Notes under the pieces: generated by a model | Database searches by the model: none | What the model was told of the DNA's origin: nothing | The model's input: only the letters and a program-made list of their open reading frames with translations | Program-made: the position numbers and the translations under genes | Origin: Erysipelotrichaceae bacterium | GTDB taxonomy: Bacteria; Bacillota_I; Bacilli_A; Erysipelotrichales; Erysipelotrichaceae | DNA length: 64,000 nt | Direction of reading: 5' to 3' | Assembly (NCBI GenBank): GCA_017454765.1 | Contig: JAFTCJ010000021.1 | Location: 124,001 to 188,000 of the forward strand | Shown here: piece by piece, positions 1-64,000 of the stretch | Position numbering within the stretch: position 1 is the stretch's first letter | Layout: each line of letters begins with the position of its first letter

Positions 1-1821
1 AAGGTGACACTGCCTGATTTTGAAGGTAAGGCCGATATTGGCAGTAAAACCGATTTTGTCCTGACTTCCGCTTCTGCTAACTGTCCGCACTTCCTGGCGA
101 AAGTCGTCAACCATGTGAAGATCAAGGAATCACCTGAATGGATGCAGCGTCATCTGCGTGCAAACGGCGTCAAATGCATCAATAACCTGGTAGATATATC
201 CAACTATGTCATGCTGGAAACGGGCCAGCCGATGCATTTCTATGACCTCAGAAGCAATCCTGCGAAAGAGATCACGGTCAGAGATGACTTTGAAGGTACA
301 TATACGGCACTTGACGGTATTGATTACAGGATCGAAAAAGGCGATCTGATGATCACATCGGAAGGAAAACCGATCGGTATCGCCGGCATCATGGGCGGTG
401 ACAATACAAAGATCCTGGATGATACCGGTTCACTGATCATTGAATCAGCCCTGTTTGACCATGCACAGATCAGAAGAACAGCAAACCGTCTGGGTCTTCA
501 GACAGAATCAGCTGCCAGATTTGCAAAAGGACTTGAGCCGCTTTCCCAGAATAAGGCAGTCGACAGAGCTGTACAGCTTTTGATCGAACTGGCCGATGCC
601 GACGGCTTTGAAGAAACGGTCGAATACGGCAAGGCTGATTATGAGCCTTATGAGATCAGGGAATCCTTAAGCCATCTCAATGCTTTGATCGGCAAGGAAT
701 ACACGATGGACAAAGCAGTCGATGTCATGAGAAGACTGGGATTCGAATATCGTATCGAAGGTGACGAGTTCATCACGAAGATCCCGTCTCACAGAGCCTG
801 CGATCTCAAGATCAGGGAAGATATCGATGAAGAGATCGTCAGACTGACGGATTTCGACGATCTGACATCCACGCTTCCGCAGATGCCGCAGACTGTCGGC
901 AAACTCAGCAGGATACAGAATATCCGCCGTGTCATCAGGGATATCCTGACAAAACAGGGTTTCTATGATACGATCAACTATTCTCTTGTTTCAAGAAAAT
1001 ATATCGATGAAGCACTGCTGCCTAACGGAGATCCGATCGAGATGGTCTCACCGCTTTCCGATGCAAGAAGGTATGTCAGGACTTCACTGATGAATTCACT
1101 GCTGGAAGCTTTGTCTTACAATCTTGACCACTACAATGAAAATGTCAGACTCTTCGAGATCTCCAAGGTATATTCAAGTGCCGGAGAGGAGGAGAGACTT
1201 GGCATCATCATGGAAGGAAGCCTCATTCAGGACAAGGTCATGCATCTGGATGTAAAAGCCGATTTTTACGTCATGAAGGGTCTTGTACTGCAGATTCTGT
1301 CTGCTTTAGGCTTTGAAATGGGCAGGATCTCATTAAAAGAGAACAATATCGATACCAGGCATTTCCATCCGTATCAGTCAGCTTTACTGGTGATGGACGG
1401 GAAAACATTGTGTATCTTCGGCAGACTGCATCCGGCATATCTGAAATCATTAAAACTGAACGATGTTTATTATTGTGAGATGATCCTGGATCCTCTTGCG
1501 CAGGCCAATCCGGCAAAGATAAAAGCACCTCTTGTCAGTAAGTATCCGTCAGTTTCCAGGGATATTTCGCTGATGCTGAAAGATGATGTCAAAGCCGCTG
1601 ATCTGATCGCTGCGATCAGGAAAACAGGCGGAAAAACAGTCAAGAAAGCCGAAGTGTTCGATGTCTATCAGGGCGAGCATATCGAACAGGGATACAAGTC
1701 CGTATCGCTGAATATCGTCTATGAAGATCCGGAAAAGACGCTCAAGGCAGAAGATGTCAATGATATACATGAAAGGATCCTGGCTGATCTGATCTCCCGT
1801 TTCGATGCAAAACAGCGTTAG
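1..1821 (+). CDS. pheT: Phenylalanyl-tRNA synthetase beta subunit, 5' end missing
   Basis: The beta subunit of the alpha2-beta2 enzyme that charges tRNA-Phe in the cytoplasm. The frame is open at base 1, so the N-terminal tRNA-binding (EMAP-like) domain and the true start lie outside the window; about 606 of the usual ~800 residues are visible. In order I see the B3/B4 editing domain (around HFLAKVVNHVKI and NNLVDISNYVMLETGQPMHF), the B5 domain (KIPSHRACDLKIREDIDEE), the catalytic-like core (around YDTINYSLVS) and a C-terminal FDX-ACB anticodon-binding domain (KYPSVSRDISLML to the end). pheS would be expected just upstream. Identity is firm. Confidence 0.97.
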   Translation, partial: KVTLPDFEGKADIGSKTDFVLTSASANCPHFLAKVVNHVKIKESPEWMQRHLRANGVKCINNLVDISNYVMLETGQPMHFYDLRSNPAKEITVRDDFEGTYTALDGIDYRIEKGDLMITSEGKPIGIAGIMGGDNTKILDDTGSLIIESALFDHAQIRRTANRLGLQTESAARFAKGLEPLSQNKAVDRAVQLLIELADADGFEETVEYGKADYEPYEIRESLSHLNALIGKEYTMDKAVDVMRRLGFEYRIEGDEFITKIPSHRACDLKIREDIDEEIVRLTDFDDLTSTLPQMPQTVGKLSRIQNIRRVIRDILTKQGFYDTINYSLVSRKYIDEALLPNGDPIEMVSPLSDARRYVRTSLMNSLLEALSYNLDHYNENVRLFEISKVYSSAGEEERLGIIMEGSLIQDKVMHLDVKADFYVMKGLVLQILSALGFEMGRISLKENNIDTRHFHPYQSALLVMDGKTLCIFGRLHPAYLKSLKLNDVYYCEMILDPLAQANPAKIKAPLVSKYPSVSRDISLMLKDDVKAADLIAAIRKTGGKTVKKAEVFDVYQGEHIEQGYKSVSLNIVYEDPEKTLKAEDVNDIHERILADLISRFDAKQR

Positions 1822-1846
1822 AATAAAAGTAGCGAGGTGAGTTCAA

Positions 1847-2734
1847 ATGATCTATACCTGTACGACCAATCCGTCTCTGGACTATTACATCACTGTTCCC
1901 AATAAACTGATCGCCGGTGAAAACAACCGCAGCGACATGGAAATGTATGAAGCGGGAGGAAAAGGTGTCAATGTTTCCATCGTACTGAACAATTTCCGCA
2001 TTCCATCGGTCTGCATGGGTTTTTTAGGAGGTTTCACAAGGGATTTCTATCTGACGTTCATTGCCAATTATCCCAACGTACAGCCTTTATTTACAACGAT
2101 CGCTGACAACACCAGGATCAATGTCAAGATCATGGACAGCAAGTATGAGACCAGCATCAATGCCAAAGGTCCGCATATCACGGATGAGGAATTCGCAAGA
2201 TTCAAATCTCGTCTGGGAAACATCTATACCGATGATATCTTTGTCCTGTCCGGCAATATCGAGGAAGAGATCAAGGACAGGATGATCGATCTGGTCCATG
2301 AACTGTGCTCCGACGGCGTCAAGGTCGTTCTGGATACCGACCTGGATATATTGGAAAGATGTCTGGATGTCAGACCGTTCATCGTCAAACTCAATGACAG
2401 GAATCTGAAGGACGATCTGGAAAAGACTGCAAAAGAATACATTGAAAGGGGCGTTGAAAACGCCATCTACAGTGCTCCGCACAAGGCATCTTATATCTTC
2501 ACGAAAGAAAAGACGCTGATGTGTGAGAGTCTCAATGATTCTTTGGTTAATCTGACCGGATCGGCAGACTCCATGGTTGCCGGATTCCTTTACGGATCCA
2601 TACATGGAGCGGATACTGTTGAATCATTCAGATATGCCAATGCGGCATCAGTCGCCACAGGCATGTCCAATGATCTCGGTTCTAAAGAGAAGATCGAGGA
2701 AGTGTTCGATCAGATCGAGGTCAGAGAAGTCTGA
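1847..2734 (+). CDS. PfkB-family sugar kinase (1-phosphofructokinase / tagatose-6-phosphate kinase type)
   Basis: A 295-residue ribokinase-fold kinase. The N-terminal GGKGVNVS motif and NPSLDYYITV opening are those of the FruK/LacC branch, which phosphorylate fructose-1-P or tagatose-6-P. Two family motifs are altered: the usual K-P-N-x-x-E-L is KLNDRNL, and the catalytic GxGD loop reads GSAD in LTGSADSMVAGF. The catalytic Asp and the following SMVAGF are kept, so it may be active. The start has a good ribosome site (GAGGTGA). It ends in a 1-base overlap with the next gene. The class II aldolase 2.3 kb downstream could use its product, but no shared operon is visible; the substrate is unknown. 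Confidence 0.82.
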   Translation: MIYTCTTNPSLDYYITVPNKLIAGENNRSDMEMYEAGGKGVNVSIVLNNFRIPSVCMGFLGGFTRDFYLTFIANYPNVQPLFTTIADNTRINVKIMDSKYETSINAKGPHITDEEFARFKSRLGNIYTDDIFVLSGNIEEEIKDRMIDLVHELCSDGVKVVLDTDLDILERCLDVRPFIVKLNDRNLKDDLEKTAKEYIERGVENAIYSAPHKASYIFTKEKTLMCESLNDSLVNLTGSADSMVAGFLYGSIHGADTVESFRYANAASVATGMSNDLGSKEKIEEVFDQIEVREV

Positions 2735-3306
2735 TGAAGAAAATTCTGATCATCTTTCTGATCCTGATATCCCTTGTATCATGCAAAAAGAAAGAAGAGA
2801 TACCCGTTCCCGGATATACATATGAGATCGTTTCCGAAAGAGTCGATATGTCGGAATATGAAGGCGTATCTTCAACGGATCACAATTTCCGTCTGATCAA
2901 AGTATCGGAACTCTTCAACACGATCGACAGCGGTTCGTCCGGGATTTTCTATCTGGGAAGGACCAACTGCGGCTGCTGTCAGAAGGTATGCCGCTATCTC
3001 AGTGAAGTTGCCAAAGAGCTGAATGTGACCATCTATTATATCGACGTCTACAACGAAGAGGAAGATCTGACGGAAGATAAGCAGCTGCAGGATAAACTCT
3101 ATGATTATCTTTATGAGATACTGGGCACGGACGGCGAAGGAAACAAGACACTGCTGACACCGCAGGTATTCTCAGTCGTCAACGGGAAGTTCTACGGTTC
3201 CCAGATCTGTTTCGATGATTATGAACTGGACAGCACACCGAGCGAGACTCAGATCGAGAGATTCAAGGATTCTTACAGAAAACTGATGAAGCCGTTTACT
3301 GAATAA
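2734..3306 (+). CDS. Thioredoxin-like lipoprotein with CGCC motif
   Basis: A 190-residue predicted membrane-anchored lipoprotein. Residues 1-17 form a lipoprotein signal peptide with lipobox LVSC (lipidated Cys17), followed by a charged KKKEE stretch. A thioredoxin-like fold follows, with a beta strand (IFYLGRTNCG), the redox motif C79-G-C81-C82 and a helix, then an acidic segment and a second strand (LLTPQVFSVVNGKFYG) with the cis-Pro-like TPQ. It resembles the thioredoxin-like bacteriocin-transport-accessory group. It probably acts on thiols or disulfides outside the membrane. It is translated directly after the kinase (TGATG overlap). Function beyond the fold is not known. Confidence 0.72.
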   Translation: MKKILIIFLILISLVSCKKKEEIPVPGYTYEIVSERVDMSEYEGVSSTDHNFRLIKVSELFNTIDSGSSGIFYLGRTNCGCCQKVCRYLSEVAKELNVTIYYIDVYNEEEDLTEDKQLQDKLYDYLYEILGTDGEGNKTLLTPQVFSVVNGKFYGSQICFDDYELDSTPSETQIERFKDSYRKLMKPFTE

Positions 3307-3319
3307 ACGGCTTTTCTTA
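3289..3319 (+). terminator. Rho-independent terminator after the lipoprotein gene
   Basis: A 10-bp stem (AAGCCGTTTA, 3289-3298, with TAAACGGCTT, 3304-3313) with loop CTGAA, followed by TTTTCTT. The stop codon sits inside the 3' arm. Confidence 0.9.
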
Positions 3320-3404
3320 TCATATTTCACATATTCAAGTCAAGACTGGTAATGCGGAAAAAATCTTACTATAATGAAATTACCTAATGGGATACAATGA
3401 AATT

Positions 3405-3570
3405 CCTACATGATATTTACGGACTGTCGAGTGTTAACCGCTGGTGTTGAAGACCTAAAACAGGGATCCTGAAGGCTGTTATAGACGGACCACCTTTTGA
3501 GAAAAGGGAAATTTCTCACCCGTTAGGTCCCTATTAGACAAATAGATTCTTTTCGATTAGAATTTATGAA
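3405..3570 (+). ncRNA. Candidate structured RNA (unclassified; 6S-like is one option)
   Basis: The 281 bases before yneF hold no gene but fold well. Stem GACCTA (3452-3457) pairs with TAGGTC (3524-3529) and encloses two hairpins: AACAG (3459-3463) with CTGTT (3476-3480), and ACGG (3485-3488) with CCGT (3520-3523), the latter capped by TGAGAAA (3498-3504) with TTTCTCA (3512-3518). This is a clean three-way junction. A further small hairpin CTATT/AATAG lies at 3531-3544. Possible -10 boxes are TATAAT (3370-3375) and TACAAT (3393-3398). AGTGTTAACCGC (3430-3441), about 30 nt from the second start, weakly resembles the 6S-1 product-RNA template region. I see no T-box, SRP or tmRNA signature. Ends are approximate. 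Confidence 0.4.
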
Positions 3571-3587
3571 GTAAGGACGGTGTTATT

Positions 3588-3797
3588 ATGGATTTTTGGA
3601 TGTCAATTGTATATTTCGTGATCGGTGCTCTTGTCGGTGCAGTTGCTTCTTATTTCTTCACCAGAAAAAGTTTTGAAAAGCAGCTGAAAGAGAATCCTCC
3701 GATCAATGAAAAGATGATCCGTGCGATGTATGCGCAGATGGGCAGAAAGCCTTCTGAGGCACAGATCCGTGCGATCATGAAGTCCATGGGACAGTAA
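3588..3797 (+). CDS. yneF: YneF family small membrane protein
   Basis: A 69-residue protein with one N-terminal membrane helix (residues ~5-26, IVYFVIGALVGAVASYFF) and a conserved cytoplasmic tail carrying the family hallmark NEKMIRAMYAQMGRKPSEAQ. The family is widespread in Firmicutes, and its role is unknown. The start is set by AAGGACGG at 3573-3580. It lies alone between the structured region upstream and a terminator pair downstream. Confidence 0.93.
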   Translation: MDFWMSIVYFVIGALVGAVASYFFTRKSFEKQLKENPPINEKMIRAMYAQMGRKPSEAQIRAIMKSMGQ

Positions 3798-3821
3798 GAC
3801 CTGAAAAAGGTCTTTTGTTTT
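3796..3821 (+). terminator. Terminator of yneF
   Basis: Stem AAGACCT (3796-3802) and AGGTCTT (3808-3814) with loop GAAAA, then TTGTTTT. Confidence 0.88.
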
Positions 3822-3848
3822 AAAAAAGTAAGTTGAACTTACTTTTTT
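3822..3848. terminator. Bidirectional terminator between convergent genes
   Basis: A long A/T-rich inverted repeat (AAAAAAGTAAG with CTTACTTTTTT, loop TTGAA). It serves the minus-strand gene ending at 3847 and backs up the yneF terminator. Confidence 0.8.
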
Positions 3849-4386
3849 ATTTTTCATTTCTTTTCTTGTAGATCAGGATGACCACGTTGAGGATACCGTA
3901 TATTGCCGAAGCGACCATTGAGATCATGACGATATACAGGTAGATTCCTTCCAGATCCTGCCACCAGACATAGAATGCGAAGATCGCTACCAGCAGGATG
4001 CAGCAGATGATCAGGGTGTAGATTCTTTCATAGTCCAGCTGTCTGGCCTGTCTTTGAATGAATCCTTCTTTCTTTTCCCTGCTGAAGTTTTCAATAACGG
4101 AAGCTTTCTTCAGGAAATTGAAATAGAAGGACAGGAAGTTGATCACCAGAACCGAAAGTGCGGCAAGTAAGGAAATGGCGATGCTTTTGGTGAAGATCGA
4201 CACAAATTCAAAAACGACAAGGGAAGCCAGATAACCGACCATATAGTTGATGTAGTGTCTGATATTGTTTGCAGTGATGATAAAGCCTTTCTTTGAATAG
4301 AAAGGTGCATAGATCGTCCTTTTATCTTCCTGATGGATGAAGACACCTCTCAATGAAGAGGGATCGTAATTTGCTTTTTTAGCCAT
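3847..4386 (-). CDS. Multi-pass membrane protein of unknown function
   Basis: About 179 residues starting MAKKANYDPSSLRG. A hydrophilic N-terminus of ~45 residues is followed by two membrane helices (YMVGYLASLVVFEFVSIF and ISLLAALSVLVINFLSFYF), a charged loop rich in Arg/Lys/Gln, and two more helices (IYTLIICCILLVAIFAFYVW and IYLYIVMISMVASAIYGILN) before a basic tail. I do not recognise a family. An in-frame ATG lies 6 codons upstream (4404), but the 4386 start is preferred: a TATAAT box (4393-4398 on the complement) sits 6 nt before it and no ribosome site is present, so the mRNA is probably leaderless. It is divergent from the PTS IIA gene. Confidence 0.72.
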   Translation of the reverse strand: MAKKANYDPSSLRGVFIHQEDKRTIYAPFYSKKGFIITANNIRHYINYMVGYLASLVVFEFVSIFTKSIAISLLAALSVLVINFLSFYFNFLKKASVIENFSREKKEGFIQRQARQLDYERIYTLIICCILLVAIFAFYVWWQDLEGIYLYIVMISMVASAIYGILNVVILIYKKRNEK

Positions 4387-4392
4387 GAAATA

Positions 4393-4398
4393 ATTATA
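4393..4398 (-). promoter_or_regulatory. -10 box of a likely leaderless gene
   Basis: TATAAT on the minus strand, 6 nt before the ATG at 4386. A transcript starting 6-7 nt downstream of the box would begin at the start codon. Confidence 0.55.
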
Positions 4399-4459
4399 GA
4401 ACAAAAAAAGGTTTTAAATTATAATATTTCTTGAAGGTTTTTATTTCAAAGGAGAAAAA

Positions 4460-4927
4460 ATGTCAGATTTATTTGATGCGAAGATAGCATTGTTCCATCA
4501 GCATGCGGAAAGCAGGGACGAAGCACTGAAGATGCTGGCAGATGAATTCATCAAAGCCGGTGTAGCGAAAGAGACATTCTATGAAGGACTGATCACAAGA
4601 GAAGCGAATTTCCCGACCGGTTTGAGCCTCAACAATATGTGTGTCGCCATCCCTCATACCGATATTGAACATGTCAACAGGACACAGGTCGGATTCATGA
4701 GTCTGGATGAGCCGGTGGAATTCATTGAGATGGGCACGGATGACAAGGTGATACCGGTCAAAATGATGTTCATGCTGGCACTGAAAGAGGCTCATCAGCA
4801 GCTCGATATGCTGATGAAACTGATGGATGCTTTCCAGAATGATGAACTCATCGACAGATTCTACGCAGCAGAAAATTACGAGGACTTTTTCGAGCTGATC
4901 AAAGAGGCAAAACTCGATCTGGAGTAA
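4460..4927 (+). CDS. gatA: PTS sugar transporter subunit IIA, galactitol/fructose type
   Basis: A 155-residue soluble IIA component of the phosphoenolpyruvate phosphotransferase system. It takes phosphate from HPr on the His of CVAIPHTD (His66) and passes it to IIB. The fold matches the PTS_EIIA_2 family at normal length. The start has AAAGGAGA 6 nt upstream. It opens the sugar locus; the matching IIB and IIC are 2.1-2.5 kb downstream, separated by three catabolic genes. Galactitol-type subunits handle several polyols and pentitols, so the substrate cannot be fixed from this gene. Confidence 0.92.
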   Translation: MSDLFDAKIALFHQHAESRDEALKMLADEFIKAGVAKETFYEGLITREANFPTGLSLNNMCVAIPHTDIEHVNRTQVGFMSLDEPVEFIEMGTDDKVIPVKMMFMLALKEAHQQLDMLMKLMDAFQNDELIDRFYAAENYEDFFELIKEAKLDLE

Positions 4928-4940
4928 TATAAAAAATAGA

Positions 4941-4988
4941 TGTTAAAACAGTAGATATATATTATAATTGTGCATGTAAACGATTTCA
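4941..4988 (+). promoter_or_regulatory. Promoter with perfect cre site for the aldolase operon
   Basis: A -10 box TATAAT (4963-4968) with a weak upstream TGTTAA. The catabolite responsive element TGTAAACGATTTCA at 4975-4988 matches TGWAANCGNTNWCA at every position. It covers the expected transcription start, the usual place for CcpA repression. Confidence 0.85.
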
Positions 4989-5022
4989 TAGTTTTTAACT
5001 GCGAAAAATAGAGGAGAGCTGT

Positions 5023-5871
5023 ATGTTAGTTACTACGAAAGAAATGTTTGAAAAATCCAGAAAGGAAGGATACGCGATCGTTGCTCCTGATTTCTGGGAT
5101 TCCAATTCGTGCAAAGTCTATGTCGAGACTGCCGAAGAACTTGGTGTACCGGTCATCCTGAGTTTTGCCCAGGCGCATTCGGAGATGCTGTCGGTAGAAG
5201 AAGCGCTGGCATTGGCAAAATTTTATGGCGAAAAGGCTTCCGTACCGGTTGCGATCCATCTGGATCATGGGCTTGATGTCGAAACCGTCAAAAAAGCAGT
5301 CGATCTCGGATATACTTCTGTCATGATCGATGCATCATCTCAGCCGTATGAAGTCAATGTCGCCAGAACTAAGGAAGTCTGTGACTATGCCCATGCTCAT
5401 GGCGTTGTCGTTGAAGCGGAACTTGGCCACGTCGGTTCCGGTGATGTCATTACTTCTGAAAACAAAGAAGCGCTGACGGATGACAAGAGTATATACACAG
5501 AAGTGGAAATGGCAAAACAGTTTGTTGAGGAAACAGGTGTTGATTCTCTGGCGGTTTCTATAGGTACTTCGCACGGCTTATACAAAGGGACGCCCGTCAT
5601 CGATTTTGACAGACTGCATGAACTAAGAGATGCGCTGCCGATCCCACTGGTATTACATGGCGGTTCCGGCTCCGGAGATGACAATCTGGAAAGATGCGCT
5701 ACCGAAGGCATTTCCAAGATCAATGTGTTCACGGATTTCACGATTGCTGCATTGGATGCGATCAAAGGTGAGGAATATATCAACCTTTATAAGATGATCC
5801 TGGATGCTGATGCAGGTATAAAGGAGAAGCTGAAGTATTATTTCAGACTCTTCCATACCGGAAAAGCTTGA
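5023..5871 (+). CDS. Class II ketose-bisphosphate aldolase (FbaA/GatY/KbaY family)
   Basis: A 282-residue zinc aldolase that cleaves fructose- or tagatose-1,6-bisphosphate into dihydroxyacetone phosphate and glyceraldehyde-3-phosphate. Visible metal and active-site motifs are IHLDHG, VMIDASS, VEAELGHVGSG, SIGTSHGLYKG, LVLHGGSGSGDD and GISKINVFTD. GAGGAG precedes the start. It is followed after 3 bases by the VOC gene and then a triose-phosphate isomerase homologue, so the operon encodes cleavage of a sugar bisphosphate and interconversion of the trioses. Fructose versus tagatose specificity cannot be told from the motifs. Confidence 0.9.
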   Translation: MLVTTKEMFEKSRKEGYAIVAPDFWDSNSCKVYVETAEELGVPVILSFAQAHSEMLSVEEALALAKFYGEKASVPVAIHLDHGLDVETVKKAVDLGYTSVMIDASSQPYEVNVARTKEVCDYAHAHGVVVEAELGHVGSGDVITSENKEALTDDKSIYTEVEMAKQFVEETGVDSLAVSIGTSHGLYKGTPVIDFDRLHELRDALPIPLVLHGGSGSGDDNLERCATEGISKINVFTDFTIAALDAIKGEEYINLYKMILDADAGIKEKLKYYFRLFHTGKA

Positions 5872-5874
5872 GAT

Positions 5875-6243
5875 ATGTTGAAGGGAATCAATCATGTTGC
5901 TCTGATCGTTTCCGGAGAAGAAACACTTGAGTTTTATCGGAAACTGGGTTTCGTAGAAACCAGCCGAAAGTTCAGAGAAGACAAAAATGATTATCTGATC
6001 ATGATGAGCAATTCTAACGCCGTTCTGGAGGTATTCTTACGCAAAGATGCTCCAGCCAGACACTGCAGTCCGGAGGCTTATGGTTGCCGTCATATCGCTT
6101 TTGATGTAGAATGTCTAGAGGATGTGATCGACATCCTGAAGGACTATCCGCAGCAAAATATCAGACTGACCGAGTCCGGACAGAGATTCGTATTCATTAC
6201 CGATCCGGATGGCCAGCCTGTCGAATTCCTGGAGGTCAAATAA
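5875..6243 (+). CDS. VOC/glyoxalase-fold protein
   Basis: A 122-residue vicinal-oxygen-chelate protein with two beta-alpha-beta-beta-beta modules. Likely metal ligands are His (GINHVALIV), Glu (AVLEVF), His (CRHIAFDV) and Glu (PVEFLEV), the arrangement of glyoxalase I. It may detoxify methylglyoxal, which arises from excess dihydroxyacetone phosphate; that fits its place between the aldolase and the isomerase. A dioxygenase or epimerase of the same fold cannot be excluded. It is translated 3 bases after the aldolase stop. Confidence 0.78.
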   Translation: MLKGINHVALIVSGEETLEFYRKLGFVETSRKFREDKNDYLIMMSNSNAVLEVFLRKDAPARHCSPEAYGCRHIAFDVECLEDVIDILKDYPQQNIRLTESGQRFVFITDPDGQPVEFLEVK

Positions 6244-6942
6244 ATGGAAAAAAGGAAATTAAGAAGTCCATTCTTCGTATGCAACCCGAAAGCTTATCTG
6301 TATGGTGAAGATACTTTGAAGCTTGCTAAGAAATGCGAAGAACTTGCGGTCAAATATGATTTTGATGTTATTTATACCGCTCAGCATGTCGATCTGGCGA
6401 TGATCGCAAAAGAATGTCCGCATCTGATCGTTACAGCGCAGTCAATGGAATCCCTGAAACCTGGTAGAGGAATGGGCCATATCCTTCCGGAAGCATTAAA
6501 GGCAGCAGGCGTTTCCGCAACATTCCTGAATCATGCAGAAAATCCGATGACGGTCAATGAACTGGCCAGAACCATCGAAAGAGCGGATGAATTAGGGATC
6601 CTGACTGTCGTCTGCTCGAATGAAGAATCTGACACCAGAGCGATTGCCATGCTTCATCCGGATGTCATGGTCTGTGAACTGACGAGCCTGATCGGTACCG
6701 GTACGACCGCCGATGAATCTTACATGAGAGCGACTAACGAGATCGTCAAGAGCGTCTCTCCGCAAACCAAGACGTTGCAGGCAGCAGGTATTTCTACCGG
6801 TGAAGATGTTTATAAAGCCATTAAATCAGGCGCTGATGCAACAGGAGGAACCAGCGGAATTGTAGCTGCTAAAGATCCGATCGCCGTTCTGGAAGAGATG
6901 TTTGAAGCTCTTGACAGAGCAAGAACAGATTTCTGTAAATAA
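6244..6942 (+). CDS. Triose-phosphate isomerase homologue, archaeal-type
   Basis: A 232-residue TIM-barrel protein. It lacks the usual bacterial opening with NWKMN and is shorter than the ~250-residue bacterial enzyme. The opening is FFVCNPKAYLYG, with NHAEN supplying the catalytic His and CELTSLIGTG the catalytic Glu, close to the archaeal ELIGTG pattern. The phosphate-binding loops QAAGIS and DATGGTSGIV are present. It probably interconverts the trioses made by the upstream aldolase, as a pathway-specific copy. Its ATG follows the previous stop directly, with GGAGG 10 nt upstream. Another sugar-phosphate isomerase activity remains possible. Confidence 0.78.
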   Translation: MEKRKLRSPFFVCNPKAYLYGEDTLKLAKKCEELAVKYDFDVIYTAQHVDLAMIAKECPHLIVTAQSMESLKPGRGMGHILPEALKAAGVSATFLNHAENPMTVNELARTIERADELGILTVVCSNEESDTRAIAMLHPDVMVCELTSLIGTGTTADESYMRATNEIVKSVSPQTKTLQAAGISTGEDVYKAIKSGADATGGTSGIVAAKDPIAVLEEMFEALDRARTDFCK

Positions 6943-6953
6943 GTATTAATATA

Positions 6954-7003
6954 TTGATTTACTTCATAAAGTGATATAATTGTAATCGATGTAAGCACTT
7001 TCA
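6954..7003 (+). promoter_or_regulatory. Promoter with overlapping cre-like sites before gatB
   Basis: A TTGATT (6954-6959) and TATAAT (6975-6980) pair with a short 15-bp spacer. Just downstream are two cre-like sequences sharing an overlap, TGTAATCGATGTAA (6981-6994) and TGTAAGCACTTTCA (6990-7003), each one mismatch from TGWAANCGNTNWCA. Confidence 0.7.
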
Positions 7004-7029
7004 TATAAGCTTACAGAAAGGAGCATTAA

Positions 7030-7323
7030 ATGGCTATTAAGAAGATTTTATTATGTTGCGGTACAGGAGTTGCTACTTCCACTGTAGCGAATAAAAAACT
7101 TTGTGATGAACTTGACAGAAGAGGTTTTAAGGGACAGTACATGGTTTCTCAGTGCAAGGCAGTTGAAGTTCCTAGCAAGTCTCCTAACTTTGATATCTGT
7201 GTCAGCACGATTGCCAATTCATACAAGTGTGAATGCCCGATGGTAGTTGCTACAGGACTGATCCTGAACAGAGGAACTCAGGAAATTTTCGACAAGATTT
7301 GCGAGATCTTAGAATTTAAGTGA
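7030..7323 (+). CDS. gatB: PTS sugar transporter subunit IIB, galactitol type
   Basis: A 97-residue IIB component. The phosphorylated Cys is Cys10 in LLCCGTGVATST; the usual motif has a single Cys there, so the extra Cys9 is a small variation. It passes phosphate from IIA to the sugar bound by IIC. AAAGGAG precedes the start. It has its own promoter with cre-like sites and is separated from gatC by a hairpin-rich spacer. Confidence 0.93.
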   Translation: MAIKKILLCCGTGVATSTVANKKLCDELDRRGFKGQYMVSQCKAVEVPSKSPNFDICVSTIANSYKCECPMVVATGLILNRGTQEIFDKICEILEFK

Positions 7324-7334
7324 TTTTTGATGAT

Positions 7335-7389
7335 GAATAGGCGTAAAGCCTGTTTTTCATAGTTAAGAAATGCGGGACAAGTTCTTAAC
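7335..7389 (+). other. Hairpins between gatB and gatC
   Basis: A small hairpin AGGC-GTAAA-GCCT followed by GTTTTTC (around 7339-7357) could act as a weak attenuator. It is followed by an 8-bp stem GTTAAGAA (7362-7369) with TTCTTAAC (7382-7389). Such elements could set different IIB and IIC levels or protect one segment of the mRNA. Confidence 0.5.
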
Positions 7390-7410
7390 TCAATTATTTA
7401 AGGAGGAATT

Positions 7411-8754
7411 ATGGATTTTTTAGTTAAGATTTTCGGTATCATTTCCGGTGCCGGATCAACAGTAGTTATGCCTATTATCATTGCCTTGATCGGTATCATA
7501 ATGGGCGCTGGTGTTGGTAAATCCATCCGGGGCGGTTTAATGGTTGGCGTAGGCCTTATGGGCTTAAGCTTAACGACCGGACTGATGGGAACAATGGCTG
7601 ATGCAGTTGCAGCTATGTCTGCAAGATTCGGATTATCTCTGTCTACGATCGATATCGGTTGGCCGGCAGCTGCCGCAATCGGTAATGCTACAGTCGTAGG
7701 TACAATGATCATCCCGATATGTCTTGCTGTTAACGTTGTCTTACTGTTAATCGGCGCAACTCAGACTGCAGACATCGATATCTGGAACTACTGGCACTTC
7801 GCTTTCACAGGATCTCTGATCACTGTTGTTACCGGATCATTACCTTTAGGTCTGATCGGTGCTATCTGTAACGAAGTTATCGTCTTAGTTCTTGGTGATG
7901 TCACAGCTCCTTTAGCTGAACAGACATTAGGTATGCCAGGTGTATCTATTCCTCACGGATTCTCAGCTGCATTCGTCCCATTTGCACTGATTCTGAACTG
8001 GATTATTGAGAAGATCCCTGGATTAAGAGACATTGACCTGACATTGGATGGCCTTCAGGAAAAGTTCGGCGTATTTGGCGAACCGATCATCGTAGGCTTC
8101 ATTCTTGGTCTGATCATTGCTTTCTTGGGCGGCTATAATCTGGCTGCTGCTCTGCAGTGTGCTGTTACTATGGCTGCTACAATGGTGCTGATCCCTCGTA
8201 TGGCTGCATTGTTGATGGAAGGCTTAATGCCTATTTCCGACGCTGCAGGCACATTCATTGACAAGCACTTCGCCAGCAGAGGCAAGATCTATATCGGTCT
8301 TGACTCAGCAGTTGGTGTAGGTCACCCTCTGACTATCGCTTTAGGTTTACTGTGTGTTCCTATTCTGGTTTTACTGGCTGCAGTACTTCCAGGCAATACT
8401 GTTATTCCGGCTGTTGACCTTGCTGTATTACCGTACATTTTTGTTCTGGTAATCCCTATCTGCAAAGGTAACGGTTTCAGAAGCTTTGTCGTTGGTCTGA
8501 TCTGCTGCATCTTAGGTTTATACATTGCTACAGACCTGGCTGCTCCAATCACTGCTGTTGCTAAATCAATCAACTTCGATTTAGGCGGCGCTTCTTCTAT
8601 TTCTTCAATCTGTGACGGTGCTAACCCTCTGACTTGGATTCTGTTCAAGCTCTCCGGCTTAGGAACAACTGTTTCTATGGGCGTATTCGTATTGATCGCT
8701 GTTGCATGCGCTGTTTACAACTTCCTGAGAATTAGAAAAGAAAACGCAAAATAA
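7411..8754 (+). CDS. gatC: PTS sugar transporter subunit IIC, galactitol type
   Basis: A 447-residue polytopic membrane protein that forms the sugar channel of the PTS. It is hydrophobic throughout, with many helices (for example VVMPIIIALIGIIMGAGVGK, WPAAAAIGNATVVGTMIIP, IIVGFILGLIIAFLGGYNLA), and carries GatC-type loops such as SIPHGFSAAFVPFALILNW and DSAVGVGHPLTIALGLL. Length is typical. Strong AAGGAGG 7 nt before the start. Codon choice leans towards GCT, GGT and TTA compared with neighbours, consistent with high expression rather than transfer. Confidence 0.94.
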   Translation: MDFLVKIFGIISGAGSTVVMPIIIALIGIIMGAGVGKSIRGGLMVGVGLMGLSLTTGLMGTMADAVAAMSARFGLSLSTIDIGWPAAAAIGNATVVGTMIIPICLAVNVVLLLIGATQTADIDIWNYWHFAFTGSLITVVTGSLPLGLIGAICNEVIVLVLGDVTAPLAEQTLGMPGVSIPHGFSAAFVPFALILNWIIEKIPGLRDIDLTLDGLQEKFGVFGEPIIVGFILGLIIAFLGGYNLAAALQCAVTMAATMVLIPRMAALLMEGLMPISDAAGTFIDKHFASRGKIYIGLDSAVGVGHPLTIALGLLCVPILVLLAAVLPGNTVIPAVDLAVLPYIFVLVIPICKGNGFRSFVVGLICCILGLYIATDLAAPITAVAKSINFDLGGASSISSICDGANPLTWILFKLSGLGTTVSMGVFVLIAVACAVYNFLRIRKENAK

Positions 8755-8773
8755 GCATTTCAATTGAATGAGA

Positions 8774-8805
8774 AAGGGACATTGAAAAATGTCCCTTCTT
8801 CTTTT
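8774..8805 (+). terminator. Terminator of the PTS operon
   Basis: A 10-bp stem AAGGGACATT (8774-8783) and AATGTCCCTT (8788-8797) with a GAAA tetraloop, then CTTCTTTT. It lies inside the longest possible reading frame of the next gene and therefore argues against that gene's upstream ATG (8764). Confidence 0.9.
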
Positions 8806-8811
8806 AAGACA

Positions 8812-9306
8812 ATGAATAAGACCTACATCTATAATAAAAGCAGATATAGCGTAAGAATAACCGGGATAGGCTATTTTTCAATTTTGATGTTTCTGTATGG
8901 AACATACATGTTTATTTCGACATTCAGCATGATGTATCTTGCTGTCGTATTCATATGTTCCTATATCATCTTTGAAACATTCATAAGCTGTGCCAATCCG
9001 AATAAAGTTGTCATTACCGATAAATCGATTACTTTTGAAGATCCAAGACATTCCGATACATATCTCTGGAGTGAGATCAAGGACTTCAGAGTAAAGGCGC
9101 TGCCAAACAGGAAACAGGTCTATATCCGCATCAATAAAGACGATTTCCAGCTTTTAAAAGGAAGATACTGGGTATTCTGTCTGTTTTTCAATGATTGCGA
9201 TGAATTATATCAGTTTTTCCTGGATAAGGAAGCTGAAATACATCCTGAAACCTTGAAAGCAAAAGCTTGGAACGATTCGATGTCTAAAAAGAAGAAAGAT
9301 AGCTAA
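8812..9306 (+). CDS. Small membrane protein with PH-like C-terminal domain
   Basis: About 164 residues from MNKTYIYNKSRYSVRI. Two membrane helices (ITGIGYFSILMFLYGTYMFI and MYLAVVFICSYIIFETFI) are followed by a soluble beta-rich part (KVVITDKSITFEDP, YLWSEIKDFRVKAL) and a basic tail (SKKKKDS). The beta region resembles bacterial PH/YcxB-like domains; this is a pattern impression only. An ATG at 8764 is in frame but lies upstream of the strong PTS terminator, so 8812 is chosen, although its ribosome site is poor. It is followed by yjbQ after 27 bases. Function unknown. Confidence 0.6.
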   Translation: MNKTYIYNKSRYSVRITGIGYFSILMFLYGTYMFISTFSMMYLAVVFICSYIIFETFISCANPNKVVITDKSITFEDPRHSDTYLWSEIKDFRVKALPNRKQVYIRINKDDFQLLKGRYWVFCLFFNDCDELYQFFLDKEAEIHPETLKAKAWNDSMSKKKKDS

Positions 9307-9317
9307 AACTGATACAA

Positions 9318-9325
9318 GGGGGGGG
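9318..9325 (+). repeat. Run of eight G in the ribosome binding site of yjbQ
   Basis: The sequence before the yjbQ start is AAGGGGGGGGTAAATAGT. The G8 run is the only Shine-Dalgarno candidate and lies 8 nt from the ATG. Runs of this length slip during replication. Confidence 0.85.
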
Positions 9326-9333
9326 TAAATAGT

Positions 9334-9858
9334 ATGGCTGTATATAAAGAAACGATTGAAGGAATCAAATCGACCGGCATTTCTCCGACTTACAACAACA
9401 TCACAGGCGAAGTCAGAGAAATCATTAAAAGAAGCGGAATTAATGACGGTGTCGTGCATGTGATCTCACCGCATACGACATGTTCAATATTCTTTGAAGA
9501 GTATGTTCACGATACACTGCCGAATGGAAAGGAATTCATTCAGCAGGATCTCGATAATGCTCTGGCCAAGATCATTCCGGATCAGACAGCCTGGGGACAG
9601 TATTTTTATCCTGGATTAAAGCATTTTGAGGAAGTAGAAAGCTGGCCTGATTACCGTAAGTATCTTCCAAGCGGTACCAGAGAGGAACTGTGGAATGCCG
9701 ATGCGCATCTTAAATCGACAATAATCGGCAATTCCGCTACTTTCGAAGTCGATAACGGCGATCTGGGAGTAGGGAAGACCGGCTATATCTATTTTGTCGA
9801 TTTTGACAGAACGCATGCCCGCGAAAGAAGATGTAAAGTCGTAGTTATCGGTGAATAA
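9334..9858 (+). CDS. yjbQ: YjbQ family protein (UPF0047)
   Basis: A 174-residue member of the YjbQ/UPF0047 family; the Escherichia coli protein is reported to have weak thiamine phosphate synthase activity, and the natural role is unclear. Signatures are SPHTTCSIFFEE, the conserved NADAHLKSTIIG, and the C-terminal LGVGKTGYIYFVDFD with RERR. It is longer than typical ~135-residue members because of an insert around YPGLKHFEEVESWPDYRKYL. It is translated from an unusual poly-G ribosome site and probably shares an mRNA with the oxidoreductase that follows 1 base later. Confidence 0.85.
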   Translation: MAVYKETIEGIKSTGISPTYNNITGEVREIIKRSGINDGVVHVISPHTTCSIFFEEYVHDTLPNGKEFIQQDLDNALAKIIPDQTAWGQYFYPGLKHFEEVESWPDYRKYLPSGTREELWNADAHLKSTIIGNSATFEVDNGDLGVGKTGYIYFVDFDRTHARERRCKVVVIGE

Positions 9859-9859
9859 C

Positions 9860-10849
9860 ATGAAACTGGGAATCGTCGGAGCCGGTTTAATCGTTCATAC
9901 GTTGCTCGAGTTTATCGAAGAAACAGAGATCGAACTCACTGCAATCAGTGCTACACCCGCAGAGATCGGAAAACTGAATGAGCTGAAAGACAGATACGGT
10001 TTTCGTGATGTCTATACGGACTTTGACGAAATGCTGGAAAATGATGAGATCGATACCGTCTATATCGGTGTCAACAATCATCTTCATTACACATTTGCTT
10101 TAAAGGCTCTATTGAAAAACAAGAACGTCATTCAGGAAAAGCCATTCACTTCCAATTGCAGTCAGGCAAAGAAACTGATCGATACGGCAAAAGAAAGGAA
10201 TCTTTTCCTGTTTGAAGCAATTTCAACGATCCATAATCCCAATTTCAAAAAGATCGAAAGTCTGATCCCAACTCTGGGAGATATCAAGATCGTAACGCTC
10301 AATTACACGCAGTATTCAAGCCGTTATGATGCGTTTAAAAAAGGAGAAATACTCCCGGCTTTTGATTACAGGAAATCCGGAGGTGCACTCATGGATCTGA
10401 ATATTTACAATATTCATTCCATCGTGAAACTCTTTGGTTCACCAAATACTGTATCCTATATCGCAAATATAGAAAAGGGTGTTGATACCAGCGGTATTCT
10501 CACACTTGATTATGACAGTTTCAAAGCGGTGCTCATCGGTGCGAAAGACTGTAAGGCACCGTTCATCAATGCGATACAGGGCAATGAAGGAAGCATTTCG
10601 ACCACTTCACCGATGTTTACACTGACACATTTTGAATATGAACTGAACAATAAAGAAAGCGTTCATTATGATGAAACAGCCGGTGCACATCGGATGAAGC
10701 ATGAATTTGAGGATTTTCTGGAAGTCTTCAATCAGAAAGACTATCAGGCGTGCTATGAACTGCTGGAGCATTCGTTGAGAGTCATGGATGTCGTGAGCAA
10801 AGCGAGGGAATGTATCAATTTGAAATTCCCTGATGACGATAATATCTGA
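9860..10849 (+). CDS. Gfo/Idh/MocA family NAD(P)-dependent oxidoreductase
   Basis: A 329-residue dehydrogenase. The N-terminal Rossmann fold shows GIVGAGLIVHTLLEF, then the family motifs YIGVNNHLHY and EKPFTSN (the catalytic/nucleotide Lys of EKP). The C-terminal alpha/beta substrate domain contains GGALMDLNIYNIHS. The ATG at 9860 with GGTGA upstream is preferred over a GTG at 9851 inside yjbQ. Family members act on sugars, inositol or dihydrodiols. A role in the nearby polyol/sugar locus is possible but not shown by the sequence. Confidence 0.88.
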   Translation: MKLGIVGAGLIVHTLLEFIEETEIELTAISATPAEIGKLNELKDRYGFRDVYTDFDEMLENDEIDTVYIGVNNHLHYTFALKALLKNKNVIQEKPFTSNCSQAKKLIDTAKERNLFLFEAISTIHNPNFKKIESLIPTLGDIKIVTLNYTQYSSRYDAFKKGEILPAFDYRKSGGALMDLNIYNIHSIVKLFGSPNTVSYIANIEKGVDTSGILTLDYDSFKAVLIGAKDCKAPFINAIQGNEGSISTTSPMFTLTHFEYELNNKESVHYDETAGAHRMKHEFEDFLEVFNQKDYQACYELLEHSLRVMDVVSKARECINLKFPDDDNI

Positions 10850-10856
10850 GATAAGA

Positions 10857-10889
10857 AAACACCGTTTCTGATGAAACGGTGTTTATTTT
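10857..10889. terminator. Bidirectional terminator
   Basis: Stem AAACACCGTTTC (10857-10868) with GAAACGGTGTTT (10873-10884), loop TGAT, then ATTTT. It overlaps the stop codon of plsY on the other strand and serves both convergent genes. Confidence 0.9.
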
Positions 10890-11485
10890 GAACCGATCTT
10901 TGATTCGGTCCCGTTTATGATACGTTCGATATTTGCTTTATGTCTGTAGATGACAAACAAAGCTAACAGAAATACCAGAAGACCTGAACTGCGGCTAACG
11001 AACAGAAATATCATGATCGCGGCACATGTCACACCGACCATTGAAGAAAGGGAAACGATCTTTGTAGAAAACAGCACAGCAAAGAATATGATGATCGGTA
11101 AAACAAAAGTGAACATATATTCATGATTGACGAATACTGCCAGTCCGAGCAGATAACCGTAAGCGCAGGCGACTGCCTTGCCGCCCCTGAAACCTGCAAA
11201 GATCGGGAAACAGTGACCGATGCACACAGCCAGTCCGATATATTGTTCATATCCGGGCAGGATTCTGTTGATAAGCAGCATGAACAGGAATGCTTTTAAG
11301 CCGTCCAAAAGGATGACCAGAAAACCGATATGCGTTCCCAGGACTCTTCCGGCATTAGTTCCGCCGAGGTTTCCGGATCCGTAATCGCGTATATCTGTAT
11401 GGAAGAAAAACTTGCCGATCACCAGTCCCCAGGGGATCGATCCGATCAGGTATGCAGGTATCATCCAGAGCAGTACTTGAGGCAT
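10883..11485 (-). CDS. plsY: Glycerol-3-phosphate acyltransferase PlsY
   Basis: A 200-residue integral membrane enzyme that transfers the acyl group from acyl-phosphate to glycerol-3-phosphate, the first step of phospholipid synthesis in Firmicutes. The three conserved cytoplasmic loops are visible: YGSGNLGGTNAGRVLG, GHCFPIFAGFRGGKAVA and the C-terminal RHKANIERI. Five or more membrane helices lie between them. The ribosome site is AAAGGAGAAC. It is divergent from parE with about 90 bases between; parE-parC next to plsY is a common Firmicute arrangement. Confidence 0.97.
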   Translation of the reverse strand: MPQVLLWMIPAYLIGSIPWGLVIGKFFFHTDIRDYGSGNLGGTNAGRVLGTHIGFLVILLDGLKAFLFMLLINRILPGYEQYIGLAVCIGHCFPIFAGFRGGKAVACAYGYLLGLAVFVNHEYMFTFVLPIIIFFAVLFSTKIVSLSSMVGVTCAAIMIFLFVSRSSGLLVFLLALFVIYRHKANIERIINGTESKIGSK

Positions 11486-11557
11486 TTTTCTGTTCTCCTT
11501 TCCTTTGAAAAAGTACAGTTTCTTTCTCGCTGTGATTATAACACAGGGTCACTCTTT

Positions 11558-11567
11558 ATGTTATAAT
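11558..11567 (+). promoter_or_regulatory. Extended -10 promoter of parE, near-leaderless
   Basis: TGTTATAAT (TG, one base, then TATAAT at 11562-11567) ends 10 nt before the parE ATG. No Shine-Dalgarno sequence fits in the gap, so the leader is at most a few bases. Confidence 0.65.
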
Positions 11568-11577
11568 TTTATAGGTT

Positions 11578-13503
11578 ATGTACAACAAATACGACGACAG
11601 CAGTATTGAGATTCTGGAAGGTCTTGAAGCCGTAAGGAAGAGACCGGGAATGTATATCGGTTCCGTTGACGCAAGAGGTCTGCACCATCTGGTGTGGGAG
11701 ATCGTTGACAACGCAATCGATGAAGCGATCAACGGTTTCGGTGATGAGATCATCATCCAGATCAACAAGGACGGATCCTGCACGGTAACTGACTACGGAA
11801 GAGGAATGCCTGTGGGCATGCACAAATCCGGCAAGAATACCCTGCAGGTCATTTTTACTGTGCTCCATGCCGGCGGAAAGTTCTCTGATCAGGGCGGATA
11901 TAAGACGGCAGGCGGTCTGCACGGTGTCGGTGCATCTGTTGTCAACGCCTTGTCTTCCTGGCTTGAAGTCGAAGTATGCAGAGACAGGAAACGCTATCTG
12001 ATGCGTTTTGAAAACGGCGGCAAGAAAGTATCCAAGCTGCAGGAGCTGGGTCCGACAAACAAGACCGGTTCCAAAGTCACTTTCATGCCGGACAAGAAAA
12101 TATTCCAGACGACCAATTTCAATTTCCAGACGATTGTCGAACGTGCTCAGGAAGAGGCTTTCCTTCTGCAGAATGTCAAACTGATTGTCAAAGACGAAAG
12201 AACGGGAGACTCTCAGGAGTTCTTATACAATGAAGGTTTAAAGGCCTTTATGGAATACCTGCATGAAGACAAGGATGTGCTTCATGATACGGTATGTCTG
12301 AGCGGAGAAAAAGACGGAATCAGCGTCAATATCGCTTTCCAGTATACTGACGGTTATCAGGAGAACACATTCTCCTATGTCAATCTTGTCAGGACGGGAG
12401 ACGGCGGAACACATGAGATCGGATACAAAACCGCTTTTACCAAAGTCATCAATGAATTTGCCAGAGAGACGGGTCTTCTGAAAGAAAAAGACAAAAACTT
12501 TGAGGGTGCTGATGTCAGGGAAGGACTGACATCCATCATTTCCTGTGCCGTTCCCGAATCAATACTGCAGTTTGAAGGTCAGACAAAGGGAAAACTGGGG
12601 ACACCGGAAGCAAAGACTGCTGTGGATTCCATCGTTTCCGAACAGCTGACTTATTACCTGCATGAAAACAAAGAAACAGCGACACAGCTGATCAGGAAGA
12701 TACAGAGAGCTGCTCTGGCCAGAGAAGCCGCCAGAAAGGCGAAAGATGAAGCCAGAAGCGGAAAGAAATCTTCAGCCAGGGCAAAGGAGATCTTAAGCGG
12801 AAAACTGGCTCCGGCACAGTCAAGGGATTCTTCAAAGCTTGAACTGTTCCTGGTTGAGGGCGATTCGGCTGGAGGCTCTGCCAAGAAATGCCGTGACTCG
12901 TCGTTCCAGGCGATCCTGCCTTTAAGAGGAAAGGTTCTGAATACGGAAAGAGCTTCTGTTTCTGAGATCGAAAAAAACGAAGAGCTAAATACGATTATCC
13001 ACTGTATCGGTGCCGGTGTGGGACCGCATTTCAATGTGGATGATATCCACTACGAAAAGGTCATCATCATGACCGATGCCGATACCGACGGTGCTCATAT
13101 CCAGGTATTGCTTTTGACGTTTTTCTACCGTTTCATGAGAGAACTGATCGAGACCGGTCATGTCTATATCGCTATGCCGCCTTTGTATGGTGTCATGAAA
13201 AACAAGGAACGGATTTATCTGTATTCGGATGAGGAATTGAATGAAATGAAACAGGAGATCGGCGAGAAAGCCGATATCCAGAGATACAAGGGTCTGGGTG
13301 AAATGGATGCCGACCAGCTTTGGGATACGACCATGGATCCCTCAAAGAGGACTCTGATACAGGTATCAATCGAAGATGCCGCTTTATGTGAAAGAAGGAT
13401 CTCGGTTTTAATGGGCAACAATGCCGAGGTCAGAAGAAAGTGGATCGATGATAATATCGATTTCACACTGGAAGAGGATTACAGAGTAAGACGCAATGGC
13501 TAA
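11578..13503 (+). CDS. parE: DNA topoisomerase IV subunit B
   Basis: The 641-residue ATPase subunit of topoisomerase IV, which decatenates daughter chromosomes. The opening IEILEGLEAVRKRPGMYIGS fixes the start. GHKL motifs follow (EIVDNAIDEA, TDYGRGMPVG, GGLHGVGASVVNALS), then the transducer domain, and the TOPRIM domain with LVEGDSAGGSAKKCRD, PLRGKVLN and MTDADTDGAHI carrying the metal-binding acidic residues. The C-terminus has the conserved YKGLGEMDADQLW. parC follows with an 8-base overlap, indicating coupled translation. Adjacency to parC and the length favour ParE over GyrB. Confidence 0.96.
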   Translation: MYNKYDDSSIEILEGLEAVRKRPGMYIGSVDARGLHHLVWEIVDNAIDEAINGFGDEIIIQINKDGSCTVTDYGRGMPVGMHKSGKNTLQVIFTVLHAGGKFSDQGGYKTAGGLHGVGASVVNALSSWLEVEVCRDRKRYLMRFENGGKKVSKLQELGPTNKTGSKVTFMPDKKIFQTTNFNFQTIVERAQEEAFLLQNVKLIVKDERTGDSQEFLYNEGLKAFMEYLHEDKDVLHDTVCLSGEKDGISVNIAFQYTDGYQENTFSYVNLVRTGDGGTHEIGYKTAFTKVINEFARETGLLKEKDKNFEGADVREGLTSIISCAVPESILQFEGQTKGKLGTPEAKTAVDSIVSEQLTYYLHENKETATQLIRKIQRAALAREAARKAKDEARSGKKSSARAKEILSGKLAPAQSRDSSKLELFLVEGDSAGGSAKKCRDSSFQAILPLRGKVLNTERASVSEIEKNEELNTIIHCIGAGVGPHFNVDDIHYEKVIIMTDADTDGAHIQVLLLTFFYRFMRELIETGHVYIAMPPLYGVMKNKERIYLYSDEELNEMKQEIGEKADIQRYKGLGEMDADQLWDTTMDPSKRTLIQVSIEDAALCERRISVLMGNNAEVRRKWIDDNIDFTLEEDYRVRRNG

Positions 13504-16003
13504 GAGAAAGAAAGAAGAGATCATTGAGAATTTTCTGAACGAAACACTGGACGATATCATGTCCGATCGTTTTGGCAGTTATTCGAAATACATCATTCAG
13601 GAAAGAGCCCTGCCGGATGCCAGAGACGGTCTGAAACCCGTTCAGAGAAGAATTCTCTATTCCATGTATATTGACGGGAATACATACGAAAAACCGCACA
13701 GGAAGTCTGCAAAGACCGTAGGAAGCGTCATGGGCACATTCCATCCTCACGGAGATTCTTCCATTTATGAAGCGATGGTCAGAATGTCCCAGGACTGGAA
13801 GATCAATGTTCCGCTGATCGACATGCACGGCAACAACGGCTCGATCGATGACGACCCGCCGGCTGCCATGCGTTATACCGAGGCAAGACTGGCCAAGAAT
13901 GCGGATCTGCTGCTGGATGATATCGACTATGATTCCGTCGCCATGACCAACAACTATGACGATACCCATCTGGAACCGACTGTTCTTCCGGCAAGATATC
14001 CTTTATTGCTGGTCAACGGTTCCACAGGCATCGCTTCCGGTTATGCCACCAATATCGCTCCGCACAACTTCAACGAGATCGTCAATGCGACCATTTACAG
14101 ACTGCATCATCCCGACTGTTCCCTGGATGAACTGATGGAATATGTCAAAGGACCGGATTTCCCGACCGGCGGCATCGTTCAGGGGAAAGCGCAGATCAGG
14201 GAAGTTTTTGAGACCGGCAAAGGAAAAGTCGTCGTCAGGAGCCGCTGTGAGATCGTGGAAGGGAAGACCGGTTCATCGATCATCGTCAGCGAGATCCCCT
14301 ATGAAGTGATCAAGTCTTCTCTGGTCAAAAAGATATCCGATATCTATCTGTCCAAGCAGATCGACGGCATCATCGATGTCAGGGACGAATCGGGCAGAGA
14401 CGGTCTCAGGATCGTCATCGAATGCAAGAAAGACGCAAACTGCGAACAGATTCTGAATTATCTGTATAAGAATACGGATCTGCAGATCAATTATTCATAT
14501 AACAATGTTGCGATCGTCAATCATAAACCAGTACTGATGTCACTTGCTTCAGCACTGGATGCGTTTATCGATCACAGAAGAGATGTCGTCATCAACAGAT
14601 CGAAATATCTTCTGAACAAGAAACAGGCCCGTCTGCATATCATTGAAGGCCTGATCAAGGCGATTTCGATCCTTGATGACGTGATCGCGCTGATCAGGAA
14701 GTCAAAAGACAAGAAGGATGCCAAGGAAAACCTGAAAGCTGCTTTCCTGTTTACGGAAGAACAGGCGGAAGCCATCGTTTCTTTGCGTCTCTACCGTCTG
14801 TCATCGACTGATATCATGGTGCTCAAAGAAGAAAACGGCACGCTGATCAAGGAGATCGCCGAACTCAATGCGATCCTGGGATCCAGAGAAGTTCTCGATA
14901 ATGTGCTGGTCAATGAACTCAAGGAAGTCAATGAGCTTCAGATCACTCCGAGACGTTCACAGATCGAGGATGAAGTATCGGAAGTCATCGTCGACAAGAT
15001 GGCCATGATACCAAATGAAGCCTGTTACATTTCAGTGTCCAGGGACGGCTATCTCAAACGCTTCTCCGAAAGAGCGTTCAACGCAAACCTCAATACGATT
15101 CCTTCGTACAAAGAAGGCGATGCTTTGCTGGGAATCAAGGCCTGCGATACGCTGGATACGCTTTTACTTTTCTCCAATAAAGGAAATTATGCCTATCTGC
15201 CTGTCTACAAGATCGATGAATGCAAGTTCAAGGATATCGGCAGACATGTTTCTCACTATGTGAGGATGGAAGGCAATGAGAAATTCATAGGCGGTATCAT
15301 CGTCAAGAATTTCGATACGTTCGCATTTGTTGTGACAGCAACCAGAAACGGCATGATCAAGAAGACAATGCTGCCGCGTTTTGATGTCGACCGTTCTTCC
15401 AAAGCCCTGACCGGTATGAAGCTGAAAGCGGGAGATGAACTTGTATCGCTGTGTCTGTGCTATGAAAACGACGATCTGATCCTGATTTCCAAAGACGGAT
15501 ACTGCAACAGGTATTCTTCACAGATCATTTCCGATGTTGCGGCCAAAGCGCAGGGCGTCATCGCCATGAATGTCAAAGCCGATGAACTGGCCTGTGTCGT
15601 TGCCGATCATCATGACGGAAAAGAACTGCTGGTCTATACCGACAAAGGCGGATTCAAGCGCATTCATGTCTCAAATCTGGAATTCACATCGAGAAACACC
15701 AAGGGATACCGCATCTTCAGACAGATCAAGTCAAGACCGCACAGCGTCATCAAAGCGGATATGGTATCTAGCTATCAGACTTTGTATGTCGCCGATGGCG
15801 ATAAAGTGCAGGAAATGGCTGTTTCCGAAGTACCGTTCATGGATCTGGAGCAGTCGTTCTCATCACCTCTGGATCTCTCAGATTCTTATTTCTGCATCAG
15901 CAAGGATATGACTGATATCTTTGATGCGGAGATCGTCGATATTCCGGAAGACTATTTCAGTAACAGTGAGGAAGAAAGCGAACAGACATCTTTGTTTGAT
16001 TGA
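13496..16003 (+). CDS. parC: DNA topoisomerase IV subunit A
   Basis: The 835-residue DNA-cleaving subunit. The N-terminal winged-helix domain has RALPDARDGLKPVQRRIL. The fluoroquinolone-target region reads HPHGDSSIYEAM, with Ser88 and Glu92 at the positions that mutate in resistant strains, so it looks wild type. The catalytic Tyr127 lies in AAMRYTEARL. Tower and coiled-coil regions follow, then a C-terminal beta-pinwheel with six degenerate repeats. It lacks the full GyrA-box QRRGGKG, supporting ParC. The acidic tail ends EEESEQTSLFD. Confidence 0.96.
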   Translation: MAKRKKEEIIENFLNETLDDIMSDRFGSYSKYIIQERALPDARDGLKPVQRRILYSMYIDGNTYEKPHRKSAKTVGSVMGTFHPHGDSSIYEAMVRMSQDWKINVPLIDMHGNNGSIDDDPPAAMRYTEARLAKNADLLLDDIDYDSVAMTNNYDDTHLEPTVLPARYPLLLVNGSTGIASGYATNIAPHNFNEIVNATIYRLHHPDCSLDELMEYVKGPDFPTGGIVQGKAQIREVFETGKGKVVVRSRCEIVEGKTGSSIIVSEIPYEVIKSSLVKKISDIYLSKQIDGIIDVRDESGRDGLRIVIECKKDANCEQILNYLYKNTDLQINYSYNNVAIVNHKPVLMSLASALDAFIDHRRDVVINRSKYLLNKKQARLHIIEGLIKAISILDDVIALIRKSKDKKDAKENLKAAFLFTEEQAEAIVSLRLYRLSSTDIMVLKEENGTLIKEIAELNAILGSREVLDNVLVNELKEVNELQITPRRSQIEDEVSEVIVDKMAMIPNEACYISVSRDGYLKRFSERAFNANLNTIPSYKEGDALLGIKACDTLDTLLLFSNKGNYAYLPVYKIDECKFKDIGRHVSHYVRMEGNEKFIGGIIVKNFDTFAFVVTATRNGMIKKTMLPRFDVDRSSKALTGMKLKAGDELVSLCLCYENDDLILISKDGYCNRYSSQIISDVAAKAQGVIAMNVKADELACVVADHHDGKELLVYTDKGGFKRIHVSNLEFTSRNTKGYRIFRQIKSRPHSVIKADMVSSYQTLYVADGDKVQEMAVSEVPFMDLEQSFSSPLDLSDSYFCISKDMTDIFDAEIVDIPEDYFSNSEEESEQTSLFD

Positions 16004-16004
16004 T

Positions 16005-16502
16005 ATGGCAGTTTTCAGACCCAAAGAGATTTTGAATATATTTACCGATCTTGATATGGATCACTACCGTGATCTGGGTTTTGATCTGGTTTTGCTGGAT
16101 ATCGATAACACGATCGCCGTTCCTGATACCGGCGGATGTGATGAAAAAGCTGCTGCTTTCATTCATAAACTTAAGGAAAAAGGATTCAGACCTGTCATTT
16201 TTTCAAATAATACGGAAGACAGGGTGAAGATGTTTATCGGAGATCTGGATGTCGATTACTGGCACATGGCATTCAAACCTGTACCGTTCGCCTATGTCTT
16301 TTGCTGCATGAAGTATCATACGAAGCCGTCGAAAACACTGGTTCTCGGGGATCAGCTGCTGACGGATATACTGGGTGCAAATCTGAGCGGATGCTACGGC
16401 ATCTATTGCCGGCAGCTGCAGAAAAAGGATTCAAAAATAACGGCCCGAAACCGTAAAATAGAGAAAATGATCTGGAGATATCTGCTGCATGAAGAAGTGT
16501 AA
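16005..16502 (+). CDS. yqeG: YqeG family HAD-superfamily phosphatase
   Basis: A 165-residue HAD hydrolase. Motif I is LLDIDNTIAVPD with the nucleophile and acid/base Asp, motif II is IFSNNTE, and motif III/IV appears as VLGDQLLTDILGAN. The family (YqeG, TIGR01668) sits next to yqeH in most Firmicutes; its substrate is uncertain. The start follows the parC stop by one base, so it may share the parEC transcript. It overlaps yqeH by 14 bases. Confidence 0.92.
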   Translation: MAVFRPKEILNIFTDLDMDHYRDLGFDLVLLDIDNTIAVPDTGGCDEKAAAFIHKLKEKGFRPVIFSNNTEDRVKMFIGDLDVDYWHMAFKPVPFAYVFCCMKYHTKPSKTLVLGDQLLTDILGANLSGCYGIYCRQLQKKDSKITARNRKIEKMIWRYLLHEEV

Positions 16503-17532
16503 AGGCTGCGGTATACCGCTGCAGAACAAAGATAAACAGGGGCTCGGCTATGTTGTCGACATGGAACAGGACTACTGCCGTCGCTGTTTTCGGCTGTCTC
16601 ACTACGGTGATACTGCCGATCTGAAAACGAATTATGTCACAAACAAGAAGATCATCGATATCTATGACAGATATCCCAACGCCTTGTTTGTGCTGATCAT
16701 CGATGTGCTGGATGCTTTATGTCTGAAGGATGATGATCTTCTGGACACATTCAAGAGAAAAGATCTTGTCCTGATCATCAACAAGACCGATATCCTGCCT
16801 GAAAACTTCAATGACAGAAAGATCGACAGAATCTTTTCGAAGATCCTCTTTGATCTCAACAGAAAGTACAGCAATATCAAGGCAGCTATCCTGACAAACA
16901 AATTTGAAAGACAGTTCAATGAACAGTTCCTGAATCTTCTGGATGTTCTGAATGCGACAAATGTCATTTTTGCCGGCAGGGCAAATGCAGGCAAATCATC
17001 CCTGATCAACAAACTGATCCAGTCTTCCGATCTGACCACGTCCATCTATCCGGGAACGACACTGGAGGAAGTTGAGATCTCCTATAAGAATTACCGGTTC
17101 ATCGATACACCGGGGCTTGTCGATGTGAACAATTATGCGACTTATCTCAATATCGAAAAATACAAGCTGTCGAAGATCGACAAAATGATAAAGCCGCAGA
17201 TCTTCCAGCTGAGTGAAGCACAGTCTTATTTCTACTACGGATTGTTGCGAGTAGATATCATACCGAAAAACAAGGCAAGCATCTCTTTCTATATCAATAA
17301 CGAGAATCAGATCCACAGGACGAAATATGAAAACGGTGACGATTATTATCAGAAACACTACTGTGAGTTTGTGCTGAGAGTCAAGCCGTTAGGAATCACG
17401 GAATACTCGATCAGCGATCAGAAGATCATCGTGATCAAGGGACTGGGAATCATCAAGATCAACGGAGAGTGTCTGGCATATGTCCATTCACTGGCAAACT
17501 GCCGTCTCTATGAATGCGAGGTAGATTTATAA
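16489..17532 (+). CDS. yqeH: Ribosome biogenesis GTPase YqeH
   Basis: A 347-residue circularly permuted GTPase that assists 30S subunit assembly. An N-terminal zinc finger has Cys4, Cys7, Cys30 and Cys33. The GTPase motifs appear in permuted order: G4 (IINKTD), G1 (GRANAGKSS), then G3 (FIDTPGLVD). A C-terminal domain of ~150 residues follows. It is embedded in the classic yqeG-yqeH-yhbY cluster with overlapping ends, which implies coupled expression. Confidence 0.95.
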   Translation: MKKCKGCGIPLQNKDKQGLGYVVDMEQDYCRRCFRLSHYGDTADLKTNYVTNKKIIDIYDRYPNALFVLIIDVLDALCLKDDDLLDTFKRKDLVLIINKTDILPENFNDRKIDRIFSKILFDLNRKYSNIKAAILTNKFERQFNEQFLNLLDVLNATNVIFAGRANAGKSSLINKLIQSSDLTTSIYPGTTLEEVEISYKNYRFIDTPGLVDVNNYATYLNIEKYKLSKIDKMIKPQIFQLSEAQSYFYYGLLRVDIIPKNKASISFYINNENQIHRTKYENGDDYYQKHYCEFVLRVKPLGITEYSISDQKIIVIKGLGIIKINGECLAYVHSLANCRLYECEVDL

Positions 17533-17819
17533 TGCTCAACGGAAAACAGAAAAGATATCTGAGATCACTGGCTGTCAATGAAAAAGCCATCTTTCAGATC
17601 GGAAAAGAGGGAATGAATCTCAATCTTTATACATCTCTGAAGGAGGCTCTGAAAGCCAGGGAATTGGTTAAGATCTCTGTATTGAAAGCCTGCGAGACTG
17701 ATATGAACGAGATCGTCATCGATCTGTGTGCCAACACAGGTGCAGAACTGGTGCAGGTCATCGGCAGAAGTGTCGTTTTATACAAGAGATCGAAAGACAG
17801 AAAGATCGTTCTTCCATGA
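17532..17819 (+). CDS. yhbY: Ribosome assembly RNA-binding protein YhbY (CRM domain)
   Basis: A 95-residue single CRM-domain protein that associates with pre-50S particles. It opens MLNGKQKRYLRSLA and contains the KH-like pattern FQIGKEGMNLNLYTSLKEAL and a final strand RSVVLYKRSKDRKIVLP. The start overlaps the yqeH stop (TAATG) with GAGG upstream. In Bacillus nadD lies next, between yhbY and yqeK; here it is missing and yqeK follows with a 4-base ATGA overlap. Confidence 0.94.
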   Translation: MLNGKQKRYLRSLAVNEKAIFQIGKEGMNLNLYTSLKEALKARELVKISVLKACETDMNEIVIDLCANTGAELVQVIGRSVVLYKRSKDRKIVLP

Positions 17820-18403
17820 ATTTTGATGATCTGAATTTCGACCATTTCATGTCTCTTCCTTCAAAGATCAGAAGACAGGTTCTGAACGATCCCGAACTGC
17901 TGAAGATCATGGTGAAGAAAAACCTGAAGGAATCCAGATATGAACATTCGCTTTCGGTCGCGAAATATGCCAGGCAGCTGGCGAAATGCCATCATGTGGA
18001 TGAAGACAAAGCCTATATCGCCGGGCTTCTGCATGACTGCACGAAATACTTTGAAGAATCTGAACACGATGCCTATCTGAAATACTATGATCCGGATAAA
18101 CTTCAGTATCCCGAATCATGCAAGCACTCGTTTTCGGCAAAGTATTATCTGAAAGAAAAACTGAATTTCCATGACAGGGATATCCTGAATGCGATATATA
18201 ATCATACGATCTGTTTTTCAAAAGACAGACTGTCTGTCATACTCTATATCTGTGACAAACGCGAACCATTGAGAAAGATCGATGATGATATCATGGAGAT
18301 GGCAAAAAAAGATCTCTACGGAGCCTTCAGAAGGCTCTCGTGGGATGTTGAAACATATTTAAGGGAAGTAAAGAATGAAGAATTTATTGGAAACAGCTTA
18401 TGA
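17816..18403 (+). CDS. yqeK: HD-domain hydrolase YqeK (Ap4A hydrolase family)
   Basis: A 195-residue HD-superfamily protein; characterised relatives symmetrically hydrolyse diadenosine tetraphosphate (Ap4A). Metal-binding motifs are YEHSLSVAKYA, GLLHDCTK and later IYNHT and YICDKREP. A cytosolic location is expected. It starts in ATGA overlap with yhbY and ends 29 bases inside rsfS. Its neighbours match the Bacillus order. Confidence 0.93.
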   Translation: MNFDDLNFDHFMSLPSKIRRQVLNDPELLKIMVKKNLKESRYEHSLSVAKYARQLAKCHHVDEDKAYIAGLLHDCTKYFEESEHDAYLKYYDPDKLQYPESCKHSFSAKYYLKEKLNFHDRDILNAIYNHTICFSKDRLSVILYICDKREPLRKIDDDIMEMAKKDLYGAFRRLSWDVETYLREVKNEEFIGNSL

Positions 18404-18704
18404 TGCGATGGATGAAAAACTGGCATCGGACATGGTAGTACTGGATTTCAGGAACCAGTCACCGTATGTCGATTATTTCATCATTGCTTCAGCCAGAAAT
18501 TTCCGCATGGCAAGATCCATCATCGAAAATGTCGAAGACAAGGTTTCTGAAGCAGGATATGCGATCAGACACAGCTATGTGGATGATTCCAAGTGGCTTC
18601 TGATCGATCTGGGAGACGTGGTATGTCACGTGTTTTATGACGATGCAAGAGAATATTACAATCTGGAAGGATTATGGAAGGATCTGCCGATCATCGAAAT
18701 GTAA
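18375..18704 (+). CDS. rsfS: Ribosome silencing factor RsfS
   Basis: A 109-residue RsfS/YbeB/Iojap protein that binds ribosomal protein L14 and blocks subunit joining when nutrients are low. Family hallmarks are VVLDFRNQSPYVDYFIIAS, WLLIDLGDVVCHVFYDDAREYYNLEGLW. It has its own AAGGGAAG ribosome site inside yqeK. Size and position (yqeL) are standard. Confidence 0.96.
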   Translation: MKNLLETAYDAMDEKLASDMVVLDFRNQSPYVDYFIIASARNFRMARSIIENVEDKVSEAGYAIRHSYVDDSKWLLIDLGDVVCHVFYDDAREYYNLEGLWKDLPIIEM

Positions 18705-19375
18705 GCAATTATGAAGTGCTTGCCCGCTATTATGACGAACTTCTTCAGGATGAAGAAGCTTTGTCTTTATGGCTGGAATATATCGAAAAAGAGCCGTTTC
18801 ATACTGTTCTGGAACTGGCATCCGGCTCTGGAGTCATGGCCGGGATCCTGAAGAAGAAAGGCTATGAGATCATTGCTTCCGATATTTCGGAATCGATGAA
18901 GGAAGTATCTAAAGCAAACTATGACGGCGAATACCTGATTCTGAATATGACTGACTATGATCTGCATCGGAACTTCGATCTGATCCTGTGTATCTGTGAT
19001 TCGGTCAATTATCTCTATGAAGAGGAACTGAACTCTTTCTTTGCCTGTGCATACAGGCATCTGAATGACGGAGGAAGACTGATCTTCGACATGCATCATC
19101 CAAAGCGTCTTGAAGAGTTTGAGGAACAGTATATCGAAGAAGGCTTCGTATCCGGCATTCCTTACCAGTGGACGATACAGTCCGATGTATATGATTCTTC
19201 CATCAGTGAACATTTTACTTTCTATACGAAGGAAGGTATGATACAGGAAAACCATTACCAGAATGTCTTTAATCCTGAAACAGTCAGGAAGAAGATGGAG
19301 CCGTTTTATAAAGTTCAGATGATAGAAGATTTTGTAGAAGAAGAAAAAATACTGACAGTGGGGTATAAGTTATGA
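18674..19375 (+). CDS. Class I SAM-dependent methyltransferase (YqeM-like)
   Basis: A 233-residue methyltransferase occupying the yqeM position. SAM-binding motif I is VLELASGSGVMAGIL, followed by IIASDISESM (motif II acidic residue) and LILCICDSVNYL; DMHHPKRLEEF lies near the active site. The substrate is unknown for the family. GGAAGG before the ATG supports this start, although it lies 31 bases inside rsfS. The stop overlaps the next gene's ATGA. Confidence 0.87.
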   Translation: MEGSADHRNVSNYEVLARYYDELLQDEEALSLWLEYIEKEPFHTVLELASGSGVMAGILKKKGYEIIASDISESMKEVSKANYDGEYLILNMTDYDLHRNFDLILCICDSVNYLYEEELNSFFACAYRHLNDGGRLIFDMHHPKRLEEFEEQYIEEGFVSGIPYQWTIQSDVYDSSISEHFTFYTKEGMIQENHYQNVFNPETVRKKMEPFYKVQMIEDFVEEEKILTVGYKL

Positions 19376-20076
19376 TCGCAGTGATTTGTGCAATGAAAGA
19401 GGAAAGAGATGCGCTGCTGAAATTCCTGAAAGATGTGAAGATCAGAAAGGGAAAGAAGCTTCTATATCACGGTTATCATCTTGACAATGAGTATTATGTC
19501 GGAAAACTGGGCAGGAAGGATGTTGTCTTAAGCAGATGCGGTGTCGGAACGGTTTATGCGGCAATGTCGACACTGCTGCTGATCGAAAAATACAAGCCGG
19601 AACTGATCATCAATCTGGGCTGTGCCGGTTCTTTGAATGAAAATGTCCATGTCGGAGACATTGTTGTGGCAGACAGAGTCGCCAACTGGCGTTTTCAGGT
19701 TCCGGGATGGGAGAGAAGTTCCACTTCGGAGTATGTTTCTTTCGGATGCAATGAGAAAGTACTGAAGAAGCTGGAAAAACTCAACACTGATCTTAAGGTC
19801 CATGTCGGTACGATCGTAACTGCCGACGAGTTTATATACAAGAAGAGTCAAGTCAAGGAGATATGGAAGTTCTTCCCGGATGCATTATGCGGAGAAATGG
19901 AAGGATATGCGGTTGCGGCCGCTGCTTACGCATCCGAAATACCGGTCAATATCATCCGTTCGATCTCGGATGAAACGCTTGTAGCCGGCAATTTTAAGCA
20001 GTTTGACTTCAATCTGGCTGATGTATGCGATAAAGCCGCACAGTTGTGTAAGGAAATCATCAGAGGTATACGATGA
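19372..20076 (+). CDS. mtnN: 5'-methylthioadenosine/S-adenosylhomocysteine nucleosidase
   Basis: A 234-residue nucleosidase that removes adenine from methylthioadenosine and S-adenosylhomocysteine. It follows a methyltransferase gene, which produces SAH. Motifs are the opening AVICAMKEERDALL, INLGCAGSL, VGDIVVADRV, GEMEGYAVAAAAY (substrate Glu) and IRSISDET (catalytic Asp). ATGA overlaps join it to both neighbours. Confidence 0.94.
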   Translation: MIAVICAMKEERDALLKFLKDVKIRKGKKLLYHGYHLDNEYYVGKLGRKDVVLSRCGVGTVYAAMSTLLLIEKYKPELIINLGCAGSLNENVHVGDIVVADRVANWRFQVPGWERSSTSEYVSFGCNEKVLKKLEKLNTDLKVHVGTIVTADEFIYKKSQVKEIWKFFPDALCGEMEGYAVAAAAYASEIPVNIIRSISDETLVAGNFKQFDFNLADVCDKAAQLCKEIIRGIR

Positions 20077-20573
20077 AAAAGTGGTATAAAGAATCATATT
20101 TCGATGTCGGGAAATGGATCCTGGAAAATTTTGACAAACTCAATCTCAGCAGTGACGAGACGATACTGATCCTGCTGATCGATCTGTGCAAGTCATCAAA
20201 AAAGACGATCACCTATGACTATCTGACACAGAAACTGCATAAATCCAGCAAGGAGATCGACAAACTGATTGCATCTCTTGTCTCCAAGCAGTATCTGAAA
20301 CTCTCGACAAATGCCAAAGGACTTGTTTTTGATATCGATTCCATCTTTGAGTTTGATCCGGAAAAGTATGAGATATCCGAAAACAAGGATCTTTACGATA
20401 CGGTTTCGGAAGTATTCGGCAAACCTTTATCTTCCACTGAACTGCAAAAAATGAACGATCTGATCGAAAAATACGGCCAGAAAAATTTCATAGAAGCTTT
20501 AAGAGTGTCGGAAGCGAAACGTATTACTAAAATGTCCTATATCGAAGGGATACTCAGGAATGAGAAACTCTGA
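20073..20573 (+). CDS. dnaD: DnaD domain protein
   Basis: A 166-residue DnaD-family protein. The N-terminal part resembles a winged helix (SSDETILILLIDLCKSSKKT, ITYDYLTQKLHKSSKEIDKL), as in DNA replication initiation protein DnaD. The C-terminal DnaD/DnaB_2 domain spans about residues 100-160, ending with KMSYIEGILRNEK, like the YxxxILxxW hallmark. In Bacillus dnaD is also followed by nth, and here nth overlaps by 14 bases. It is shorter than Bacillus DnaD (~230). Confidence 0.86.
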   Translation: MKKWYKESYFDVGKWILENFDKLNLSSDETILILLIDLCKSSKKTITYDYLTQKLHKSSKEIDKLIASLVSKQYLKLSTNAKGLVFDIDSIFEFDPEKYEISENKDLYDTVSEVFGKPLSSTELQKMNDLIEKYGQKNFIEALRVSEAKRITKMSYIEGILRNEKL

Positions 20574-21174
20574 ACTGATCATGCAAAGCCTCGATCAGCT
20601 GTTTCCTGATGCGGAATGTCAGTTGCATCATAAGAATCATTTTGAACTGCTGATCGCTGTCGTTCTGTCTGCGCAGACGACCGATGAGAGAGTCAATTCA
20701 GTGACGCCGGAACTGTTTGAAATGTATCCGGATGCCCATGCGCTGGCGGATGCCGAACTGTCTGATGTCGAACGTATCATCAGACCGATCGGCCTGTATC
20801 ATAACAAGGCGATCAATATCATAAAACTGTCAAAAGTGCTGTGTGAGTACTATGAAGGTAAAGTGCCTGATAGCAGGGAAGACCTCGAAGCATTGCCGGG
20901 TGTCGGCAGAAAGACAGCCAACGTGATCCTGAGCAACTGTTTCGATGAACCGGCTTTTGCGGTTGATACCCATGTTGCGAGAGTCTCCAAAAGACTGCAG
21001 ATTGCCGATCCTGATGATGATGTGAGAACGGTTGAAGAAAAACTGATGCAATACTTCCCGAAAGAGAAATGGGGAAAGCTGCATCATCAGTTCATCTTCT
21101 TCGGCAGATACAGATGCAAGGCAGTCAAACCTGACTGCAGTGACTGTCCTTTAAAAGAAAACTGTATCATTTAG
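20560..21174 (+). CDS. nth: Endonuclease III
   Basis: A 204-residue base-excision repair glycosylase/AP lyase that removes oxidised pyrimidines. The helix-hairpin-helix LPGVGRKTANVIL supplies the catalytic Lys, and AVDTHVARVSKRL the catalytic Asp. The C-terminal [4Fe-4S] cluster has the normal C-x6-C-x2-C-x5-C spacing (from CKAVKPDCSDCPLKENC). It closes the operon and is followed by a terminator. Confidence 0.96.
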   Translation: MRNSELIMQSLDQLFPDAECQLHHKNHFELLIAVVLSAQTTDERVNSVTPELFEMYPDAHALADAELSDVERIIRPIGLYHNKAINIIKLSKVLCEYYEGKVPDSREDLEALPGVGRKTANVILSNCFDEPAFAVDTHVARVSKRLQIADPDDDVRTVEEKLMQYFPKEKWGKLHHQFIFFGRYRCKAVKPDCSDCPLKENCII

Positions 21175-21191
21175 CGTGATACAGTTTTTTT
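21160..21191. terminator. Bidirectional terminator between nth and DUF1846 gene
   Basis: Stem AACTGTATCA (21160-21169) with TGATACAGTT (21177-21186), followed by TTTTT on the plus strand and TTTTCTTT on the minus strand. It overlaps the ends of both genes. Confidence 0.9.
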
Positions 21192-22645
21192 GTCTGATAG
21201 ATCGGATCCATCGTCAGATGCATACCGAGTTTTTTGAAGACATTGATGTCCACCTGTGAGAGGATGACGGTGGAATGTACATCGCATCCTTTCAGGTTTT
21301 CCAGAGCTTTCAGCGCCTTGTCACAGATATCTGACGTGATGGAATCGACTGCGAGCGCGATCAGAACTTCATCAGTATGAAGTCTTGGGTTGTTCCCGTG
21401 CAGATATTTCGTTTTCAGTTCCTGTATCGGTGTCAGGACTTTTTCCGAAAGCAGATGGATATCAGGGATCTCACCGGCGATCTTGGCCGCATTTAGCAAG
21501 GCGGCTGCGGAAGCACCCATCAGTTTGGATGTCTTGCCGGTGATGATCTGTCCGTTATATTCGATCGCGACAGCCGGTTCCCCGGTCTTTTTAGCCAGTT
21601 CATTGGCTTTGACGGCAACTGTACGGTCGGCTTTGGTCACACCTACCTTGTTCATGATGGTTTCCATCTTGAACAGGGAATCTTCCGGCAGAACATCTCT
21701 TCTGACGTCGATCTCGGTGTCGTAGTATCGGCGGATGATCTCATCTTTTGCTGCTTTCTGGCAGACTTCATCATCGCTGATACAATTGCCGACCATATTG
21801 ACGCCCATGTCGGTAGGTGATTTATAGATCTGTTTGCCCATGATCCTTTTGAGCAGATCATTGAGGACAGGGAAGACTTCGACATCGCGGTTATAGTTGA
21901 TCGCGATCTTCTGATAGGCTTCCAGATGGAAGGGGTCTATCATGTTGACATCGGAAAGATCGACAGTTGCCGCTTCATAAGCCAGATTGACCGGATGATT
22001 GAGCGGCAGATTCCAGATCGGGAAAGTCTCGAATTTCGCATAGCCGGATTTGAGACCTCTTTTGTTGTCGTGATACATCTGTGACAGACAGGTCGCCATT
22101 TTGCCTGATCCGGGACCCGGAGCCGTGACGACGATGATCTCGCGAGTCGTTTCCAGATATTCGTTTCTTCCGAAACCGTTATCAGATAATATCAGTTCGA
22201 CATTGTTTGGATAATTGTCGATCGCGTAATGATAAGCGACTTTGATCTTTGATTTTTCAAGATTCTTTCTCAGTTTGACCGCTTCATTCTGTTTGTTGAA
22301 ATGGGTTATGACAACACCGCCGATCTCAAGACCGACCAGCTGGAAAGAGTCAATCAGACGAAGCAGATCCTGGGAGTAAGTGATCCCCAGATCCGAACGC
22401 ATCTTGTTTTTCTCGATGTCGTTGGCATTGATGACCAGCACGATCTCGACTTTGTCTTTCAGTTTCAGTAACATTTTGATCTTGGAATCAGGTTCAAAAC
22501 CCGGCAGTACCCTTGATGCATGATTGTCGTCAAAGAGCTTGCCGCCGAATTCAAGATAGAGTTTGGAGAATTTTGCCACACGTCTGGCAATGTTCTGCGA
22601 CTGAAGACGAATGTACTTTTTGTTGTCAAAACCGATCTTATTCAT
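21167..22645 (-). CDS. DUF1846 family protein
   Basis: A 492-residue protein of the DUF1846 family, found across Firmicutes; no function is established. The N-terminus MNKIGFDNKKYIRLQSQNIA matches family openings. A glycine-rich loop VTAPGPGSGKMATCL resembles a nucleotide-binding P-loop and is well kept in the family. No signal peptide or membrane segment is seen. A -10 box (TATACT) lies 7 nt before the ATG without any ribosome site, so a leaderless transcript is likely. It is divergent from nnrD. Confidence 0.88.
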   Translation of the reverse strand: MNKIGFDNKKYIRLQSQNIARRVAKFSKLYLEFGGKLFDDNHASRVLPGFEPDSKIKMLLKLKDKVEIVLVINANDIEKNKMRSDLGITYSQDLLRLIDSFQLVGLEIGGVVITHFNKQNEAVKLRKNLEKSKIKVAYHYAIDNYPNNVELILSDNGFGRNEYLETTREIIVVTAPGPGSGKMATCLSQMYHDNKRGLKSGYAKFETFPIWNLPLNHPVNLAYEAATVDLSDVNMIDPFHLEAYQKIAINYNRDVEVFPVLNDLLKRIMGKQIYKSPTDMGVNMVGNCISDDEVCQKAAKDEIIRRYYDTEIDVRRDVLPEDSLFKMETIMNKVGVTKADRTVAVKANELAKKTGEPAVAIEYNGQIITGKTSKLMGASAAALLNAAKIAGEIPDIHLLSEKVLTPIQELKTKYLHGNNPRLHTDEVLIALAVDSITSDICDKALKALENLKGCDVHSTVILSQVDINVFKKLGMHLTMDPIYQTKKLYHAK

Positions 22646-22652
22646 AACTAAA

Positions 22653-22658
22653 AGTATA
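22653..22658 (-). promoter_or_regulatory. -10 box of the DUF1846 gene, leaderless
   Basis: TATACT on the minus strand with a 7-nt gap (22646-22652) to the ATG at 22645 and no Shine-Dalgarno sequence. Confidence 0.55.
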
Positions 22659-22724
22659 TAACAAAAAAAGATCCTTTTGAGAAGGGAATTTGTATTTTCA
22701 TGATTCTGAATGATAAGAGATTTC

Positions 22725-22733
22725 TGTTAGAAT
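22725..22733 (+). promoter_or_regulatory. Extended -10 promoter of nnrD, leaderless
   Basis: TGTTAGAAT (TG at 22725-22726, TAGAAT at 22728-22733), 7 nt before the ATG at 22741. An alternative ATG at 22732 overlaps the box itself and is therefore unlikely. Confidence 0.55.
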
Positions 22734-22740
22734 GAAATTG

Positions 22741-23598
22741 ATGAACGAAGACCTGTTTTTCTCACATTATCCGAAACGGAGATCCGATTCCAATAAATAC
22801 GATAACGGTATCGTTGCTTTTGTGTCAGGTTCCTATGGCATGGCAGGAGCAGCGATATTGAACCTGATAGGAGCTAGAAGTGTCGGAGTATCTTATATTC
22901 ATTCATTTCTTCCTCATGAGATCTATCCGATTGTTGCAGCAAAAGAGATCAGAGCAGTTTATCATCCCTATGACGCACAGAATCAAGATCAGTTTAAAGA
23001 CAGAAAACTTCTGAGAAGGATCGATGCGATCTGCATCGGATCGGGAATCAATCAGCTGCCTTACAGAAAAGAATACTTAAGTGATCTGTTCGATATGGCC
23101 GATATTCCTTCGATCATCGATGCGGAAGGACTCAGGATACTTGCGGATGATCATGAACTGATCAGGAAAAACAGGAATCTGATACTGACGCCGCATCTGG
23201 GTGAATTTGCGGCTTTATGTCACAAAAAGATATCCGAGATAAAGAAAAACAGGGAAGAAATCGCAGTCAATTATGCAAAAGAAAACAGTGTCATTCTTGT
23301 ACTGAAGGGTAAAAATACACTTGTTGTATCACCGGAAGGGAAAATATATGTCAATGACAGCGGCAATGAAGCACTTGCAAGAGCCGGAAGCGGTGATATC
23401 CTCTCAGGAATGATATGCGGGCTGTGTGCGTTATATGATGATCCTTATCTTGCGACTAAGGATGCGGTATGGCTGCACGGGCATTTATGCGATCTGGCAA
23501 TGAAGGAAAGTTCAGTCGAGATTTTCGATCTTCTGAGCTACCCGAAACTTGCTGACAGCTTCTTTTTCGGGTACCGCAGGCATACGGAAGAGAATTGA
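22741..23598 (+). CDS. nnrD: ADP-dependent NAD(P)H-hydrate dehydratase
   Basis: About 285 residues of the ribokinase-like CARKD family, which repairs hydrated NAD(P)H. Motifs are FVSGSYGMAGAAILN, ICIGSGINQ, LTPHLGEFAALC and the nucleotide/catalytic loop ARAGSGDILSGMICGL. The N-terminal YjeF_N epimerase domain found fused in many bacteria is absent, so this is the stand-alone form. It lies directly upstream of the NADH-linked hydrogenase operon, though a promoter separates them. The start is chosen at MNEDLFF because of the promoter spacing. Confidence 0.9.
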   Translation: MNEDLFFSHYPKRRSDSNKYDNGIVAFVSGSYGMAGAAILNLIGARSVGVSYIHSFLPHEIYPIVAAKEIRAVYHPYDAQNQDQFKDRKLLRRIDAICIGSGINQLPYRKEYLSDLFDMADIPSIIDAEGLRILADDHELIRKNRNLILTPHLGEFAALCHKKISEIKKNREEIAVNYAKENSVILVLKGKNTLVVSPEGKIYVNDSGNEALARAGSGDILSGMICGLCALYDDPYLATKDAVWLHGHLCDLAMKESSVEIFDLLSYPKLADSFFFGYRRHTEEN

Positions 23599-23623
23599 TA
23601 GATACAATTGATTTGAAGCAATC

Positions 23624-23662
23624 AGTTAGCCTTTACTAACTATCAGTTTCTTATGATATAAT
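23624..23662 (+). promoter_or_regulatory. Promoter of the hydrogenase operon
   Basis: TTACTA (23633-23638) and TATAAT (23657-23662) with an 18-bp spacer. A short hairpin AGTTAG/CTAACT (23624-23641) overlaps the -35 region and may be the end of the nnrD transcript or an operator. No palindromic Rex-type TTGTGAA site was found. Confidence 0.65.
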
Positions 23663-23733
23663 TTTCTTGTAATTTTGATATGAAAACGAAACGTTTTTAT
23701 ATTAGTTTTATCGAACGATAGGAGGATAAAATA

Positions 23734-24219
23734 ATGGCTCATTTGCAGGAAGCGGCTGTTAAGCAGATCACTGAGATCTGTGATCGTTACAAAGACGAAC
23801 AAACTCCGCTGATGATGATTTTGAGTGACATTCAGAAGGAATACGGCTATATTCCTCTTGAAGTACAAGAGCTCGTTTCCGAAAAAACGGGAATCTCTGT
23901 CGCCGAAATCTACGGTGTTGTTACATTCTACTCATTCTTCTCTCTGAAGCCGAAAGGAAAGAACGTCGTAGGATGCTGCCTGGGTACTGCGTGCTATGTC
24001 AAGGGTGCTCAGCAGGTCATCGACAAATTCTCTGAGATACTGGGCATCAAACCAGGAGAAACATCAGAGGACGGCATGTTCACACTGGACGCTTTAAGAT
24101 GTATCGGTGCCTGCGGTATTGCTCCGGCAGTACAGATCAACGGAACGGTCTATCCGAAGATGTCTGTTGATCAGGTGGCTCCGCTGATTCAGAAGTATAA
24201 GGACGGAGGTGCTGCATAA
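23734..24219 (+). CDS. hydC: NADH-dependent [FeFe] hydrogenase, NuoE-like subunit
   Basis: A 161-residue thioredoxin-like [2Fe-2S] protein homologous to NuoE of complex I. The opening helices (ITEICDRYKDEQTPLMMILS) precede the cluster motifs CCLGTACYVKGA and RCIGACGIAP. In trimeric hydrogenases this subunit relays electrons between the flavin subunit and HydA. AGGAGG precedes the start. It overlaps hydB by one base (TAATG), and the three genes form a compact operon. Confidence 0.92.
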   Translation: MAHLQEAAVKQITEICDRYKDEQTPLMMILSDIQKEYGYIPLEVQELVSEKTGISVAEIYGVVTFYSFFSLKPKGKNVVGCCLGTACYVKGAQQVIDKFSEILGIKPGETSEDGMFTLDALRCIGACGIAPAVQINGTVYPKMSVDQVAPLIQKYKDGGAA

Positions 24220-26114
24220 TGTCAGAAATGATCCGTAATTTTGAAGAACTGGAAGCCAAACAGGCTGCCTGTACAAAATGTCTGGAAGACAAATTTACCG
24301 GTGCTGACGGCAAACGTCATGTCGTTCTTTGCGGCGGTACGGGATGTCTGTCTTCCCACTCGGCAGAGATCAGAGAGAGATTTGCCGAAGTGATCAAGGC
24401 CGAAGGTCTGGATGACAAAGTCACAGTCAACCAGGTCGGCTGCTTCGGTTTCTGTTCACAGGGACCTTTCGTAAAGATCTTCCCGGAAGATACGCTTTAC
24501 AGAATGGTCAAGATGGAAGATGTCGAAGAGATCGTTGAAAAAGACCTCAAGAACAATGAGATCGTAGAACGTCTGCTTTATGTCGATCCTCAGACAAAGG
24601 AAAAGGTCACAAAACAGGACGATATCGAATTCTACAAGAAACAGATCCGTATCGCGCTGCACGGCTGCGGTGCGATCGACCCGGAGAATATCGATGAGGC
24701 TTTAGGTGCTGAGGCTTTCAAGGGTCTTGCAAAAGCTCTGAAGATGGACAGAAAAGCTGTCATTCAGGAAGTTCTCGATTCCGGAATCAGAGGAAGAGGC
24801 GGTGCCGGCTTCCCGACCGGAAGAAAGTGGTCATTCGTTCCTGATACAGACGGTCCAAAATATCTGGTCTGCAACGGTGACGAAGGCGACCCGGGTGCAT
24901 TCATGGACCGTTCTATCCTTGAAGGTAACCCGTTTGCCGTTATCGAAGGCATGATGATCGGCGGTTACGCCATCGGAGCTCAGAACGGTTATTTCTACGT
25001 CAGAGCTGAATATCCGATCGCTGTCAACAGACTGAAACTGGCGATCAAGGCCATGGAAGATGTCGGACTGCTGGGTGACAATATCCTAGGTACAGACTTC
25101 AGTTTCAGAGTTCACATCAGGCTGGGTGCCGGTGCATTCGTATGCGGTGAAGAAACAGCTCTGCTGAATTCAATCGAAGGCAAGAGAGGTATGCCGAGAC
25201 CCCGTCCGCCATTCCCGGCTGTCAAAGGTCTCTGGGGCTGCCCGACCTGTGTCAACAACGTTGAGACTCTGGCAAACATTCCGTATATCCTGAGAGAAGG
25301 CGGTGCGAAGTTCGCTTCCATCGGTACGGAAAAGTCAAAGGGTACAAAGGTCTTCGCATTGGGCGGCAAGATCAACAATGTCGGTCTGGTGGAAGTTCCG
25401 ATGGGCACGACGCTCAAGGAACTGATCTACGATATCGGCGGCGGTATCCCCAACGGCAAACAGTTCAAGGCCATTCAGACCGGCGGTCCTTCCGGCGGAT
25501 GTCTGACGGCAAAGAACCTTGACACTCCTATCGACTACGACAACCTGATCGCAGCCGGCTCAATGATGGGCTCCGGCGGTGCGATCGTCATGGATGAAGA
25601 CAACTGTATGGTCGACGTTGCGAAATTCTACATGGAATTCATCTGCGACGAGTCATGCGGAAAGTGCTCACCGTGCCGTATCGGTACCAAGAGAATGCTT
25701 GAGATCCTGACCAGGATCACGGAAGGCAAGGGTACGATGGATGACCTGACTGCTTTACAGGAACTGGCAAACAACGTCAAGACCAATTCGCTGTGCGGTC
25801 TGGGCCAGACAGCTCCGAACCCGATCTTATCAACGATGGCTTCCTTCATGGATGAATATATCGCTCATATCCAGGACAAGAAGTGTCCTGCTCATGTCTG
25901 CAAGAACCTGATGTCTTATGTCATCGACAAAGACAAGTGCTTCGGCTGCGGCATGTGTGCCAAGGGCTGTCCTGCTGATGCGATCCACAAGATCACTCCG
26001 GAATATATCGCTCCGGGCAAGAAGTTACCGGCTATGTATATTGATGCCGACAAGTGCGTCAAGTGCGGTGCATGTATCGCTACATGTAAGTTCGGCGCAA
26101 TTTCAAAGCAGTAG
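24219..26114 (+). CDS. hydB: NADH-dependent [FeFe] hydrogenase, NuoF-like flavin subunit
   Basis: A 631-residue flavoprotein that oxidises or reduces NAD(H). Domains in order: an N-terminal thioredoxin-like [2Fe-2S] domain (LCGGTGCLSSH, NQVGCFGFCSQGP), the FMN/NADH-binding NuoF core (GRGGAGFPTGRKW, NGDEGDPGAFMDR, GAGAFVCGEETALLNSIEG), the NuoF [4Fe-4S] site (ESCGKCSPCRIGT with a distal Cys in SLCGLGQ), and two C-terminal ferredoxin clusters (CFGCGMCAKGCP and CVKCGACIATCK). This is the architecture of HydB in electron-bifurcating hydrogenases. Confidence 0.95.
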   Translation: MSEMIRNFEELEAKQAACTKCLEDKFTGADGKRHVVLCGGTGCLSSHSAEIRERFAEVIKAEGLDDKVTVNQVGCFGFCSQGPFVKIFPEDTLYRMVKMEDVEEIVEKDLKNNEIVERLLYVDPQTKEKVTKQDDIEFYKKQIRIALHGCGAIDPENIDEALGAEAFKGLAKALKMDRKAVIQEVLDSGIRGRGGAGFPTGRKWSFVPDTDGPKYLVCNGDEGDPGAFMDRSILEGNPFAVIEGMMIGGYAIGAQNGYFYVRAEYPIAVNRLKLAIKAMEDVGLLGDNILGTDFSFRVHIRLGAGAFVCGEETALLNSIEGKRGMPRPRPPFPAVKGLWGCPTCVNNVETLANIPYILREGGAKFASIGTEKSKGTKVFALGGKINNVGLVEVPMGTTLKELIYDIGGGIPNGKQFKAIQTGGPSGGCLTAKNLDTPIDYDNLIAAGSMMGSGGAIVMDEDNCMVDVAKFYMEFICDESCGKCSPCRIGTKRMLEILTRITEGKGTMDDLTALQELANNVKTNSLCGLGQTAPNPILSTMASFMDEYIAHIQDKKCPAHVCKNLMSYVIDKDKCFGCGMCAKGCPADAIHKITPEYIAPGKKLPAMYIDADKCVKCGACIATCKFGAISKQ

Positions 26115-26126
26115 GAGGGACAAAAG

Positions 26127-27905
26127 ATGGAATTATTAAACATTAAAATTGAAGGCCAGGATTATCAGGTAGAAAAAGGCCTTACGATTCTGGAAGCTGC
26201 AAAGAAGTGCGGCTATGAAATCCCTTCATTGTGCGCATTCAATCACGGTGAGTGCTCACTGGCATCCTGCCGTGTATGTCTGGTAGAAGCACAGGAAGGC
26301 AACGGTCCCAACAGACTCGTTGCATCATGTGTCTATCCTGTTTCCGAAGGCATGAAGATCACGATCGGTTCTCCCAAGGCTACTGCTGCCAGAAGAACTT
26401 CCGTTGAACTGCTGCTTTCCAACCACAACCGCAACTGTCAGGAATGTGACAAGAACGGCAAGTGTGAACTGCTCCATGTCGCTCAGGTGACCGGAGCAAG
26501 AGAAAACATGTATGAAGGTGAAAAGACTCCTACGACCGTAGATATGCTGACACCTTCCATCAAGCGTGATACTTCCAAGTGTATCCTCTGCGGCAGATGT
26601 ATTGCCAGATGCGGCAGTGCACACGGTCTGTCTGTATTAGGGTTTGAGAAACGCGGCTTCAAGACGATCGTCGGTCCGGCTGAAGACAGATCATTCAAGG
26701 ATTCTCCCTGTATCCTCTGCGGTCAGTGCACGACGGTATGTCCGACAGGTGCTCTCATGGAAGTTTCAGAGATCGACAAAGTCGATGCAGCCTTCAAGGC
26801 AGGCAAACATGTCGTTGTACAGGTAGCTCCGGCTGTCCGTGCTTCATTAGGTGAAGAGTTCGGCTACAAGATCGGCACTCCTGTTACCGGCAAGATGATC
26901 GCTGCTTTGAGAAGACTCGGCTTTGAAAGATGCTATGACGTCAACTTCGGCGCCGACCTTACCATCATGGAAGAAGGAACCGAACTGCTCAACAGAATCA
27001 CCAACGGCGGTGTTCTGCCGATGTTCACTTCCTGCTCACCGGGCTGGATCAACTACGCAGAATACTACTATGCAGATCTGCTCGACCATCTGTCAACCTG
27101 CAAGTCTCCGCATCAGATGCAGGGTGCCATTATCAAGTCTTACTGGGCTCAGCAGAAGGGCTATGATCCGAAAGACGTATTTGTCGTATCTGTCATGCCT
27201 TGTACAGCCAAGAAGTTTGAAAAAGACAGAAAACAGATGGAAAAAGACGGTGTCAAAGATGTCGATGCCGTACTGACGACAAGAGAACTGGGCAAGCTGA
27301 TCAAGAGATCAGGCATCAACTTCAACAAACTTCCTGATGAAGAATGGGATCAGGACATCATGGGTGAATACTCTGGTGCCGGTGTCATCTTCGGTGTCAC
27401 AGGCGGTGTCATGGAAGCTGCGCTCAGAACTGTTTACTACAAACTGACCGGACATGAATACGGCAAGATCGAATTCACCGAGGTCAGAGGCAGCGATGCC
27501 GGTATCAGAGAAGCTTCTCTGGATATCAACGGTACAGTCGTCAATATCGCTGTCGCTTCAGGCATGAAGTCTGCAAAGGTCCTCTGTGATGAAGTCAGAG
27601 CCGGAACATCCAAGTATCACTTCATTGAGATCATGGGTTGCCCGGGCGGCTGCATCAACGGCGGCGGACAGTCTTATGTCAAACCTTGCTTCTTACCGAA
27701 CGAAGACGATGATATTCTCGATACCTACAAGGCAAAGAGAGCTCAGGCATTGTATTCAGAGGATGAAAGACAGGTCATCAGACAGTCTCACAACAACAAG
27801 CAGATCCAGGAACTCTATGAAAAGTTCCTCGGTGAACCGAATTCTCATCTCGCACATGAGCTGTTACACACGACATACAATAAAGATCGTGTCAGATTTG
27901 ATTAA
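26127..27905 (+). CDS. hydA: [FeFe] hydrogenase catalytic subunit with TSCSP variant
   Basis: A 592-residue catalytic subunit making or using H2 in the cytoplasm. An N-terminal [2Fe-2S] domain is followed by a His-Cys [4Fe-4S] site (around SNHNRNCQEC), two ferredoxin clusters (CILCGRCIARC, CILCGQCTTVC) and the H-cluster domain. Motif L1 is TSCSPGW (Cys303 binds the cluster; Ser304 replaces the usual proton-relay Cys). Motif L2 is MPCTAKKFE (Cys359). Motif L3 is MGCPGGCINGGG (Cys505, Cys509). There is no C-terminal [2Fe-2S] extension. With hydC and hydB it probably couples NADH and ferredoxin to H2. The maturases HydEFG are not in the window. Confidence 0.95.
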   Translation: MELLNIKIEGQDYQVEKGLTILEAAKKCGYEIPSLCAFNHGECSLASCRVCLVEAQEGNGPNRLVASCVYPVSEGMKITIGSPKATAARRTSVELLLSNHNRNCQECDKNGKCELLHVAQVTGARENMYEGEKTPTTVDMLTPSIKRDTSKCILCGRCIARCGSAHGLSVLGFEKRGFKTIVGPAEDRSFKDSPCILCGQCTTVCPTGALMEVSEIDKVDAAFKAGKHVVVQVAPAVRASLGEEFGYKIGTPVTGKMIAALRRLGFERCYDVNFGADLTIMEEGTELLNRITNGGVLPMFTSCSPGWINYAEYYYADLLDHLSTCKSPHQMQGAIIKSYWAQQKGYDPKDVFVVSVMPCTAKKFEKDRKQMEKDGVKDVDAVLTTRELGKLIKRSGINFNKLPDEEWDQDIMGEYSGAGVIFGVTGGVMEAALRTVYYKLTGHEYGKIEFTEVRGSDAGIREASLDINGTVVNIAVASGMKSAKVLCDEVRAGTSKYHFIEIMGCPGGCINGGGQSYVKPCFLPNEDDDILDTYKAKRAQALYSEDERQVIRQSHNNKQIQELYEKFLGEPNSHLAHELLHTTYNKDRVRFD

Positions 27906-27930
27906 TCGTATCGATAAAACACAAAGACGA

Positions 27931-27958
27931 AAAGACCGGGTTTCCGGTCTTTCGTTTT
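27931..27958 (+). terminator. Terminator of the hydrogenase operon
   Basis: Stem AAAGACCGG (27931-27939) with CCGGTCTTT (27944-27952), loop GTTT, then CGTTTT. Confidence 0.92.
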
Positions 27959-27960
27959 GT

Positions 27961-27969
27961 TGCTATACT
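27961..27969 (+). promoter_or_regulatory. Extended -10 promoter, leaderless
   Basis: TGCTATACT (TATACT at 27964-27969) directly after the hydrogenase terminator. The gap to the ATG is 8 nt (GGAGAGTG), so the GGAGAG would lie mostly upstream of the expected transcript start. Confidence 0.5.
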
Positions 27970-27977
27970 GGAGAGTG

Positions 27978-28613
27978 ATGAATTATTACGAAGAAACAGA
28001 AGAAAAGATCAGAAAGCTGATTCTGGAGAAAGAATATGAAAAGGCATTGAGACTGATCGAAAACGAGCTGGAACTTTCCTATGTGCCCAGAGATTTCGAA
28101 GAAACACTTGAAGAACTTCTGGGTGTCATAAAGGAAGAAACATTCAAAGTGAATTCTCTTGATGAAGAAGAAATCAGTTCTTATCTGTTTATGGATGAAT
28201 CTCATCAGCTGCTGGCAGTAGATGCCCTTGATAAAAGAAATCTCAGAGATCAGATTCCTCTTTGTCAGAAGTATCTGTCAGAATCAGATTTTCTTAACGG
28301 AAAAGCACTTCTGATCGATTCCCTGATCGGTCAGCAGATCGATCATGAATTTGTTTTGAAGAAAAACGGTAATGAATATCATTTCAATCCGTCAAAGATG
28401 CTCAGAACAAGTGATACGGAACTCTTTGCAAAAACAGCATCTCTGCTGGAGGAACATTTCATGAAGGAACCGTCAAAGCTGATCCTCGCAAAACAGCTGC
28501 TGTATAAGGAACTGATGCTGTCGATGCCTCAATTGCCTGATATCGAACAAAGCAAGGAAATCAGTCAGAAAATCATAGATTATATCAATCAGGCATTTGA
28601 AAAGAATGCGTAA
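27978..28613 (+). CDS. DUF3196-like helical protein
   Basis: A 211-residue acidic, all-helical protein beginning MNYYEETEEKIRKLI, with repeated short helices (KEYEKALRLIENELELSYV) that look like TPR-type pairs. It resembles DUF3196 proteins of Mollicutes and Erysipelotrichia in size and composition; that match is from memory and moderate. No signal peptide or membrane segment. It stands alone between two terminators, with its own promoter, just upstream of trigger factor. Function unknown. Confidence 0.68.
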   Translation: MNYYEETEEKIRKLILEKEYEKALRLIENELELSYVPRDFEETLEELLGVIKEETFKVNSLDEEEISSYLFMDESHQLLAVDALDKRNLRDQIPLCQKYLSESDFLNGKALLIDSLIGQQIDHEFVLKKNGNEYHFNPSKMLRTSDTELFAKTASLLEEHFMKEPSKLILAKQLLYKELMLSMPQLPDIEQSKEISQKIIDYINQAFEKNA

Positions 28614-28616
28614 AAC

Positions 28617-28677
28617 AAAGCCTTGGCACTCATTTGGCACTCAAGTGCTAAATCAGTGCCATACAAAGGCTTTTTTA
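28617..28677 (+). terminator. Long terminator hairpin containing CIRCE-like repeats
   Basis: The outer stem AAAGCCTT (28617-28624) pairs with AAGGCTTT (28666-28673), then GGCACT (28625-28630) with AGTGCC (28655-28660), and an inner stem TTTGGCAC with GTGCTAAA (28633-28652), followed by TTTTTT. Within it, TTGGCACTC occurs twice (28623-28631, 28634-28642) and AAGTGCTAA once (28643-28651). These are each one base from the CIRCE half-sites TTAGCACTC and GAGTGCTAA, but the spacing (11 or 0) is not the standard 9. Confidence 0.75.
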
Positions 28678-28732
28678 TAGAAATTACTTCATATAAATGT
28701 TAAAATAAGTAAGTCTTTAAAGGAGTACGAAT

Positions 28733-29995
28733 ATGTCCGAATATAAAAAAACAGAAAATGCAAAAGCTGAACTGACATGCACACTTGAAGGAGATGCATG
28801 GAAGAAAGCAAAGGATGCCGCATTCAGAAAACTGGCTTCCAAAGTTGAGATCAAAGGTTTCAGAAAAGGTCAGGCTCCGAAGAACCTGGCTGAGAAATAT
28901 ATCAGTCACAATGAAGTTCTTATCGATGCAGCTGAATCACTGGCACAGGGTGCACTGGATGAAGCTGTCAAGGAACATGATCTGACACTGATCGACCGTC
29001 CGGAACTCAAGATCGATGAGATGAGCGATGACAAGTGTGTACTGACCTTTGTATGCCCGGTCCTTCCGGATGTCGAAATGGGCGACTACAAAGAGCTGAA
29101 ATATAACCTTGAAAAAGTCAAGGCTACAAAGAAAGAGATCGACGATCAGATCGCCGATCTGCTCAACAGGAAAGCAGATCTGGAACTGAAGGAAGACGGG
29201 GAAGTGGAAGACGGTGATACAACTGTCATCGATTTCGAAGGTTTCCTGAATGATGTTGCTTTTGAAGGCGGAAAAGGTGAGAACTATGATCTGGTGATCG
29301 GTTCCCATTCCTTCATCCCCGGTTTCGAAGAACAGCTGATCGGCATGAAGCCTGAAGAAACAAAGGATATCATGGTAACTTTCCCTGAAGACTATCAGGC
29401 AGAGAATCTGAAAGGCAAGGAATGCAGATTCACGGTTACCGTTCATGAAATCAAAAAGAAAGTTCTTCCGGAACTGAATGATGATTTTGTCAAAGAGCTG
29501 AAATATGACAATGTCAATACCGTGGAAGAACTGAAAAACTACACCAAAGAGAATATTCTGAAACAGAAGGAAAGCGAAGCCAAAAACAAGGCCGAAAACG
29601 ATCTGATGGATCAGCTTGCCGAGATCACGAAAGTCGAGATCCCGGAAGTCATGCTGAAATCAGAAATTGATTCCATGATTCAGAATTATGAAAGCAGACT
29701 GATGCAGCAGGGTATTTCTCTTGCGCAGTTCTTACAGATTACCGGTCAGAGTGTCGATGAACTAAGAGAATCCATGAAAGAGGATGCCGGCAAGCGTATC
29801 AGGATCAACCTGGGCTTGAGCGAGATCGCCAGAAGCGAAGACGTGAAGGTGGAACAGGAAGATATCGACAAGGAATTTGAAAACATGTCCGAAATGTACG
29901 GTATGCCTGTCGATGAGATCAAAAAATACGTTCCCGAAGATACGCTCAAGGATGACCTGCGTCTGCAGAAAGCTTTGGAGTTACTGAAAAAATAA
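28733..29995 (+). CDS. tig: Trigger factor
   Basis: A 420-residue ribosome-associated chaperone with peptidyl-prolyl isomerase activity. The ribosome-binding signature GFRKGQAPKN lies in the N-terminal domain, the FKBP-type PPIase domain is in the middle (GDTTVIDFEGFLNDVAFEGG, FIPGFEEQLIGMK), and the helical C-terminal chaperone arms follow. AAAGGAG precedes the start. A short terminator hairpin separates it from lon, so lon may be partly co-transcribed. Confidence 0.96.
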   Translation: MSEYKKTENAKAELTCTLEGDAWKKAKDAAFRKLASKVEIKGFRKGQAPKNLAEKYISHNEVLIDAAESLAQGALDEAVKEHDLTLIDRPELKIDEMSDDKCVLTFVCPVLPDVEMGDYKELKYNLEKVKATKKEIDDQIADLLNRKADLELKEDGEVEDGDTTVIDFEGFLNDVAFEGGKGENYDLVIGSHSFIPGFEEQLIGMKPEETKDIMVTFPEDYQAENLKGKECRFTVTVHEIKKKVLPELNDDFVKELKYDNVNTVEELKNYTKENILKQKESEAKNKAENDLMDQLAEITKVEIPEVMLKSEIDSMIQNYESRLMQQGISLAQFLQITGQSVDELRESMKEDAGKRIRINLGLSEIARSEDVKVEQEDIDKEFENMSEMYGMPVDEIKKYVPEDTLKDDLRLQKALELLKK

Positions 29996-30014
29996 AGACG
30001 CTCAGCGTCTTTTC
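29994..30014 (+). terminator. Short terminator/attenuator between tig and lon
   Basis: Stem AAAGACGC (29994-30001) and GCGTCTTT (30005-30012) with a TCA loop, followed by TCTTC. The U-tract is short, so read-through into lon is likely. Confidence 0.7.
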
Positions 30015-30034
30015 TTCAATAAGGGAGGTGTTGT

Positions 30035-32341
30035 ATGAGTATTTATTCTTATCCTTTATTATGTACCAGAGGAGCTGTTGTTTTTCCGATGCAGGATCTG
30101 GCAGTCGAAGTCGGAAGACAGGCCTCCATTGATGCGGTAAATTACGCAAATGCCTATCATTCCAGTATCGTACTGGTTTCACAGAAAGATCTGACAGTAG
30201 ATCTTCCGGGACCGGATGATGTCTTCAACATCGGTACGGTATGTCATATCAAGACCTGCAGGGAGAGAGACGATCATCTTAAGGTTGTTTTCTCGGGATT
30301 AAGCAGATGCCGTATCCTGAAACATTTCATCAAGGACGATGTCAATTTTGTTGAGATCGAAGAGATCAGAGACTATGTCGAAGATGAATCAACGATCGAA
30401 TCACTGACCAGATCGGCACTGGCTGAATTCAATGTGATCGCTCAGAAATATGCCAGACCGGGATTCCCGATCAGACAGCTGACGACTTTTGATGCGACCC
30501 TTGCATCAGTTCTTGTCGATACATTTGCCCAGATCTATATTCAGGGCGTTGAAGAGAAACAGCTTTTCCTGGAAGAAGAGAATGTCAACAAACGTCTGAA
30601 CATGATGCTTTCGCAGATCGAAAAAGAACGCAAGATGGATATGATCGAACAGGAGATCAATGAGAAAGTCAAGGAAAGCATCGAAGACGGTCAGAGAGAC
30701 TATTACTTAAGAGAAAAGCTGAAAGCGATCAAAGATGAGCTCGGCGGGGCTGACGGCGGTTCGGATATCGATGATCTCAGAGAAAGAGTTGAAAACGAAC
30801 CTTATCCGGAGAATGTCAAAAACAAGGCCAGAGAAGAGTTCAAGCATTATGAAATGCTTCCGCCGACGACCGGCGAAACGGGCGTCATCAGAACTTATCT
30901 GGAATGGCTTTTGAATGTGCCATGGTATCAGAAATCGGAAGACAACAACGACCTGAGCGATGCATCGAGAATCCTTGATGAAGATCATTACGGTCTTGTG
31001 AAAGTCAAAGAAAGAATACTTGAGTATCTGGCAGTCAAGCAGATGACCAATTCGCTGAAATCACCGATCATCTGTCTGGTCGGTCCCCCCGGTGTCGGTA
31101 AGACCTCACTGGCAAAATCCGTTGCCAGAGCCCTTGACAGACGTTTTGTCAAGATCTCTTTAGGCGGTGTACGTGATGAGGCCGAGATCAGAGGCCACAG
31201 AAGGACGTATCTTGGTTCCATGCCCGGCAGGATCATTCAGGGCATGAAACGTGCAGGAACACTCAATCCTGTATTCCTGATCGATGAGATCGACAAGATG
31301 TCGTCCGATTATAAAGGCGATCCTTCTTCTGCCATGCTGGAAGTGCTTGATCCGGAACAGAACACACAGTTCTCCGATCATTATCTGGAAGAACCTTATG
31401 ATCTTTCCGATGTCCTGTTCATCTGCACGGCAAACTACAGGGACAATATTCCGGCGGCGCTTCTGGACAGACTGGAGATCATTGAATTATCGAGCTATAC
31501 AGAGATCGAGAAACTCAACATCGCCAAGAATCATCTGATCGCCAAGCAGACGAAGATCAACGGTCTGAAGGACTATCAGTTCATATTAAGCGATGATATG
31601 ATCTTATATATCATCAGACACTATACGATGGAAGCCGGTGTCAGACAGCTGGAAAGAACGATCGGTACTTTATGCAGAAAAACCGTACTGGCGATCCTGA
31701 AAGAGAAGAAAAAGAGTGTCAGGATCAGCAAGAAACTGATCAATACCTGGCTGGGCCATGAGATCTATGATTACGGCACGAAGGAAAAGAAGGACCAGGT
31801 CGGTGTTGTTACCGGACTTGCTTATACGGCATTCGGCGGCGATATCCTGCCTGTCGAAGTCAATTATTTTGAAGGGAAAGGAAATCTGATCGTTACCGGA
31901 AAACTGGGAGAAGTCATGGTCGAATCGACAAAGATCGCTCTGGACTTCATCAAGGCCAATGCCAAGAAATATGATATTCCGATCGAATTCTTTGAAAAAC
32001 ACGATATTCATATCCATGTACCGGAAGGTGCCGTTCCCAAAGACGGTCCTTCAGCCGGTGTGACGATCACGACTGCGATCGTTTCCGCACTGACGAACAG
32101 AAAAGCCAAGAAAGATGTTGCGATGACCGGCGAAGTAACATTGAGAGGAAATGTACTTCCGATCGGCGGCCTGAGAGAAAAATCACTGGCAGCGCACCGC
32201 AGCGGCATCAAGACGATCATTATTCCGAAGGGAAATATCAAGGATCTGGATGATATTCCCGACACAGTAAAGGAACAGATCACATATATACCTGTCGAGA
32301 AGGTCGATCAGGTCATATCAGAGGCATTGCTGAATGGTTGA
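30035..32341 (+). CDS. lon: ATP-dependent protease Lon
   Basis: A 768-residue LonA protease that degrades misfolded and regulatory proteins in the cytoplasm. The N-terminal LAN substrate domain spans about residues 1-200, the AAA+ module has Walker A GPPGVGKTS and Walker B VFLIDEIDK, and the C-terminal serine-lysine protease domain has PKDGPSAGVTITT with the catalytic Ser. AGGGAGG precedes the start. engB overlaps the end by 8 bases, as in Bacillus (lonA-ysxC). Confidence 0.97.
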   Translation: MSIYSYPLLCTRGAVVFPMQDLAVEVGRQASIDAVNYANAYHSSIVLVSQKDLTVDLPGPDDVFNIGTVCHIKTCRERDDHLKVVFSGLSRCRILKHFIKDDVNFVEIEEIRDYVEDESTIESLTRSALAEFNVIAQKYARPGFPIRQLTTFDATLASVLVDTFAQIYIQGVEEKQLFLEEENVNKRLNMMLSQIEKERKMDMIEQEINEKVKESIEDGQRDYYLREKLKAIKDELGGADGGSDIDDLRERVENEPYPENVKNKAREEFKHYEMLPPTTGETGVIRTYLEWLLNVPWYQKSEDNNDLSDASRILDEDHYGLVKVKERILEYLAVKQMTNSLKSPIICLVGPPGVGKTSLAKSVARALDRRFVKISLGGVRDEAEIRGHRRTYLGSMPGRIIQGMKRAGTLNPVFLIDEIDKMSSDYKGDPSSAMLEVLDPEQNTQFSDHYLEEPYDLSDVLFICTANYRDNIPAALLDRLEIIELSSYTEIEKLNIAKNHLIAKQTKINGLKDYQFILSDDMILYIIRHYTMEAGVRQLERTIGTLCRKTVLAILKEKKKSVRISKKLINTWLGHEIYDYGTKEKKDQVGVVTGLAYTAFGGDILPVEVNYFEGKGNLIVTGKLGEVMVESTKIALDFIKANAKKYDIPIEFFEKHDIHIHVPEGAVPKDGPSAGVTITTAIVSALTNRKAKKDVAMTGEVTLRGNVLPIGGLREKSLAAHRSGIKTIIIPKGNIKDLDDIPDTVKEQITYIPVEKVDQVISEALLNG

Positions 32342-32918
32342 TTTTATCTGTTCTGCTGTCAGAAAAGATCAGTTTCCGAAAACAGATAAAGAAGTTGTTT
32401 TTGTCGGACGCAGCAATGTCGGTAAATCTTCACTGATCAATGCCATATACAATCAGAAACTGGCATTTGTAGGAAAGACGCCGGGAAAGACCAGACTGAT
32501 CAACTTTTTCGATGTTGACGGACAATATACAGCTGTGGATGTGCCCGGATACGGTTATGCGAGAAGATCGCAGAAAGAAGCAGTGCAGTATGCCGAAATG
32601 ATGGATGATTATTTTTCCCGCAAAGACAAGATCAGACTTGTCATCATGATCGTCGACAGCAGGATCGGTCTGACGGAAGATGACAGGGATATGAAAGAAT
32701 ATCTTGAAAACAGGAAAATCCCGTATGTTGTTGCAGCCAACAAGATCGACAAGCTGTCGAACAATCAGCTGAACAACAACAAGAGAAAACTGTTTTCAGA
32801 TATCGGTCAGATTGTCTATGTTTCTGCGGAAAAGAAGAAGAACATCGATGAACTGCAGCAGATGATACGAAGATATACCGATTTGCCTTTATCTGAACTA
32901 TCATCTATAATTGAATAG
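32334..32918 (+). CDS. engB: Ribosome biogenesis GTPase YsxC/EngB
   Basis: A 194-residue Ras-like GTPase needed for 50S subunit assembly. Motifs are G1 GRSNVGKSS, G2 around KTPGKTRLINFF, G3 DVPGYGYA, G4 ANKIDKLS and G5 VSAEKKK. Translation is coupled to lon. The valS promoter lies inside its last codons. Confidence 0.96.
   Translation: MVDFICSAVRKDQFPKTDKEVVFVGRSNVGKSSLINAIYNQKLAFVGKTPGKTRLINFFDVDGQYTAVDVPGYGYARRSQKEAVQYAEMMDDYFSRKDKIRLVIMIVDSRIGLTEDDRDMKEYLENRKIPYVVAANKIDKLSNNQLNNNKRKLFSDIGQIVYVSAEKKKNIDELQQMIRRYTDLPLSELSSIIE
32883..32911 (+). promoter_or_regulatory. Promoter of the valS T-box transcript
   Basis: TTGCCT (32883-32888), a 17-bp spacer and TATAAT (32906-32911), inside the 3' end of engB. 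The predicted transcript starts at about 32918. Confidence 0.7.
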
Positions 32919-33102
32919 ACGCTGATAGGAAGAAAGTAATTCTGTCGGGAACATAGAGATATAAGGGTTGGTGGAACTTATACTGGTCAGAATGAAAATG
33001 TTGTCCTGGAGTCTACTTAGGTACGTGAGCTCGCGTTAAGAGCAGAAGTGATAAATTAAGGTGGTACCGCGCTATGCGCCCTTTGTGCCGCCTTTTTATT
33101 TT
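32918..33102 (+). ncRNA. T-box leader, valine-specific
   Basis: The T-box motif AAGGTGGTACCGCG starts at 33058. The terminator pairs AAGGTGGTAC (33058-33067) with GTGCCGCCTT (33085-33094) before TTTTTATTTT; uncharged tRNA-Val would stabilise the antiterminator instead. Stem I shows the GGGTTGGTGGAA apical pattern. The likely specifier codon is GTT (33000-33002), preceded by GAAAAT and followed by a purine. Confidence 0.93.
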
Positions 33103-33115
33103 CAGGAGGATCTTT

Positions 33116-35695
33116 ATGTTGGACAGCAAATACGAAGCGAAAAAAGTTGAAGAAGGAAAGTATCAGGAATGGCTCGATCACCATTATTTTGAATGCGGTG
33201 ACATGTCAAAGAAACCTTACTGTATCGTCATTCCGCCTCCCAATGTAACTGGAAAGCTGCATCTGGGACATGCGATGGACAATACGATTCAGGATCTGCT
33301 GGCAAGGTATAACCGTCTCAAGGGATATGACGTCCTCTGGGTACCGGGAATGGACCATGCAGGTATCGCGACACAGGCTAAAGTCGATGAAAGACTGAAA
33401 AAACAGGGCGTATCGCGCTATGATCTGGGCAGGGAAAAGTTCCTGGAAAAAGCCTGGGAATGGAAAAATGAGTATTCTGAATTCATCCGTTCGCAATGGG
33501 CAAAACTGGGTAATTCAACAGACTACAGAAAAGAAAGATTCACACTTGATGAAGGTCTTTCCAATGCTGTCGCAAAAGTATTTGTCACATACTACAATGA
33601 AGGTCTGATCTACAGGGGCAAGAGAGTCATCAACTGGGATCCGGAAGCCAAAACAGCTTTAAGCAACATCGAAGTGATCCATAAAGATGTGGAAGCCTGC
33701 ATGTACTATATCCGCTATCATCTTGTCGGAAGTGATGAGACATTTGAAGTTGCTACGACAAGACCGGAAACGATGTTCGGAGATGTCTGTATCGTCGTCA
33801 ATCCCAATGATGAGAAAGTCAATCATCTGATCGGAAAGAAAGCGATCAATCCGGCCAACGGACAGGAACTGGAAATCATCGGTGATGAGTATATCGAGAT
33901 CGGTTTCGGAACCGGAATCATGAAATGCACACCTGCACATGACCCGAATGACTATCAGATCGCAATCAGACACAATCTTGATATGCCTATCTGCATGAAT
34001 GAAGACGGAACGATGAATGAGCTTTGCGGAGAATTCGAGGGTCTGGACAGGTTTGAATGCCGTGAGAAGCTGCTTGAGAAATACAAGGCTGAAGGCGCAT
34101 TCGTCAAAGCCGAGAAGATCGTTCACTCAGTCGGTCATTCCGAAAGGACCGGCGTCATGGTGGAACCGTATCTTTCCAATCAGTGGTTTGTCAAGATGAA
34201 ACCGTTGGCTGAAGCTGTTCTGAAAGCTCAGGAAAAAGAAGAAACAAAGATCAACTTCTATCCGAAACGTTTTGAAAAGACCTTCTGTCAGTGGCTGGAA
34301 AACATCGAAGACTGGTGCATCTCCAGACAGCTTTGGTGGGGACACAGAATCCCGGTGTGGTATCACAAGGAAACTGGAGAGATCTATTGCGATGTCAAAC
34401 CGCCGAAAGATATTGAAAATTATGTTCAGGACGAAGATGTACTTGATACGTGGTTCTCAAGTGCTTTGTGGCCGTTCACAACTTTGGGCTGGCCGGAGAT
34501 CACGGATGACTACAAGCGTTACTTCCCGACATCCTGTATGGTTACCGGCTATGACATCATCTTCTTCTGGGTCGCCCGCATGGCGTTCTCCGCTAGACAT
34601 TTCTGTGATGATGTACCGTTCAAGGACTGCCTGATCCACGGACTGATCAGGGATGAAAAGGGCAGGAAGATGTCCAAATCGCTGGGCAACGGTATCGATC
34701 CGATCGATCTGATCGACCAGTACGGTGCCGATGCTTTAAGACTGTTCCTGTCTACAAACTCAACACCGGGCCTTGACATGAACTTCTCGACAGAGAAGAT
34801 GCAGGCCGGCTGGAACTTCATTAACAAACTGTGGAACGCATCGAGATATGTGCTTCTGAATGTCGATGAATCTTATGAATATCACGTTCCTGAGATAGAT
34901 AATGAACTGGATTCATGGATTTTGAACAGACTGAATCAGACGATCGCTTCCGCAACAGCAAATCTTGACAAGTATGAACTTTCCATCGCCGGAAATGAGA
35001 TCATTTCCTTCGTATGGGATGATTTCTGTTCAATGTACATCGAATTCACGAAATCTGCACTCAACAGTGAAGACATCAGTGTGAAACATCATACACTGGA
35101 TACTCTGATCTATGTACTGGAAGCCATTCTGAAACTGATGCATCCGTTCATTCCGTTTGTCACGGAAGAGATCTATCAGAACATCCGCAGCAAGGATGAA
35201 TCCATCATGACCGAAACCTGGCCCGAGATCAGAAACGATGTGGATGTCGAGAAAGCGCAAGATATCGATCATATCATTCAGATCATCAAGATCACCAGGG
35301 AGATCAGGAGCGAGAACGACATCAAACCTTCCAAGCAGCTGGATGTGATCGTCAACGGTTTTGAACTGGATGATTCCCTGAAGGCAATTCTGGAACGTAT
35401 GACGAAGCTCAACGTGATTGAAAATTCTGATGAAGAAACGATCGTCAGACCGACTGATTTTGGAAACATTTCCTTCATCATGAGCGAGATCGTCGACAAG
35501 AAAGCCGAACTGGAAAAAATCGAGAAAGAACTCTCCAGGCTTGAAGCTGAGATCAGAAGATGTGAAGGTATGCTGAACAATGAGAAATTCACTTCCAAGG
35601 CTCCGGCTGAAAAAGTCGAGGAAGAGAGAATCAAACTGAAGAATTACCGTAATTCCTATGATACACTTGCCTTGAAGAAGAAGGAGTTTGAATAA
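33116..35695 (+). CDS. valS: Valyl-tRNA synthetase
   Basis: An 859-residue class I synthetase. HIGH appears as KLHLGHAM, KMSKS as GRKMSKSLGNG; the CP1 editing domain contains TTRPETMFGDV and TPAHDPNDY. The C-terminal anticodon domain is followed by a coiled coil (about the last 65 residues) typical of ValRS. The start MLDSKYEAKKVEE with AGGAGG is chosen; an upstream in-frame ATG lies inside the T-box terminator. The gene is controlled by the T-box leader. The next gene overlaps by one base. Confidence 0.97.
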   Translation: MLDSKYEAKKVEEGKYQEWLDHHYFECGDMSKKPYCIVIPPPNVTGKLHLGHAMDNTIQDLLARYNRLKGYDVLWVPGMDHAGIATQAKVDERLKKQGVSRYDLGREKFLEKAWEWKNEYSEFIRSQWAKLGNSTDYRKERFTLDEGLSNAVAKVFVTYYNEGLIYRGKRVINWDPEAKTALSNIEVIHKDVEACMYYIRYHLVGSDETFEVATTRPETMFGDVCIVVNPNDEKVNHLIGKKAINPANGQELEIIGDEYIEIGFGTGIMKCTPAHDPNDYQIAIRHNLDMPICMNEDGTMNELCGEFEGLDRFECREKLLEKYKAEGAFVKAEKIVHSVGHSERTGVMVEPYLSNQWFVKMKPLAEAVLKAQEKEETKINFYPKRFEKTFCQWLENIEDWCISRQLWWGHRIPVWYHKETGEIYCDVKPPKDIENYVQDEDVLDTWFSSALWPFTTLGWPEITDDYKRYFPTSCMVTGYDIIFFWVARMAFSARHFCDDVPFKDCLIHGLIRDEKGRKMSKSLGNGIDPIDLIDQYGADALRLFLSTNSTPGLDMNFSTEKMQAGWNFINKLWNASRYVLLNVDESYEYHVPEIDNELDSWILNRLNQTIASATANLDKYELSIAGNEIISFVWDDFCSMYIEFTKSALNSEDISVKHHTLDTLIYVLEAILKLMHPFIPFVTEEIYQNIRSKDESIMTETWPEIRNDVDVEKAQDIDHIIQIIKITREIRSENDIKPSKQLDVIVNGFELDDSLKAILERMTKLNVIENSDEETIVRPTDFGNISFIMSEIVDKKAELEKIEKELSRLEAEIRRCEGMLNNEKFTSKAPAEKVEEERIKLKNYRNSYDTLALKKKEFE

Positions 35696-36588
35696 TGGAC
35701 TACAGAAAGACGGCAACGATTTTAACAGCGACGGCCGGTGTTTCCTATCTGACATATCGGGCGATCTGTCATGATATGCTTTCAAAGATATTCGACAGAA
35801 AAGATAATGATCAGTTTGTGGAACAGAAGTATCTGGACTGGATCTCTGCTTCCAATGCTGTTCAGGTAAAAGTCAATTCGTTTGACGGACTGAAACTCAA
35901 TGCTTTTCATATCAGGAATCATGATGATGAAAGATATATGATCATGGTGCACGGGATCGCATCTTCTAAAAGTTCCCTGTATTCCAGAGCTTATGAATTC
36001 GATCAGATGGGATACAATCTCCTTCTGATCGATCAGAGAAATGCAGGGGAATCGGAAGGCGATCATTATACCTACGGCATCAAGGAAGCACAGGATCTGC
36101 AGATCTGGATCAATTATCTCGTCAGTAAGCATCCTGACTGCAGCATCTGCCTCTACGGCATATCCATGGGTGCTGCCACTGTCATGATGTCGACTGCCTA
36201 TGAACTGGCTGAAAACGTGAAATGTATCGTCGAAGAAAGCGGATACGCAAGTCTGGAAGAGGAATTTGCCTATCTGATCAGAAAAGACTACAAGATCCGC
36301 GTCACATATCCGGTTGTGAAACTGATCGATATGAAAATGAATGAGAAATACGGCATGAAACTGTCCGACGTTTCTCCCAAGACATGTCTTGAAAACAATG
36401 AGATTCCGATTCTTCTGATCCATTCCGAAGCAGATGAGACCGTTCCATTTGAGAATGCGAAGATTCTCTACAATCACAATAAAGGCGTCAAGAAGTATTA
36501 TCCAATCAAGGATACTGCTCATTACAGGGCAAATGAAGATCCGGATTACTATCGCAATATCGACGGCTTTATCAGGGATTATATGTGA
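35695..36588 (+). CDS. Alpha/beta hydrolase with N-terminal membrane anchor
   Basis: A 297-residue serine hydrolase. The N-terminus (KTATILTATAGVSYLTYRAI) is weakly hydrophobic and could anchor it. The oxyanion motif MVHGIASSKSS, nucleophile elbow YGISMGAATVM (Ser of GISMG), an acid in HSEADETVPF and the His of KDTAHYRANED make a complete catalytic triad. It resembles the YqkD-like family of unassigned esterases/peptidases. Its ATG overlaps the valS stop, so it should follow valine limitation through the T-box. Confidence 0.85.
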   Translation: MDYRKTATILTATAGVSYLTYRAICHDMLSKIFDRKDNDQFVEQKYLDWISASNAVQVKVNSFDGLKLNAFHIRNHDDERYMIMVHGIASSKSSLYSRAYEFDQMGYNLLLIDQRNAGESEGDHYTYGIKEAQDLQIWINYLVSKHPDCSICLYGISMGAATVMMSTAYELAENVKCIVEESGYASLEEEFAYLIRKDYKIRVTYPVVKLIDMKMNEKYGMKLSDVSPKTCLENNEIPILLIHSEADETVPFENAKILYNHNKGVKKYYPIKDTAHYRANEDPDYYRNIDGFIRDYM

Positions 36589-36593
36589 TACTG

Positions 36594-36622
36594 TTGAAAA
36601 TTGAGGATAGAGTCACTATAAT
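36594..36622 (+). promoter_or_regulatory. Promoter of the thrS T-box transcript
   Basis: TTGAAA (36594-36599), exactly 17 bp, TATAAT (36617-36622): a strong vegetative sigma-A promoter. Confidence 0.9.
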
Positions 36623-36628
36623 ATCTGT

Positions 36629-36827
36629 TAGAAACCGTGAATAAGACATGATCGTCCGTTACTGTTTTCAAGAGAGGATGTGGCCGGTGAAAACATCTGA
36701 CAGGCGGATGGATTACTACTTAGGAGTTTCTCCGTAATGGGAAGACGTTCCCCGCGTTAAGGGTTTAAGAAAGAAATTAAGGTGGTACCTCGCATCACTG
36801 CGACCTTTGTGCCGCCTTTTTCATTTT
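36629..36827 (+). ncRNA. T-box leader, threonine-specific
   Basis: T-box motif AAGGTGGTACC at 36779. The terminator pairs AAGGTGGTAC (36779-36788) with GTGCCGCCTT (36809-36818) followed by TTTCATTTT. The Stem I distal helix TGTTTTCA/TGAAAACA encloses the AGAGAGGATGTGGCCGG loop. The likely specifier is ACT (36715-36717), followed by A. Confidence 0.93.
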
Positions 36828-36838
36828 CAGGAGGCAAT

Positions 36839-38590
36839 ATGATCAATATCAGAGAAGACGAAAAACTGAACATTCTGAACCATTCCTGTGCCCATCTGCT
36901 TGCACAGGCTGTTTCACATCTCTATCCGCATGCGAAATTCTGGGTAGGACCGGTCATTGATGACGGGTTCTATTACGACATCGATCTGGGTGAAGATGTC
37001 ATCAAGGATGAAGACATCGAACGGATCGAAAAAGAGATGAAGAAGATCGCCAAGGACGGCAAGAGGATCGTACGTCATGAATTAAGCAGGGAAGAAGCAT
37101 TGGAGATGTTCAAAAATGACGAATACAAGATCGATCTGATCAACAATATGGATGATTCCACAGTGATCAGCTGCTACAGCCAGGGTGATTTTACAGACCT
37201 GTGCAGAGGACCGCATCTGGATTCCGTCAAGGAGATCAAGTATTTCAAACTGCTCAAGTATTCCGGTGCGTACTGGAAGAATGATGCCAAAAACAAGATG
37301 CTGCAGAGGATCTACGGAGTCGCTTTCTATACGCAGGAAGATCTGGATCAGTGCCTCAATGAAATTGAAGAAGCGAAGCAGAGAGACCACAGAAAGATCG
37401 GCAAGGAACAGGAACTGTTCATGTCTCATGTTCTGGTCGGTTCCGGAATGCCTATGTGGCTGCCGAACGGTGCAATTATCAGAAAACAGCTGGAAAACTA
37501 TATCTATGAAAAGGAACAGAAACTCGGCTACGAACATGTCTATACACCGTGTGTCGGTACAGTCGATCTTTACAAGACTTCCGGTCACTGGGATCATTAC
37601 AAGGAAAACATGTTCCCGATGATGAAAGTCGAGAATGAAGAATTCGTCTTAAGACCGATGAACTGCCCTCATCACATGCTGATCTACAAGAACAAGCTGC
37701 ATTCCTACAGAGATCTGCCGGTTAGGATCGGTGAATTCGCAACCGATTTCCGTTATGAAGCCAGCGGTGCTGTTAAAGGTCTGGAAAGAGTCAGATGCAT
37801 GTGCCAGAATGATGCCCATCTGTTTGTCACTCCCGAACAGATCGCTGATGAATTCAAGAAAGTCGTCACACTGATTCTTGATGTCTACAGGGATTTCGGC
37901 ATTACGAATTACAAATTCCGTCTTTCGCTGAGAGATCCTGCGGATAAGGAAAAATATTTCGATGATGATCAGATGTGGAATGAAGCTGAAGCAAAACTCA
38001 GGGAAGTTCTTGATTCGCTCGGTGTCAAATACTTTGAAGCGATCGGTGAAGCTGCATTCTACGGACCGAAACTGGATGTCGAAGTCAAACCGGCAATCGG
38101 TCCTGAAATCACACTTTCTACCTGTCAGCTGGACTTCCTGCTTCCGAGAAGATTCGAACTGACTTATGTCGATTCCGACGGTGAGAAAAAGACGCCGGTC
38201 GTTCTTCACAGAGCGATATTCGGAACCTTTGACCGTTTCACGGCTTATCTGATTGAAGAGACCAAGGGCTGCTTCCCGGTATGGCTTTCTCCCAAACAGG
38301 CCGTCATCATTCCTGTCCACTTTGAAAAACAGATCGATTATGCATATCAGGTAAGAGATCTGCTGAAAGAGAAAGGCGTCAGAGTCCATGTGGACAACAG
38401 AAATGAGAAACTCGGATACCGTATCAGAGAAGCACAGATGAACAAGATCCCTTATCAGATTGTCGTCGGAGACAGCGAAGTCGAAAACAATACCGTCAAT
38501 ATCAGACAGTACGGCAAGGAAGGTTCTGAATCGATGCCTCTGGCTGAGTTTGCGGAAAAGATCGAGGAACAGATCAGAGAAAGAAAATAA
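36839..38590 (+). CDS. thrS: Threonyl-tRNA synthetase lacking the TGS domain
   Basis: A 583-residue class II synthetase, shorter than the usual ~640. It starts almost directly at the editing domain: NHSCAHLLAQAV supplies His15 and His19 and DLCRGPH the Cys/His pair that hydrolyse Ser-tRNA-Thr. The N-terminal TGS domain is missing. The catalytic core has the zinc ligands in MNCPHHM and VLHRAIFGT and the motif 2 region around FRYEASG. The anticodon-binding domain is intact. AGGAGG sets the start; no upstream in-frame start could add a TGS domain because the T-box terminator intervenes. Confidence 0.96.
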   Translation: MINIREDEKLNILNHSCAHLLAQAVSHLYPHAKFWVGPVIDDGFYYDIDLGEDVIKDEDIERIEKEMKKIAKDGKRIVRHELSREEALEMFKNDEYKIDLINNMDDSTVISCYSQGDFTDLCRGPHLDSVKEIKYFKLLKYSGAYWKNDAKNKMLQRIYGVAFYTQEDLDQCLNEIEEAKQRDHRKIGKEQELFMSHVLVGSGMPMWLPNGAIIRKQLENYIYEKEQKLGYEHVYTPCVGTVDLYKTSGHWDHYKENMFPMMKVENEEFVLRPMNCPHHMLIYKNKLHSYRDLPVRIGEFATDFRYEASGAVKGLERVRCMCQNDAHLFVTPEQIADEFKKVVTLILDVYRDFGITNYKFRLSLRDPADKEKYFDDDQMWNEAEAKLREVLDSLGVKYFEAIGEAAFYGPKLDVEVKPAIGPEITLSTCQLDFLLPRRFELTYVDSDGEKKTPVVLHRAIFGTFDRFTAYLIEETKGCFPVWLSPKQAVIIPVHFEKQIDYAYQVRDLLKEKGVRVHVDNRNEKLGYRIREAQMNKIPYQIVVGDSEVENNTVNIRQYGKEGSESMPLAEFAEKIEEQIRERK

Positions 38591-38592
38591 AA

Positions 38593-38627
38593 AAATAACC
38601 TGCAGATCACTGCAGGTTATTTAATTT
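38593..38627. terminator. Bidirectional terminator between thrS and proS
   Basis: A 13-bp stem AAATAACCTGCAG (38593-38605) with CTGCAGGTTATTT (38610-38622), loop ATCA, then AATTTTT; A-rich on the other side, giving a U-tract for proS. It covers the last codons of proS. Confidence 0.93.
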
Positions 38628-40292
38628 TTCATATAACTGTTCCAGACTCAGTTCTTCAGCATTTTCTCCTGTCCTGGATTTGAATTCCACGATTCTTTCA
38701 CCGGCCTTCTTGCCGACAGTGATCCGGTAGGGAATTCCGATCAGTTCGGCATCATTGAATTTGACGCCCGGTCTCTCGTCCCTGTCATCCAGGATACATT
38801 CGATGCCTTTTGCGTTGAGTGCATGATAGATCTCTTCACCTAGCTGATTCTGGACATCGTCTTTTGTCGACATGATAAGAATGATGAATTTATAAGGAGC
38901 TATGTTTTCAGGCCAGATGATACCTTTTTCGTCATGGGACTGCTCAACAATGGCTGCCATCGTCCTGCCCAGACCGATACCGTAGGATCCCATCCAGACA
39001 TCCTGAAGTTTGTTTTCGACATCAAGATACTGCAGACCCATGGCTTTGGAATACTTCGTACCGAGTTTGAAGGTGTTGCCGACTTCGATGCCTTTCGTGA
39101 ATTTCAGTTTTCTGCCGCAGACAGGACAGAGATCGCCATCCTTGGCATTGACGATGTCACCGACGATATCATAACGGATATCTTCCGGATTGACGTTGAT
39201 GCAGTGACAGCCTTCTTCATTGGCTCCGCAGCAGAAATTGGACATTTCCAGGATCTCTTCATCGATCACGGTCTTGCAATTGAGATTGAGTGGTCCGCAA
39301 TAGCCGGGAACGGCATTGGATTTAGCAATCAGTTCATCATCGGCGAAGCTGATCTCCTGGCCGCCAAGAAGTTTGAGTGCCTTGGATTCATTCAGTTCTC
39401 TTTCACCGTTGGTAAAGAAGACGACTAGCTCTCCGTCGACATTCATAAGCAGTGCTTTGACGGTATCTTTCATATCCAAATGGAGGAATTCAGCAACTTT
39501 TTCGATGGATTCACAATGAGGTGTTTCCACTTTTTCAAGAGGGAGATGTTCCTTCTTTTCATGTTTTTCACTGCGCACCGTCTTGGCTACTTCCAGATTG
39601 GATGCATAATCGCAGTCCTCACAATAAAGAACCGTATCTTCTCCCAAAGGTGCGATGGCCTGGAATTCTTCTGACAGCAGACCGCCCATGACACCGGTAT
39701 CGGCTTTGACGACGCGGTAATCGATGCCCATTTCGTCAAAAGAAGCTTTATAGGCATCAAACATCTTGCGATAGCTGATATCCAGTCCTTTCTCATCGGC
39801 ATCAAAGGAATAGGCGTCTTTCATGACGAATTCCTTGACTCTTACCAGTCCGAATCGGGCACGGGGTTCATCACGGAATTTTGTCTGAAACTGATAAAGA
39901 TTGAAAGGCATGTTCTTGTAGGACTTGATCATGGATTTGGCTGCATAAGCAAAGAGTTCCTCATGCGTCGGTCCCAGGACAAAATCTTTGGCTGTACGGT
40001 CTTTCAGCTTGAAAATGGAAGGACCGAAACCCTTTAATCTGCCTGATTCTTCATAATATTCAGCTGCGATCAGCGCCGGCATCTTGACTTCCTGCGCTCC
40101 GGCAGCGTTCATATGTCTGCGGATGATGTTTTCGATGTTGTTCTGCACCTTTAATCCCAGCGGAAGCATGATATAAACACCGGCTGATGTTTTTTTGACA
40201 TAACCGGCTCTGGTCAGAAGGTTACCGCTGACGGAATCTTCATCTCTGACATCCTCTCTGATCGTAAAGAAATAGGAATCTTTCAGTTTCAT
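38607..40292 (-). CDS. proS: Prolyl-tRNA synthetase, bacterial type
   Basis: A 561-residue class II synthetase. Core motifs include MLPLGLKVQNNIENIIRRH, TKFRDEPRARFGLVRVKEF (motif 2) and GSYGIGLGRTMAAIVEQ (motif 3). Between them lies the bacterial ~180-residue editing insertion, followed by the anticodon domain. MKLKDSYFFTIRED is chosen as the start because GAAAGGAAAA lies just upstream. It has no T-box; a TATAAT (40319-40324, minus strand) directly after rnhC gives it its own promoter. Confidence 0.96.
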   Translation of the reverse strand: MKLKDSYFFTIREDVRDEDSVSGNLLTRAGYVKKTSAGVYIMLPLGLKVQNNIENIIRRHMNAAGAQEVKMPALIAAEYYEESGRLKGFGPSIFKLKDRTAKDFVLGPTHEELFAYAAKSMIKSYKNMPFNLYQFQTKFRDEPRARFGLVRVKEFVMKDAYSFDADEKGLDISYRKMFDAYKASFDEMGIDYRVVKADTGVMGGLLSEEFQAIAPLGEDTVLYCEDCDYASNLEVAKTVRSEKHEKKEHLPLEKVETPHCESIEKVAEFLHLDMKDTVKALLMNVDGELVVFFTNGERELNESKALKLLGGQEISFADDELIAKSNAVPGYCGPLNLNCKTVIDEEILEMSNFCCGANEEGCHCINVNPEDIRYDIVGDIVNAKDGDLCPVCGRKLKFTKGIEVGNTFKLGTKYSKAMGLQYLDVENKLQDVWMGSYGIGLGRTMAAIVEQSHDEKGIIWPENIAPYKFIILIMSTKDDVQNQLGEEIYHALNAKGIECILDDRDERPGVKFNDAELIGIPYRITVGKKAGERIVEFKSRTGENAEELSLEQLYEKLNNLQ

Positions 40293-40318
40293 AATCGTTT
40301 TCCTTTCAAATCTCACTT

Positions 40319-40324
40319 ATTATA
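40319..40324 (-). promoter_or_regulatory. -10 box of proS
   Basis: TATAAT on the minus strand abutting the rnhC stop codon, 26 nt before the proS start, with a normal ribosome site in between. Confidence 0.6.
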
Positions 40325-41173
40325 TCATCGATACTGATCGAAGTTTTTGAAATGCAGCTTGCCGATATTGGCCAGTTCATTCTTTCCAAAATGGGTGATC
40401 ACTTCCCTGATATTTTCATCGATCGCTTCCAGATTGGAAGAACCTTTCTGGAAATGCAAGCCGTATTTCTGGTCCAGGGCATCCATGTATTCCAGGAAAG
40501 CATAGCGGCTGATCATGGATCCGACAGCGACAGCAGGGTATTTCGATTCAGCTTTTGTCTCAAAGATCAGATCGTGATAGACTCTTTCTTCATCGGCAAG
40601 ATAACGGTAATAATCATCTACGGAGCAGAACTGATCGACATAGGCGGCCTTGGGGATATCATATCCCTTGTCCTGCATGTTCAGATAGGCTTTATTGTGC
40701 ATCTTGGCTTTGATGGAATTGAGATTGTCTTTTTCATGGACTCTGTTGTATGTCCTGTTGTCAAGGATCAGCAGGGAATGCCTGAATCTTTCTCTGAGTT
40801 CAGGACCGATCCTGCGGATGAATTCATCATCCAGCTGCTTGGAATCCGTAATGTGATTGGCTTCGATGAAGGGATAATCGTCTTCTTCGATGATGGCTGC
40901 CGTCACAATGACAGGACCGAAGACATCACCGGTTCCGACTTCATCTGATCCGGCCTGTCTGCTTTTCTTTGTCTCGATATAGGCGGATGCATAGAAAAAG
41001 GCGTCATTTCCCTGAAATACGACTTTTCCGCTCTTATAGATCGTGATCGTCAGATCGTCTCTCTGAATGAAGCAGTCAACATATTCGTTTTTGTTTTCCC
41101 TGATGTCGTCTTTGAACGTTTCCTTGAGTTTCAGGATCTTTTCTTCGTCGAGTTTGAATGAAAAAGTACTCAT
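40325..41173 (-). CDS. rnhC: Ribonuclease HIII
   Basis: A 282-residue RNase H type 2 enzyme that cuts RNA in RNA-DNA hybrids. The N-terminal TBP-like substrate-binding domain (~80 residues) is followed by the catalytic motif GSDEVGTGDVFGPVIVTAA with Asp and Glu, and downstream acidic residues (HITDSKQLDD, AAYVDQF). In many Firmicutes rnhC is divergent from cvpA-mutS2, as here. The start MSTFSFKL is preferred because TATACT lies 6 nt upstream, implying a leaderless mRNA. Confidence 0.95.
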   Translation of the reverse strand: MSTFSFKLDEEKILKLKETFKDDIRENKNEYVDCFIQRDDLTITIYKSGKVVFQGNDAFFYASAYIETKKSRQAGSDEVGTGDVFGPVIVTAAIIEEDDYPFIEANHITDSKQLDDEFIRRIGPELRERFRHSLLILDNRTYNRVHEKDNLNSIKAKMHNKAYLNMQDKGYDIPKAAYVDQFCSVDDYYRYLADEERVYHDLIFETKAESKYPAVAVGSMISRYAFLEYMDALDQKYGLHFQKGSSNLEAIDENIREVITHFGKNELANIGKLHFKNFDQYR

Positions 41174-41179
41174 ATCACT

Positions 41180-41185
41180 AGTATA
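41180..41185 (-). promoter_or_regulatory. -10 box of rnhC, leaderless
   Basis: TATACT on the minus strand, 6 nt (41174-41179) before the ATG at 41173; no ribosome site. Confidence 0.55.
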
Positions 41186-41193
41186 AATCAAAG

Positions 41194-41222
41194 TTGGTAA
41201 TTATGAATAATTGCGTTAAAAT
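41194..41222 (+). promoter_or_regulatory. Promoter of cvpA-mutS2, leaderless
   Basis: TTGGTA (41194-41199), 17 bp, TAAAAT (41217-41222), then only 6 nt to the ATG at 41229. Both -35 and -10 are well spaced, making this one of the clearest leaderless cases. Confidence 0.7.
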
Positions 41223-41228
41223 TTAGAT

Positions 41229-41867
41229 ATGATCATTCCTGAGAACTATTTTATTTACATTACTGGCTTTATCATCGCGATCTATCTCGTGATGATCTAT
41301 ATCGGATACAGAAAGGGTTTCCTGTATGAGCTCGTATCGCTTCTGTATACGGCGGCATCTCTTATTCTGGCCTGGTTCGCATCACCGGTACTTGCTTCAC
41401 TGTTTCCGTTATTTGATATCAGCAGTCTCAATGAGAAGTATGAACTGATCGATCATTTCTTCAATCTCAATAATCTGCTGAATACGGTGGCTTATTTCCT
41501 GATCATCTTCCTTGTTCTGAAGCTTCTTTATGTATTCGTCGCCCTGCTGATGAAATCACTCAACAAGATCCCGGTACTGGGAAAACTCAATCAGATTTTA
41601 GGCGCCTGTTCAGGTGTCATCAATGCGACACTGATCGCTTTGGCTTTATCCATGCTGCTGTCGCTTCCTCTGATATCAAACGGCAGGGAAGTCAGAGAAA
41701 AGACGATCCTGAAGTATATCGACGGCGTATCCGATCAGGCACTTGATTTTATCGTGGAAAAACTTTCGGATGCCAATATCAAGAAAGATGCTGAAGGCAT
41801 CGATATCGATTCATACAGAGAAGAATTCAGGAAATGGCTGATCACTGTGAGCGGAAGGAATGAATAA
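41229..41867 (+). CDS. cvpA: CvpA family membrane protein
   Basis: A 212-residue CvpA/colicin V production-type protein with four membrane helices (YITGFIIAIYLVMIYIGY, ELVSLLYTAASLILAWF, TVAYFLIIFLVLKLLYVF, GVINATLIALALSMLLSL) and a soluble tail. The family accompanies mutS2 in Firmicutes; its role is unclear. Its transcript appears leaderless. It overlaps mutS2 by 8 bases. Confidence 0.9.
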   Translation: MIIPENYFIYITGFIIAIYLVMIYIGYRKGFLYELVSLLYTAASLILAWFASPVLASLFPLFDISSLNEKYELIDHFFNLNNLLNTVAYFLIIFLVLKLLYVFVALLMKSLNKIPVLGKLNQILGACSGVINATLIALALSMLLSLPLISNGREVREKTILKYIDGVSDQALDFIVEKLSDANIKKDAEGIDIDSYREEFRKWLITVSGRNE

Positions 41868-44124
41868 GTATTCAAATCTAGACCTCGATATCATCAAAGA
41901 CAGGATCTGTGAATTCGCCGGTATAGAAGACGCAAGAGACTATATCAGGGAAGAAGATCTTGTTTTTAATCCGCTTCAGATCCGTAAGAATGTAAATGAA
42001 ACCAAGGAAGCACTGAAACTGCTGAAACAGGATTTCAATGTTTCTTTTGACGGAATCAATAATGTCAACGAACTGCTGGAAACAGCTGAAAAAGGCATCA
42101 GATTAAACGGTGTCGAATTGAAAAATATCCTGGTCTTTCACAATCACTGTGAAAGGATCAGAAAACTGTTTGAAAAACTGCCTGAGGATCTTTCAATCCG
42201 TGATTATACGGATACGATCTATCTAAGCAAAACCGTATTTGATCAGATCTCTGACTGCATCGATCCTTCCGGAGAGGTAAAGGAGGATGCATCTGAAAAG
42301 CTGAAACAGATCTCTGCCGATCTGACAAGATGCGAGAAAGATCTTTACAACAAGGCCTACAGTTTCATCGACAAACACGGCGATTCTTTGCAGGAAGCAT
42401 CGATCTACATGCGCAATGACAGGATTACGTTCCTGATCAAGAATTCCGATAAAAACAAATATCAGGGTTATACCTACGGTTCTTCCTCATCAGGACTGGC
42501 TTTTTATGTGGAGCCGGCTTCTTTCATCGATGCCAACAACCGCAGGATATCTCTGATGCAGGACAGGGAAGACGAGATCGAACGGATCCTGAGTAAGCTG
42601 TCTTATCTTGTTTCTTCCATCAGCAGTGAATATCACAACAACTTTGATTCGCTTGTAAAGCTGTGTGTCATTTTCTCAAAAGCCTATTACGGATTAAGAA
42701 ACGGCGGCATCATGGCTTCTTTATCGGAAGATCTGAACTTTGATTTCAAAGATCTCTGTCATCCTCTGATCGATCCCAGAAAAGTCGTCAGCAATTCCTA
42801 CCGTCTTTATGAACCGTATCTCGGCATTGTCATTTCCGGTTCCAATACCGGTGGCAAGACCGTTTCACTCAAAGCGATCGGTCTTTCCATTCTGATGACG
42901 TATTTGGGCATTCCGATCATTGCATCCCAGGCAAAAGTGCCTTTATACAGAAACATCTTCGTCGATATTGATGACAATCAGTCGATCGCCGATTCGCTTT
43001 CGACCTTTTCGGCGCATATACAGAACATCAATCATATCCTGAGTGAAGCAGACAGCAGATGTCTGATCCTGATCGATGAACTGATCTCGGGGACCGATCC
43101 GAAAGAGGCACAGGCCATTTCGCTGGCGATCTTAGACAAGATCAAGGAGATCGAAGCCAGATTCATCATTACGACGCATTTCGATGACATCAAGAATTAT
43201 TCCTATGAAGATGAAAAGATCATGCTGTCGTCTGTCGGTTTCGACATGGAAACATTAAATCCGACATATCACTATCTGGAGAATTCAATCGGAGCTTCCA
43301 ATGCACTGGAGATCGCATCGAGATATTTCGATGATCCCTCTGTCATTGAAAATGCCAGAAAGTATCTTGAAAAAAACAAATCAGCCCAGGATGAACTGAT
43401 GGACAGACTGGCAAAACAGATCGAAGAAACGGAAGTTCAGAAAGAAAAACTCAAAGAAGCTGAAGCAGAAACTCTAAGGATCACAAAAGAATATGAAGAA
43501 CTGATCACGGCTTTCGAAAAAGAAAAAGAAGAACTGAGACAGAAATATCTGAAAGAACTGGATGAATATATCGAAGAAATCAGGAATCAGGCGGCTGAAA
43601 AGCTTGAAAGTATCAGAGATACGAAACAGGATTCCGTGATCGAGGAGATCGAAGCACTGAAAAATGAAAAAGTTCCTGAAGAAGAAAAACCTGTCTTTGA
43701 AGTCGGAGACAATGTCAGGATCAGGGAAAACGAACAGGTCGGTATCATTTCGGCTCTGAACAAGGATCAGGCGACTGTCAATGTCAGAGGTCTTACGATC
43801 AAAGTGAATACCGATGATCTGATCCTGATGCCCAGGATCAAGAAACAGGAGACGAAAGTCATCGCCAGAAGATATCAGCGTGTCCCTTCGGAGATCAATC
43901 TTGTCGGACAGAGGACGGAAGATGCTCTGGTCATGATGGAAGAATACCTGGATAAGGCCAATGCATCGCATATGAGCAGCGTTAAAGTCATACACGGTAT
44001 CGGTACAGGAACACTCAGAAAAATGCTCAGACAGAGGCTTTCAAGGCTCTCTTACGTCAAATCATTCAAAGACGGAGATTATTATGACGGCGGCAGTGCT
44101 GTCACGATCGTGGAGTTCAAATGA
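41860..44124 (+). CDS. mutS2: MutS2 family ATPase with altered Smr domain
   Basis: A 754-residue MutS2, acting on recombination intermediates or collided ribosomes rather than mismatches. It has core/lever regions, the ABC ATPase (Walker A SGSNTGGKTVSLK, Walker B CLILIDELISGTDP), a long coiled coil (~residues 500-600) and a C-terminal Smr domain. In the Smr domain the HGIGTGTLR motif is kept, but the usual LDLRG motif reads INLVGQR, losing the conserved Asp and Arg. A slightly short length (~785 is typical). Confidence 0.95.
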   Translation: MNKYSNLDLDIIKDRICEFAGIEDARDYIREEDLVFNPLQIRKNVNETKEALKLLKQDFNVSFDGINNVNELLETAEKGIRLNGVELKNILVFHNHCERIRKLFEKLPEDLSIRDYTDTIYLSKTVFDQISDCIDPSGEVKEDASEKLKQISADLTRCEKDLYNKAYSFIDKHGDSLQEASIYMRNDRITFLIKNSDKNKYQGYTYGSSSSGLAFYVEPASFIDANNRRISLMQDREDEIERILSKLSYLVSSISSEYHNNFDSLVKLCVIFSKAYYGLRNGGIMASLSEDLNFDFKDLCHPLIDPRKVVSNSYRLYEPYLGIVISGSNTGGKTVSLKAIGLSILMTYLGIPIIASQAKVPLYRNIFVDIDDNQSIADSLSTFSAHIQNINHILSEADSRCLILIDELISGTDPKEAQAISLAILDKIKEIEARFIITTHFDDIKNYSYEDEKIMLSSVGFDMETLNPTYHYLENSIGASNALEIASRYFDDPSVIENARKYLEKNKSAQDELMDRLAKQIEETEVQKEKLKEAEAETLRITKEYEELITAFEKEKEELRQKYLKELDEYIEEIRNQAAEKLESIRDTKQDSVIEEIEALKNEKVPEEEKPVFEVGDNVRIRENEQVGIISALNKDQATVNVRGLTIKVNTDDLILMPRIKKQETKVIARRYQRVPSEINLVGQRTEDALVMMEEYLDKANASHMSSVKVIHGIGTGTLRKMLRQRLSRLSYVKSFKDGDYYDGGSAVTIVEFK

Positions 44125-45872
44125 GTGAACTGAAAGAAAAACTGAAGACACTTCCCAGAAAACCGGGCGTCTATCTTCATAAAGACAAAGAAGGAAAGGT
44201 GATCTATGTCGGAAAGGCGATCAATCTTTTCAACCGCGTCAATTCCTATTTCAGAGGCGCCCATGACTACAAGACGACAAAGCTTGTGTCGAACATCGCT
44301 GATTTCGATTACATCGTCACGAAGTCGGAAAAAGAGGCGCTGATCCTGGAATACAATCTGATCAAGGAGTATGATCCCAAATACAATATCGTCTTCAAGG
44401 ACGACAAATCGTACCCTTATATTCTTATAAAAGACTGCAAGGAACCCTATGTATCAGTTGTCAGACTCAAGAAGAAGTCCAGATACAAAGGAAAGCTTTA
44501 CGGTCCTTTTCCCGATGTCGGAGCTGCCAGAAACATGGTCGAACTGATCAACAAACTCTATCCGACCAGAAAATGCGAGAATCTGAAGAAAGAACTCTGC
44601 CTTTATTATCACATCGGACAGTGTCCAGGATACTGCCGGATCGATATACCTGAAAAAGATTCGGAACGCGTGAAAAACGAGATCATGGACTTCCTGGGCG
44701 GAGATAACAGAAAGATCCTTTCCGATCTGAAGGAAAAGATGAATGACGCAGTAGAGAAACTGGATTATGAGAATGCGGCGATTTACCGTGATCTGATGGA
44801 TGACGTAAGACAGACCAGTCAGAAACAGGATGTTCAGAAAAACAACAGGGAATCCTTTGATGTCTTCAATTATCATTCGGAAGACGGATACATCGCCATC
44901 ACAGGGCTTTTTGTCAAGAACGGAAGACTGCTCTCATCAGACAAATTCATCGATTATCTGGTATCGGATCCCGTCAACTTTGTCACTTCCTATATCTATC
45001 ATTTCTATGAGATCAATGAGCTTCCGAAAAAACTTTATGTTCCCAAAGAACTTTATGATTATCTGAAAGATGTCTACGACTGTGCAAGCGTCACAAGGGG
45101 ATACAAGTATCAGCTGCTGAAGCAGGCCGAAAACAACTGTATCGAACAGCTGAAACAAAACAGAAGCATCATCACCAATAAGGAAAACTACAACGAGCAG
45201 CTGGATCAGGAGTTCAGACGCATTTTCAATAAACCTGTATCAACGATAGAACTGTTCGATAACTCGCATACAGGCGGAACAAATACCGTAGGTGCCATGG
45301 TCGTCTACAAGGATTTCAAGCCTTCCAAAAAGGATTACCGTCTGTTCAAGCTGGAAGAATCGGCCGATGACCTTTCTTCGATGAAAGAGATGCTTTACAG
45401 GAGATATTTCAGGGTCCTGAAAGATGATCTTGAAAGACCGGATCTATTGATCGTGGACGGTGCCAGGATACAGATCGATATCGCCAAGGAGATCCTTTCG
45501 TCTCTGAATATGGATATCACGATAGCAGGTCTGGGCAAAGATGAACATCACAATACCTCCTATCTGATGAATGCCGATTATGAGATCATCGATATCAGGA
45601 AAGATTCCAATCTTTTCTTCTTTTTAAGCAATATGCAGGATGAAGTGCACCGTTTTGCGATCACTTATCACAAGAAGCTGAGAAAAAAGGCAATGTATAA
45701 ATCCGTTCTGGACGATGTCAAAGGATTGGGCCCGAAATCAAGGATGAAACTGCTCAGAAAATACAAGACGATCGCAAAGATCAGGGAACTGTCTCTGGAA
45801 GAACTCAAGAGTGTTCTGAGTTCCAAAACTGCCGAGGAATTGTATAATAAGTTAAGAGAAGAAGATGCTTAA
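44121..45872 (+). CDS. uvrC: Excinuclease ABC subunit C
   Basis: A 583-residue nucleotide-excision-repair nuclease that makes both incisions around a lesion. The GIY-YIG domain shows KPGVYLHKDKEG with VIYVGKA, the UVR motif is KMNDAVEKLDYENAAIYRDL, and the C-terminal RNase H-like nuclease includes ELFDNSHTGGTNTVGAMVV and LLIVDGA. A helix-hairpin-helix ends it (VKGLGPKSRMKLL). ATGA overlap with mutS2. Slightly short but complete. Confidence 0.97.
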   Translation: MSELKEKLKTLPRKPGVYLHKDKEGKVIYVGKAINLFNRVNSYFRGAHDYKTTKLVSNIADFDYIVTKSEKEALILEYNLIKEYDPKYNIVFKDDKSYPYILIKDCKEPYVSVVRLKKKSRYKGKLYGPFPDVGAARNMVELINKLYPTRKCENLKKELCLYYHIGQCPGYCRIDIPEKDSERVKNEIMDFLGGDNRKILSDLKEKMNDAVEKLDYENAAIYRDLMDDVRQTSQKQDVQKNNRESFDVFNYHSEDGYIAITGLFVKNGRLLSSDKFIDYLVSDPVNFVTSYIYHFYEINELPKKLYVPKELYDYLKDVYDCASVTRGYKYQLLKQAENNCIEQLKQNRSIITNKENYNEQLDQEFRRIFNKPVSTIELFDNSHTGGTNTVGAMVVYKDFKPSKKDYRLFKLEESADDLSSMKEMLYRRYFRVLKDDLERPDLLIVDGARIQIDIAKEILSSLNMDITIAGLGKDEHHNTSYLMNADYEIIDIRKDSNLFFFLSNMQDEVHRFAITYHKKLRKKAMYKSVLDDVKGLGPKSRMKLLRKYKTIAKIRELSLEELKSVLSSKTAEELYNKLREEDA

Positions 45873-46029
45873 GAATATTTCCGATTATCTTTCGATGATG
45901 ACATTGCTGTTTATCACAGCTTACAGCCTGCATATATTCCTGCTGGCGATTTTAAGCAGGGAAAAAGACGATAACAGTCTCGACAGGATGGAACTGTTAA
46001 GAGATTATCTTAATAACGAGGAAGAATAA
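45865..46029 (+). CDS. 54-residue single-helix membrane protein
   Basis: A short gene between uvrC and rmuC. It begins MLKNISDYLSMMTLLFITAY, has one membrane helix (about residues 11-30), then a charged tail ending in acidic residues (RDYLNNEEE). It overlaps the uvrC stop by 8 bases and the rmuC start by 1 base (TAATG), with AGAGAAG as ribosome site. The precise tiling between two genes suggests a real, co-translated gene. No family recognised. Confidence 0.68.
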   Translation: MLKNISDYLSMMTLLFITAYSLHIFLLAILSREKDDNSLDRMELLRDYLNNEEE

Positions 46030-47042
46030 TGGATAACAATACATTGCTGATCATCATGGCAACGCTTTTCGTAGTTACGATCATCATCATTCTTGTGATC
46101 GTTTTAAACAATGCCAAGAAGACAAACGATCTCAACAATGAACTGAGCAGATCGATCTATGAGATCAGATCATCTCTCAACAGAGACTTTTCCGATCTTT
46201 CGGAGCGACTCAATTCCAATATCATCCAGTCACACAAAGCTTCCAACGAAGTCTTCAGCAACATCAACGAAAAGATGACCAGGATCTTCGATGCGCAGGA
46301 AAACCTGAATGAACTGTCAAAAGACATGCTATCGCTGCAGGAGATCCTGACTGATAAGAAGAGCAGGGGATCTTTCGGAGAAGTGGAGCTGTATTCTCTG
46401 CTTCAAAGTGCCTACGGCAATGATGAGCGCTTTTATCGGAAACAATATAAGCTTCCTAACGGCTTTATCGCCGATGCAGTGATCATCGCCGGTGATTCAT
46501 TGGGCATTTTCTGTATCGATTCCAAGTTTCCGCTTGAGAATTACCGGAATATGTCCGATCAGAGACTGGATGAAAAAAGCAGGGAACTCTACAGAAGAAA
46601 ATTCAGGGATGACGTGAAGAAACATATCGATGATATCGGCAGGAAATATATCATTCCCGAATCTACAGCGGATCTTGCTTTCATGTTTATTCCGGCAGAA
46701 GCAGTCTTTTCCGAGATCTATGCATCATTTAATGAACTGGTCGATTATTCCTACAGAAAGAAAGTATATATCGTTTCACCGACGACTCTGATGGCGTATG
46801 TCACCGCCATCAAATCGATCTATCTCAATGCCAGGAAGGATGAACAGGCAAGAGAGATACTTCTTCTGCTGTCAGAATTGTCTGTTGAATTTGACAGATA
46901 TGAAAAACGAAACGAAGAACTGTACAAGACATATGAGAATATGGGAATACTGTTCCATGATCTGAATACGACTTCAAAAAAGATCACGAAACGCTTTGAC
47001 CGCATCAACAGCGGTGAATTCGATGAAAAAGGACCTGAATAG
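46029..47042 (+). CDS. rmuC: DNA recombination protein RmuC
   Basis: A 337-residue RmuC homologue. An N-terminal membrane helix (LLIIMATLFVVTIIIILVIV) is followed by a coiled coil (~residues 30-110) and the PD-(D/E)XK-like nuclease domain with GEVELYSLLQSAYG, ADAVIIAG and FCIDSKFPLENY. RmuC limits inversions at short repeats. It is the last gene of the cvpA-mutS2-uvrC run and ends in a strong terminator. Confidence 0.93.
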   Translation: MDNNTLLIIMATLFVVTIIIILVIVLNNAKKTNDLNNELSRSIYEIRSSLNRDFSDLSERLNSNIIQSHKASNEVFSNINEKMTRIFDAQENLNELSKDMLSLQEILTDKKSRGSFGEVELYSLLQSAYGNDERFYRKQYKLPNGFIADAVIIAGDSLGIFCIDSKFPLENYRNMSDQRLDEKSRELYRRKFRDDVKKHIDDIGRKYIIPESTADLAFMFIPAEAVFSEIYASFNELVDYSYRKKVYIVSPTTLMAYVTAIKSIYLNARKDEQAREILLLLSELSVEFDRYEKRNEELYKTYENMGILFHDLNTTSKKITKRFDRINSGEFDEKGPE

Positions 47043-47052
47043 GTCCTTTTCT
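47027..47052. terminator. Bidirectional terminator between rmuC and trpS
   Basis: Stem AAAAGGACCT (47027-47036) with AGGTCCTTTT (47041-47050) and a GAAT loop, followed by CT; A-run on the left supplies the trpS U-tract. Confidence 0.92.
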
Positions 47053-48040
47053 AGTATTTGATCTCCAGTCCGATTTTTTTCTTGACTGTCTCCAGTTTGG
47101 GATCGGCGATAGCCGAAGCTCTTTGTGCACCTTCTTTCAGTATATTTTCGATCTGACGTGAATCAATGATCTCATGATAGCGTTTTTGTATCTTCTCCAT
47201 TTCTTCACAGACGATATCGGCGACATATACCTTGAGCTTGCCGTAACCCTGACCTTCAAATTCTTTGACGATGTCTTCCATAGCTTTATTTGTTAAAGCA
47301 GAAGCAATCTCGATCAGATTGTATAATCCAGGCTGATTTTCCTTGTCGAGCTGGATGATGCCGATCGAATCAGTGACAGCGGACATGATCTTCTTGCGGA
47401 CATCCTTCAGATCATCCAGCAGATAGATACAGCCTTTGTTTGTTTCTTCCGATTTGGACATCTTCTTGGAAGGATCGGAAAGAGACATGATCCTTGCACC
47501 GACCTTGGCGATCAGCGGTTCGGGAACGACGAATGTCTCACCGTATTTATTGTTGAAACGCTGGGCGAGGTCTCTTGTGAGCTCGACATGCTGCTTCTGG
47601 TCTTCTCCTACCGGTACGTAATTCGCATCATAAAGAAGGATATCGGCTGCCATCAGGCAGGGATAGGTGTAGAGACCGGCCGTCATGTTTTTTTCGCCTT
47701 TCTGGGCTTTATCCTTGAACTGTGTCATGCGGTTGAGTTCTCCCAGATAAGTATTACAGGCCATGATATAGCCGAGTTCCGCATGGGAATGAACATCTGT
47801 CTGCAGGAAAATGACAGACCGTTTCGGATCAAGACCGCAGGCCAGATATAAAGCAACGGCATCCGTCAGATTCTTTTTGAGATCGGCCGGATCCTGATAT
47901 TCGGTGATACAGTGCAGATTGGCGATAAAGACGATCATCTCATAATCATCCTGATAATTGACGAAATTGCGCAATGCTCCGATATAGTTGCCCAGAGTCA
48001 GCTGTCCGGTCGGTTTGATGCCCGATAACATTCTTTTCAT
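47051..48040 (-). CDS. trpS: Tryptophanyl-tRNA synthetase
   Basis: A 329-residue class I synthetase. It opens KRMLSGIKPTGQLTLGNYIG, where TLGN is the HIGH motif, and has KKMSKSEETNKGC as the KMSKS loop; PVGEDQKQHVELTRDLAQR is the Trp-specific ATP/Trp pocket region. GGGAGGATTG precedes the start. The upstream leader is a tryptophan T-box. Confidence 0.97.
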   Translation of the reverse strand: MKRMLSGIKPTGQLTLGNYIGALRNFVNYQDDYEMIVFIANLHCITEYQDPADLKKNLTDAVALYLACGLDPKRSVIFLQTDVHSHAELGYIMACNTYLGELNRMTQFKDKAQKGEKNMTAGLYTYPCLMAADILLYDANYVPVGEDQKQHVELTRDLAQRFNNKYGETFVVPEPLIAKVGARIMSLSDPSKKMSKSEETNKGCIYLLDDLKDVRKKIMSAVTDSIGIIQLDKENQPGLYNLIEIASALTNKAMEDIVKEFEGQGYGKLKVYVADIVCEEMEKIQKRYHEIIDSRQIENILKEGAQRASAIADPKLETVKKKIGLEIKY

Positions 48041-48062
48041 AACAATCCTCCCATAGAAATAA

Positions 48063-48249
48063 AAAAGGTGATCATAAGGGCGCTGCTGCGCGGTACCACC
48101 TTTGTTTGTCGCTTGTATCGATAACGCCGATCTGCGTGAAACGACTCGTGCCGTTTCAGTTGACAGGTCCCATTTCGTACTGCAGGAAGCTGAGTGCTTT
48201 CACCGGCCGCGCTCTCTCTTTAAGCAACTTGTGCAGACTACTTTATCCT
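48063..48249 (-). ncRNA. T-box leader, tryptophan-specific
   Basis: Reading the minus strand, the T-box motif AAAGGTGGTACCGCG lies at 48103-48089. The terminator pairs AAAGGTGGT with ATCACCTTT (48072-48064) before TTT. The Stem I pattern AGAGAGAGCGCGGCCGGTG is visible. The likely specifier is TGG (48172-48170), preceded by GAAA and followed by G. Confidence 0.92.
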
Positions 48250-48255
48250 GTACTT

Positions 48256-48285
48256 ATATTAACGCCAAGAGATCAATAAAATCAA
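48256..48285 (-). promoter_or_regulatory. Promoter of the trpS T-box transcript
   Basis: On the minus strand TTGATT (48285-48280), 18 bp, TAATAT (48261-48256). It is divergent from the promoter of the Spx-like gene, with under 15 bases between the -35 and the opposite -10. Confidence 0.6.
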
Positions 48286-48296
48286 ACGTCATGTTG

Positions 48297-48302
48297 TATA
48301 AT
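48297..48302 (+). promoter_or_regulatory. -10 box of the Spx-like gene, leaderless
   Basis: TATAAT with an 8-nt gap to the ATG at 48311 and no ribosome site. Confidence 0.55.
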
Positions 48303-48310
48303 ACTTGTGT

Positions 48311-48730
48311 ATGATAGTAGTTTACACATCTCCTGGCTGTTCTTCCTGCCGAAAAGTGAAGAATTATCTGAAAGACAATCATCTCAAGTTCATTGAGAAG
48401 AATATTTTCAATACGCTTCTGAACAAAGAAGAGATCAAATATCTGATCTCCAGGACCGAAAACGGTACCGATGATATCATCTCCAAAAGATCAAAAATCA
48501 TTCAGGAAGACAAAGTGGATATTGATTCGATGTCGATCAATGAACTCTGTGATTTCATCGTTGAAAATCCTTCCATTCTGAAACGTCCCATCATCATTGA
48601 CGACAGGACGCTTCAGGTCGGATACGATGAGGAAGAGATCGAACTGTTCAACAAACTCAAAAGCATTTCCAGATGCGATGGTGTATGTCCGCATTTTGAA
48701 TCCTGCGGCGAAATCAGAAAGGAATGCTGA
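48311..48730 (+). CDS. Spx/ArsC family protein
   Basis: A 139-residue Spx/MgsR-type regulator with thioredoxin-like ArsC fold. The redox switch is the C-x-x-C of SPGCSSCRKVKNYL, and RPIIIDDRTLQVGYDEEEI is the Spx hallmark. Such proteins bind the RNA polymerase alpha C-terminal domain to redirect transcription under disulfide stress. The C-terminus carries additional Cys (CDGVCPHFESCGEIRKEC), unusual for Spx and possibly metal-binding. The ATG at 48311 rather than an upstream TTG is used because it matches family starts. It overlaps mnmA by 7 bases. Confidence 0.85.
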   Translation: MIVVYTSPGCSSCRKVKNYLKDNHLKFIEKNIFNTLLNKEEIKYLISRTENGTDDIISKRSKIIQEDKVDIDSMSINELCDFIVENPSILKRPIIIDDRTLQVGYDEEEIELFNKLKSISRCDGVCPHFESCGEIRKEC

Positions 48731-49866
48731 AAGTTCTTGTAGGATTATCAGGCGGCGTTGACAGCGCCGTTGCAGCCTATCTATTGAAACAGGCAGGTTA
48801 CGATGTTACCTGCTGTTTTATGCGTAACTGGGATTCTGCTTTAAACAACGATACATTGGGCAACGATACGCTTGGCAACGATATCTGTCCCCAGGAAGAA
48901 GATTACAATGACGCCAAAGCAGTTGCCGAAACACTGGGAATGAAACTGCTCAGAAGCGATTATATCGAAGAATACTGGAATTCCGTCTTCCGCAATTTCA
49001 TTGATGAATATGAAAAGGGCAGGACACCGAATCCCGATATTTTATGCAACAAATACATCAAATTCGATCATTTTCTGAATTTTGCGAAGAATAACGGTTT
49101 CGAAAAGATCGCTACCGGTCATTATTTCAGATCTGTCAAAGAAAATAATGAATTTCGATACTACAAGGCTCATGACCGCAACAAGGATCAGTCCTATTTC
49201 CTGGCACAGGTCGATAAGAACGCTCTGGATCAGAGCATCTTTCCTCTGGGAGACATCGATAAAGACGAAGTCAGAAGGATCGCACATGAACTTGATCTCA
49301 ATGTTGCCGACAAGAAAGATTCCACCGGTATCTGTTTTATCGGCGAACGGGATTTCCGCAGATTCCTGATGAACTATATCCCGATGAAAAAGGGAAAGAT
49401 CGTCGATATCGATACAAAGGAAGTCATCGGCGAACATGAAGGTGTCTATTATTACACGATCGGCCAGAGAAAAGGTTTCGGTGTCGGCGGCAACAGAGGA
49501 CCGTACTACTGTGCCGGAAAGGATGTGAAGAAGAATGTTCTTTATCTGACATCCGTTCAGAATGAGGATTACCTTTATTCCGACTCCTGTCTGATCGAAG
49601 ACATCAACTGGATCAGAAAGCCGGAATCAGAAAACATACAATGCAAGTTCCGCTATCGTCAGCAGGACAACGAAGTAAGGATTGAAATGCTGGATGAGAC
49701 AAGGGCAATGCTGTATTATCCGCAGAAGATCAAGGCTGTCACACCAGGCCAGCAGGCTGTTTTCTATCTTGATGATGAGCTGCTTGGCGGCGGCGTGATC
49801 GAGAATACCTATATTCAGAACGAAGATCTGAATCTCAAGCTGATGGAGAGGATCAATGGAGACTGA
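48724..49866 (+). CDS. mnmA: tRNA-specific 2-thiouridylase MnmA
   Basis: A 380-residue enzyme that thiolates the wobble uridine (s2U34) of Lys, Glu and Gln tRNAs. The PP-loop is GLSGGVDSAVAAYLL; catalytic cysteines lie in NPDILCNKYIKF and STGICFIGERDFRRFL. After MRNWDSAL there is a small insertion made of tandem NDTLG units (15-base repeats at about 48846-48880), longer than in Bacillus. It overlaps both neighbours and precedes recD2 as in Bacillus. Confidence 0.96.
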   Translation: MLKVLVGLSGGVDSAVAAYLLKQAGYDVTCCFMRNWDSALNNDTLGNDTLGNDICPQEEDYNDAKAVAETLGMKLLRSDYIEEYWNSVFRNFIDEYEKGRTPNPDILCNKYIKFDHFLNFAKNNGFEKIATGHYFRSVKENNEFRYYKAHDRNKDQSYFLAQVDKNALDQSIFPLGDIDKDEVRRIAHELDLNVADKKDSTGICFIGERDFRRFLMNYIPMKKGKIVDIDTKEVIGEHEGVYYYTIGQRKGFGVGGNRGPYYCAGKDVKKNVLYLTSVQNEDYLYSDSCLIEDINWIRKPESENIQCKFRYRQQDNEVRIEMLDETRAMLYYPQKIKAVTPGQQAVFYLDDELLGGGVIENTYIQNEDLNLKLMERINGD

Positions 49867-51982
49867 AGAGATCACTGAAATACTGGAAGGAGAATTCACT
49901 CATGTCATCTACAGGAGCGAATCCTATATGGTATCCAGATTCAAGACAGACGAAGGAACGATCACTGTAACGGGTCCTTCTTTTGATTTTGAGCGGGGAG
50001 AGAAATATATCCTCAGCGGAAGCTATGTCGATCATCCCAGATACGGATTTCAGTTTTCCATCCTGACAGTGGAACGCTATATCTCGACCAGAAAAGATGA
50101 GATCATCTCTTTTCTCAAAGGAAATACTTTTCCTTTCATCGGTTCCAAGACTGCGCAGCGTATCTATGATCATTTCGGAAACGAAACGCTGAAGATCCTT
50201 TCCGAAGACCCTTCAAGGATCGCAGAACTGCAGCTGAGCGAGAAACAGACCGCTTCGCTCATCTCCGGTTTTGAAAGCATCAGCGATCCGCAGAACGAGA
50301 TCATCCTTTATCTGGTATCCAACGGATTCAATTCCCTGGATGCCGCAAAGATATTCAACCGATTCAAACTGGTGACGCAAGAAGTAGCAAACGATAATCC
50401 TTTCCGTTTTTATAACGAAGTTTACGGAATTTCTTTCGATAAGGTGAAGCGATTTGCTTCTACGATCGAATTCGAAGACGCCCAGAACAAATATCTGGAA
50501 GCGTATCTGATCTACATCATCACGGAATATTCGTTCAATTCCGGTGATATCTATGTGACATATGAAAAACTGCTGTCGATACTGGCATATTACGGATCTG
50601 TTTCCAATATCGATGAGATCATCGAGCGATGCATAGACAAAAACTATCTGGTCAGAAACGGTGACCGTATTTATCTCTCACAGGATTATTTTGATGAGAA
50701 ATATATTTCTGATTTCATCAAATCGTTCAAAGGTTCTCTCAAAAGCGATCCGGAAGAGATCGAAATGGGGATCGAAGACTGTGAAAGAAGTTTGGGGATC
50801 TCTTATCACGAAAAACAGAAAGAAGCGATCAGAAATTTCTTTGAAAATGATATCTCCATCATCGTCGGCGGCCCCGGAACAGGAAAGACGACCATCGTCA
50901 AGACGATGAGTGAACTGTTCAAGAAATTATTTCCTTTTTCCAATCTGATCGTTGCCGCACCGACCGGAAGGGCTGCCAAGAGAATCAATGAGATCTGTGA
51001 TGTGGAGTCCAAGACGATCCATTCCCTTCTGAAATGGAACAAGGAAGACAATACCTTTATTTTTGATATCGAAAACCCGATCATTTACGATGCAGTCATC
51101 ATCGATGAATTCTCAATGGTCGATAATTCTTTATTCGCTTCATTGCTGAAGGCTTCGGCCAGAGTGAAAAAAATATGTATCATCGGTGACCACAACCAGC
51201 TTCCTTCGATCAGACCGGGCAATCTGCTCAATGACATGATCGATTCAGACAGGATCCCCGTTACAAAACTGGAATACAATTACCGGCAAAGCGAAGGAAA
51301 TCAGATCATCGATCTGGCAAATGATATCAACAATGAATCCGTTTCCATAAAAAAATACGATCATGACATCATTTTCCATAATATCCTGCATGATCGTTTC
51401 GATCTCATCGGATCAATCAGGAAAGATTTGGAAGAAGGATATTCACTGGATGAGATACAGATCCTGACGCCCATGTACAAGGGAGAATGGGGGATCGATA
51501 ACCTCAATATCATGCTTCAGAATGCATTCAATCCAGCGGATATCAGAAAAAACGAAAAGAGATCGGGAAAATACATCTACAGGGAAGGAGACAAGATACT
51601 GCAGCTGAAAAACAGGCCGAATGACGATGTTTACAACGGCGATATCGGAATTCTCGAAGAAATGGATGACAAAGAGAAGTGTTTAATGGTAAACTACACA
51701 GGTACATATGTGTTTTATCCCTATGAGGAATTAAGCGATATTTCTCTGGCCTATGCCATGTCCGTTCATAAGGCACAGGGTTCGGAATATCAGATCGTTT
51801 ATTTTATCTTCAGCAGGAATAATCTGCATATGCTCAACAGAAACCTGATCTACACGGCAATATCCCGTGCCAAAAAGAAACTGGTCATGATTGGTACGGA
51901 AGACCTGCTGATGCAGGGACTTGCCAGACAGATGAAGAGAAGAAATACCGGATTATTGGAGTTATTGCAAGATGAAGAATGA
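49856..51982 (+). CDS. recD2: RecD2-type ATP-dependent DNA helicase
   Basis: A 708-residue SF1B 5'-3' helicase of the RecD2/YrrC family. The long N-terminal region contains HhH-type repeats, followed by Walker A VGGPGTGKTT, Walker B VIIDEFSMVD, motif III GDHNQLPSIRPG and the C-terminal motifs TPMYKGEWGID and AYAMSVHKAQGSEY (with an SH3 insert between). It supports replication forks and repair. Overlaps of 11 bases join it to mnmA and the ECF gene. Confidence 0.95.
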   Translation: METEEITEILEGEFTHVIYRSESYMVSRFKTDEGTITVTGPSFDFERGEKYILSGSYVDHPRYGFQFSILTVERYISTRKDEIISFLKGNTFPFIGSKTAQRIYDHFGNETLKILSEDPSRIAELQLSEKQTASLISGFESISDPQNEIILYLVSNGFNSLDAAKIFNRFKLVTQEVANDNPFRFYNEVYGISFDKVKRFASTIEFEDAQNKYLEAYLIYIITEYSFNSGDIYVTYEKLLSILAYYGSVSNIDEIIERCIDKNYLVRNGDRIYLSQDYFDEKYISDFIKSFKGSLKSDPEEIEMGIEDCERSLGISYHEKQKEAIRNFFENDISIIVGGPGTGKTTIVKTMSELFKKLFPFSNLIVAAPTGRAAKRINEICDVESKTIHSLLKWNKEDNTFIFDIENPIIYDAVIIDEFSMVDNSLFASLLKASARVKKICIIGDHNQLPSIRPGNLLNDMIDSDRIPVTKLEYNYRQSEGNQIIDLANDINNESVSIKKYDHDIIFHNILHDRFDLIGSIRKDLEEGYSLDEIQILTPMYKGEWGIDNLNIMLQNAFNPADIRKNEKRSGKYIYREGDKILQLKNRPNDDVYNGDIGILEEMDDKEKCLMVNYTGTYVFYPYEELSDISLAYAMSVHKAQGSEYQIVYFIFSRNNLHMLNRNLIYTAISRAKKKLVMIGTEDLLMQGLARQMKRRNTGLLELLQDEE

Positions 51983-52541
51983 AAAAACAAGAAAGATTGC
52001 CGCAGTCGGCATCCTGACAGCCATCGTTATCGTGCTGCAGCTGATGGGTTCGTTTATCCGTTTCGGACCGTTTTCCATTTCATTGGTCCTGATACCTATC
52101 GTTGTCGGTGCTGCTTTGTACGGCCCTTTTGCCGGCGCTTTTCTGGGATTTGTGTTCTCAATGGTCGTTCTGCTCTCAGGTGATGCGGCTGCTTTTCTGG
52201 CTGTGAACGTGTTCGGTACGATCCTGACTGTCATCGCAAAAGGAACCCTTGCCGGATTCTGTGCCGGTATCGTGTACAGACTGTTTTCCAGAAAACCGTT
52301 TCTTGCGGCAGTCATGGCTGCGATCAGCGCTCCTGTAGTCAATACAGGCATGTTCCTGATCGGCTGTTTTCTGTTCTTCCTGCCGACAGTATCAGCATGG
52401 GCACAGGCACTCGGCTTTGAAAATGTTGGCTCTTACATGATCTTCGGACTGGTCGGAGGAAATTTCCTGTTTGAACTGCTGACAAACATCATTCTTTCAC
52501 CGATCATCGTCCGTGTGATTGATATGGGCAGAAACAGATAA
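51972..52541 (+). CDS. ECF transporter S component
   Basis: A 189-residue substrate-binding membrane subunit of an energy-coupling-factor transporter, with about six helices. The opening KTRKIAAVGILTAIVIVLQL has the Ala-rich helix 1 that docks on the T component; FIRFGPFSISLVLIPIVVGA and NTGMFLIGCFLFFL follow. It most resembles the RibU/PdxU-like branch, but the vitamin is not assignable. EcfA and EcfT are not in this window. It is squeezed between recD2 and the alaS leader. Confidence 0.82.
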   Translation: MKNEKTRKIAAVGILTAIVIVLQLMGSFIRFGPFSISLVLIPIVVGAALYGPFAGAFLGFVFSMVVLLSGDAAAFLAVNVFGTILTVIAKGTLAGFCAGIVYRLFSRKPFLAAVMAAISAPVVNTGMFLIGCFLFFLPTVSAWAQALGFENVGSYMIFGLVGGNFLFELLTNIILSPIIVRVIDMGRNR

Positions 52542-52550
52542 CTGTGTTAA

Positions 52551-52556
52551 TATAGT
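52551..52556 (+). promoter_or_regulatory. Putative -10 box of the alaS T-box transcript
   Basis: TATAGT shortly after the ECF gene stop; no clear -35 at the right distance. Confidence 0.4.
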
Positions 52557-52561
52557 AGGGA

Positions 52562-52762
52562 AGATGAGTAACATAAAGGACATCTTCAGAGAGTATCTGT
52601 TTGGTGAAAAGATACGATGGTCCTTATGCGAAGCTGCTTCCTTTGAACCGGGGCAATGCCCGGCGTAGCATCTGCGTTAAAGATTTTGAGGGCAGGCAGA
52701 AATGTCTGAACTAAGGTGGTACCGCGTTAATGACGTCCTTAGAGATAGGGGCGTTTTCTTTT
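52562..52762 (+). ncRNA. T-box leader, alanine-specific
   Basis: T-box motif AAGGTGGTACCGCG at 52713-52726. The terminator pairs ACGTCC (52733-52738) with GGGCGT (52749-52754) before TTTCTTTT. Stem I has AGAGAGTATCTGTTTGGTG. The likely specifier is GCT (52633-52635), preceded by GAA and followed by G. Confidence 0.92.
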
Positions 52763-52781
52763 GTCTGAGGGAGGATTGAAC

Positions 52782-55394
52782 ATGAATTATCTGACAGGAA
52801 ATGAAGTAAGGAAGAAATTTCTGGATTTCTTTGTGTCAAAAGGACACATGATCGAACCGGGTGTTTCGCTTGTTCCGATCAACGATCCGACACTGCTTTG
52901 GATCAATGCCGGTGTTGCCGGACTGAAGAAATATTTCGACGGACGTGAAAAACCCAGATGCAAGCGCATCACCAATGCCCAGAAATGCATCAGGACCAAT
53001 GATATCGAAAATGTCGGAAAGACAGCCCGTCATCATACATTCTTTGAGATGCTCGGAAACTTCTCCATCGGCGATTATTTCAAGGAAGATGCCCTGAAAT
53101 TTGCCTATGAATTCCTGACATCCCCTGAATGGATCGGTTTTGATCCCAAGCGTCTTTACGTAACGATGTATCCGGATGATACCGAAGCTTACCGTATCTG
53201 GACGGAAGAGATCGGTTTTGATCCGTCTCATATACTGAAGTCCTATGACAACTACTGGCAGATCGGTGAAGGTCCCTGCGGACCCGATTCCGAGATCTAT
53301 TATGACCGCGGAGAAAAATACGATCCGAAAGGCTTGGGCGAAAGAGCTTTCTTTGAAGAGCTGGAAAACGACAGATACATCGAAGTATGGAACGTCGTCT
53401 TCTCACAATATGATGCCAAGGAAGGTGTCGACAGGAAGGATTTCAAGGAACTCCCGCAGAAGAATATCGATACCGGAATGGGTCTGGAGAGGCTGACGGC
53501 TCTCATCCAGGACGGTGAGACCAACTTTGATACCGATCTTTTCCTGCCATATATTCATGCCACAGAGAAATTCGCCTCCAGATCTTACGCGGAAGAAAAG
53601 ATGGCGTACAGAGTCATCGCCGATCATATCAGGACCTGTGTCTTTGCCCTGGCTGACGGAGCGACTTTCTCCAATGAAGGCAGAGGCTATGTCTTAAGAA
53701 GAGTTTTAAGACGGGCAATGAGATACGGCAGAAACATCGGTATCGACAAACCGTTCCTCTATGAACTGGTCGACACGGTATGTGAGAACATGAAGGACTT
53801 CTATCCGTATCTGATGGATAAGAAAGATTTCGTCAGAAAGCTCATCTTAAAGGAGGAACAGTCTTTCCTGTTAACATTAGCCAACGGTGAGAAACTGCTC
53901 GCAGAAGAGCTGAAAAAGGCCTCAGACGGCGTTTTAAGCGGTGAAGTGATCTTCAGACTCTATGATACATACGGATTCCCGAAAGAGATGACGATCGAAT
54001 CGGCAGAGGAAAAAGGTCTGAGGTGCGATATCGAAGGTTTCAACAGATGTATGGAGAAACAGCGTGAAATGGCAAGGAATGCCAGAGATGTCGAAGAATC
54101 CATGCACAACCAGTCGGAAGACCTGCTCAACTTCAAGGAAGAATTCGCATTCACCGGCTATGAAAAAGATAAAGATCAGGCGAAAGTGACCGGTCTCTTC
54201 TTGAACGGAAAACAGATATCCGAGCTTGACGAAGAAGGCGAAATCGTATTCGATCATTCCTGCTTCTATGCCGAATCAGGCGGTCAGATCGCCGATAAGG
54301 GAAGGATCTTCTCTGAAAATGCACAGGCCGATGTCATCGATGTCAAGAAAGCTCCGAACGGTCAGTTCCTGCATCATGTGAAAGTGATAAAAGGAAGTAT
54401 CAAAACAGGCGATGTCATGGATCTCGAGATCAATGAGGAAGACCGTCTGAAGATCAGAGCCAATCACTCATCCGTGCATCTGCTTCAGGCAGCACTGATC
54501 AAGGTGCTTGGATCCCATATCGCCCAGGCCGGTTCCTTCGTCTGCAAGGATTACGCAAGATTCGACTTCTCTCATTATGAGAAGATGACGCCTGAACAGC
54601 TCAACGAAGTCGAAAAACTGGTCAACAGCTATATTTTCCAGCAGCTTCCGATCACAACCGAAGTCCTGAGCATAGAAGAAGCAAAGAAGACCGGAGCCAT
54701 CGCTCTGTTTGATGAAAAATACGGCGATAAGGTACGTGTCGTTTCGATGGGCGATGTATCAAAGGAATTCTGCGGCGGAACCCACGCATCCAATACTGCC
54801 GATCTTGGCTGTTTCAAGATCAATTACGAAGAATCCATCGGTTCCGGCATCAGAAGGATTGAATCCTGCACGAAACTGGAAGCTTATGAAGGCTTCAAGG
54901 AAACCGAAGGCAAACTCAACCGCATCAGAGACGAACTGAAGCTGAAAAATGCCGATATGGTCTATGACCGCATCCTGCAGATGAAAAACGAAAACGCTGC
55001 GCTTAGTGCCCAGATCAGAGTCCTGAATGAGAAGCTGATGAATGAAGAAGCAAATGCCCTGATCTCAAAGGCAAAGGACAACGGAAAATTCAGATATCTG
55101 CTTCTTAAGTTAAAGAATTACGAAGGAAATCTGAAAGATTACGCATCAGGCATCAGAAACAAACTTGACGGCGGATTCGTCTTCATCGTCAATCAGAACG
55201 AAGATAAGCTCTCCATGGTCGCTTCCTGCGGCGAAAAAGCACTGAACGAAGGGATCAAATGCGGAGAAGTCATCTCCAAACTGTGTGCGATGGCTAACGG
55301 CAAAGGCGGCGGCAGACCGGATTTGGCACAGGGAGGCGGAAGCAATGCCGATCCCGATGACTTATTGAAAGCTGCTGAAAATCTCCTCTTATAA
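52782..55394 (+). CDS. alaS: Alanyl-tRNA synthetase
   Basis: An 870-residue class II synthetase. The catalytic core shows TLLWINAGVAGLKKYFDG, HHTFFEMLGNFSIGDYFK and NTGMGLERL-like DTGMGLERL. The editing domain carries ANHSSVHLLQAAL and the zinc site FCGGTHASNTADLG. The C-terminal C-Ala domain ends in NGKGGGRPDLAQGGG. The start MNYLTGNEVRKKF has GGGAGG upstream; an upstream TTG lies within the leader terminator. Confidence 0.97.
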   Translation: MNYLTGNEVRKKFLDFFVSKGHMIEPGVSLVPINDPTLLWINAGVAGLKKYFDGREKPRCKRITNAQKCIRTNDIENVGKTARHHTFFEMLGNFSIGDYFKEDALKFAYEFLTSPEWIGFDPKRLYVTMYPDDTEAYRIWTEEIGFDPSHILKSYDNYWQIGEGPCGPDSEIYYDRGEKYDPKGLGERAFFEELENDRYIEVWNVVFSQYDAKEGVDRKDFKELPQKNIDTGMGLERLTALIQDGETNFDTDLFLPYIHATEKFASRSYAEEKMAYRVIADHIRTCVFALADGATFSNEGRGYVLRRVLRRAMRYGRNIGIDKPFLYELVDTVCENMKDFYPYLMDKKDFVRKLILKEEQSFLLTLANGEKLLAEELKKASDGVLSGEVIFRLYDTYGFPKEMTIESAEEKGLRCDIEGFNRCMEKQREMARNARDVEESMHNQSEDLLNFKEEFAFTGYEKDKDQAKVTGLFLNGKQISELDEEGEIVFDHSCFYAESGGQIADKGRIFSENAQADVIDVKKAPNGQFLHHVKVIKGSIKTGDVMDLEINEEDRLKIRANHSSVHLLQAALIKVLGSHIAQAGSFVCKDYARFDFSHYEKMTPEQLNEVEKLVNSYIFQQLPITTEVLSIEEAKKTGAIALFDEKYGDKVRVVSMGDVSKEFCGGTHASNTADLGCFKINYEESIGSGIRRIESCTKLEAYEGFKETEGKLNRIRDELKLKNADMVYDRILQMKNENAALSAQIRVLNEKLMNEEANALISKAKDNGKFRYLLLKLKNYEGNLKDYASGIRNKLDGGFVFIVNQNEDKLSMVASCGEKALNEGIKCGEVISKLCAMANGKGGGRPDLAQGGGSNADPDDLLKAAENLLL

Positions 55395-55406
55395 AATCAT
55401 ATCTGG

Positions 55407-55415
55407 TGTTATAAT
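55407..55415 (+). promoter_or_regulatory. Extended -10 promoter of ireB
   Basis: TGTTATAAT (TATAAT 55410-55415), followed by AGGAGG and a normal leader of about 15 nt. Confidence 0.7.
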
Positions 55416-55436
55416 TGATTCTAGGAGGTGTCGATC

Positions 55437-55694
55437 ATGGCTTCAAATAATTCAAGGACAATGTTGTTTACTTCTGAAGAGATCAAGCGCGAAAATATGA
55501 AACAGCTTCTGAAAGAAGTTTCCGAAGCGCTTGAAGAAAGAGGATATAATGCCGTAAACCAGATTTCCGGTTATCTGATCAGCAATGATCCGGCATACAT
55601 CTCATCTCATAAAAACGCCCGCAACAATATCCAGCAGGTGGAAAGATATGAGATCATTGAGGAACTCGTCAGGTACTATCTCGAAAGCAAGTAA
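55437..55694 (+). CDS. ireB: IreB family regulatory phosphoprotein
   Basis: An 85-residue protein of the IreB/YrzL (DUF965) family. In enterococci IreB is phosphorylated on N-terminal Thr by the PASTA kinase IreK and influences cephalosporin tolerance; this N-terminus offers Thr8 and Thr12 in MASNNSRTMLFTSEEI. Family hallmarks are EALEERGYNAVNQISGYLIS and YISSHKNARN. The start ATG at 55437 follows AGGAGGTG. In Bacillus ruvX (yrrK) follows, but here it is absent. Confidence 0.94.
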   Translation: MASNNSRTMLFTSEEIKRENMKQLLKEVSEALEERGYNAVNQISGYLISNDPAYISSHKNARNNIQQVERYEIIEELVRYYLESK

Positions 55695-55733
55695 CATGTC
55701 ATCCTGTATCTGAAAGAAAAAACGATCGAACTT

Positions 55734-55760
55734 ACAGCTCTCCGGAAACGGAGAGTCTGT
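55734..55760 (+). other. Stable GNRA-capped hairpin between ireB and DUF1292 gene
   Basis: ACAG-CTCTCCG-GAAA-CGGAGAG-T-CTGT: 11 base pairs with one bulge and a GAAA tetraloop (55734-55760). Only TTTG follows, so it is a poor terminator; it may be a processing or regulatory element, filling the place where ruvX lies in relatives. Confidence 0.6.
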
Positions 55761-55796
55761 TTGAATAATGAGCTGAATGACGGAAAGAGAAAGAAT

Positions 55797-56042
55797 ATGA
55801 AAGACAATACGATATTTATCAGCGACGAAAACGGCAAAGAAAGGGAGATGAGGATCTACCTGACCTTTGACATAGCAGAGAAACAGTATGTCGTCGTTTA
55901 TGAAGAAGGAAAAGAAGAAGATCTTTATGCATTCGTCTATGACGATGAGGGAAACCTCTATGCCGTGGATGATGCGGATGAGATGGATCAGATCGAAGAG
56001 GTGATTAATTCTTATGGCATCGAAGAAGAAAAAGAAGACTAA
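55797..56042 (+). CDS. DUF1292 family protein (YrzB-like)
   Basis: An 81-residue acidic protein. The pattern IFISDENGKEREMRIYLTF, YVVVYEEGKEEDLYAFVYDDEGNLYAV is the DUF1292 hallmark. The ATG at 55797 is preferred over a TTG 12 codons earlier. It keeps the Bacillus position (yrzB) just before mltG, which overlaps it by 29 bases. Function unknown. Confidence 0.9.
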   Translation: MKDNTIFISDENGKEREMRIYLTFDIAEKQYVVVYEEGKEEDLYAFVYDDEGNLYAVDDADEMDQIEEVINSYGIEEEKED

Positions 56043-57171
56043 AATCCTCATTGCGATCCTGATCATCTTTCTGATCATTGTCGCTCTGATCGCCGGTATC
56101 GTATTCTATGTCAAATCATCTCTCAAGCCGACGAAAGAATTCCTGAACGGCGAGATCTGTGAAAACGGAGAGAAACCCTGCGATGTGACGGTATTCATCG
56201 TTGAGGAAGGTGCCTATGGCAAATCCACGCTGGACAAGCTGGAAGAGCAAGGCATCATCAAAAATTCCGACATCGTTTACTATTACAACCGCATCTTTGA
56301 CGGTTATTCCTTTGCGGCCGGCTATTTCGAGATCCCGCATAAGATCGCCGATGCCTCTGGCAACGAACATCCGATCACAATGGATGAGCTGCTCGGATTC
56401 CTGGCAAACCCGCTCAACGCCCATCAGGATACAGTCATGCTGTCATTCGATGAAGGAGATTTCATCCGCTCCTACGCCAAAAAGATCGGTGAATATACCA
56501 CCGTCAAGGAAGAAGAGATTCTGGAATACTGGAACAATCCCGATGTGATCCGTTCCTACATGAAGGAATATCCGTTCCTGACGGAGGATATCCTCGGTGA
56601 GAATGTCAAATATTATCTGGAAGGCTATCTTTTCCCGGATACCTATGAGTTCTTTGAATTCACGAACTGCGATGAAGTCACCAGAAGGTTCCTGGACAGA
56701 ACGCTTGAGATCTATAACAGTCACAAGAGTGAATTTGATGCATCAGAATTCTCGATCCATGAAGTATTCACTTTGGCATCGATCGTGCAGTGGGAATCGG
56801 GAGATCCCGATGATTCCAAGCTGATCGCCGGTGTCTTTGTGGACCGTCTCAATGAACCGGAGATCCTCGGATCCACGGTCACGGCCTGTTATGCCTTCGA
56901 TCTGAGCAAAGATGAATGTTACGAAGTGGGCGATACACTTGACTATACCTGGAGAGACGATCCTTACAATACCTATACCAATCAGGGATTCCCTCCCGGA
57001 CCGGTCTGCTGTCCGAATGAAACAGCGATCGTCGCTGCATTGCACCCGGATACATCCTACGGTTATTTCTACTTCTGTGCCGATATGTGCAACGGCGGAA
57101 CGGTCTTCGCCAGGACCTACGCCGAACATGAATACAATATCCAGCATTATTATCTTGCCTGTGACAACTGA
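56014..57171 (+). CDS. mltG: Endolytic transglycosylase MltG, cysteine-rich
   Basis: A 385-residue membrane-anchored enzyme that cleaves nascent peptidoglycan strands. A basic N-terminus (KKKKKTK) and one helix (ILIAILIIFLIIVALIAGIV) precede the extracellular YceG domain. The catalytic Glu lies in LASIVQWESG, and the conserved YNTYTNQGFPPGPV and YFYFCADM motifs follow. The extracellular part holds about ten Cys (ICENGEKPC, TNC, TACY, DECY, VCC, FCADMC, LACDN), which is unusual in Firmicutes and suggests disulfides. GAGGTG inside the DUF1292 gene is its ribosome site. Confidence 0.93.
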   Translation: MASKKKKKTKILIAILIIFLIIVALIAGIVFYVKSSLKPTKEFLNGEICENGEKPCDVTVFIVEEGAYGKSTLDKLEEQGIIKNSDIVYYYNRIFDGYSFAAGYFEIPHKIADASGNEHPITMDELLGFLANPLNAHQDTVMLSFDEGDFIRSYAKKIGEYTTVKEEEILEYWNNPDVIRSYMKEYPFLTEDILGENVKYYLEGYLFPDTYEFFEFTNCDEVTRRFLDRTLEIYNSHKSEFDASEFSIHEVFTLASIVQWESGDPDDSKLIAGVFVDRLNEPEILGSTVTACYAFDLSKDECYEVGDTLDYTWRDDPYNTYTNQGFPPGPVCCPNETAIVAALHPDTSYGYFYFCADMCNGGTVFARTYAEHEYNIQHYYLACDN

Positions 57172-57187
57172 TATTAGGAGGTAAACC

Positions 57188-57817
57188 ATGCATTCAGAAA
57201 GGCCCATCATCATCGGGATTGCCGGCGGTACCTGCTCCGGAAAATCTTCCATTGCATCGATTCTCGTAGATGAATTCAGATATACGAAGTCGATCAATAT
57301 CATCAAAGAGGACGATTACTACAAAGATCAGAGTCATCTTCCCATGGAAGAAAGGGTAAAGACGAACTATGATCATCCTCTGGCTTTTGATTTCGATCTG
57401 ATGTATGATCACATCCTGGCGCTGATCAGAGGTGAGACGATCGAAAAACCGACCTACGACTATACGGTCCACAACCGCTCCGATATCACGGAGATCGTTC
57501 ATCCGAGTGATGTCATCATCATCGAAGGCCTCTTTGCCCTGTACACAAAAGAGATCAGAGACCTCGAAGATATCAAGATCTTCGTCGATACACCGGCCGA
57601 CATCCGTTTCATACGCCGTCTGAAAAGAGACGTCAAGGAAAGAGCCAGAACGATCGATTCGATCACTGAACAGTATCTGACGACGGTCAAGCCGATGCAC
57701 GACCAGTTTCTGGAGCCGACAAAGCAGTACGCCGATATCATCATTCCGCAGGGCAAATCCAATACTGTCGCGATCGACCTGCTCAAGACGAAAATCAATA
57801 GTATCTTGAGTGAATAG
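57188..57817 (+). CDS. udk: Uridine kinase
   Basis: A 209-residue uridine/cytidine kinase of pyrimidine salvage. Walker A is GIAGGTCSGKSSIA; EDDYYKDQSHLPMEER and NYDHPLAFDFDLM bind the nucleoside; VIIIEGLFALY and RFIRRLKRDVKERAR (lid arginines) complete the site. AGGAGG precedes the ATG. Its position between mltG and greA matches Bacillus. Confidence 0.97.
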   Translation: MHSERPIIIGIAGGTCSGKSSIASILVDEFRYTKSINIIKEDDYYKDQSHLPMEERVKTNYDHPLAFDFDLMYDHILALIRGETIEKPTYDYTVHNRSDITEIVHPSDVIIIEGLFALYTKEIRDLEDIKIFVDTPADIRFIRRLKRDVKERARTIDSITEQYLTTVKPMHDQFLEPTKQYADIIIPQGKSNTVAIDLLKTKINSILSE

Positions 57818-57818
57818 G

Positions 57819-57827
57819 TGTTATAAT
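57819..57827 (+). promoter_or_regulatory. Extended -10 promoter of greA
   Basis: TGTTATAAT (TATAAT 57822-57827) right after the udk stop, followed by TTGGAGGA as ribosome site. Confidence 0.7.
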
Positions 57828-57846
57828 TCTTACGATTGGAGGAACT

Positions 57847-58311
57847 ATGGAAGAGAAGTTTTATGTAACCGAAGAGGGTCTGAACGACCTTAAAAAAGAG
57901 CTTGAAACTCTGATACATGTCACAAGAGAGGAAGTCATTGAGGAACTCAAGGCTGCCAGAGCGCAGGGCGACCTTTCCGAAAATGCCGATTACGATGCTG
58001 CCAGAGACCATCAGGCCAAGGTAGAATCCCGTATCAAGGAACTGGAACATCAGATCAAGAATGCTGAGATCATCGCCGAATCAAGAAAAACAAATTTCGT
58101 ACGTATCGGTTCGACTGTCGAGATTCAGGAACTGGATACAAAGCATAAAATCACATACAAGATCGTCGGTTCGGTTGAAGCCGATCCGCTCAACGGTCTG
58201 CTGTCAAACGTGACACCGCTGGCCGAAGCGATCCTTGACCACAAGGTGAATGATGTCGTAACGGTCAAGGTTGATATGCCTTACGATGTCAAAATTTTAA
58301 AAATAAATTAG
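57847..58311 (+). CDS. greA: Transcription elongation factor GreA
   Basis: A 154-residue factor that rescues backtracked RNA polymerase. The N-terminal coiled coil carries the acidic tip in QGDLSENADYDAARDHQ, and the C-terminal FKBP-like domain includes RIGSTVEIQE and SNVTPLAEAIL. Its stop codon (TAG) overlaps the -35 element of the downstream sigma-H-like promoter. Confidence 0.97.
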   Translation: MEEKFYVTEEGLNDLKKELETLIHVTREEVIEELKAARAQGDLSENADYDAARDHQAKVESRIKELEHQIKNAEIIAESRKTNFVRIGSTVEIQELDTKHKITYKIVGSVEADPLNGLLSNVTPLAEAILDHKVNDVVTVKVDMPYDVKILKIN

Positions 58312-58336
58312 GATTTTGAAGAATTTCAGCGAATAA
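58308..58336 (+). promoter_or_regulatory. Sigma-H/ComX-type promoter P1
   Basis: TTAGGATTT (58308-58316), an 11-nt spacer and AGCGAATAA (58328-58336). The known sigma-H consensus is RNAGGAWWW and RNNGAATWW with about this spacing; only the first base differs. A near-identical element lies 664 bases downstream (P2). The start would be at about 58343, inside the greA terminator loop. Confidence 0.7.
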
Positions 58337-58360
58337 TGAGTAGGAGACTACTCATTTTTT
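58335..58360 (+). terminator. greA terminator overlapping promoter P1
   Basis: Stem AATGAGTAG (58335-58343) with CTACTCATT (58348-58356), loop GAGA, then TTTT. The last T abuts the next ATG. Its 5' arm overlaps the P1 -10, so transcripts starting at P1 would lack this arm. Confidence 0.9.
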
Positions 58361-58975
58361 ATGAAAAAACTGTTATTTTTCTTATCTTTCATCATTCTGA
58401 CCGATCTTTTTTCTTTTATTTATCTGAAACAGCTGATGGATAAAAGAACGGCCTTTTCTTTTGAATCCCACACAAAACCCCTGATCTATCAGAAAAGAGA
58501 TATCGTACTCAAGGATGTTGATGATTTTGTATTTGAAGATTATTTTTCTGTCCTTTCCGCTGGCAGCATCACTATCTCATATAAAACAGACGGGGATCAG
58601 ATAAAGGTTTTCATGGATGAAGAAGAATACGAATTTCCTTACGAAATTATCCCTCCGGAAGTCATAACTGTTGAAAAAATCGTATACAAAGAAAAAGAAG
58701 TCATCAAGGAAACAGTCACAGAAGGGAACAGAAACGAAAACGGAACTGTTTCATATGAGACAGAGGCCGATTACTTCTATCTGAAGAATCAATCACTGAG
58801 CTTTGAAAAGGGGACGGATATTTCTGTTATCATCCGTGAGATCACTGATTCCGTCGATACCAATCAGGATGTTTCTGTCGATTATTCACAGCTCAATCCG
58901 AATCAGACAGGCACTTATCAGGTGTTTTTCATGACAAAATCACAGAAATACGATATTTTTGTAAATATTTTTTAG
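58361..58975 (+). CDS. Secreted/anchored protein with Ig-like domain, competence-linked by promoter
   Basis: A 204-residue protein with an N-terminal membrane helix or uncleaved signal (KKLLFFLSFIILTDLFSFIY), a beta-rich middle, a charged linker (EKIVYKEKEVIKETVTEG) and a C-terminal Ig-like fold (DVSVDYSQLNPNQTGTYQVF) like those of DUF5011/Cry22-type domains. The only ribosome site is GGAGA (58343-58347), which sits in the loop of the greA terminator and is free only in transcripts starting at P1. The gene seems to be under sigma-H-like control. Precise role unknown; a surface or periplasmic-space partner in DNA uptake is possible. Confidence 0.75.
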   Translation: MKKLLFFLSFIILTDLFSFIYLKQLMDKRTAFSFESHTKPLIYQKRDIVLKDVDDFVFEDYFSVLSAGSITISYKTDGDQIKVFMDEEEYEFPYEIIPPEVITVEKIVYKEKEVIKETVTEGNRNENGTVSYETEADYFYLKNQSLSFEKGTDISVIIREITDSVDTNQDVSVDYSQLNPNQTGTYQVFFMTKSQKYDIFVNIF

Positions 58976-59000
58976 GATTTTGGCATTTTCCGGCGAATAA
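58972..59000 (+). promoter_or_regulatory. Sigma-H/ComX-type promoter P2
   Basis: TTAGGATTT (58972-58980), 11-nt spacer, GGCGAATAA (58992-59000). It overlaps the stop codon of the preceding gene, as P1 does. The predicted start near 59007 leaves a short leader with GGAGG before the ATG at 59020. Confidence 0.7.
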
Positions 59001-59019
59001 AGATATGGAGGTATCATTT

Positions 59020-60822
59020 ATGAAACGAATACTGAAATATCTTATTGTTTTATTGCTTATCTGTTCTTCCTTCCGGAATACCTATGCCCAGGAATGTGAG
59101 GACATGTCAAAATGGTCTTTCAAGATCCTCTTGCAGAATGCTGACCAGATGGATGAACTGAAGATCGTCCGTTACAGAAACAAAGAAAGCGGCAGATACG
59201 GTTTCTGCATGGAACCGGAAGTCGATTTTTCTCCCAGAGACAATGAATACTTCAGGAACGACTGGTTCAATGAAGAAATATACGACATATTCAGAGCATT
59301 CGAAGAACTAGGTGAGGATTATTATATCGCAGCTCAGCTGATGATATGGGAGTACAATACCGGAATCAGATATTCATTTGACGGCAAAGATGCATCGGAT
59401 TACGGAGAAGATGAAATCAAAGGAAAGATCGCATCTTTTGCAGAAGAAGAGATGACTGTATCAGAATACGAAAGTGGAGCTGAGATCGGAAAGATCACTT
59501 CAATTCATATCGAACATCTGGATGAACTCGATATCGTGCACAGTGATGTAAAAATACTGGATTTTAATGAAGATACGATCAGATTTATTCTCGAAGAAGA
59601 TACAGAAAACGAACTTTCCATCGATCTGAAAGCAAAACACGATGAAACATACGGTTCCGTTCTGTATCATTCCGAGAGTTCACAGGATCTTTATTCCTAT
59701 GAAGGGGATTATCAGACAGTCAATCCGGTTCATGTCAGGATCAATGCAGAAAAAGGTGTTTTCACGCTGAATTTCTCAAAAACAGATTTATCAGGCAATC
59801 CTGTTGCAGGTGCACAGTTCACTGTCTATGAGATCACAGATAAAGGAGATGAGCAAATCTGCATCATAGCTGCCGAAAAAGACATCGATCTCAGGCAGAT
59901 CACAGAAAACTATGAATCTGTGAAAGAAATATCTGTTTCGGAAAGATATGATAAATATCTTGACGGTTATTTGATTCGCGCTGAAGAACCAGGCTATTTT
60001 GACTGTCAGATCATGACGGAAGATTCTTCTTTCATTCAAAGAGTATATGTATGTAGCGATATATCATTAAGCGAAGGAATGCTGAAAAGATATCGTGTCA
60101 GAAAGATCAGTGACTGCATTTCCGGTTCTGATCAGGTCAATACGATCAATCATCTTGAATCAGGAAAGAAATATCTTTTATGTGAAAGCAAGCCGAAAAA
60201 CGGATATTCCTTTGTTTCCGATCCCTGTGTATTGGCAGATGAAGAAACAGCTGCTGATCATATCTTTTCTTTTGTGAATCGGATCAGAAACTATGATTTC
60301 ATACTGTATAAGGAGAATCCGGATCATGATATCCTGCTCAACGGAGCCCATTTTACTGTCCGATATAAAGAAAGCGGAATTGAAAAAGAAAAAAGATTCG
60401 TGACCGGTGCACTGAATATCATACAGGAGAATGATCATCAATTTGTTCTGTACCGACATGAAAATGACGGCAATATCTATGTCGGAGAATTCACTGACGG
60501 AACATTCATCAAAGAAGATGCAGTACCAGGAAAATACCATATTCTGCAGACAGATGAAATAAATGTAAACGATAGTTCATTATTAGAAGATACAGTTGAA
60601 GTAATTCCGGGAGCTTTTCAGATCAGTGATATTCCTTATGATTCCATCATATCGGTAACGGAGACAGAAGCACCGAAAGGCTATTACATCGAAGAAGCGC
60701 AGTTCACGATCGATTCGGATATCGATTATTCTCTTATCGTATCAAAAAACTATCGTGTCAACTCATTTGAGATCATCCCCGGACATAAGCGCAGAATCCC
60801 AAAGACATGTATCGGCGACTGA
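59020..60822 (+). CDS. Thioester-domain/Cna-B surface protein in the comE operon
   Basis: A 600-residue exported protein. A signal peptide (MKRILKYLIVLLLICSS, cleavage near TYA-QE) is followed by a thioester (TQXA-like) domain with Cys63 in YGFCMEP and Gln106 in AAQLMIWEY, the pair expected to form the internal thioester used for covalent adhesion. Two Cna-B/SpaA-type domains follow (about residues 248-424, SKTDLSGNPVAGAQFTVYE; and 425-580, YKENPDHDILLNGAHF with ETEAPKGYYIEE), which often carry isopeptide bonds. The C-terminus reads RRIPKTCIGD and stops: it looks like a sortase signal (IPKTG) with Gly changed to Cys and no membrane anchor. It overlaps comEA by 16 bases and is probably co-transcribed from P2. 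Confidence 0.85.
   Translation: MKRILKYLIVLLLICSSFRNTYAQECEDMSKWSFKILLQNADQMDELKIVRYRNKESGRYGFCMEPEVDFSPRDNEYFRNDWFNEEIYDIFRAFEELGEDYYIAAQLMIWEYNTGIRYSFDGKDASDYGEDEIKGKIASFAEEEMTVSEYESGAEIGKITSIHIEHLDELDIVHSDVKILDFNEDTIRFILEEDTENELSIDLKAKHDETYGSVLYHSESSQDLYSYEGDYQTVNPVHVRINAEKGVFTLNFSKTDLSGNPVAGAQFTVYEITDKGDEQICIIAAEKDIDLRQITENYESVKEISVSERYDKYLDGYLIRAEEPGYFDCQIMTEDSSFIQRVYVCSDISLSEGMLKRYRVRKISDCISGSDQVNTINHLESGKKYLLCESKPKNGYSFVSDPCVLADEETAADHIFSFVNRIRNYDFILYKENPDHDILLNGAHFTVRYKESGIEKEKRFVTGALNIIQENDHQFVLYRHENDGNIYVGEFTDGTFIKEDAVPGKYHILQTDEINVNDSSLLEDTVEVIPGAFQISDIPYDSIISVTETEAPKGYYIEEAQFTIDSDIDYSLIVSKNYRVNSFEIIPGHKRRIPKTCIGD
60798..60804 (+). other. Possible -1 frameshift heptamer C_CCA_AAG
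   Basis: In the frame of the surface protein the codons are atC CCA AAG, an X_XXY_YYZ slippery heptamer. Slipping by -1 enters the comEA frame three bases before its ATG (60807). A weak downstream hairpin (ATC/GAT) is the only visible stimulator. Confidence 0.3.
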
Positions 60823-61277
60823 TCGTTCTTGTTTTTCTATCGTTGTTTCTTTTCTGGCAGTCTTTTTCTGTAGAGAGTATTCCGGCTGAAGAAAACAGAC
60901 GGATTTCTGTCGAAATCAGAGGAGAGATCAAAAACCCCGGTGTTTATGAACTGCGGCTGGGTACGACTTATGAAGATCTGTTTGCTCAGGCTGTCCTGAC
61001 CGATCAGGCCGATATCAGTTCTTTTTCTCTGAATACTCTTCTATATAACAGTCAGCTGATCAATGTTCCTGAGAAAAACAGCAGGAGACTGATCTCCATC
61101 AACTCAGCAAGTGCAGAAGAACTGATACTTTTACCCGGAATCGGTGAAACGATCGCTGAACGTATCATTCAGTATCGGAGAGAAAAGGGGAGTTTTCTTG
61201 CACTGGAAGATATCATGAATGTCAAAGGCATCGGCTATGCGAAATTTTTTCAGATCAGAGAATATATCACTCTTTAG
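60807..61277 (+). CDS. comEA: Competence DNA receptor ComEA
   Basis: A 156-residue membrane-anchored double-stranded DNA receptor for transformation. An N-terminal helix (RLIVLVFLSLFLFWQSF) anchors it, an SLBB-like domain follows (ISVEIRGEIKNPGVYELRLG, ~residues 33-90), then a double helix-hairpin-helix (INSASAEELILLPGIGETIA, MNVKGIGYAKFFQI). No Shine-Dalgarno sequence precedes the ATG, so it depends on translation of the overlapping surface-protein gene. comEC follows with an overlap; comEB is absent, as in many genomes. Confidence 0.93.
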   Translation: MYRRLIVLVFLSLFLFWQSFSVESIPAEENRRISVEIRGEIKNPGVYELRLGTTYEDLFAQAVLTDQADISSFSLNTLLYNSQLINVPEKNSRRLISINSASAEELILLPGIGETIAERIIQYRREKGSFLALEDIMNVKGIGYAKFFQIREYITL

Positions 61278-63057
61278 AATTGCTCTGTTTCTTAGTCTTT
61301 CGTATTATTTCCGTAACATATGGGTTTTGATTCTATCTGTCTTATATTTCTTTCTGCTGAACAGAAAAGAATGTATGGTTTTTATTCTGCTGTCGACTAT
61401 GATCATTCTTTCCGACAATCATCGGTATGATATTATTCCGATCGGAATTGTTGAAAAGAAAGATTCTTCCTGTGTGACGGTCGACAAATTCTTTTATAAA
61501 GTCAGACTGTTCACAGATGATGAACCCGATTACGGAGATATACTTCTGTTTTATGAAAAATGTGACAGGACGGATACACAGTCACTCATCAGAAAGAATA
61601 TACTGTTCAGCAAAGAAGCTGCTTTCAGAAAAATCGCCGATCTGAAGATCAGAAAAATCATCCGGAACAGGATCGGTTCACTGGACAGTGAAACAGGCAG
61701 TTTTATCACCAGGATCATTTATAACGAGTATACAGACAGCGAAAATATGGTACAGCTGGGATACGGACTTTTTGCGTATTATTGTTTCAGCAGATTACGT
61801 AAAAGATCTGTCCCGGTCTGTCTGATCACGCTGTTTCTGTATTCACTGTGTTTCTGTTTTGAAAACAAATTCTTTCTGATCTTCATTGACTGTATCTGCG
61901 ATCTGATCAAGGCACGGAAGGATACGAAAACAGCTTTGCGGATACTTCTGTTTCTCTTTCTCAATCCGTTGCTTCTGACGAATAAGGGGATACTGATACC
62001 GATCCTTCTGGATCTGTATTCCTTATTTGATTTTGATCTTTGTTTCCATACTTTTCTGGTACTGGTATTTTCTTTCTGTTTTCATGAGATCAGTCTACTG
62101 AATATCTTATTTTATGAAATCTGTATCAGATACAGGATATTTCTTTTTCTGTTTTCTGTGCTGATACTGCTTTTTCCTTTTCTGGGACCCTTGTTCCGCA
62201 GATTCACCGATCTGTTTTCCTTTCTGTTTGTCAGAAACATACATCTCAGAGTCTCTGTTTCAGCGTTCTCTCTTCTTATATTCCTTCTGATCAGGAAAAG
62301 AATACAGATCAGAAAAACTTATATCGAAATGTTCTTGATGATCATCCTGCTGGCTCTGCCTTTTAAAGATCTGTTTTTTCAGGTCACTTTCATCGATGTG
62401 GGGCAGGGCGATGCGATCATGATACACTATCCGTTTTCTTTTACCTGCGTGCTGATCGATACCGGTTCCTCCTATCAGTATCAGAAACTGAAAAACGAAT
62501 TATACAGTCATCATATCTACCGCATCAGTGATCTGATCATTACACATGATGATGAAGATCATAACGGAAATCTGGAAAAACTGAAAGAAGATTTCATTAT
62601 AGAAAGGATTATCGATGAAGGCTGTGATTTTGATTACCGGAACATCACTTTGAAATATCTGAAATTGGGTGTCCATGACAATGACAACGATAATTCACTG
62701 GTGTATTCGCTGAATGTGAACGGTATTGATTTCCTGTTTACTGGAGATATCTCCAAAGATGCGGAATGTGATCTCATCAGGATGTACGGACCTTTGGATA
62801 TCGATGTGCTTAAAGTATCGCATCACGGGTCCAGAAGCGGCAGCAGCCGGTTTTTCATTTCATCAATCCTGCCTGAGATCGCTGTGATTTCAACATCAGG
62901 CAACTACAATCATCCTCATCAGGAAGTGCTTGATATACTGAACTCCTATAATGTCAGGATACTCAGCACAAAGCAGTCAGGTTCCGTTTCCGTTTTCATC
63001 ACGCGCTTCTTCTCATTTGTGAAAACCGCTCATAACGAATTTGTTATAATGGGATAG
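61219..63057 (+). CDS. comEC: Competence DNA channel ComEC
   Basis: A compact 612-residue ComEC/Rec2 protein (Bacillus ~776) forming the channel for single-stranded DNA. A short N-terminal membrane part and OB-like segment (DSSCVTVDKFFYKVRLF) precede a helix-rich competence domain (~residues 150-380). The C-terminal metallo-beta-lactamase-like nuclease has FIDVGQGDAIMI, THDDEDHNGN (HxDxDH metal site), LFTGDISKDAE and KVSHHGSRSGSS. The start is uncertain: ATG 61219 (GGAAGA upstream) or ATG 61237. The gene overlaps comEA by up to 59 bases. Confidence 0.93.
   Translation: MSKASAMRNFFRSENISLFRIALFLSLSYYFRNIWVLILSVLYFFLLNRKECMVFILLSTMIILSDNHRYDIIPIGIVEKKDSSCVTVDKFFYKVRLFTDDEPDYGDILLFYEKCDRTDTQSLIRKNILFSKEAAFRKIADLKIRKIIRNRIGSLDSETGSFITRIIYNEYTDSENMVQLGYGLFAYYCFSRLRKRSVPVCLITLFLYSLCFCFENKFFLIFIDCICDLIKARKDTKTALRILLFLFLNPLLLTNKGILIPILLDLYSLFDFDLCFHTFLVLVFSFCFHEISLLNILFYEICIRYRIFLFLFSVLILLFPFLGPLFRRFTDLFSFLFVRNIHLRVSVSAFSLLIFLLIRKRIQIRKTYIEMFLMIILLALPFKDLFFQVTFIDVGQGDAIMIHYPFSFTCVLIDTGSSYQYQKLKNELYSHHIYRISDLIITHDDEDHNGNLEKLKEDFIIERIIDEGCDFDYRNITLKYLKLGVHDNDNDNSLVYSLNVNGIDFLFTGDISKDAECDLIRMYGPLDIDVLKVSHHGSRSGSSRFFISSILPEIAVISTSGNYNHPHQEVLDILNSYNVRILSTKQSGSVSVFITRFFSFVKTAHNEFVIMG
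63042..63050 (+). promoter_or_regulatory. Extended -10 promoter of holA, leaderless
   Basis: TGTTATAAT (TATAAT 63045-63050) inside the last codons of comEC, 7 nt before the holA ATG. Confidence 0.6.
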
Positions 63058-64000
63058 ATGATATATATCATACACGGTCAGGAAGAGTGTTTTATACGCG
63101 ATAAGATCGCCGAGATCTGCAGTCAGTTTCCAGGCGAAATTTTTCGTTTTGACGGATCCGACAGGGATTTCACGATGGATAAAATGCTGGAAGCCTGTGA
63201 AGGCAATTCACTGTTTTCCGATACTTCTGTCGTGCTTGTCAATGAGCCTTATTTCCTCATACGAAAATGCGATGACAGGGAAACGGAAAACCTGCTCAGA
63301 TATGTTTCACAGCCTTTATATGAGACACTGCTGATTTTTTATACCTATCAGAATAATTTCAATTCAAAACTGAAACTGTTCAAGGATATCAGCGCAAATG
63401 CGCAGGTGATCACTTTGAACAGCCTAGATTACCGCAATTTCAACAGCTACGTGAAGACAAGAGTCAATGAAGAAAAACTGGATATCAGTAACGATGCGGC
63501 TTTTCTTTTAAATAACATGTGCAAGCGGAATGCGACCCTGCTCAACAGAAATCTGCAGATCCTGAAACTCTATCCCGACAAGATCGATCAGAAAGCTGTC
63601 AGCAGACTCTGCAGCTCTCTGGATGAAAACGATACTTTTGAACTTGTTAATGCACTTACCGCAAGAGATGTATCCAAAGCACTGGCAGTGGAGAGAAGAC
63701 TCTTAAGTGAAAATGATTCGGCTTTAAGCGTCATCGGTCTGCTGGCGAATCAGTTACGTTTTCTTTACTATATTTCCTATCTGGTTTCACAGGGAAAAAA
63801 GAGAAACGAGATCCTGGAGATCGCCGGTATCAATGAATACCGTCTGAACAAAGCGATGGAATCGCTGAAAGACTTAAGGATGCATCAGATCATCGAACTG
63901 CTTTCTCTGCTGAATGAACTTGATATCAGCTGCAAATCCGATACATCGGTTCCTGATCAGATGCGTTTTGAATTATTCATCCTCAATTTCATGAAGAAAG
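63058..64000 (+). CDS. holA: DNA polymerase III delta subunit, 3' end missing
   Basis: The first ~314 residues of HolA, the clamp-loader subunit that opens the beta ring. It starts MIYIIHGQEECFIRDKI, typical of HolA, with the AAA-like N-terminal domain, VVLVNEPYFL, and the C-terminal helical collar (LIGLLANQLRFLYY-like segment and DLRMHQIIELLSLLNELDI). The frame is still open at the window end; few residues are missing. The comEA-comEC-holA order matches Bacillus. Its own promoter just upstream frees it from competence control. Confidence 0.92.
   Translation, partial: MIYIIHGQEECFIRDKIAEICSQFPGEIFRFDGSDRDFTMDKMLEACEGNSLFSDTSVVLVNEPYFLIRKCDDRETENLLRYVSQPLYETLLIFYTYQNNFNSKLKLFKDISANAQVITLNSLDYRNFNSYVKTRVNEEKLDISNDAAFLLNNMCKRNATLLNRNLQILKLYPDKIDQKAVSRLCSSLDENDTFELVNALTARDVSKALAVERRLLSENDSALSVIGLLANQLRFLYYISYLVSQGKKRNEILEIAGINEYRLNKAMESLKDLRMHQIIELLSLLNELDISCKSDTSVPDQMRFELFILNFMKK

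Follow-up and report, generated by a model that had tools for sequence, protein, structure and literature searches.

The window, by which we mean the whole stretch of 64,000 nucleotides of Erysipelotrichaceae bacterium DNA that was analysed, contains 281 bases (3307-3587) between the stop of an upstream gene at 3306 and the start of yneF at 3588. The original prediction that these bases encode nothing agrees with our analysis, in which no + strand ORF of at least 50 aa was found between the two genes, and the candidate -10 boxes it had pointed out upstream of a structured RNA are represented by the TATAAT box at 3370-3375. The features of the locus are as follows.

2734-3306, + strand: upstream neighbour, a lipoprotein-like protein whose glutaredoxin-like match is weak (PF05768, E 1.9e-4, below cut-off)
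3339-3347, + strand: conserved GTCAAGACT block, 22 nt 5' of the -10 box
3370-3375, + strand: -10 box (TATAAT) of the 6S gene's promoter, with this exact sequence in 30 of 34 genus loci
3382-3530, + strand: almost certainly a 6S RNA (ssrS-like), ends approximate, assigned from RF00013 matches at the same locus in relatives and from covariation
3535-3563, + strand: promoter-like sequence for yneF (TAGACA, 17 nt, TAGAAT), from a consensus scan only
3588-3797, + strand: yneF (UPF0154), downstream neighbour (Pfam PF03672, E 1.2e-29)

The RNA is about 150 nt long (about 3382-3530) and lies downstream of the TATAAT box, its start being set from the -10 box and its end from the close of stem P1. The -10 box reads GATAAT or AATAAT in the other four genus loci, and a homologue of the upstream lipoprotein-like gene sits 5' of the RNA in all 34. 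An inverted repeat at 3289-3313 overlaps the end of the upstream gene; it counts as terminator-like for the - strand alone, and a T-rich run is also present 3' of the repeat on the + strand.

Fold of the RNA and the predicted product-RNA template

An alignment of 27 loci revealed a conserved block which extends from the TATAAT box to two mutually closing strands, ACCTAATGGG with CCCATTAGGT. For covariation analysis, 30 distinct sequences were aligned by MAFFT with structure ignored; RNAs identical to an existing row (L011, L033-L037 and L039-L056) were counted once, and both L029, a second weak blastn match in genome G018 where no RNA was found, and L038, a partial HMM match (E 0.0016), were excluded from the alignments. 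The elements of the fold, together with the predicted template and two hairpins that compete with P2, are listed below.

3382-3391 / 3519-3528, + strand: P1, the closing stem (90.7% paired, 9 of 10 pairs changed on both sides)
3399-3407 / 3505-3515, + strand: P2, 3' strand bulged (93.7% paired, 2 of 9 pairs changed on both sides)
3403-3410, + strand: predicted product-RNA template TTCCTACA, from its conservation and the hallmarks of PMC8414754
3408-3420, + strand: central bubble, 5' side, unpaired between P2 and P3
3421-3491, + strand: apical arm, comprising P3-P4 and a distal CCU/AGG (3454-3456 / 3462-3464)
3421-3428 / 3484-3491, + strand: P3 (90.3% paired, 4 of 7 pairs changed on both sides)
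3435-3441 / 3475-3481, + strand: P4 (97.1% paired, 7 of 7 pairs changed on both sides)
3492-3504, + strand: central bubble, 3' side, single-stranded in the rod between P3 and P2
3493-3507, + strand: putative 3'-bubble hairpin CCTTTT-GAG-AAAAGG, competing with the CCU/AGG part of P2
3499-3517, + strand: alternative hairpin GAGAAA/TTTCTC (3499-3504 / 3512-3517), competing with P2

The rod, based on an RNAalifold prediction for 27 of these sequences with adjustments by eye, so that control (b) leans towards it, was paired in 92.9% of 1075 cells; changes on both sides occurred in 23 of 36 pairs and in 120 cells. Its covariation score was 0.352 in comparison to 0.153 for the shuffled alignments, none of the 500 shuffles reached any of the measures, and slid versions of the rod paired in only 35.9% to 51.8% of cells. 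Most of the signal is carried by P1 and P4, P2 being mostly invariant. The covariation supports a 6S rod consisting of a closing stem, a large central bubble and an apical arm. When folded alone, the RNA sequence of the window was no stabler than shuffled versions (z -0.99; 39 of 200 reached its stability), and the structural evidence is therefore comparative only.

The same alignment gave a divided answer for the three-way junction with two internal hairpins that had been proposed at 3452-3529, where the second hairpin was retained, as an alternative state, and the closing stem and the first hairpin were not. The closing stem (3452-3458 / 3523-3529) was paired in 73.6% of cells, its four pairs changed on both sides were reached by 316 of 500 shuffles and its covariation score was equalled by 33 of 500, while the first hairpin (ACAG/CTGT) was paired in 55.8% of cells and was reached by 76 of 500. 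The second hairpin, GAGAAA/TTTCTC, does covary, being 87.1% paired with 5 of 6 pairs changed on both sides and equalled, depending on the measure, by 0 to 3 of 500 shuffles, and it must be an alternative state because it uses the 3' strand of P2.

The block TTCCTACA at 3403-3410 is among the most conserved runs of the alignment, with seven of its eight positions invariant in the 30 sequences and the eighth conserved in 29, and CCTACA of this block is present in 33 of the 34 genus loci. It is the likely candidate for the product-RNA template. The hallmarks reported in PMC8414754 are GG at positions 4/5 or 5/6 of the product RNA, a conserved A beside its start, and AA at positions 9/10. Reading the template from C3409 towards the 5' end gives GUAGGAAUUUC, with GG at 4/5 and A3410 beside the start, which was picked to fit these hallmarks; in this register AA is not found at positions 9/10. 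The product RNA is thus predicted to be 5'-GUAGGAAUUUC..., starting opposite C3409. The original prediction had reached 6S RNA by way of another run, AGTGTTAACCGC (3430-3441), as its template, and this reason did not hold, as the run extends into the apical stem P4 (3435-3441).

A second feature of known 6S RNAs could be assessed in the 3' side of the bubble. In passages of PMC8876501, the product RNA unwinds P2 and a hairpin is placed in the 3' bubble. Across the 30 sequences the corresponding hairpin had a mean stem of 5.17 pairs in comparison to 3.71 with the inner letters shuffled, and across its 18 distinct forms 4.78 in comparison to 3.63, with 0 of 2000 shuffles as high in either case. 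At least four pairs were possible in 26 of the 30 sequences, and relatives have different but likewise complementary stems, for example CCTGAT/ATCAGG or CCTGG/CCAGG, in place of CCTTTT-GAG-AAAAGG. The predicted hairpin shares its AGG with P2, which fits what a release switch would do.

Homology to RF00013 and alternative readings

6S RNA is a widespread RNA which acts as a promoter mimic and sequesters RNA polymerase. The Rfam 6S model, RF00013, gave no match to the window copy even at E 10, and none elsewhere in the window's genome; the standard model misses this copy because its sequence has drifted far. For the stretch as a whole, the Rfam search at E up to 10 returned three weak snoRNA matches and nothing else, and these were taken as chance (8.5-14.4 bits versus cut-offs of 40-90). 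Neither Rfam nor ARAGORN gave a match over cut-off at 3280-3640 for a known riboswitch, T-box, SRP or tmRNA, consistent with the earlier statement that hallmarks of such elements are lacking here. The sole Rfam match over cut-off in the 64-kb window is a T-box leader at 52552-52743 (RF00230, 102.7 bits, cut-off 93).

The covariance-model run that had been proposed for this RNA came out negative for the window copy and positive for the same locus in its relatives. At E of 0.001 or less, RF00013 matched 11 of the 36 genus genomes, one of them over cut-off. By cmscan, seven of the 11 loci given (L023-L026, which are relatives of the window RNA by blastn, and L030-L032) aligned to RF00013 positions 1-187 with 36.2 to 46.9 bits, L030 being the only one above the cut-off of 46.4, and at E 0.05 nothing was matched in the other four (L016, L022, L027 and L028).

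To extend the comparison, a covariance model, R1, was built from the 30 aligned sequences, that is, the window RNA and its relatives; it contains three sequences fetched through RF00013 (L030-L032), and its agreement with RF00013 is thus not fully independent. Because of these three sequences, the independent link to RF00013 is a nucleotide HMM, which was built solely from the 27 blastn loci, the window's included, with Rfam not used. The HMM recovered the RF00013-matched L030, L031 and L032 at E 1e-12, 1.2e-18 and 2e-22, respectively, and also, at E 1e-5 to 3e-17, all ten fetched family loci that score above the RF00013 cut-off.

Conservation of the stretch within the genus exceeds what chance would give: blastn with 3300-3600 found a match in 28 of 36 genomes, the window's own included, and R1 found one match each in 34 of 36, missing G016 (77% complete) and G032 (74% complete). 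A single R1 match was present in all 11 genus genomes that are at least 90% complete and at most 5% contaminated, and all 11 genus places of RF00013 coincided with R1 places. In a family sample of 145 genomes, R1 matched 124 and RF00013 matched 112 (50 over cut-off); 111 genomes were matched by both, at the same place in every case, while G156 was matched by RF00013 alone and 13 genomes, the window's among them, by R1 alone. In the class outside the family, R1 had 49 places in 39 genomes, 41 of which coincided with RF00013 places and included copies that RF00013 scores at 91 to 103 bits, while eight were without an RF00013 match; R1 missed 28 of the 60 RF00013-matched genomes there. Scanning named genomes with an exact pattern gave 24 stretches, of which 21 were from Erysipelotrichaceae (mostly ruminant-gut assemblies), one from Solobacterium, one from Firmicutes (L039) and one from Bacillota (L038, a weak partial match only). 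From the RF00013 homology in relatives and the covarying rod, there is very little doubt that the non-coding stretch upstream of yneF is the 6S RNA gene of Erysipelotrichaceae bacterium, as one option of the original prediction had it, and the window RNA is a short, diverged and otherwise ordinary member of the known 6S family.

Two side observations were made in the class survey. Seven class genomes have an R1 match and no RF00013 match at E 0.001, and the places may possibly be 6S genes that Rfam misses (G204:C1:160453, G275:C41:2142, G265:C76:108528, G271:C1:442910, G257:C3:2491, G263:C1:872287 and G259:C13:3936). Tandem RF00013 6S copies occur in other families of the class, with six in G241 (C113:11954-13392), four in G220 (C1:982835-984425) and three in G225 (C1:1772223-1772998).

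By analogy with known 6S RNAs, the gene would be transcribed from its own promoter into a rod-shaped RNA of about 150 nt, whose central bubble would mimic an open promoter and thereby bind and block the housekeeping RNA polymerase holoenzyme, probably when growth slows. Upon the return of nucleotides, the polymerase would copy a short product RNA from C3409 (the predicted start), this copy would unwind P2, and the freed 3' strand would form the 3'-bubble hairpin, with release of the polymerase. We infer polymerase binding, product-RNA synthesis, release and the growth-phase role by carrying them over from known 6S RNAs. A 6S relative with a changed mechanism, for example core polymerase binding like Ms1 or an altered release, overlaps with the 6S reading in that descent is accepted and function is doubted. 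The short length and the scores below cut-off would fit such a change, and Ms1 is called structurally related to 6S RNA in passages of PMC9130861; however, the template block, the central bubble and the 3'-bubble hairpin are all conserved, and no Ms1 family was among the Rfam matches on the stretch, so that a changed mechanism appears very unlikely.

The position of the RNA next to yneF could also suggest a cis-acting leader, either a riboswitch or an attenuator, controlling that gene. In 31 of 34 genus loci, yneF lies on the same strand 24 to 76 nt past the end of the HMM match (L016, in this count, ends at a contig edge), and at L019-L021 the distance between the RNA and yneF is only 24 to 27 nt. 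The linkage is not a fixed one, however, as the RNA is kept at loci which have no yneF match: none was found in about 1.5 kb downstream at L024 and L025, by tblastn at E 1e-3, which could miss a very diverged yneF, and none in 3.0 kb downstream at L045, which has the same RNA as L024. From other genera, 29 loci were compared, 24 of them among the best 30 R1 family matches and five among the best 10 RF00013 matches; yneF was located downstream in 16 (14 within 150 nt) and was absent from about 1.5 kb in 11, while the remaining two, L108 and L117, have only about 300 and 500 nt of downstream sequence. In addition, 22 of 34 genus loci have a promoter-like sequence 3' of the RNA, which would provide yneF with a promoter of its own, no terminator-like + strand site lies between the RNA and yneF in the window, and the RF00013 homology of the same locus counts against a leader as well. 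The yneF riboswitch that the original prediction had allowed for is unlikely on these grounds, and we regard the leader reading in general as extremely improbable. For the 6S RNA itself, since no terminator-like + strand site directly follows it, the 3' end may be made by processing.

The remaining option, a new structured-RNA family other than 6S, would be in keeping with the window itself having no Rfam match at E up to 10 apart from the weak snoRNA matches, but it deserves hardly any credence given that the same locus in relatives aligns to RF00013 over its whole length and that R1 places account for 111 of the 112 places matched by RF00013 in the family sample.

Promoter, significance and comparison with known 6S RNAs

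The promoter region of the 6S gene has a feature of its own, in that no TTGACA-type -35 was seen at the usual spacing from the -10 box, and 29 of 34 genus loci carry GTCAAGACT 5' of the -10, most often (24 loci) at a distance of 22 nt, and otherwise at 23 nt (three) or 21 nt (two). The pattern GTCAAGA-N22..26-TATAAT occurs at 39 places in the 36 genus genomes in comparison to 19 for the control, and all 25 of those places that read GTCAAGACT adjoin R1 (6S) places. Judged by eye, the GTCAAG core precedes the -10 in many copies from other genera and is absent from several. The block is partly palindromic (AGTC-AA-GACT), or may be viewed as a -35 in reverse orientation. Tentatively, and with somewhat less than even confidence, we propose that the family uses an unusual promoter dedicated to the 6S gene, in which GTCAAGACT might be bound by an activator or a repressor and so couple 6S levels to a single signal.

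Searches for a wider regulon were also performed. The heptad repeat of CtsR-type operators had 31 places with up to 2 mismatches in the window's genome in comparison to 87 in the backwards control, and a CtsR-type operator at GTCAAGACT was rejected as there was no sign of a regulon. The 15-mer AGTCAAGACTNGTAA had its only exact match in the window's genome at the 6S promoter, and with up to 2 mismatches it had five places there in comparison to 20 in the control, so that again no regulon was found.

In general, the analysis fills an annotation gap, as RF00013 had no match over cut-off in 94 of the 144 other family genomes sampled and R1 finds the RNA in 124 of 145; the R1 alignment could be used to extend the Rfam 6S model. 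In biological terms, neither the RNA nor its expected role is much of a surprise, and it is the promoter element that could repay a test. The open literature searched held no link between 6S RNA and Erysipelotrich bacteria (the passages of PMC6429828 do not connect them), and nothing joining 6S RNA with yneF or with tandem copies, from which we do not claim that this locus is unpublished.

In comparison to RF00013, seven of the 11 loci given align end to end and share the same rod, with its closing stem, central bubble and apical arm, and the core GGUGU..GGA..CCUAAA..CCCACCU is common to both, whereas the window copy scores below detection. The RNAs are mostly about 150 to 165 nt long in Erysipelotrichaceae, whereas in the rest of the class most full-length RF00013 places span about 175 to 200 nt; in the cmscan alignments, the closing stem and its flanks account for most of the missing bases. 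The 6S RNAs of lactic acid bacteria, as described in passages of PMC8414754, resemble the present one: they are single-copy, their neighbours are conserved, a 3' hairpin faces the 5' bulge and, as predicted here, GG and a flanking A are found at the product-RNA template. They differ in their neighbours, which are rarA and uspA rather than the pfkB-type kinase, glutaredoxin-like lipoprotein and yneF found here, and in the AA of the product RNA, which lies at positions 9/10 there and would lie at 6/7 here. With Bacillus subtilis 6S-1, in passages of PMC8876501, the RNA has in common a central bubble, a P2 which would be opened by the product RNA, and a small hairpin in the 3' bubble, while the product RNA is predicted to start at about nt 28 here in comparison to nt 40 in 6S-1.

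Follow-up and report, generated by a model that had tools for sequence, protein, structure and literature searches.

A greA terminator-like hairpin overlaps the predicted start of a sigma-H-type promoter at the head of an Erysipelotrichaceae comE locus

Analysis of a 64-kb stretch of an uncultured Erysipelotrichaceae MAG (the window, by which we mean this whole stretch) indicates that the intrinsic terminator of the housekeeping gene greA probably spans the site at which a sigma-H-type competence promoter starts transcription. Direct reading of the DNA between greA and the next gene, ORF204, revealed a promoter, P1, and a terminator-like hairpin that overlap within 56 bases (58308-58363), with the 5' arm of the hairpin beginning two bases inside the P1 -10 element. 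We further propose, tentatively and falling just short of an even call, that a terminator with a start site nested inside it is a selected device, rebuilt with new stems at new positions, that sorts RNA by its origin with no factor acting at the hairpin.

All features of the junction lie on the forward (+) strand. greA (57847-58311; GreA_GreB_N, 3.2e-28; GreA_GreB, 1.9e-20) ends in a TAG stop codon at 58309-58311. The -35 element of P1, TTAGGATTT, spans 58308-58316 and the -10 element, AGCGAATAA, spans 58328-58336; the complete promoter, TTAGGATTT-N11-AGCGAATAA, differs from the sigma-H consensus (-35 RNAGGAWWW, -10 RNNGAATWW; PMC8510167) only in the first base of the -35 element, the -10 element being a full match. 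The hairpin (58335-58360) consists of the arm AATGAGTAG (58335-58343), a GAGA loop (58344-58347), the arm CTACTCATT (58348-58356) and a T-run (58355-58360). A sequence-only reading of this DNA had claimed that the greA terminator begins within the P1 -10 box, and its coordinates proved right. Its claim that the hairpin contains the only ribosome site of the next gene also held: AGGAG (58342-58346), which occupies the upper stem and the loop, is the sole SD-like sequence near the ORF204 ATG at 58361. The SD-ATG gap of 14 nt is long, so that even an open SD may be weak.

ORF204 (58361-58975; 204 codons) encodes a predicted signal-anchored secreted protein and stands first in the comE locus; it has homologues in 19 other genomes, and searches of Pfam and NCBIfam matched it to no family. 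The putatively insulated gene, described by the sequence-only reading as the competence gene, is therefore better described as a signal-anchored, family-less gene that heads the comE locus. A second sigma-H-type promoter, identified by motif match (TTAGGATTT-N11-GGCGAATAA; 58972-59000), has no hairpin and lies 5' of an ORF for a SpaA/Cna-B-like surface protein (59020-60822; SpaA, 3e-12) located between ORF204 and comEA. That this ORF has its own sigma-H-type promoter suggests that a surface protein is co-regulated with DNA uptake. The locus also contains a comEA-like DNA receptor gene (60807-61277; HHH_3 and SLBB; TIGR00426 above cut-off) and a comEC-like DNA channel gene (61219-63057; TIGR00361, 2.3e-33, under cut-off).

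Judged by its sequence, P1 is a sigma-H-like rather than a sigma-70 promoter; we rejected a sigma-70 reading after a sigma-70 scan gave no consensus match there. The 11-nt spacing of P1 falls at the usual sigma-H distance between -35 and -10 elements, which is 11-12 nt. The sigma-H core AGGAWWW-N11/12-RNNGAATWW has exactly two matches on both strands of the 64-kb window, at 58310 and at 58974, the latter immediately 5' of the SpaA-like ORF that precedes comEA and comEC. We located further regulon members in the genome by pattern search. A loose form of the sigma-H pattern gave 14 matches across the whole genome, compared to four for a reversed control, and eight of the 14 form one clear family of sites: those of a ComFA-like helicase gene, dprA, ORF204, the SpaA-comE genes, two Rpn/YhgA-like nuclease ORFs, a BrnT-like ORF, and one further site. 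Together with comGA, which has a slightly different member of the sigma-H type, this brings the genome's set of such promoters, P1 included, to about nine. A scan of genome contigs with a long regulon motif gave no match. The Rpn/YhgA-like nuclease ORFs and the BrnT-toxin-like ORF behind sigma-H-type promoters (L059, L060 and L064, ~1501-1527) are unusual for a competence regulon, and a good sigma-H-type promoter also lies 5' of an ORF with no obvious identity (L057, ~1501-1527; G000:C15:201735-201761, minus strand).

Related genomes carry similar promoters. An AGG[A/T][A/T] -35 core is present in nearly all related loci, and across the genus dprA is preceded by AGGAWT...AATAATGTATTAG-ATG or a similar sequence. 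In 17 of 21 genomes, P1 and the dprA promoter share the same base before AATAA, compared to 5.3 expected from a permutation that ignores relatedness and uses letters transcribed by eye. Such agreement between the two -10 elements within a genome is as expected if one sigma factor reads both. A candidate for this factor is a 192-aa sigma-70 family protein encoded next to rlmB (RlmB: TIGR00186, 238 bits), consistent with the position of sigH in Bacillus, where it adjoins rlmB. The neighbour of the 192-aa factor, which matched no NCBIfam family, we take by eye to be mrnC-like. Against the SigH sporulation equivalog TIGR02859, the 192-aa protein scored 46 bits, far under the cut-off of 294.8, and we therefore call it SigH-like only. 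P1 is presumably read by this SigH-like factor. The sequence-only reading held that the next gene is insulated from greA without any regulator; P1 instead belongs to a sigma-H-type regulon in a genome with a SigH-like factor, and the terminator would add insulation on top.

We estimated the P1 start from other members of the regulon. Among 25 dprA orthologues, transcribed by eye, the ATG lies 5-8 nt after the -10 element, so that transcription would start no more than ~5-7 nt downstream of the -10 element if those ATGs are the true starts. This close spacing, seen in nearly all genomes of the genus (L054, 1501-1560; L099-L127), also suggests that the dprA message probably has little or no leader. 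The AGGAG of ORF204 is in register with the SDs of other regulon genes, standing where GGAGG stands at other sigma-H-type promoters of the genome. Based on the dprA ATGs and the SD register, we predict that P1 transcription starts at about 58341-58343, which are the last bases of the 5' arm. The start was thus correctly placed inside the hairpin by the sequence-only reading, although not strictly in the loop, as that reading had it.

The two RNAs that would cross the junction have very different predicted folds. In read-through RNA the hairpin folds at -10.7 kcal/mol (z -5.1), and no shuffled sequence folds as well; RNA beginning at 58342, 58343 or 58344 reaches only -1.4 to -1.7 kcal/mol (z 0.2 to 0.9). 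These values bear out two expectations of the sequence-only reading: P1 transcripts would lose the 5' arm, or nearly all of it, and in the predicted folds the SD is closed only in read-through RNA. Most relatives give similar values for both RNAs. Exceptions are G013 and G009, in which the short RNA retains a fold of about -4 to -6; values for the short RNAs of G027 and G025 are invalid, because the script took an upstream string as the -10 element.

We propose that polymerase arriving from greA would transcribe both arms, allowing the hairpin to form, and that most polymerases would then stop at the T-run; in residual read-through RNA, the ribosome site would be shut inside the hairpin. Polymerase carrying the SigH-like factor would start at ~58341-58343 and produce RNA without nearly all of the 5' arm, in which the terminator could not form and the ribosome site would be open at the 5' end. 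Where an RNA began would alone decide whether transcription across the junction reaches ORF204 and the comE locus that follows, and these genes would be insulated from greA transcription while competence is off.

The hairpin at 58335-58360 is a stable one followed directly by a T-run, as in an intrinsic terminator, and we consider it a predicted terminator on this basis. Three of its nine pairs are G-C and the T-run has six bases, suggesting that termination may be partial. Of 5000 sequences sampled from a Markov model, one produced a stem of 9 bp or longer with a T-run starting in the same 8-nt register. In an alignment of 23 sequences, three of the nine pairs have changed on both sides, and 98.1% of stem cells are paired, compared to 29-66% when the register is slid; the true register beats every slide. 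AT-rich intergenic DNA does give some promoter-like and hairpin-like matches; the idea that a palindrome and a promoter-like string overlap by chance is nonetheless refuted by the conservation described below, with compensation, regulon membership and the control loci also against it, and we give it essentially no weight.

Whether orthologous loci keep the overlap, a question raised by the sequence-only reading, was clear from relatives: the layout 3' of greA is kept although the spacer diverges, and the overlap of promoter and terminator is conserved. A covariance model run over 272 genomes of the family found the element in the genus and, with altered stems, in two genomes of another genus (G190 and G191). 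The hosts found by a terminator pattern scan are mostly ruminant-gut Erysipelotrichaceae MAGs; one match in Algoriphagus was treated as chance on the basis of taxonomy. We then applied a fixed rule (promoter by regular expression, perfect stem and T-run) to 32 greA-ORF204 or greA-comEA loci from 31 genomes. The rule recognised a promoter at 28 of the 32 loci, and at 27 of these 28 the terminator straddles the predicted start. By elimination, the single miss is G016, whose hairpin has a C-A mismatch in the stem and was rejected by the strict finder for that reason, and the four loci at which no promoter was recognised are those of G004, G018, G171 and G019. By contrast, the same rule found straddling at three of 62 other regulon promoters (1/24 for dprA, 0/16 for comGA and 2/22 for SAF-like genes; Fisher test for 27/28 vs 3/62, 1.6e-18, relatedness ignored). 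Many genomes share one stem by descent, so that genome counts overstate the number of independent events; the genomes are mostly draft MAGs.

In G017, a hairpin at the SAF-like gene that follows gltD encloses the SD and ATG, and a T-run lies in the coding sequence (L203, 1501-1580; G017:C16:13957-14036); at the SAF-like locus of G007 the stem is kept and the T-run is lost. Because G007 lacks the T-run and most other orthologues lack the layout, we did not count the G017 locus as an independent nested terminator. In the dprA start region of G030 (L107), an inverted repeat of 10 bp, ATGAGTAGGA/TCCTACTCAT, covers the start site, with no more than a weak T-run. A genus-wide pattern search for further nested sites returned only greA-ORF204 sequence sites.

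The main alternative, which we regard as doubtful yet well within reach, is that the junction reflects compaction only: the greA terminator and the ORF204 promoter and SD would be overlapped economically in ~50 bp, the stem would reuse the standard discriminator-SD of the regulon as its 5' arm, nesting itself would bring no advantage, and insulation would be what any terminator gives. Consistent with this, the 5' arm, AATGAGTAGGAG, closely resembles the discriminator-SD AATGATTAGGAGG of a SAF-like regulon gene. The terminator may therefore have arisen when a complementary arm and a T-run were inserted between SD and ATG, an origin that would also account for the long SD spacing of 14 nt. Nesting is also not required, since G019 has an ordinary tandem terminator ahead of the promoter; this true exception is among the loci with no recognised promoter, and so falls outside the 27/28 count. 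Moreover, 11 of 16 genomes insulate comGA with a separate terminator 5' of its promoter. In G008, the terminator is a plain one and another gene comes next.

What argues against compaction only is that divergent genomes show nesting again with stems that are unrelated and differently placed, including 15-17-bp stems whose 3' arms fall within codons. In G001, G002 and G014, the 5' arm of an unrelated 11-17-bp stem covers the -35 element, the 3' arm and T-run are inside ORF204 codons, and the loop of 42-51 nt holds the -10 element, the start and the ATG; we had considered these three genomes to be terminator-less, a reading that was rejected when longer sequence revealed the long-loop stems. Compaction does not easily explain stems of this kind enclosing the start. 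Further stem placements in G004, G018 and G171 enclose the likely start by inspection. In a weakly resolved greA tree, the other placements fall mostly on divergent or long branches. The dprA and SAF-like promoters, which are equally compact, are mostly without nesting, although it may simply be that no gene upstream of dprA requires a terminator.

A second alternative is that the hairpin acts mainly as a translational block, with greA and ORF204 on one transcript, little termination, and the fold silencing ORF204 until P1 fires. The moderate stem, the U-tract of six, and the predicted fold of a 75-nt read-through RNA, in which the AUG is paired as well, are consistent with this. Nevertheless, in each placement the stem runs directly into a T-run, even where the 3' arm is inside the ORF and an SD is lacking, and we consider a mainly translational role unlikely. 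Less likely still, and by a wide distance from probable, is an attenuator or RNA switch in ORF204's own transcript, in which the true start would be 5' of the hairpin and a signal would control the hairpin. A hairpin before the ORF start with the SD in its loop is indeed the layout of a translational attenuator. On the other hand, the intergenic region has no sigma-70-like promoter upstream; the sigma-H elements and the bound derived from dprA place the predicted start inside the hairpin, removing the 5' arm; loop and stem position vary across divergent genomes; and an Rfam search of the junction gave no family above threshold, only a sub-threshold snoRNA match.

If the nested-terminator reading is correct, the junction would isolate a tightly controlled gene from its neighbour in little space, with a terminator that stops incoming transcription and is invisible to the promoter inside it. 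It would also suggest a simple genome-wide search for start sites that lie between terminator arms, and a small design for synthetic insulation. It would further point to competence genes being under SigH-type control in uncultured Erysipelotrichaceae of the ruminant gut.

Narrow phrase searches of the literature, chiefly outside subscription journals, returned no paper on a start site nested in a conserved terminator. In the portions available of the published accounts, a SigH-type factor drives the comG and comE operons of Listeria monocytogenes and Staphylococcus aureus (PMC4754846, PMC3486894) and controls com genes together with dprA in Lactobacillus sakei (PMC3364868), and the L. monocytogenes sigma-H promoters lie 22 nt (comEA) and 19 nt (comGA) from the gene (PMC4754846). 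The likeness to our locus is the presence of SigH-type promoters on com genes; those same portions describe no terminator across a start site, and the comE locus analysed here is headed by ORF204 and the SpaA-like ORF. The tandem terminator-promoter of comGA likewise insulates a sigma-H-type promoter, with the terminator wholly before the start and no overlap with start or SD. At the junction between the end of frd and ampC in E. coli, one hairpin is the frd terminator and lies within the ampC control region; as proposed for greA-ORF204, it ends the upstream unit and sits in the control region of the next gene. The ampC hairpin is wholly in the ampC leader, so that ampC's own RNA forms it, whereas at greA-ORF204, given the predicted start, the promoter's own RNA would lack one arm.
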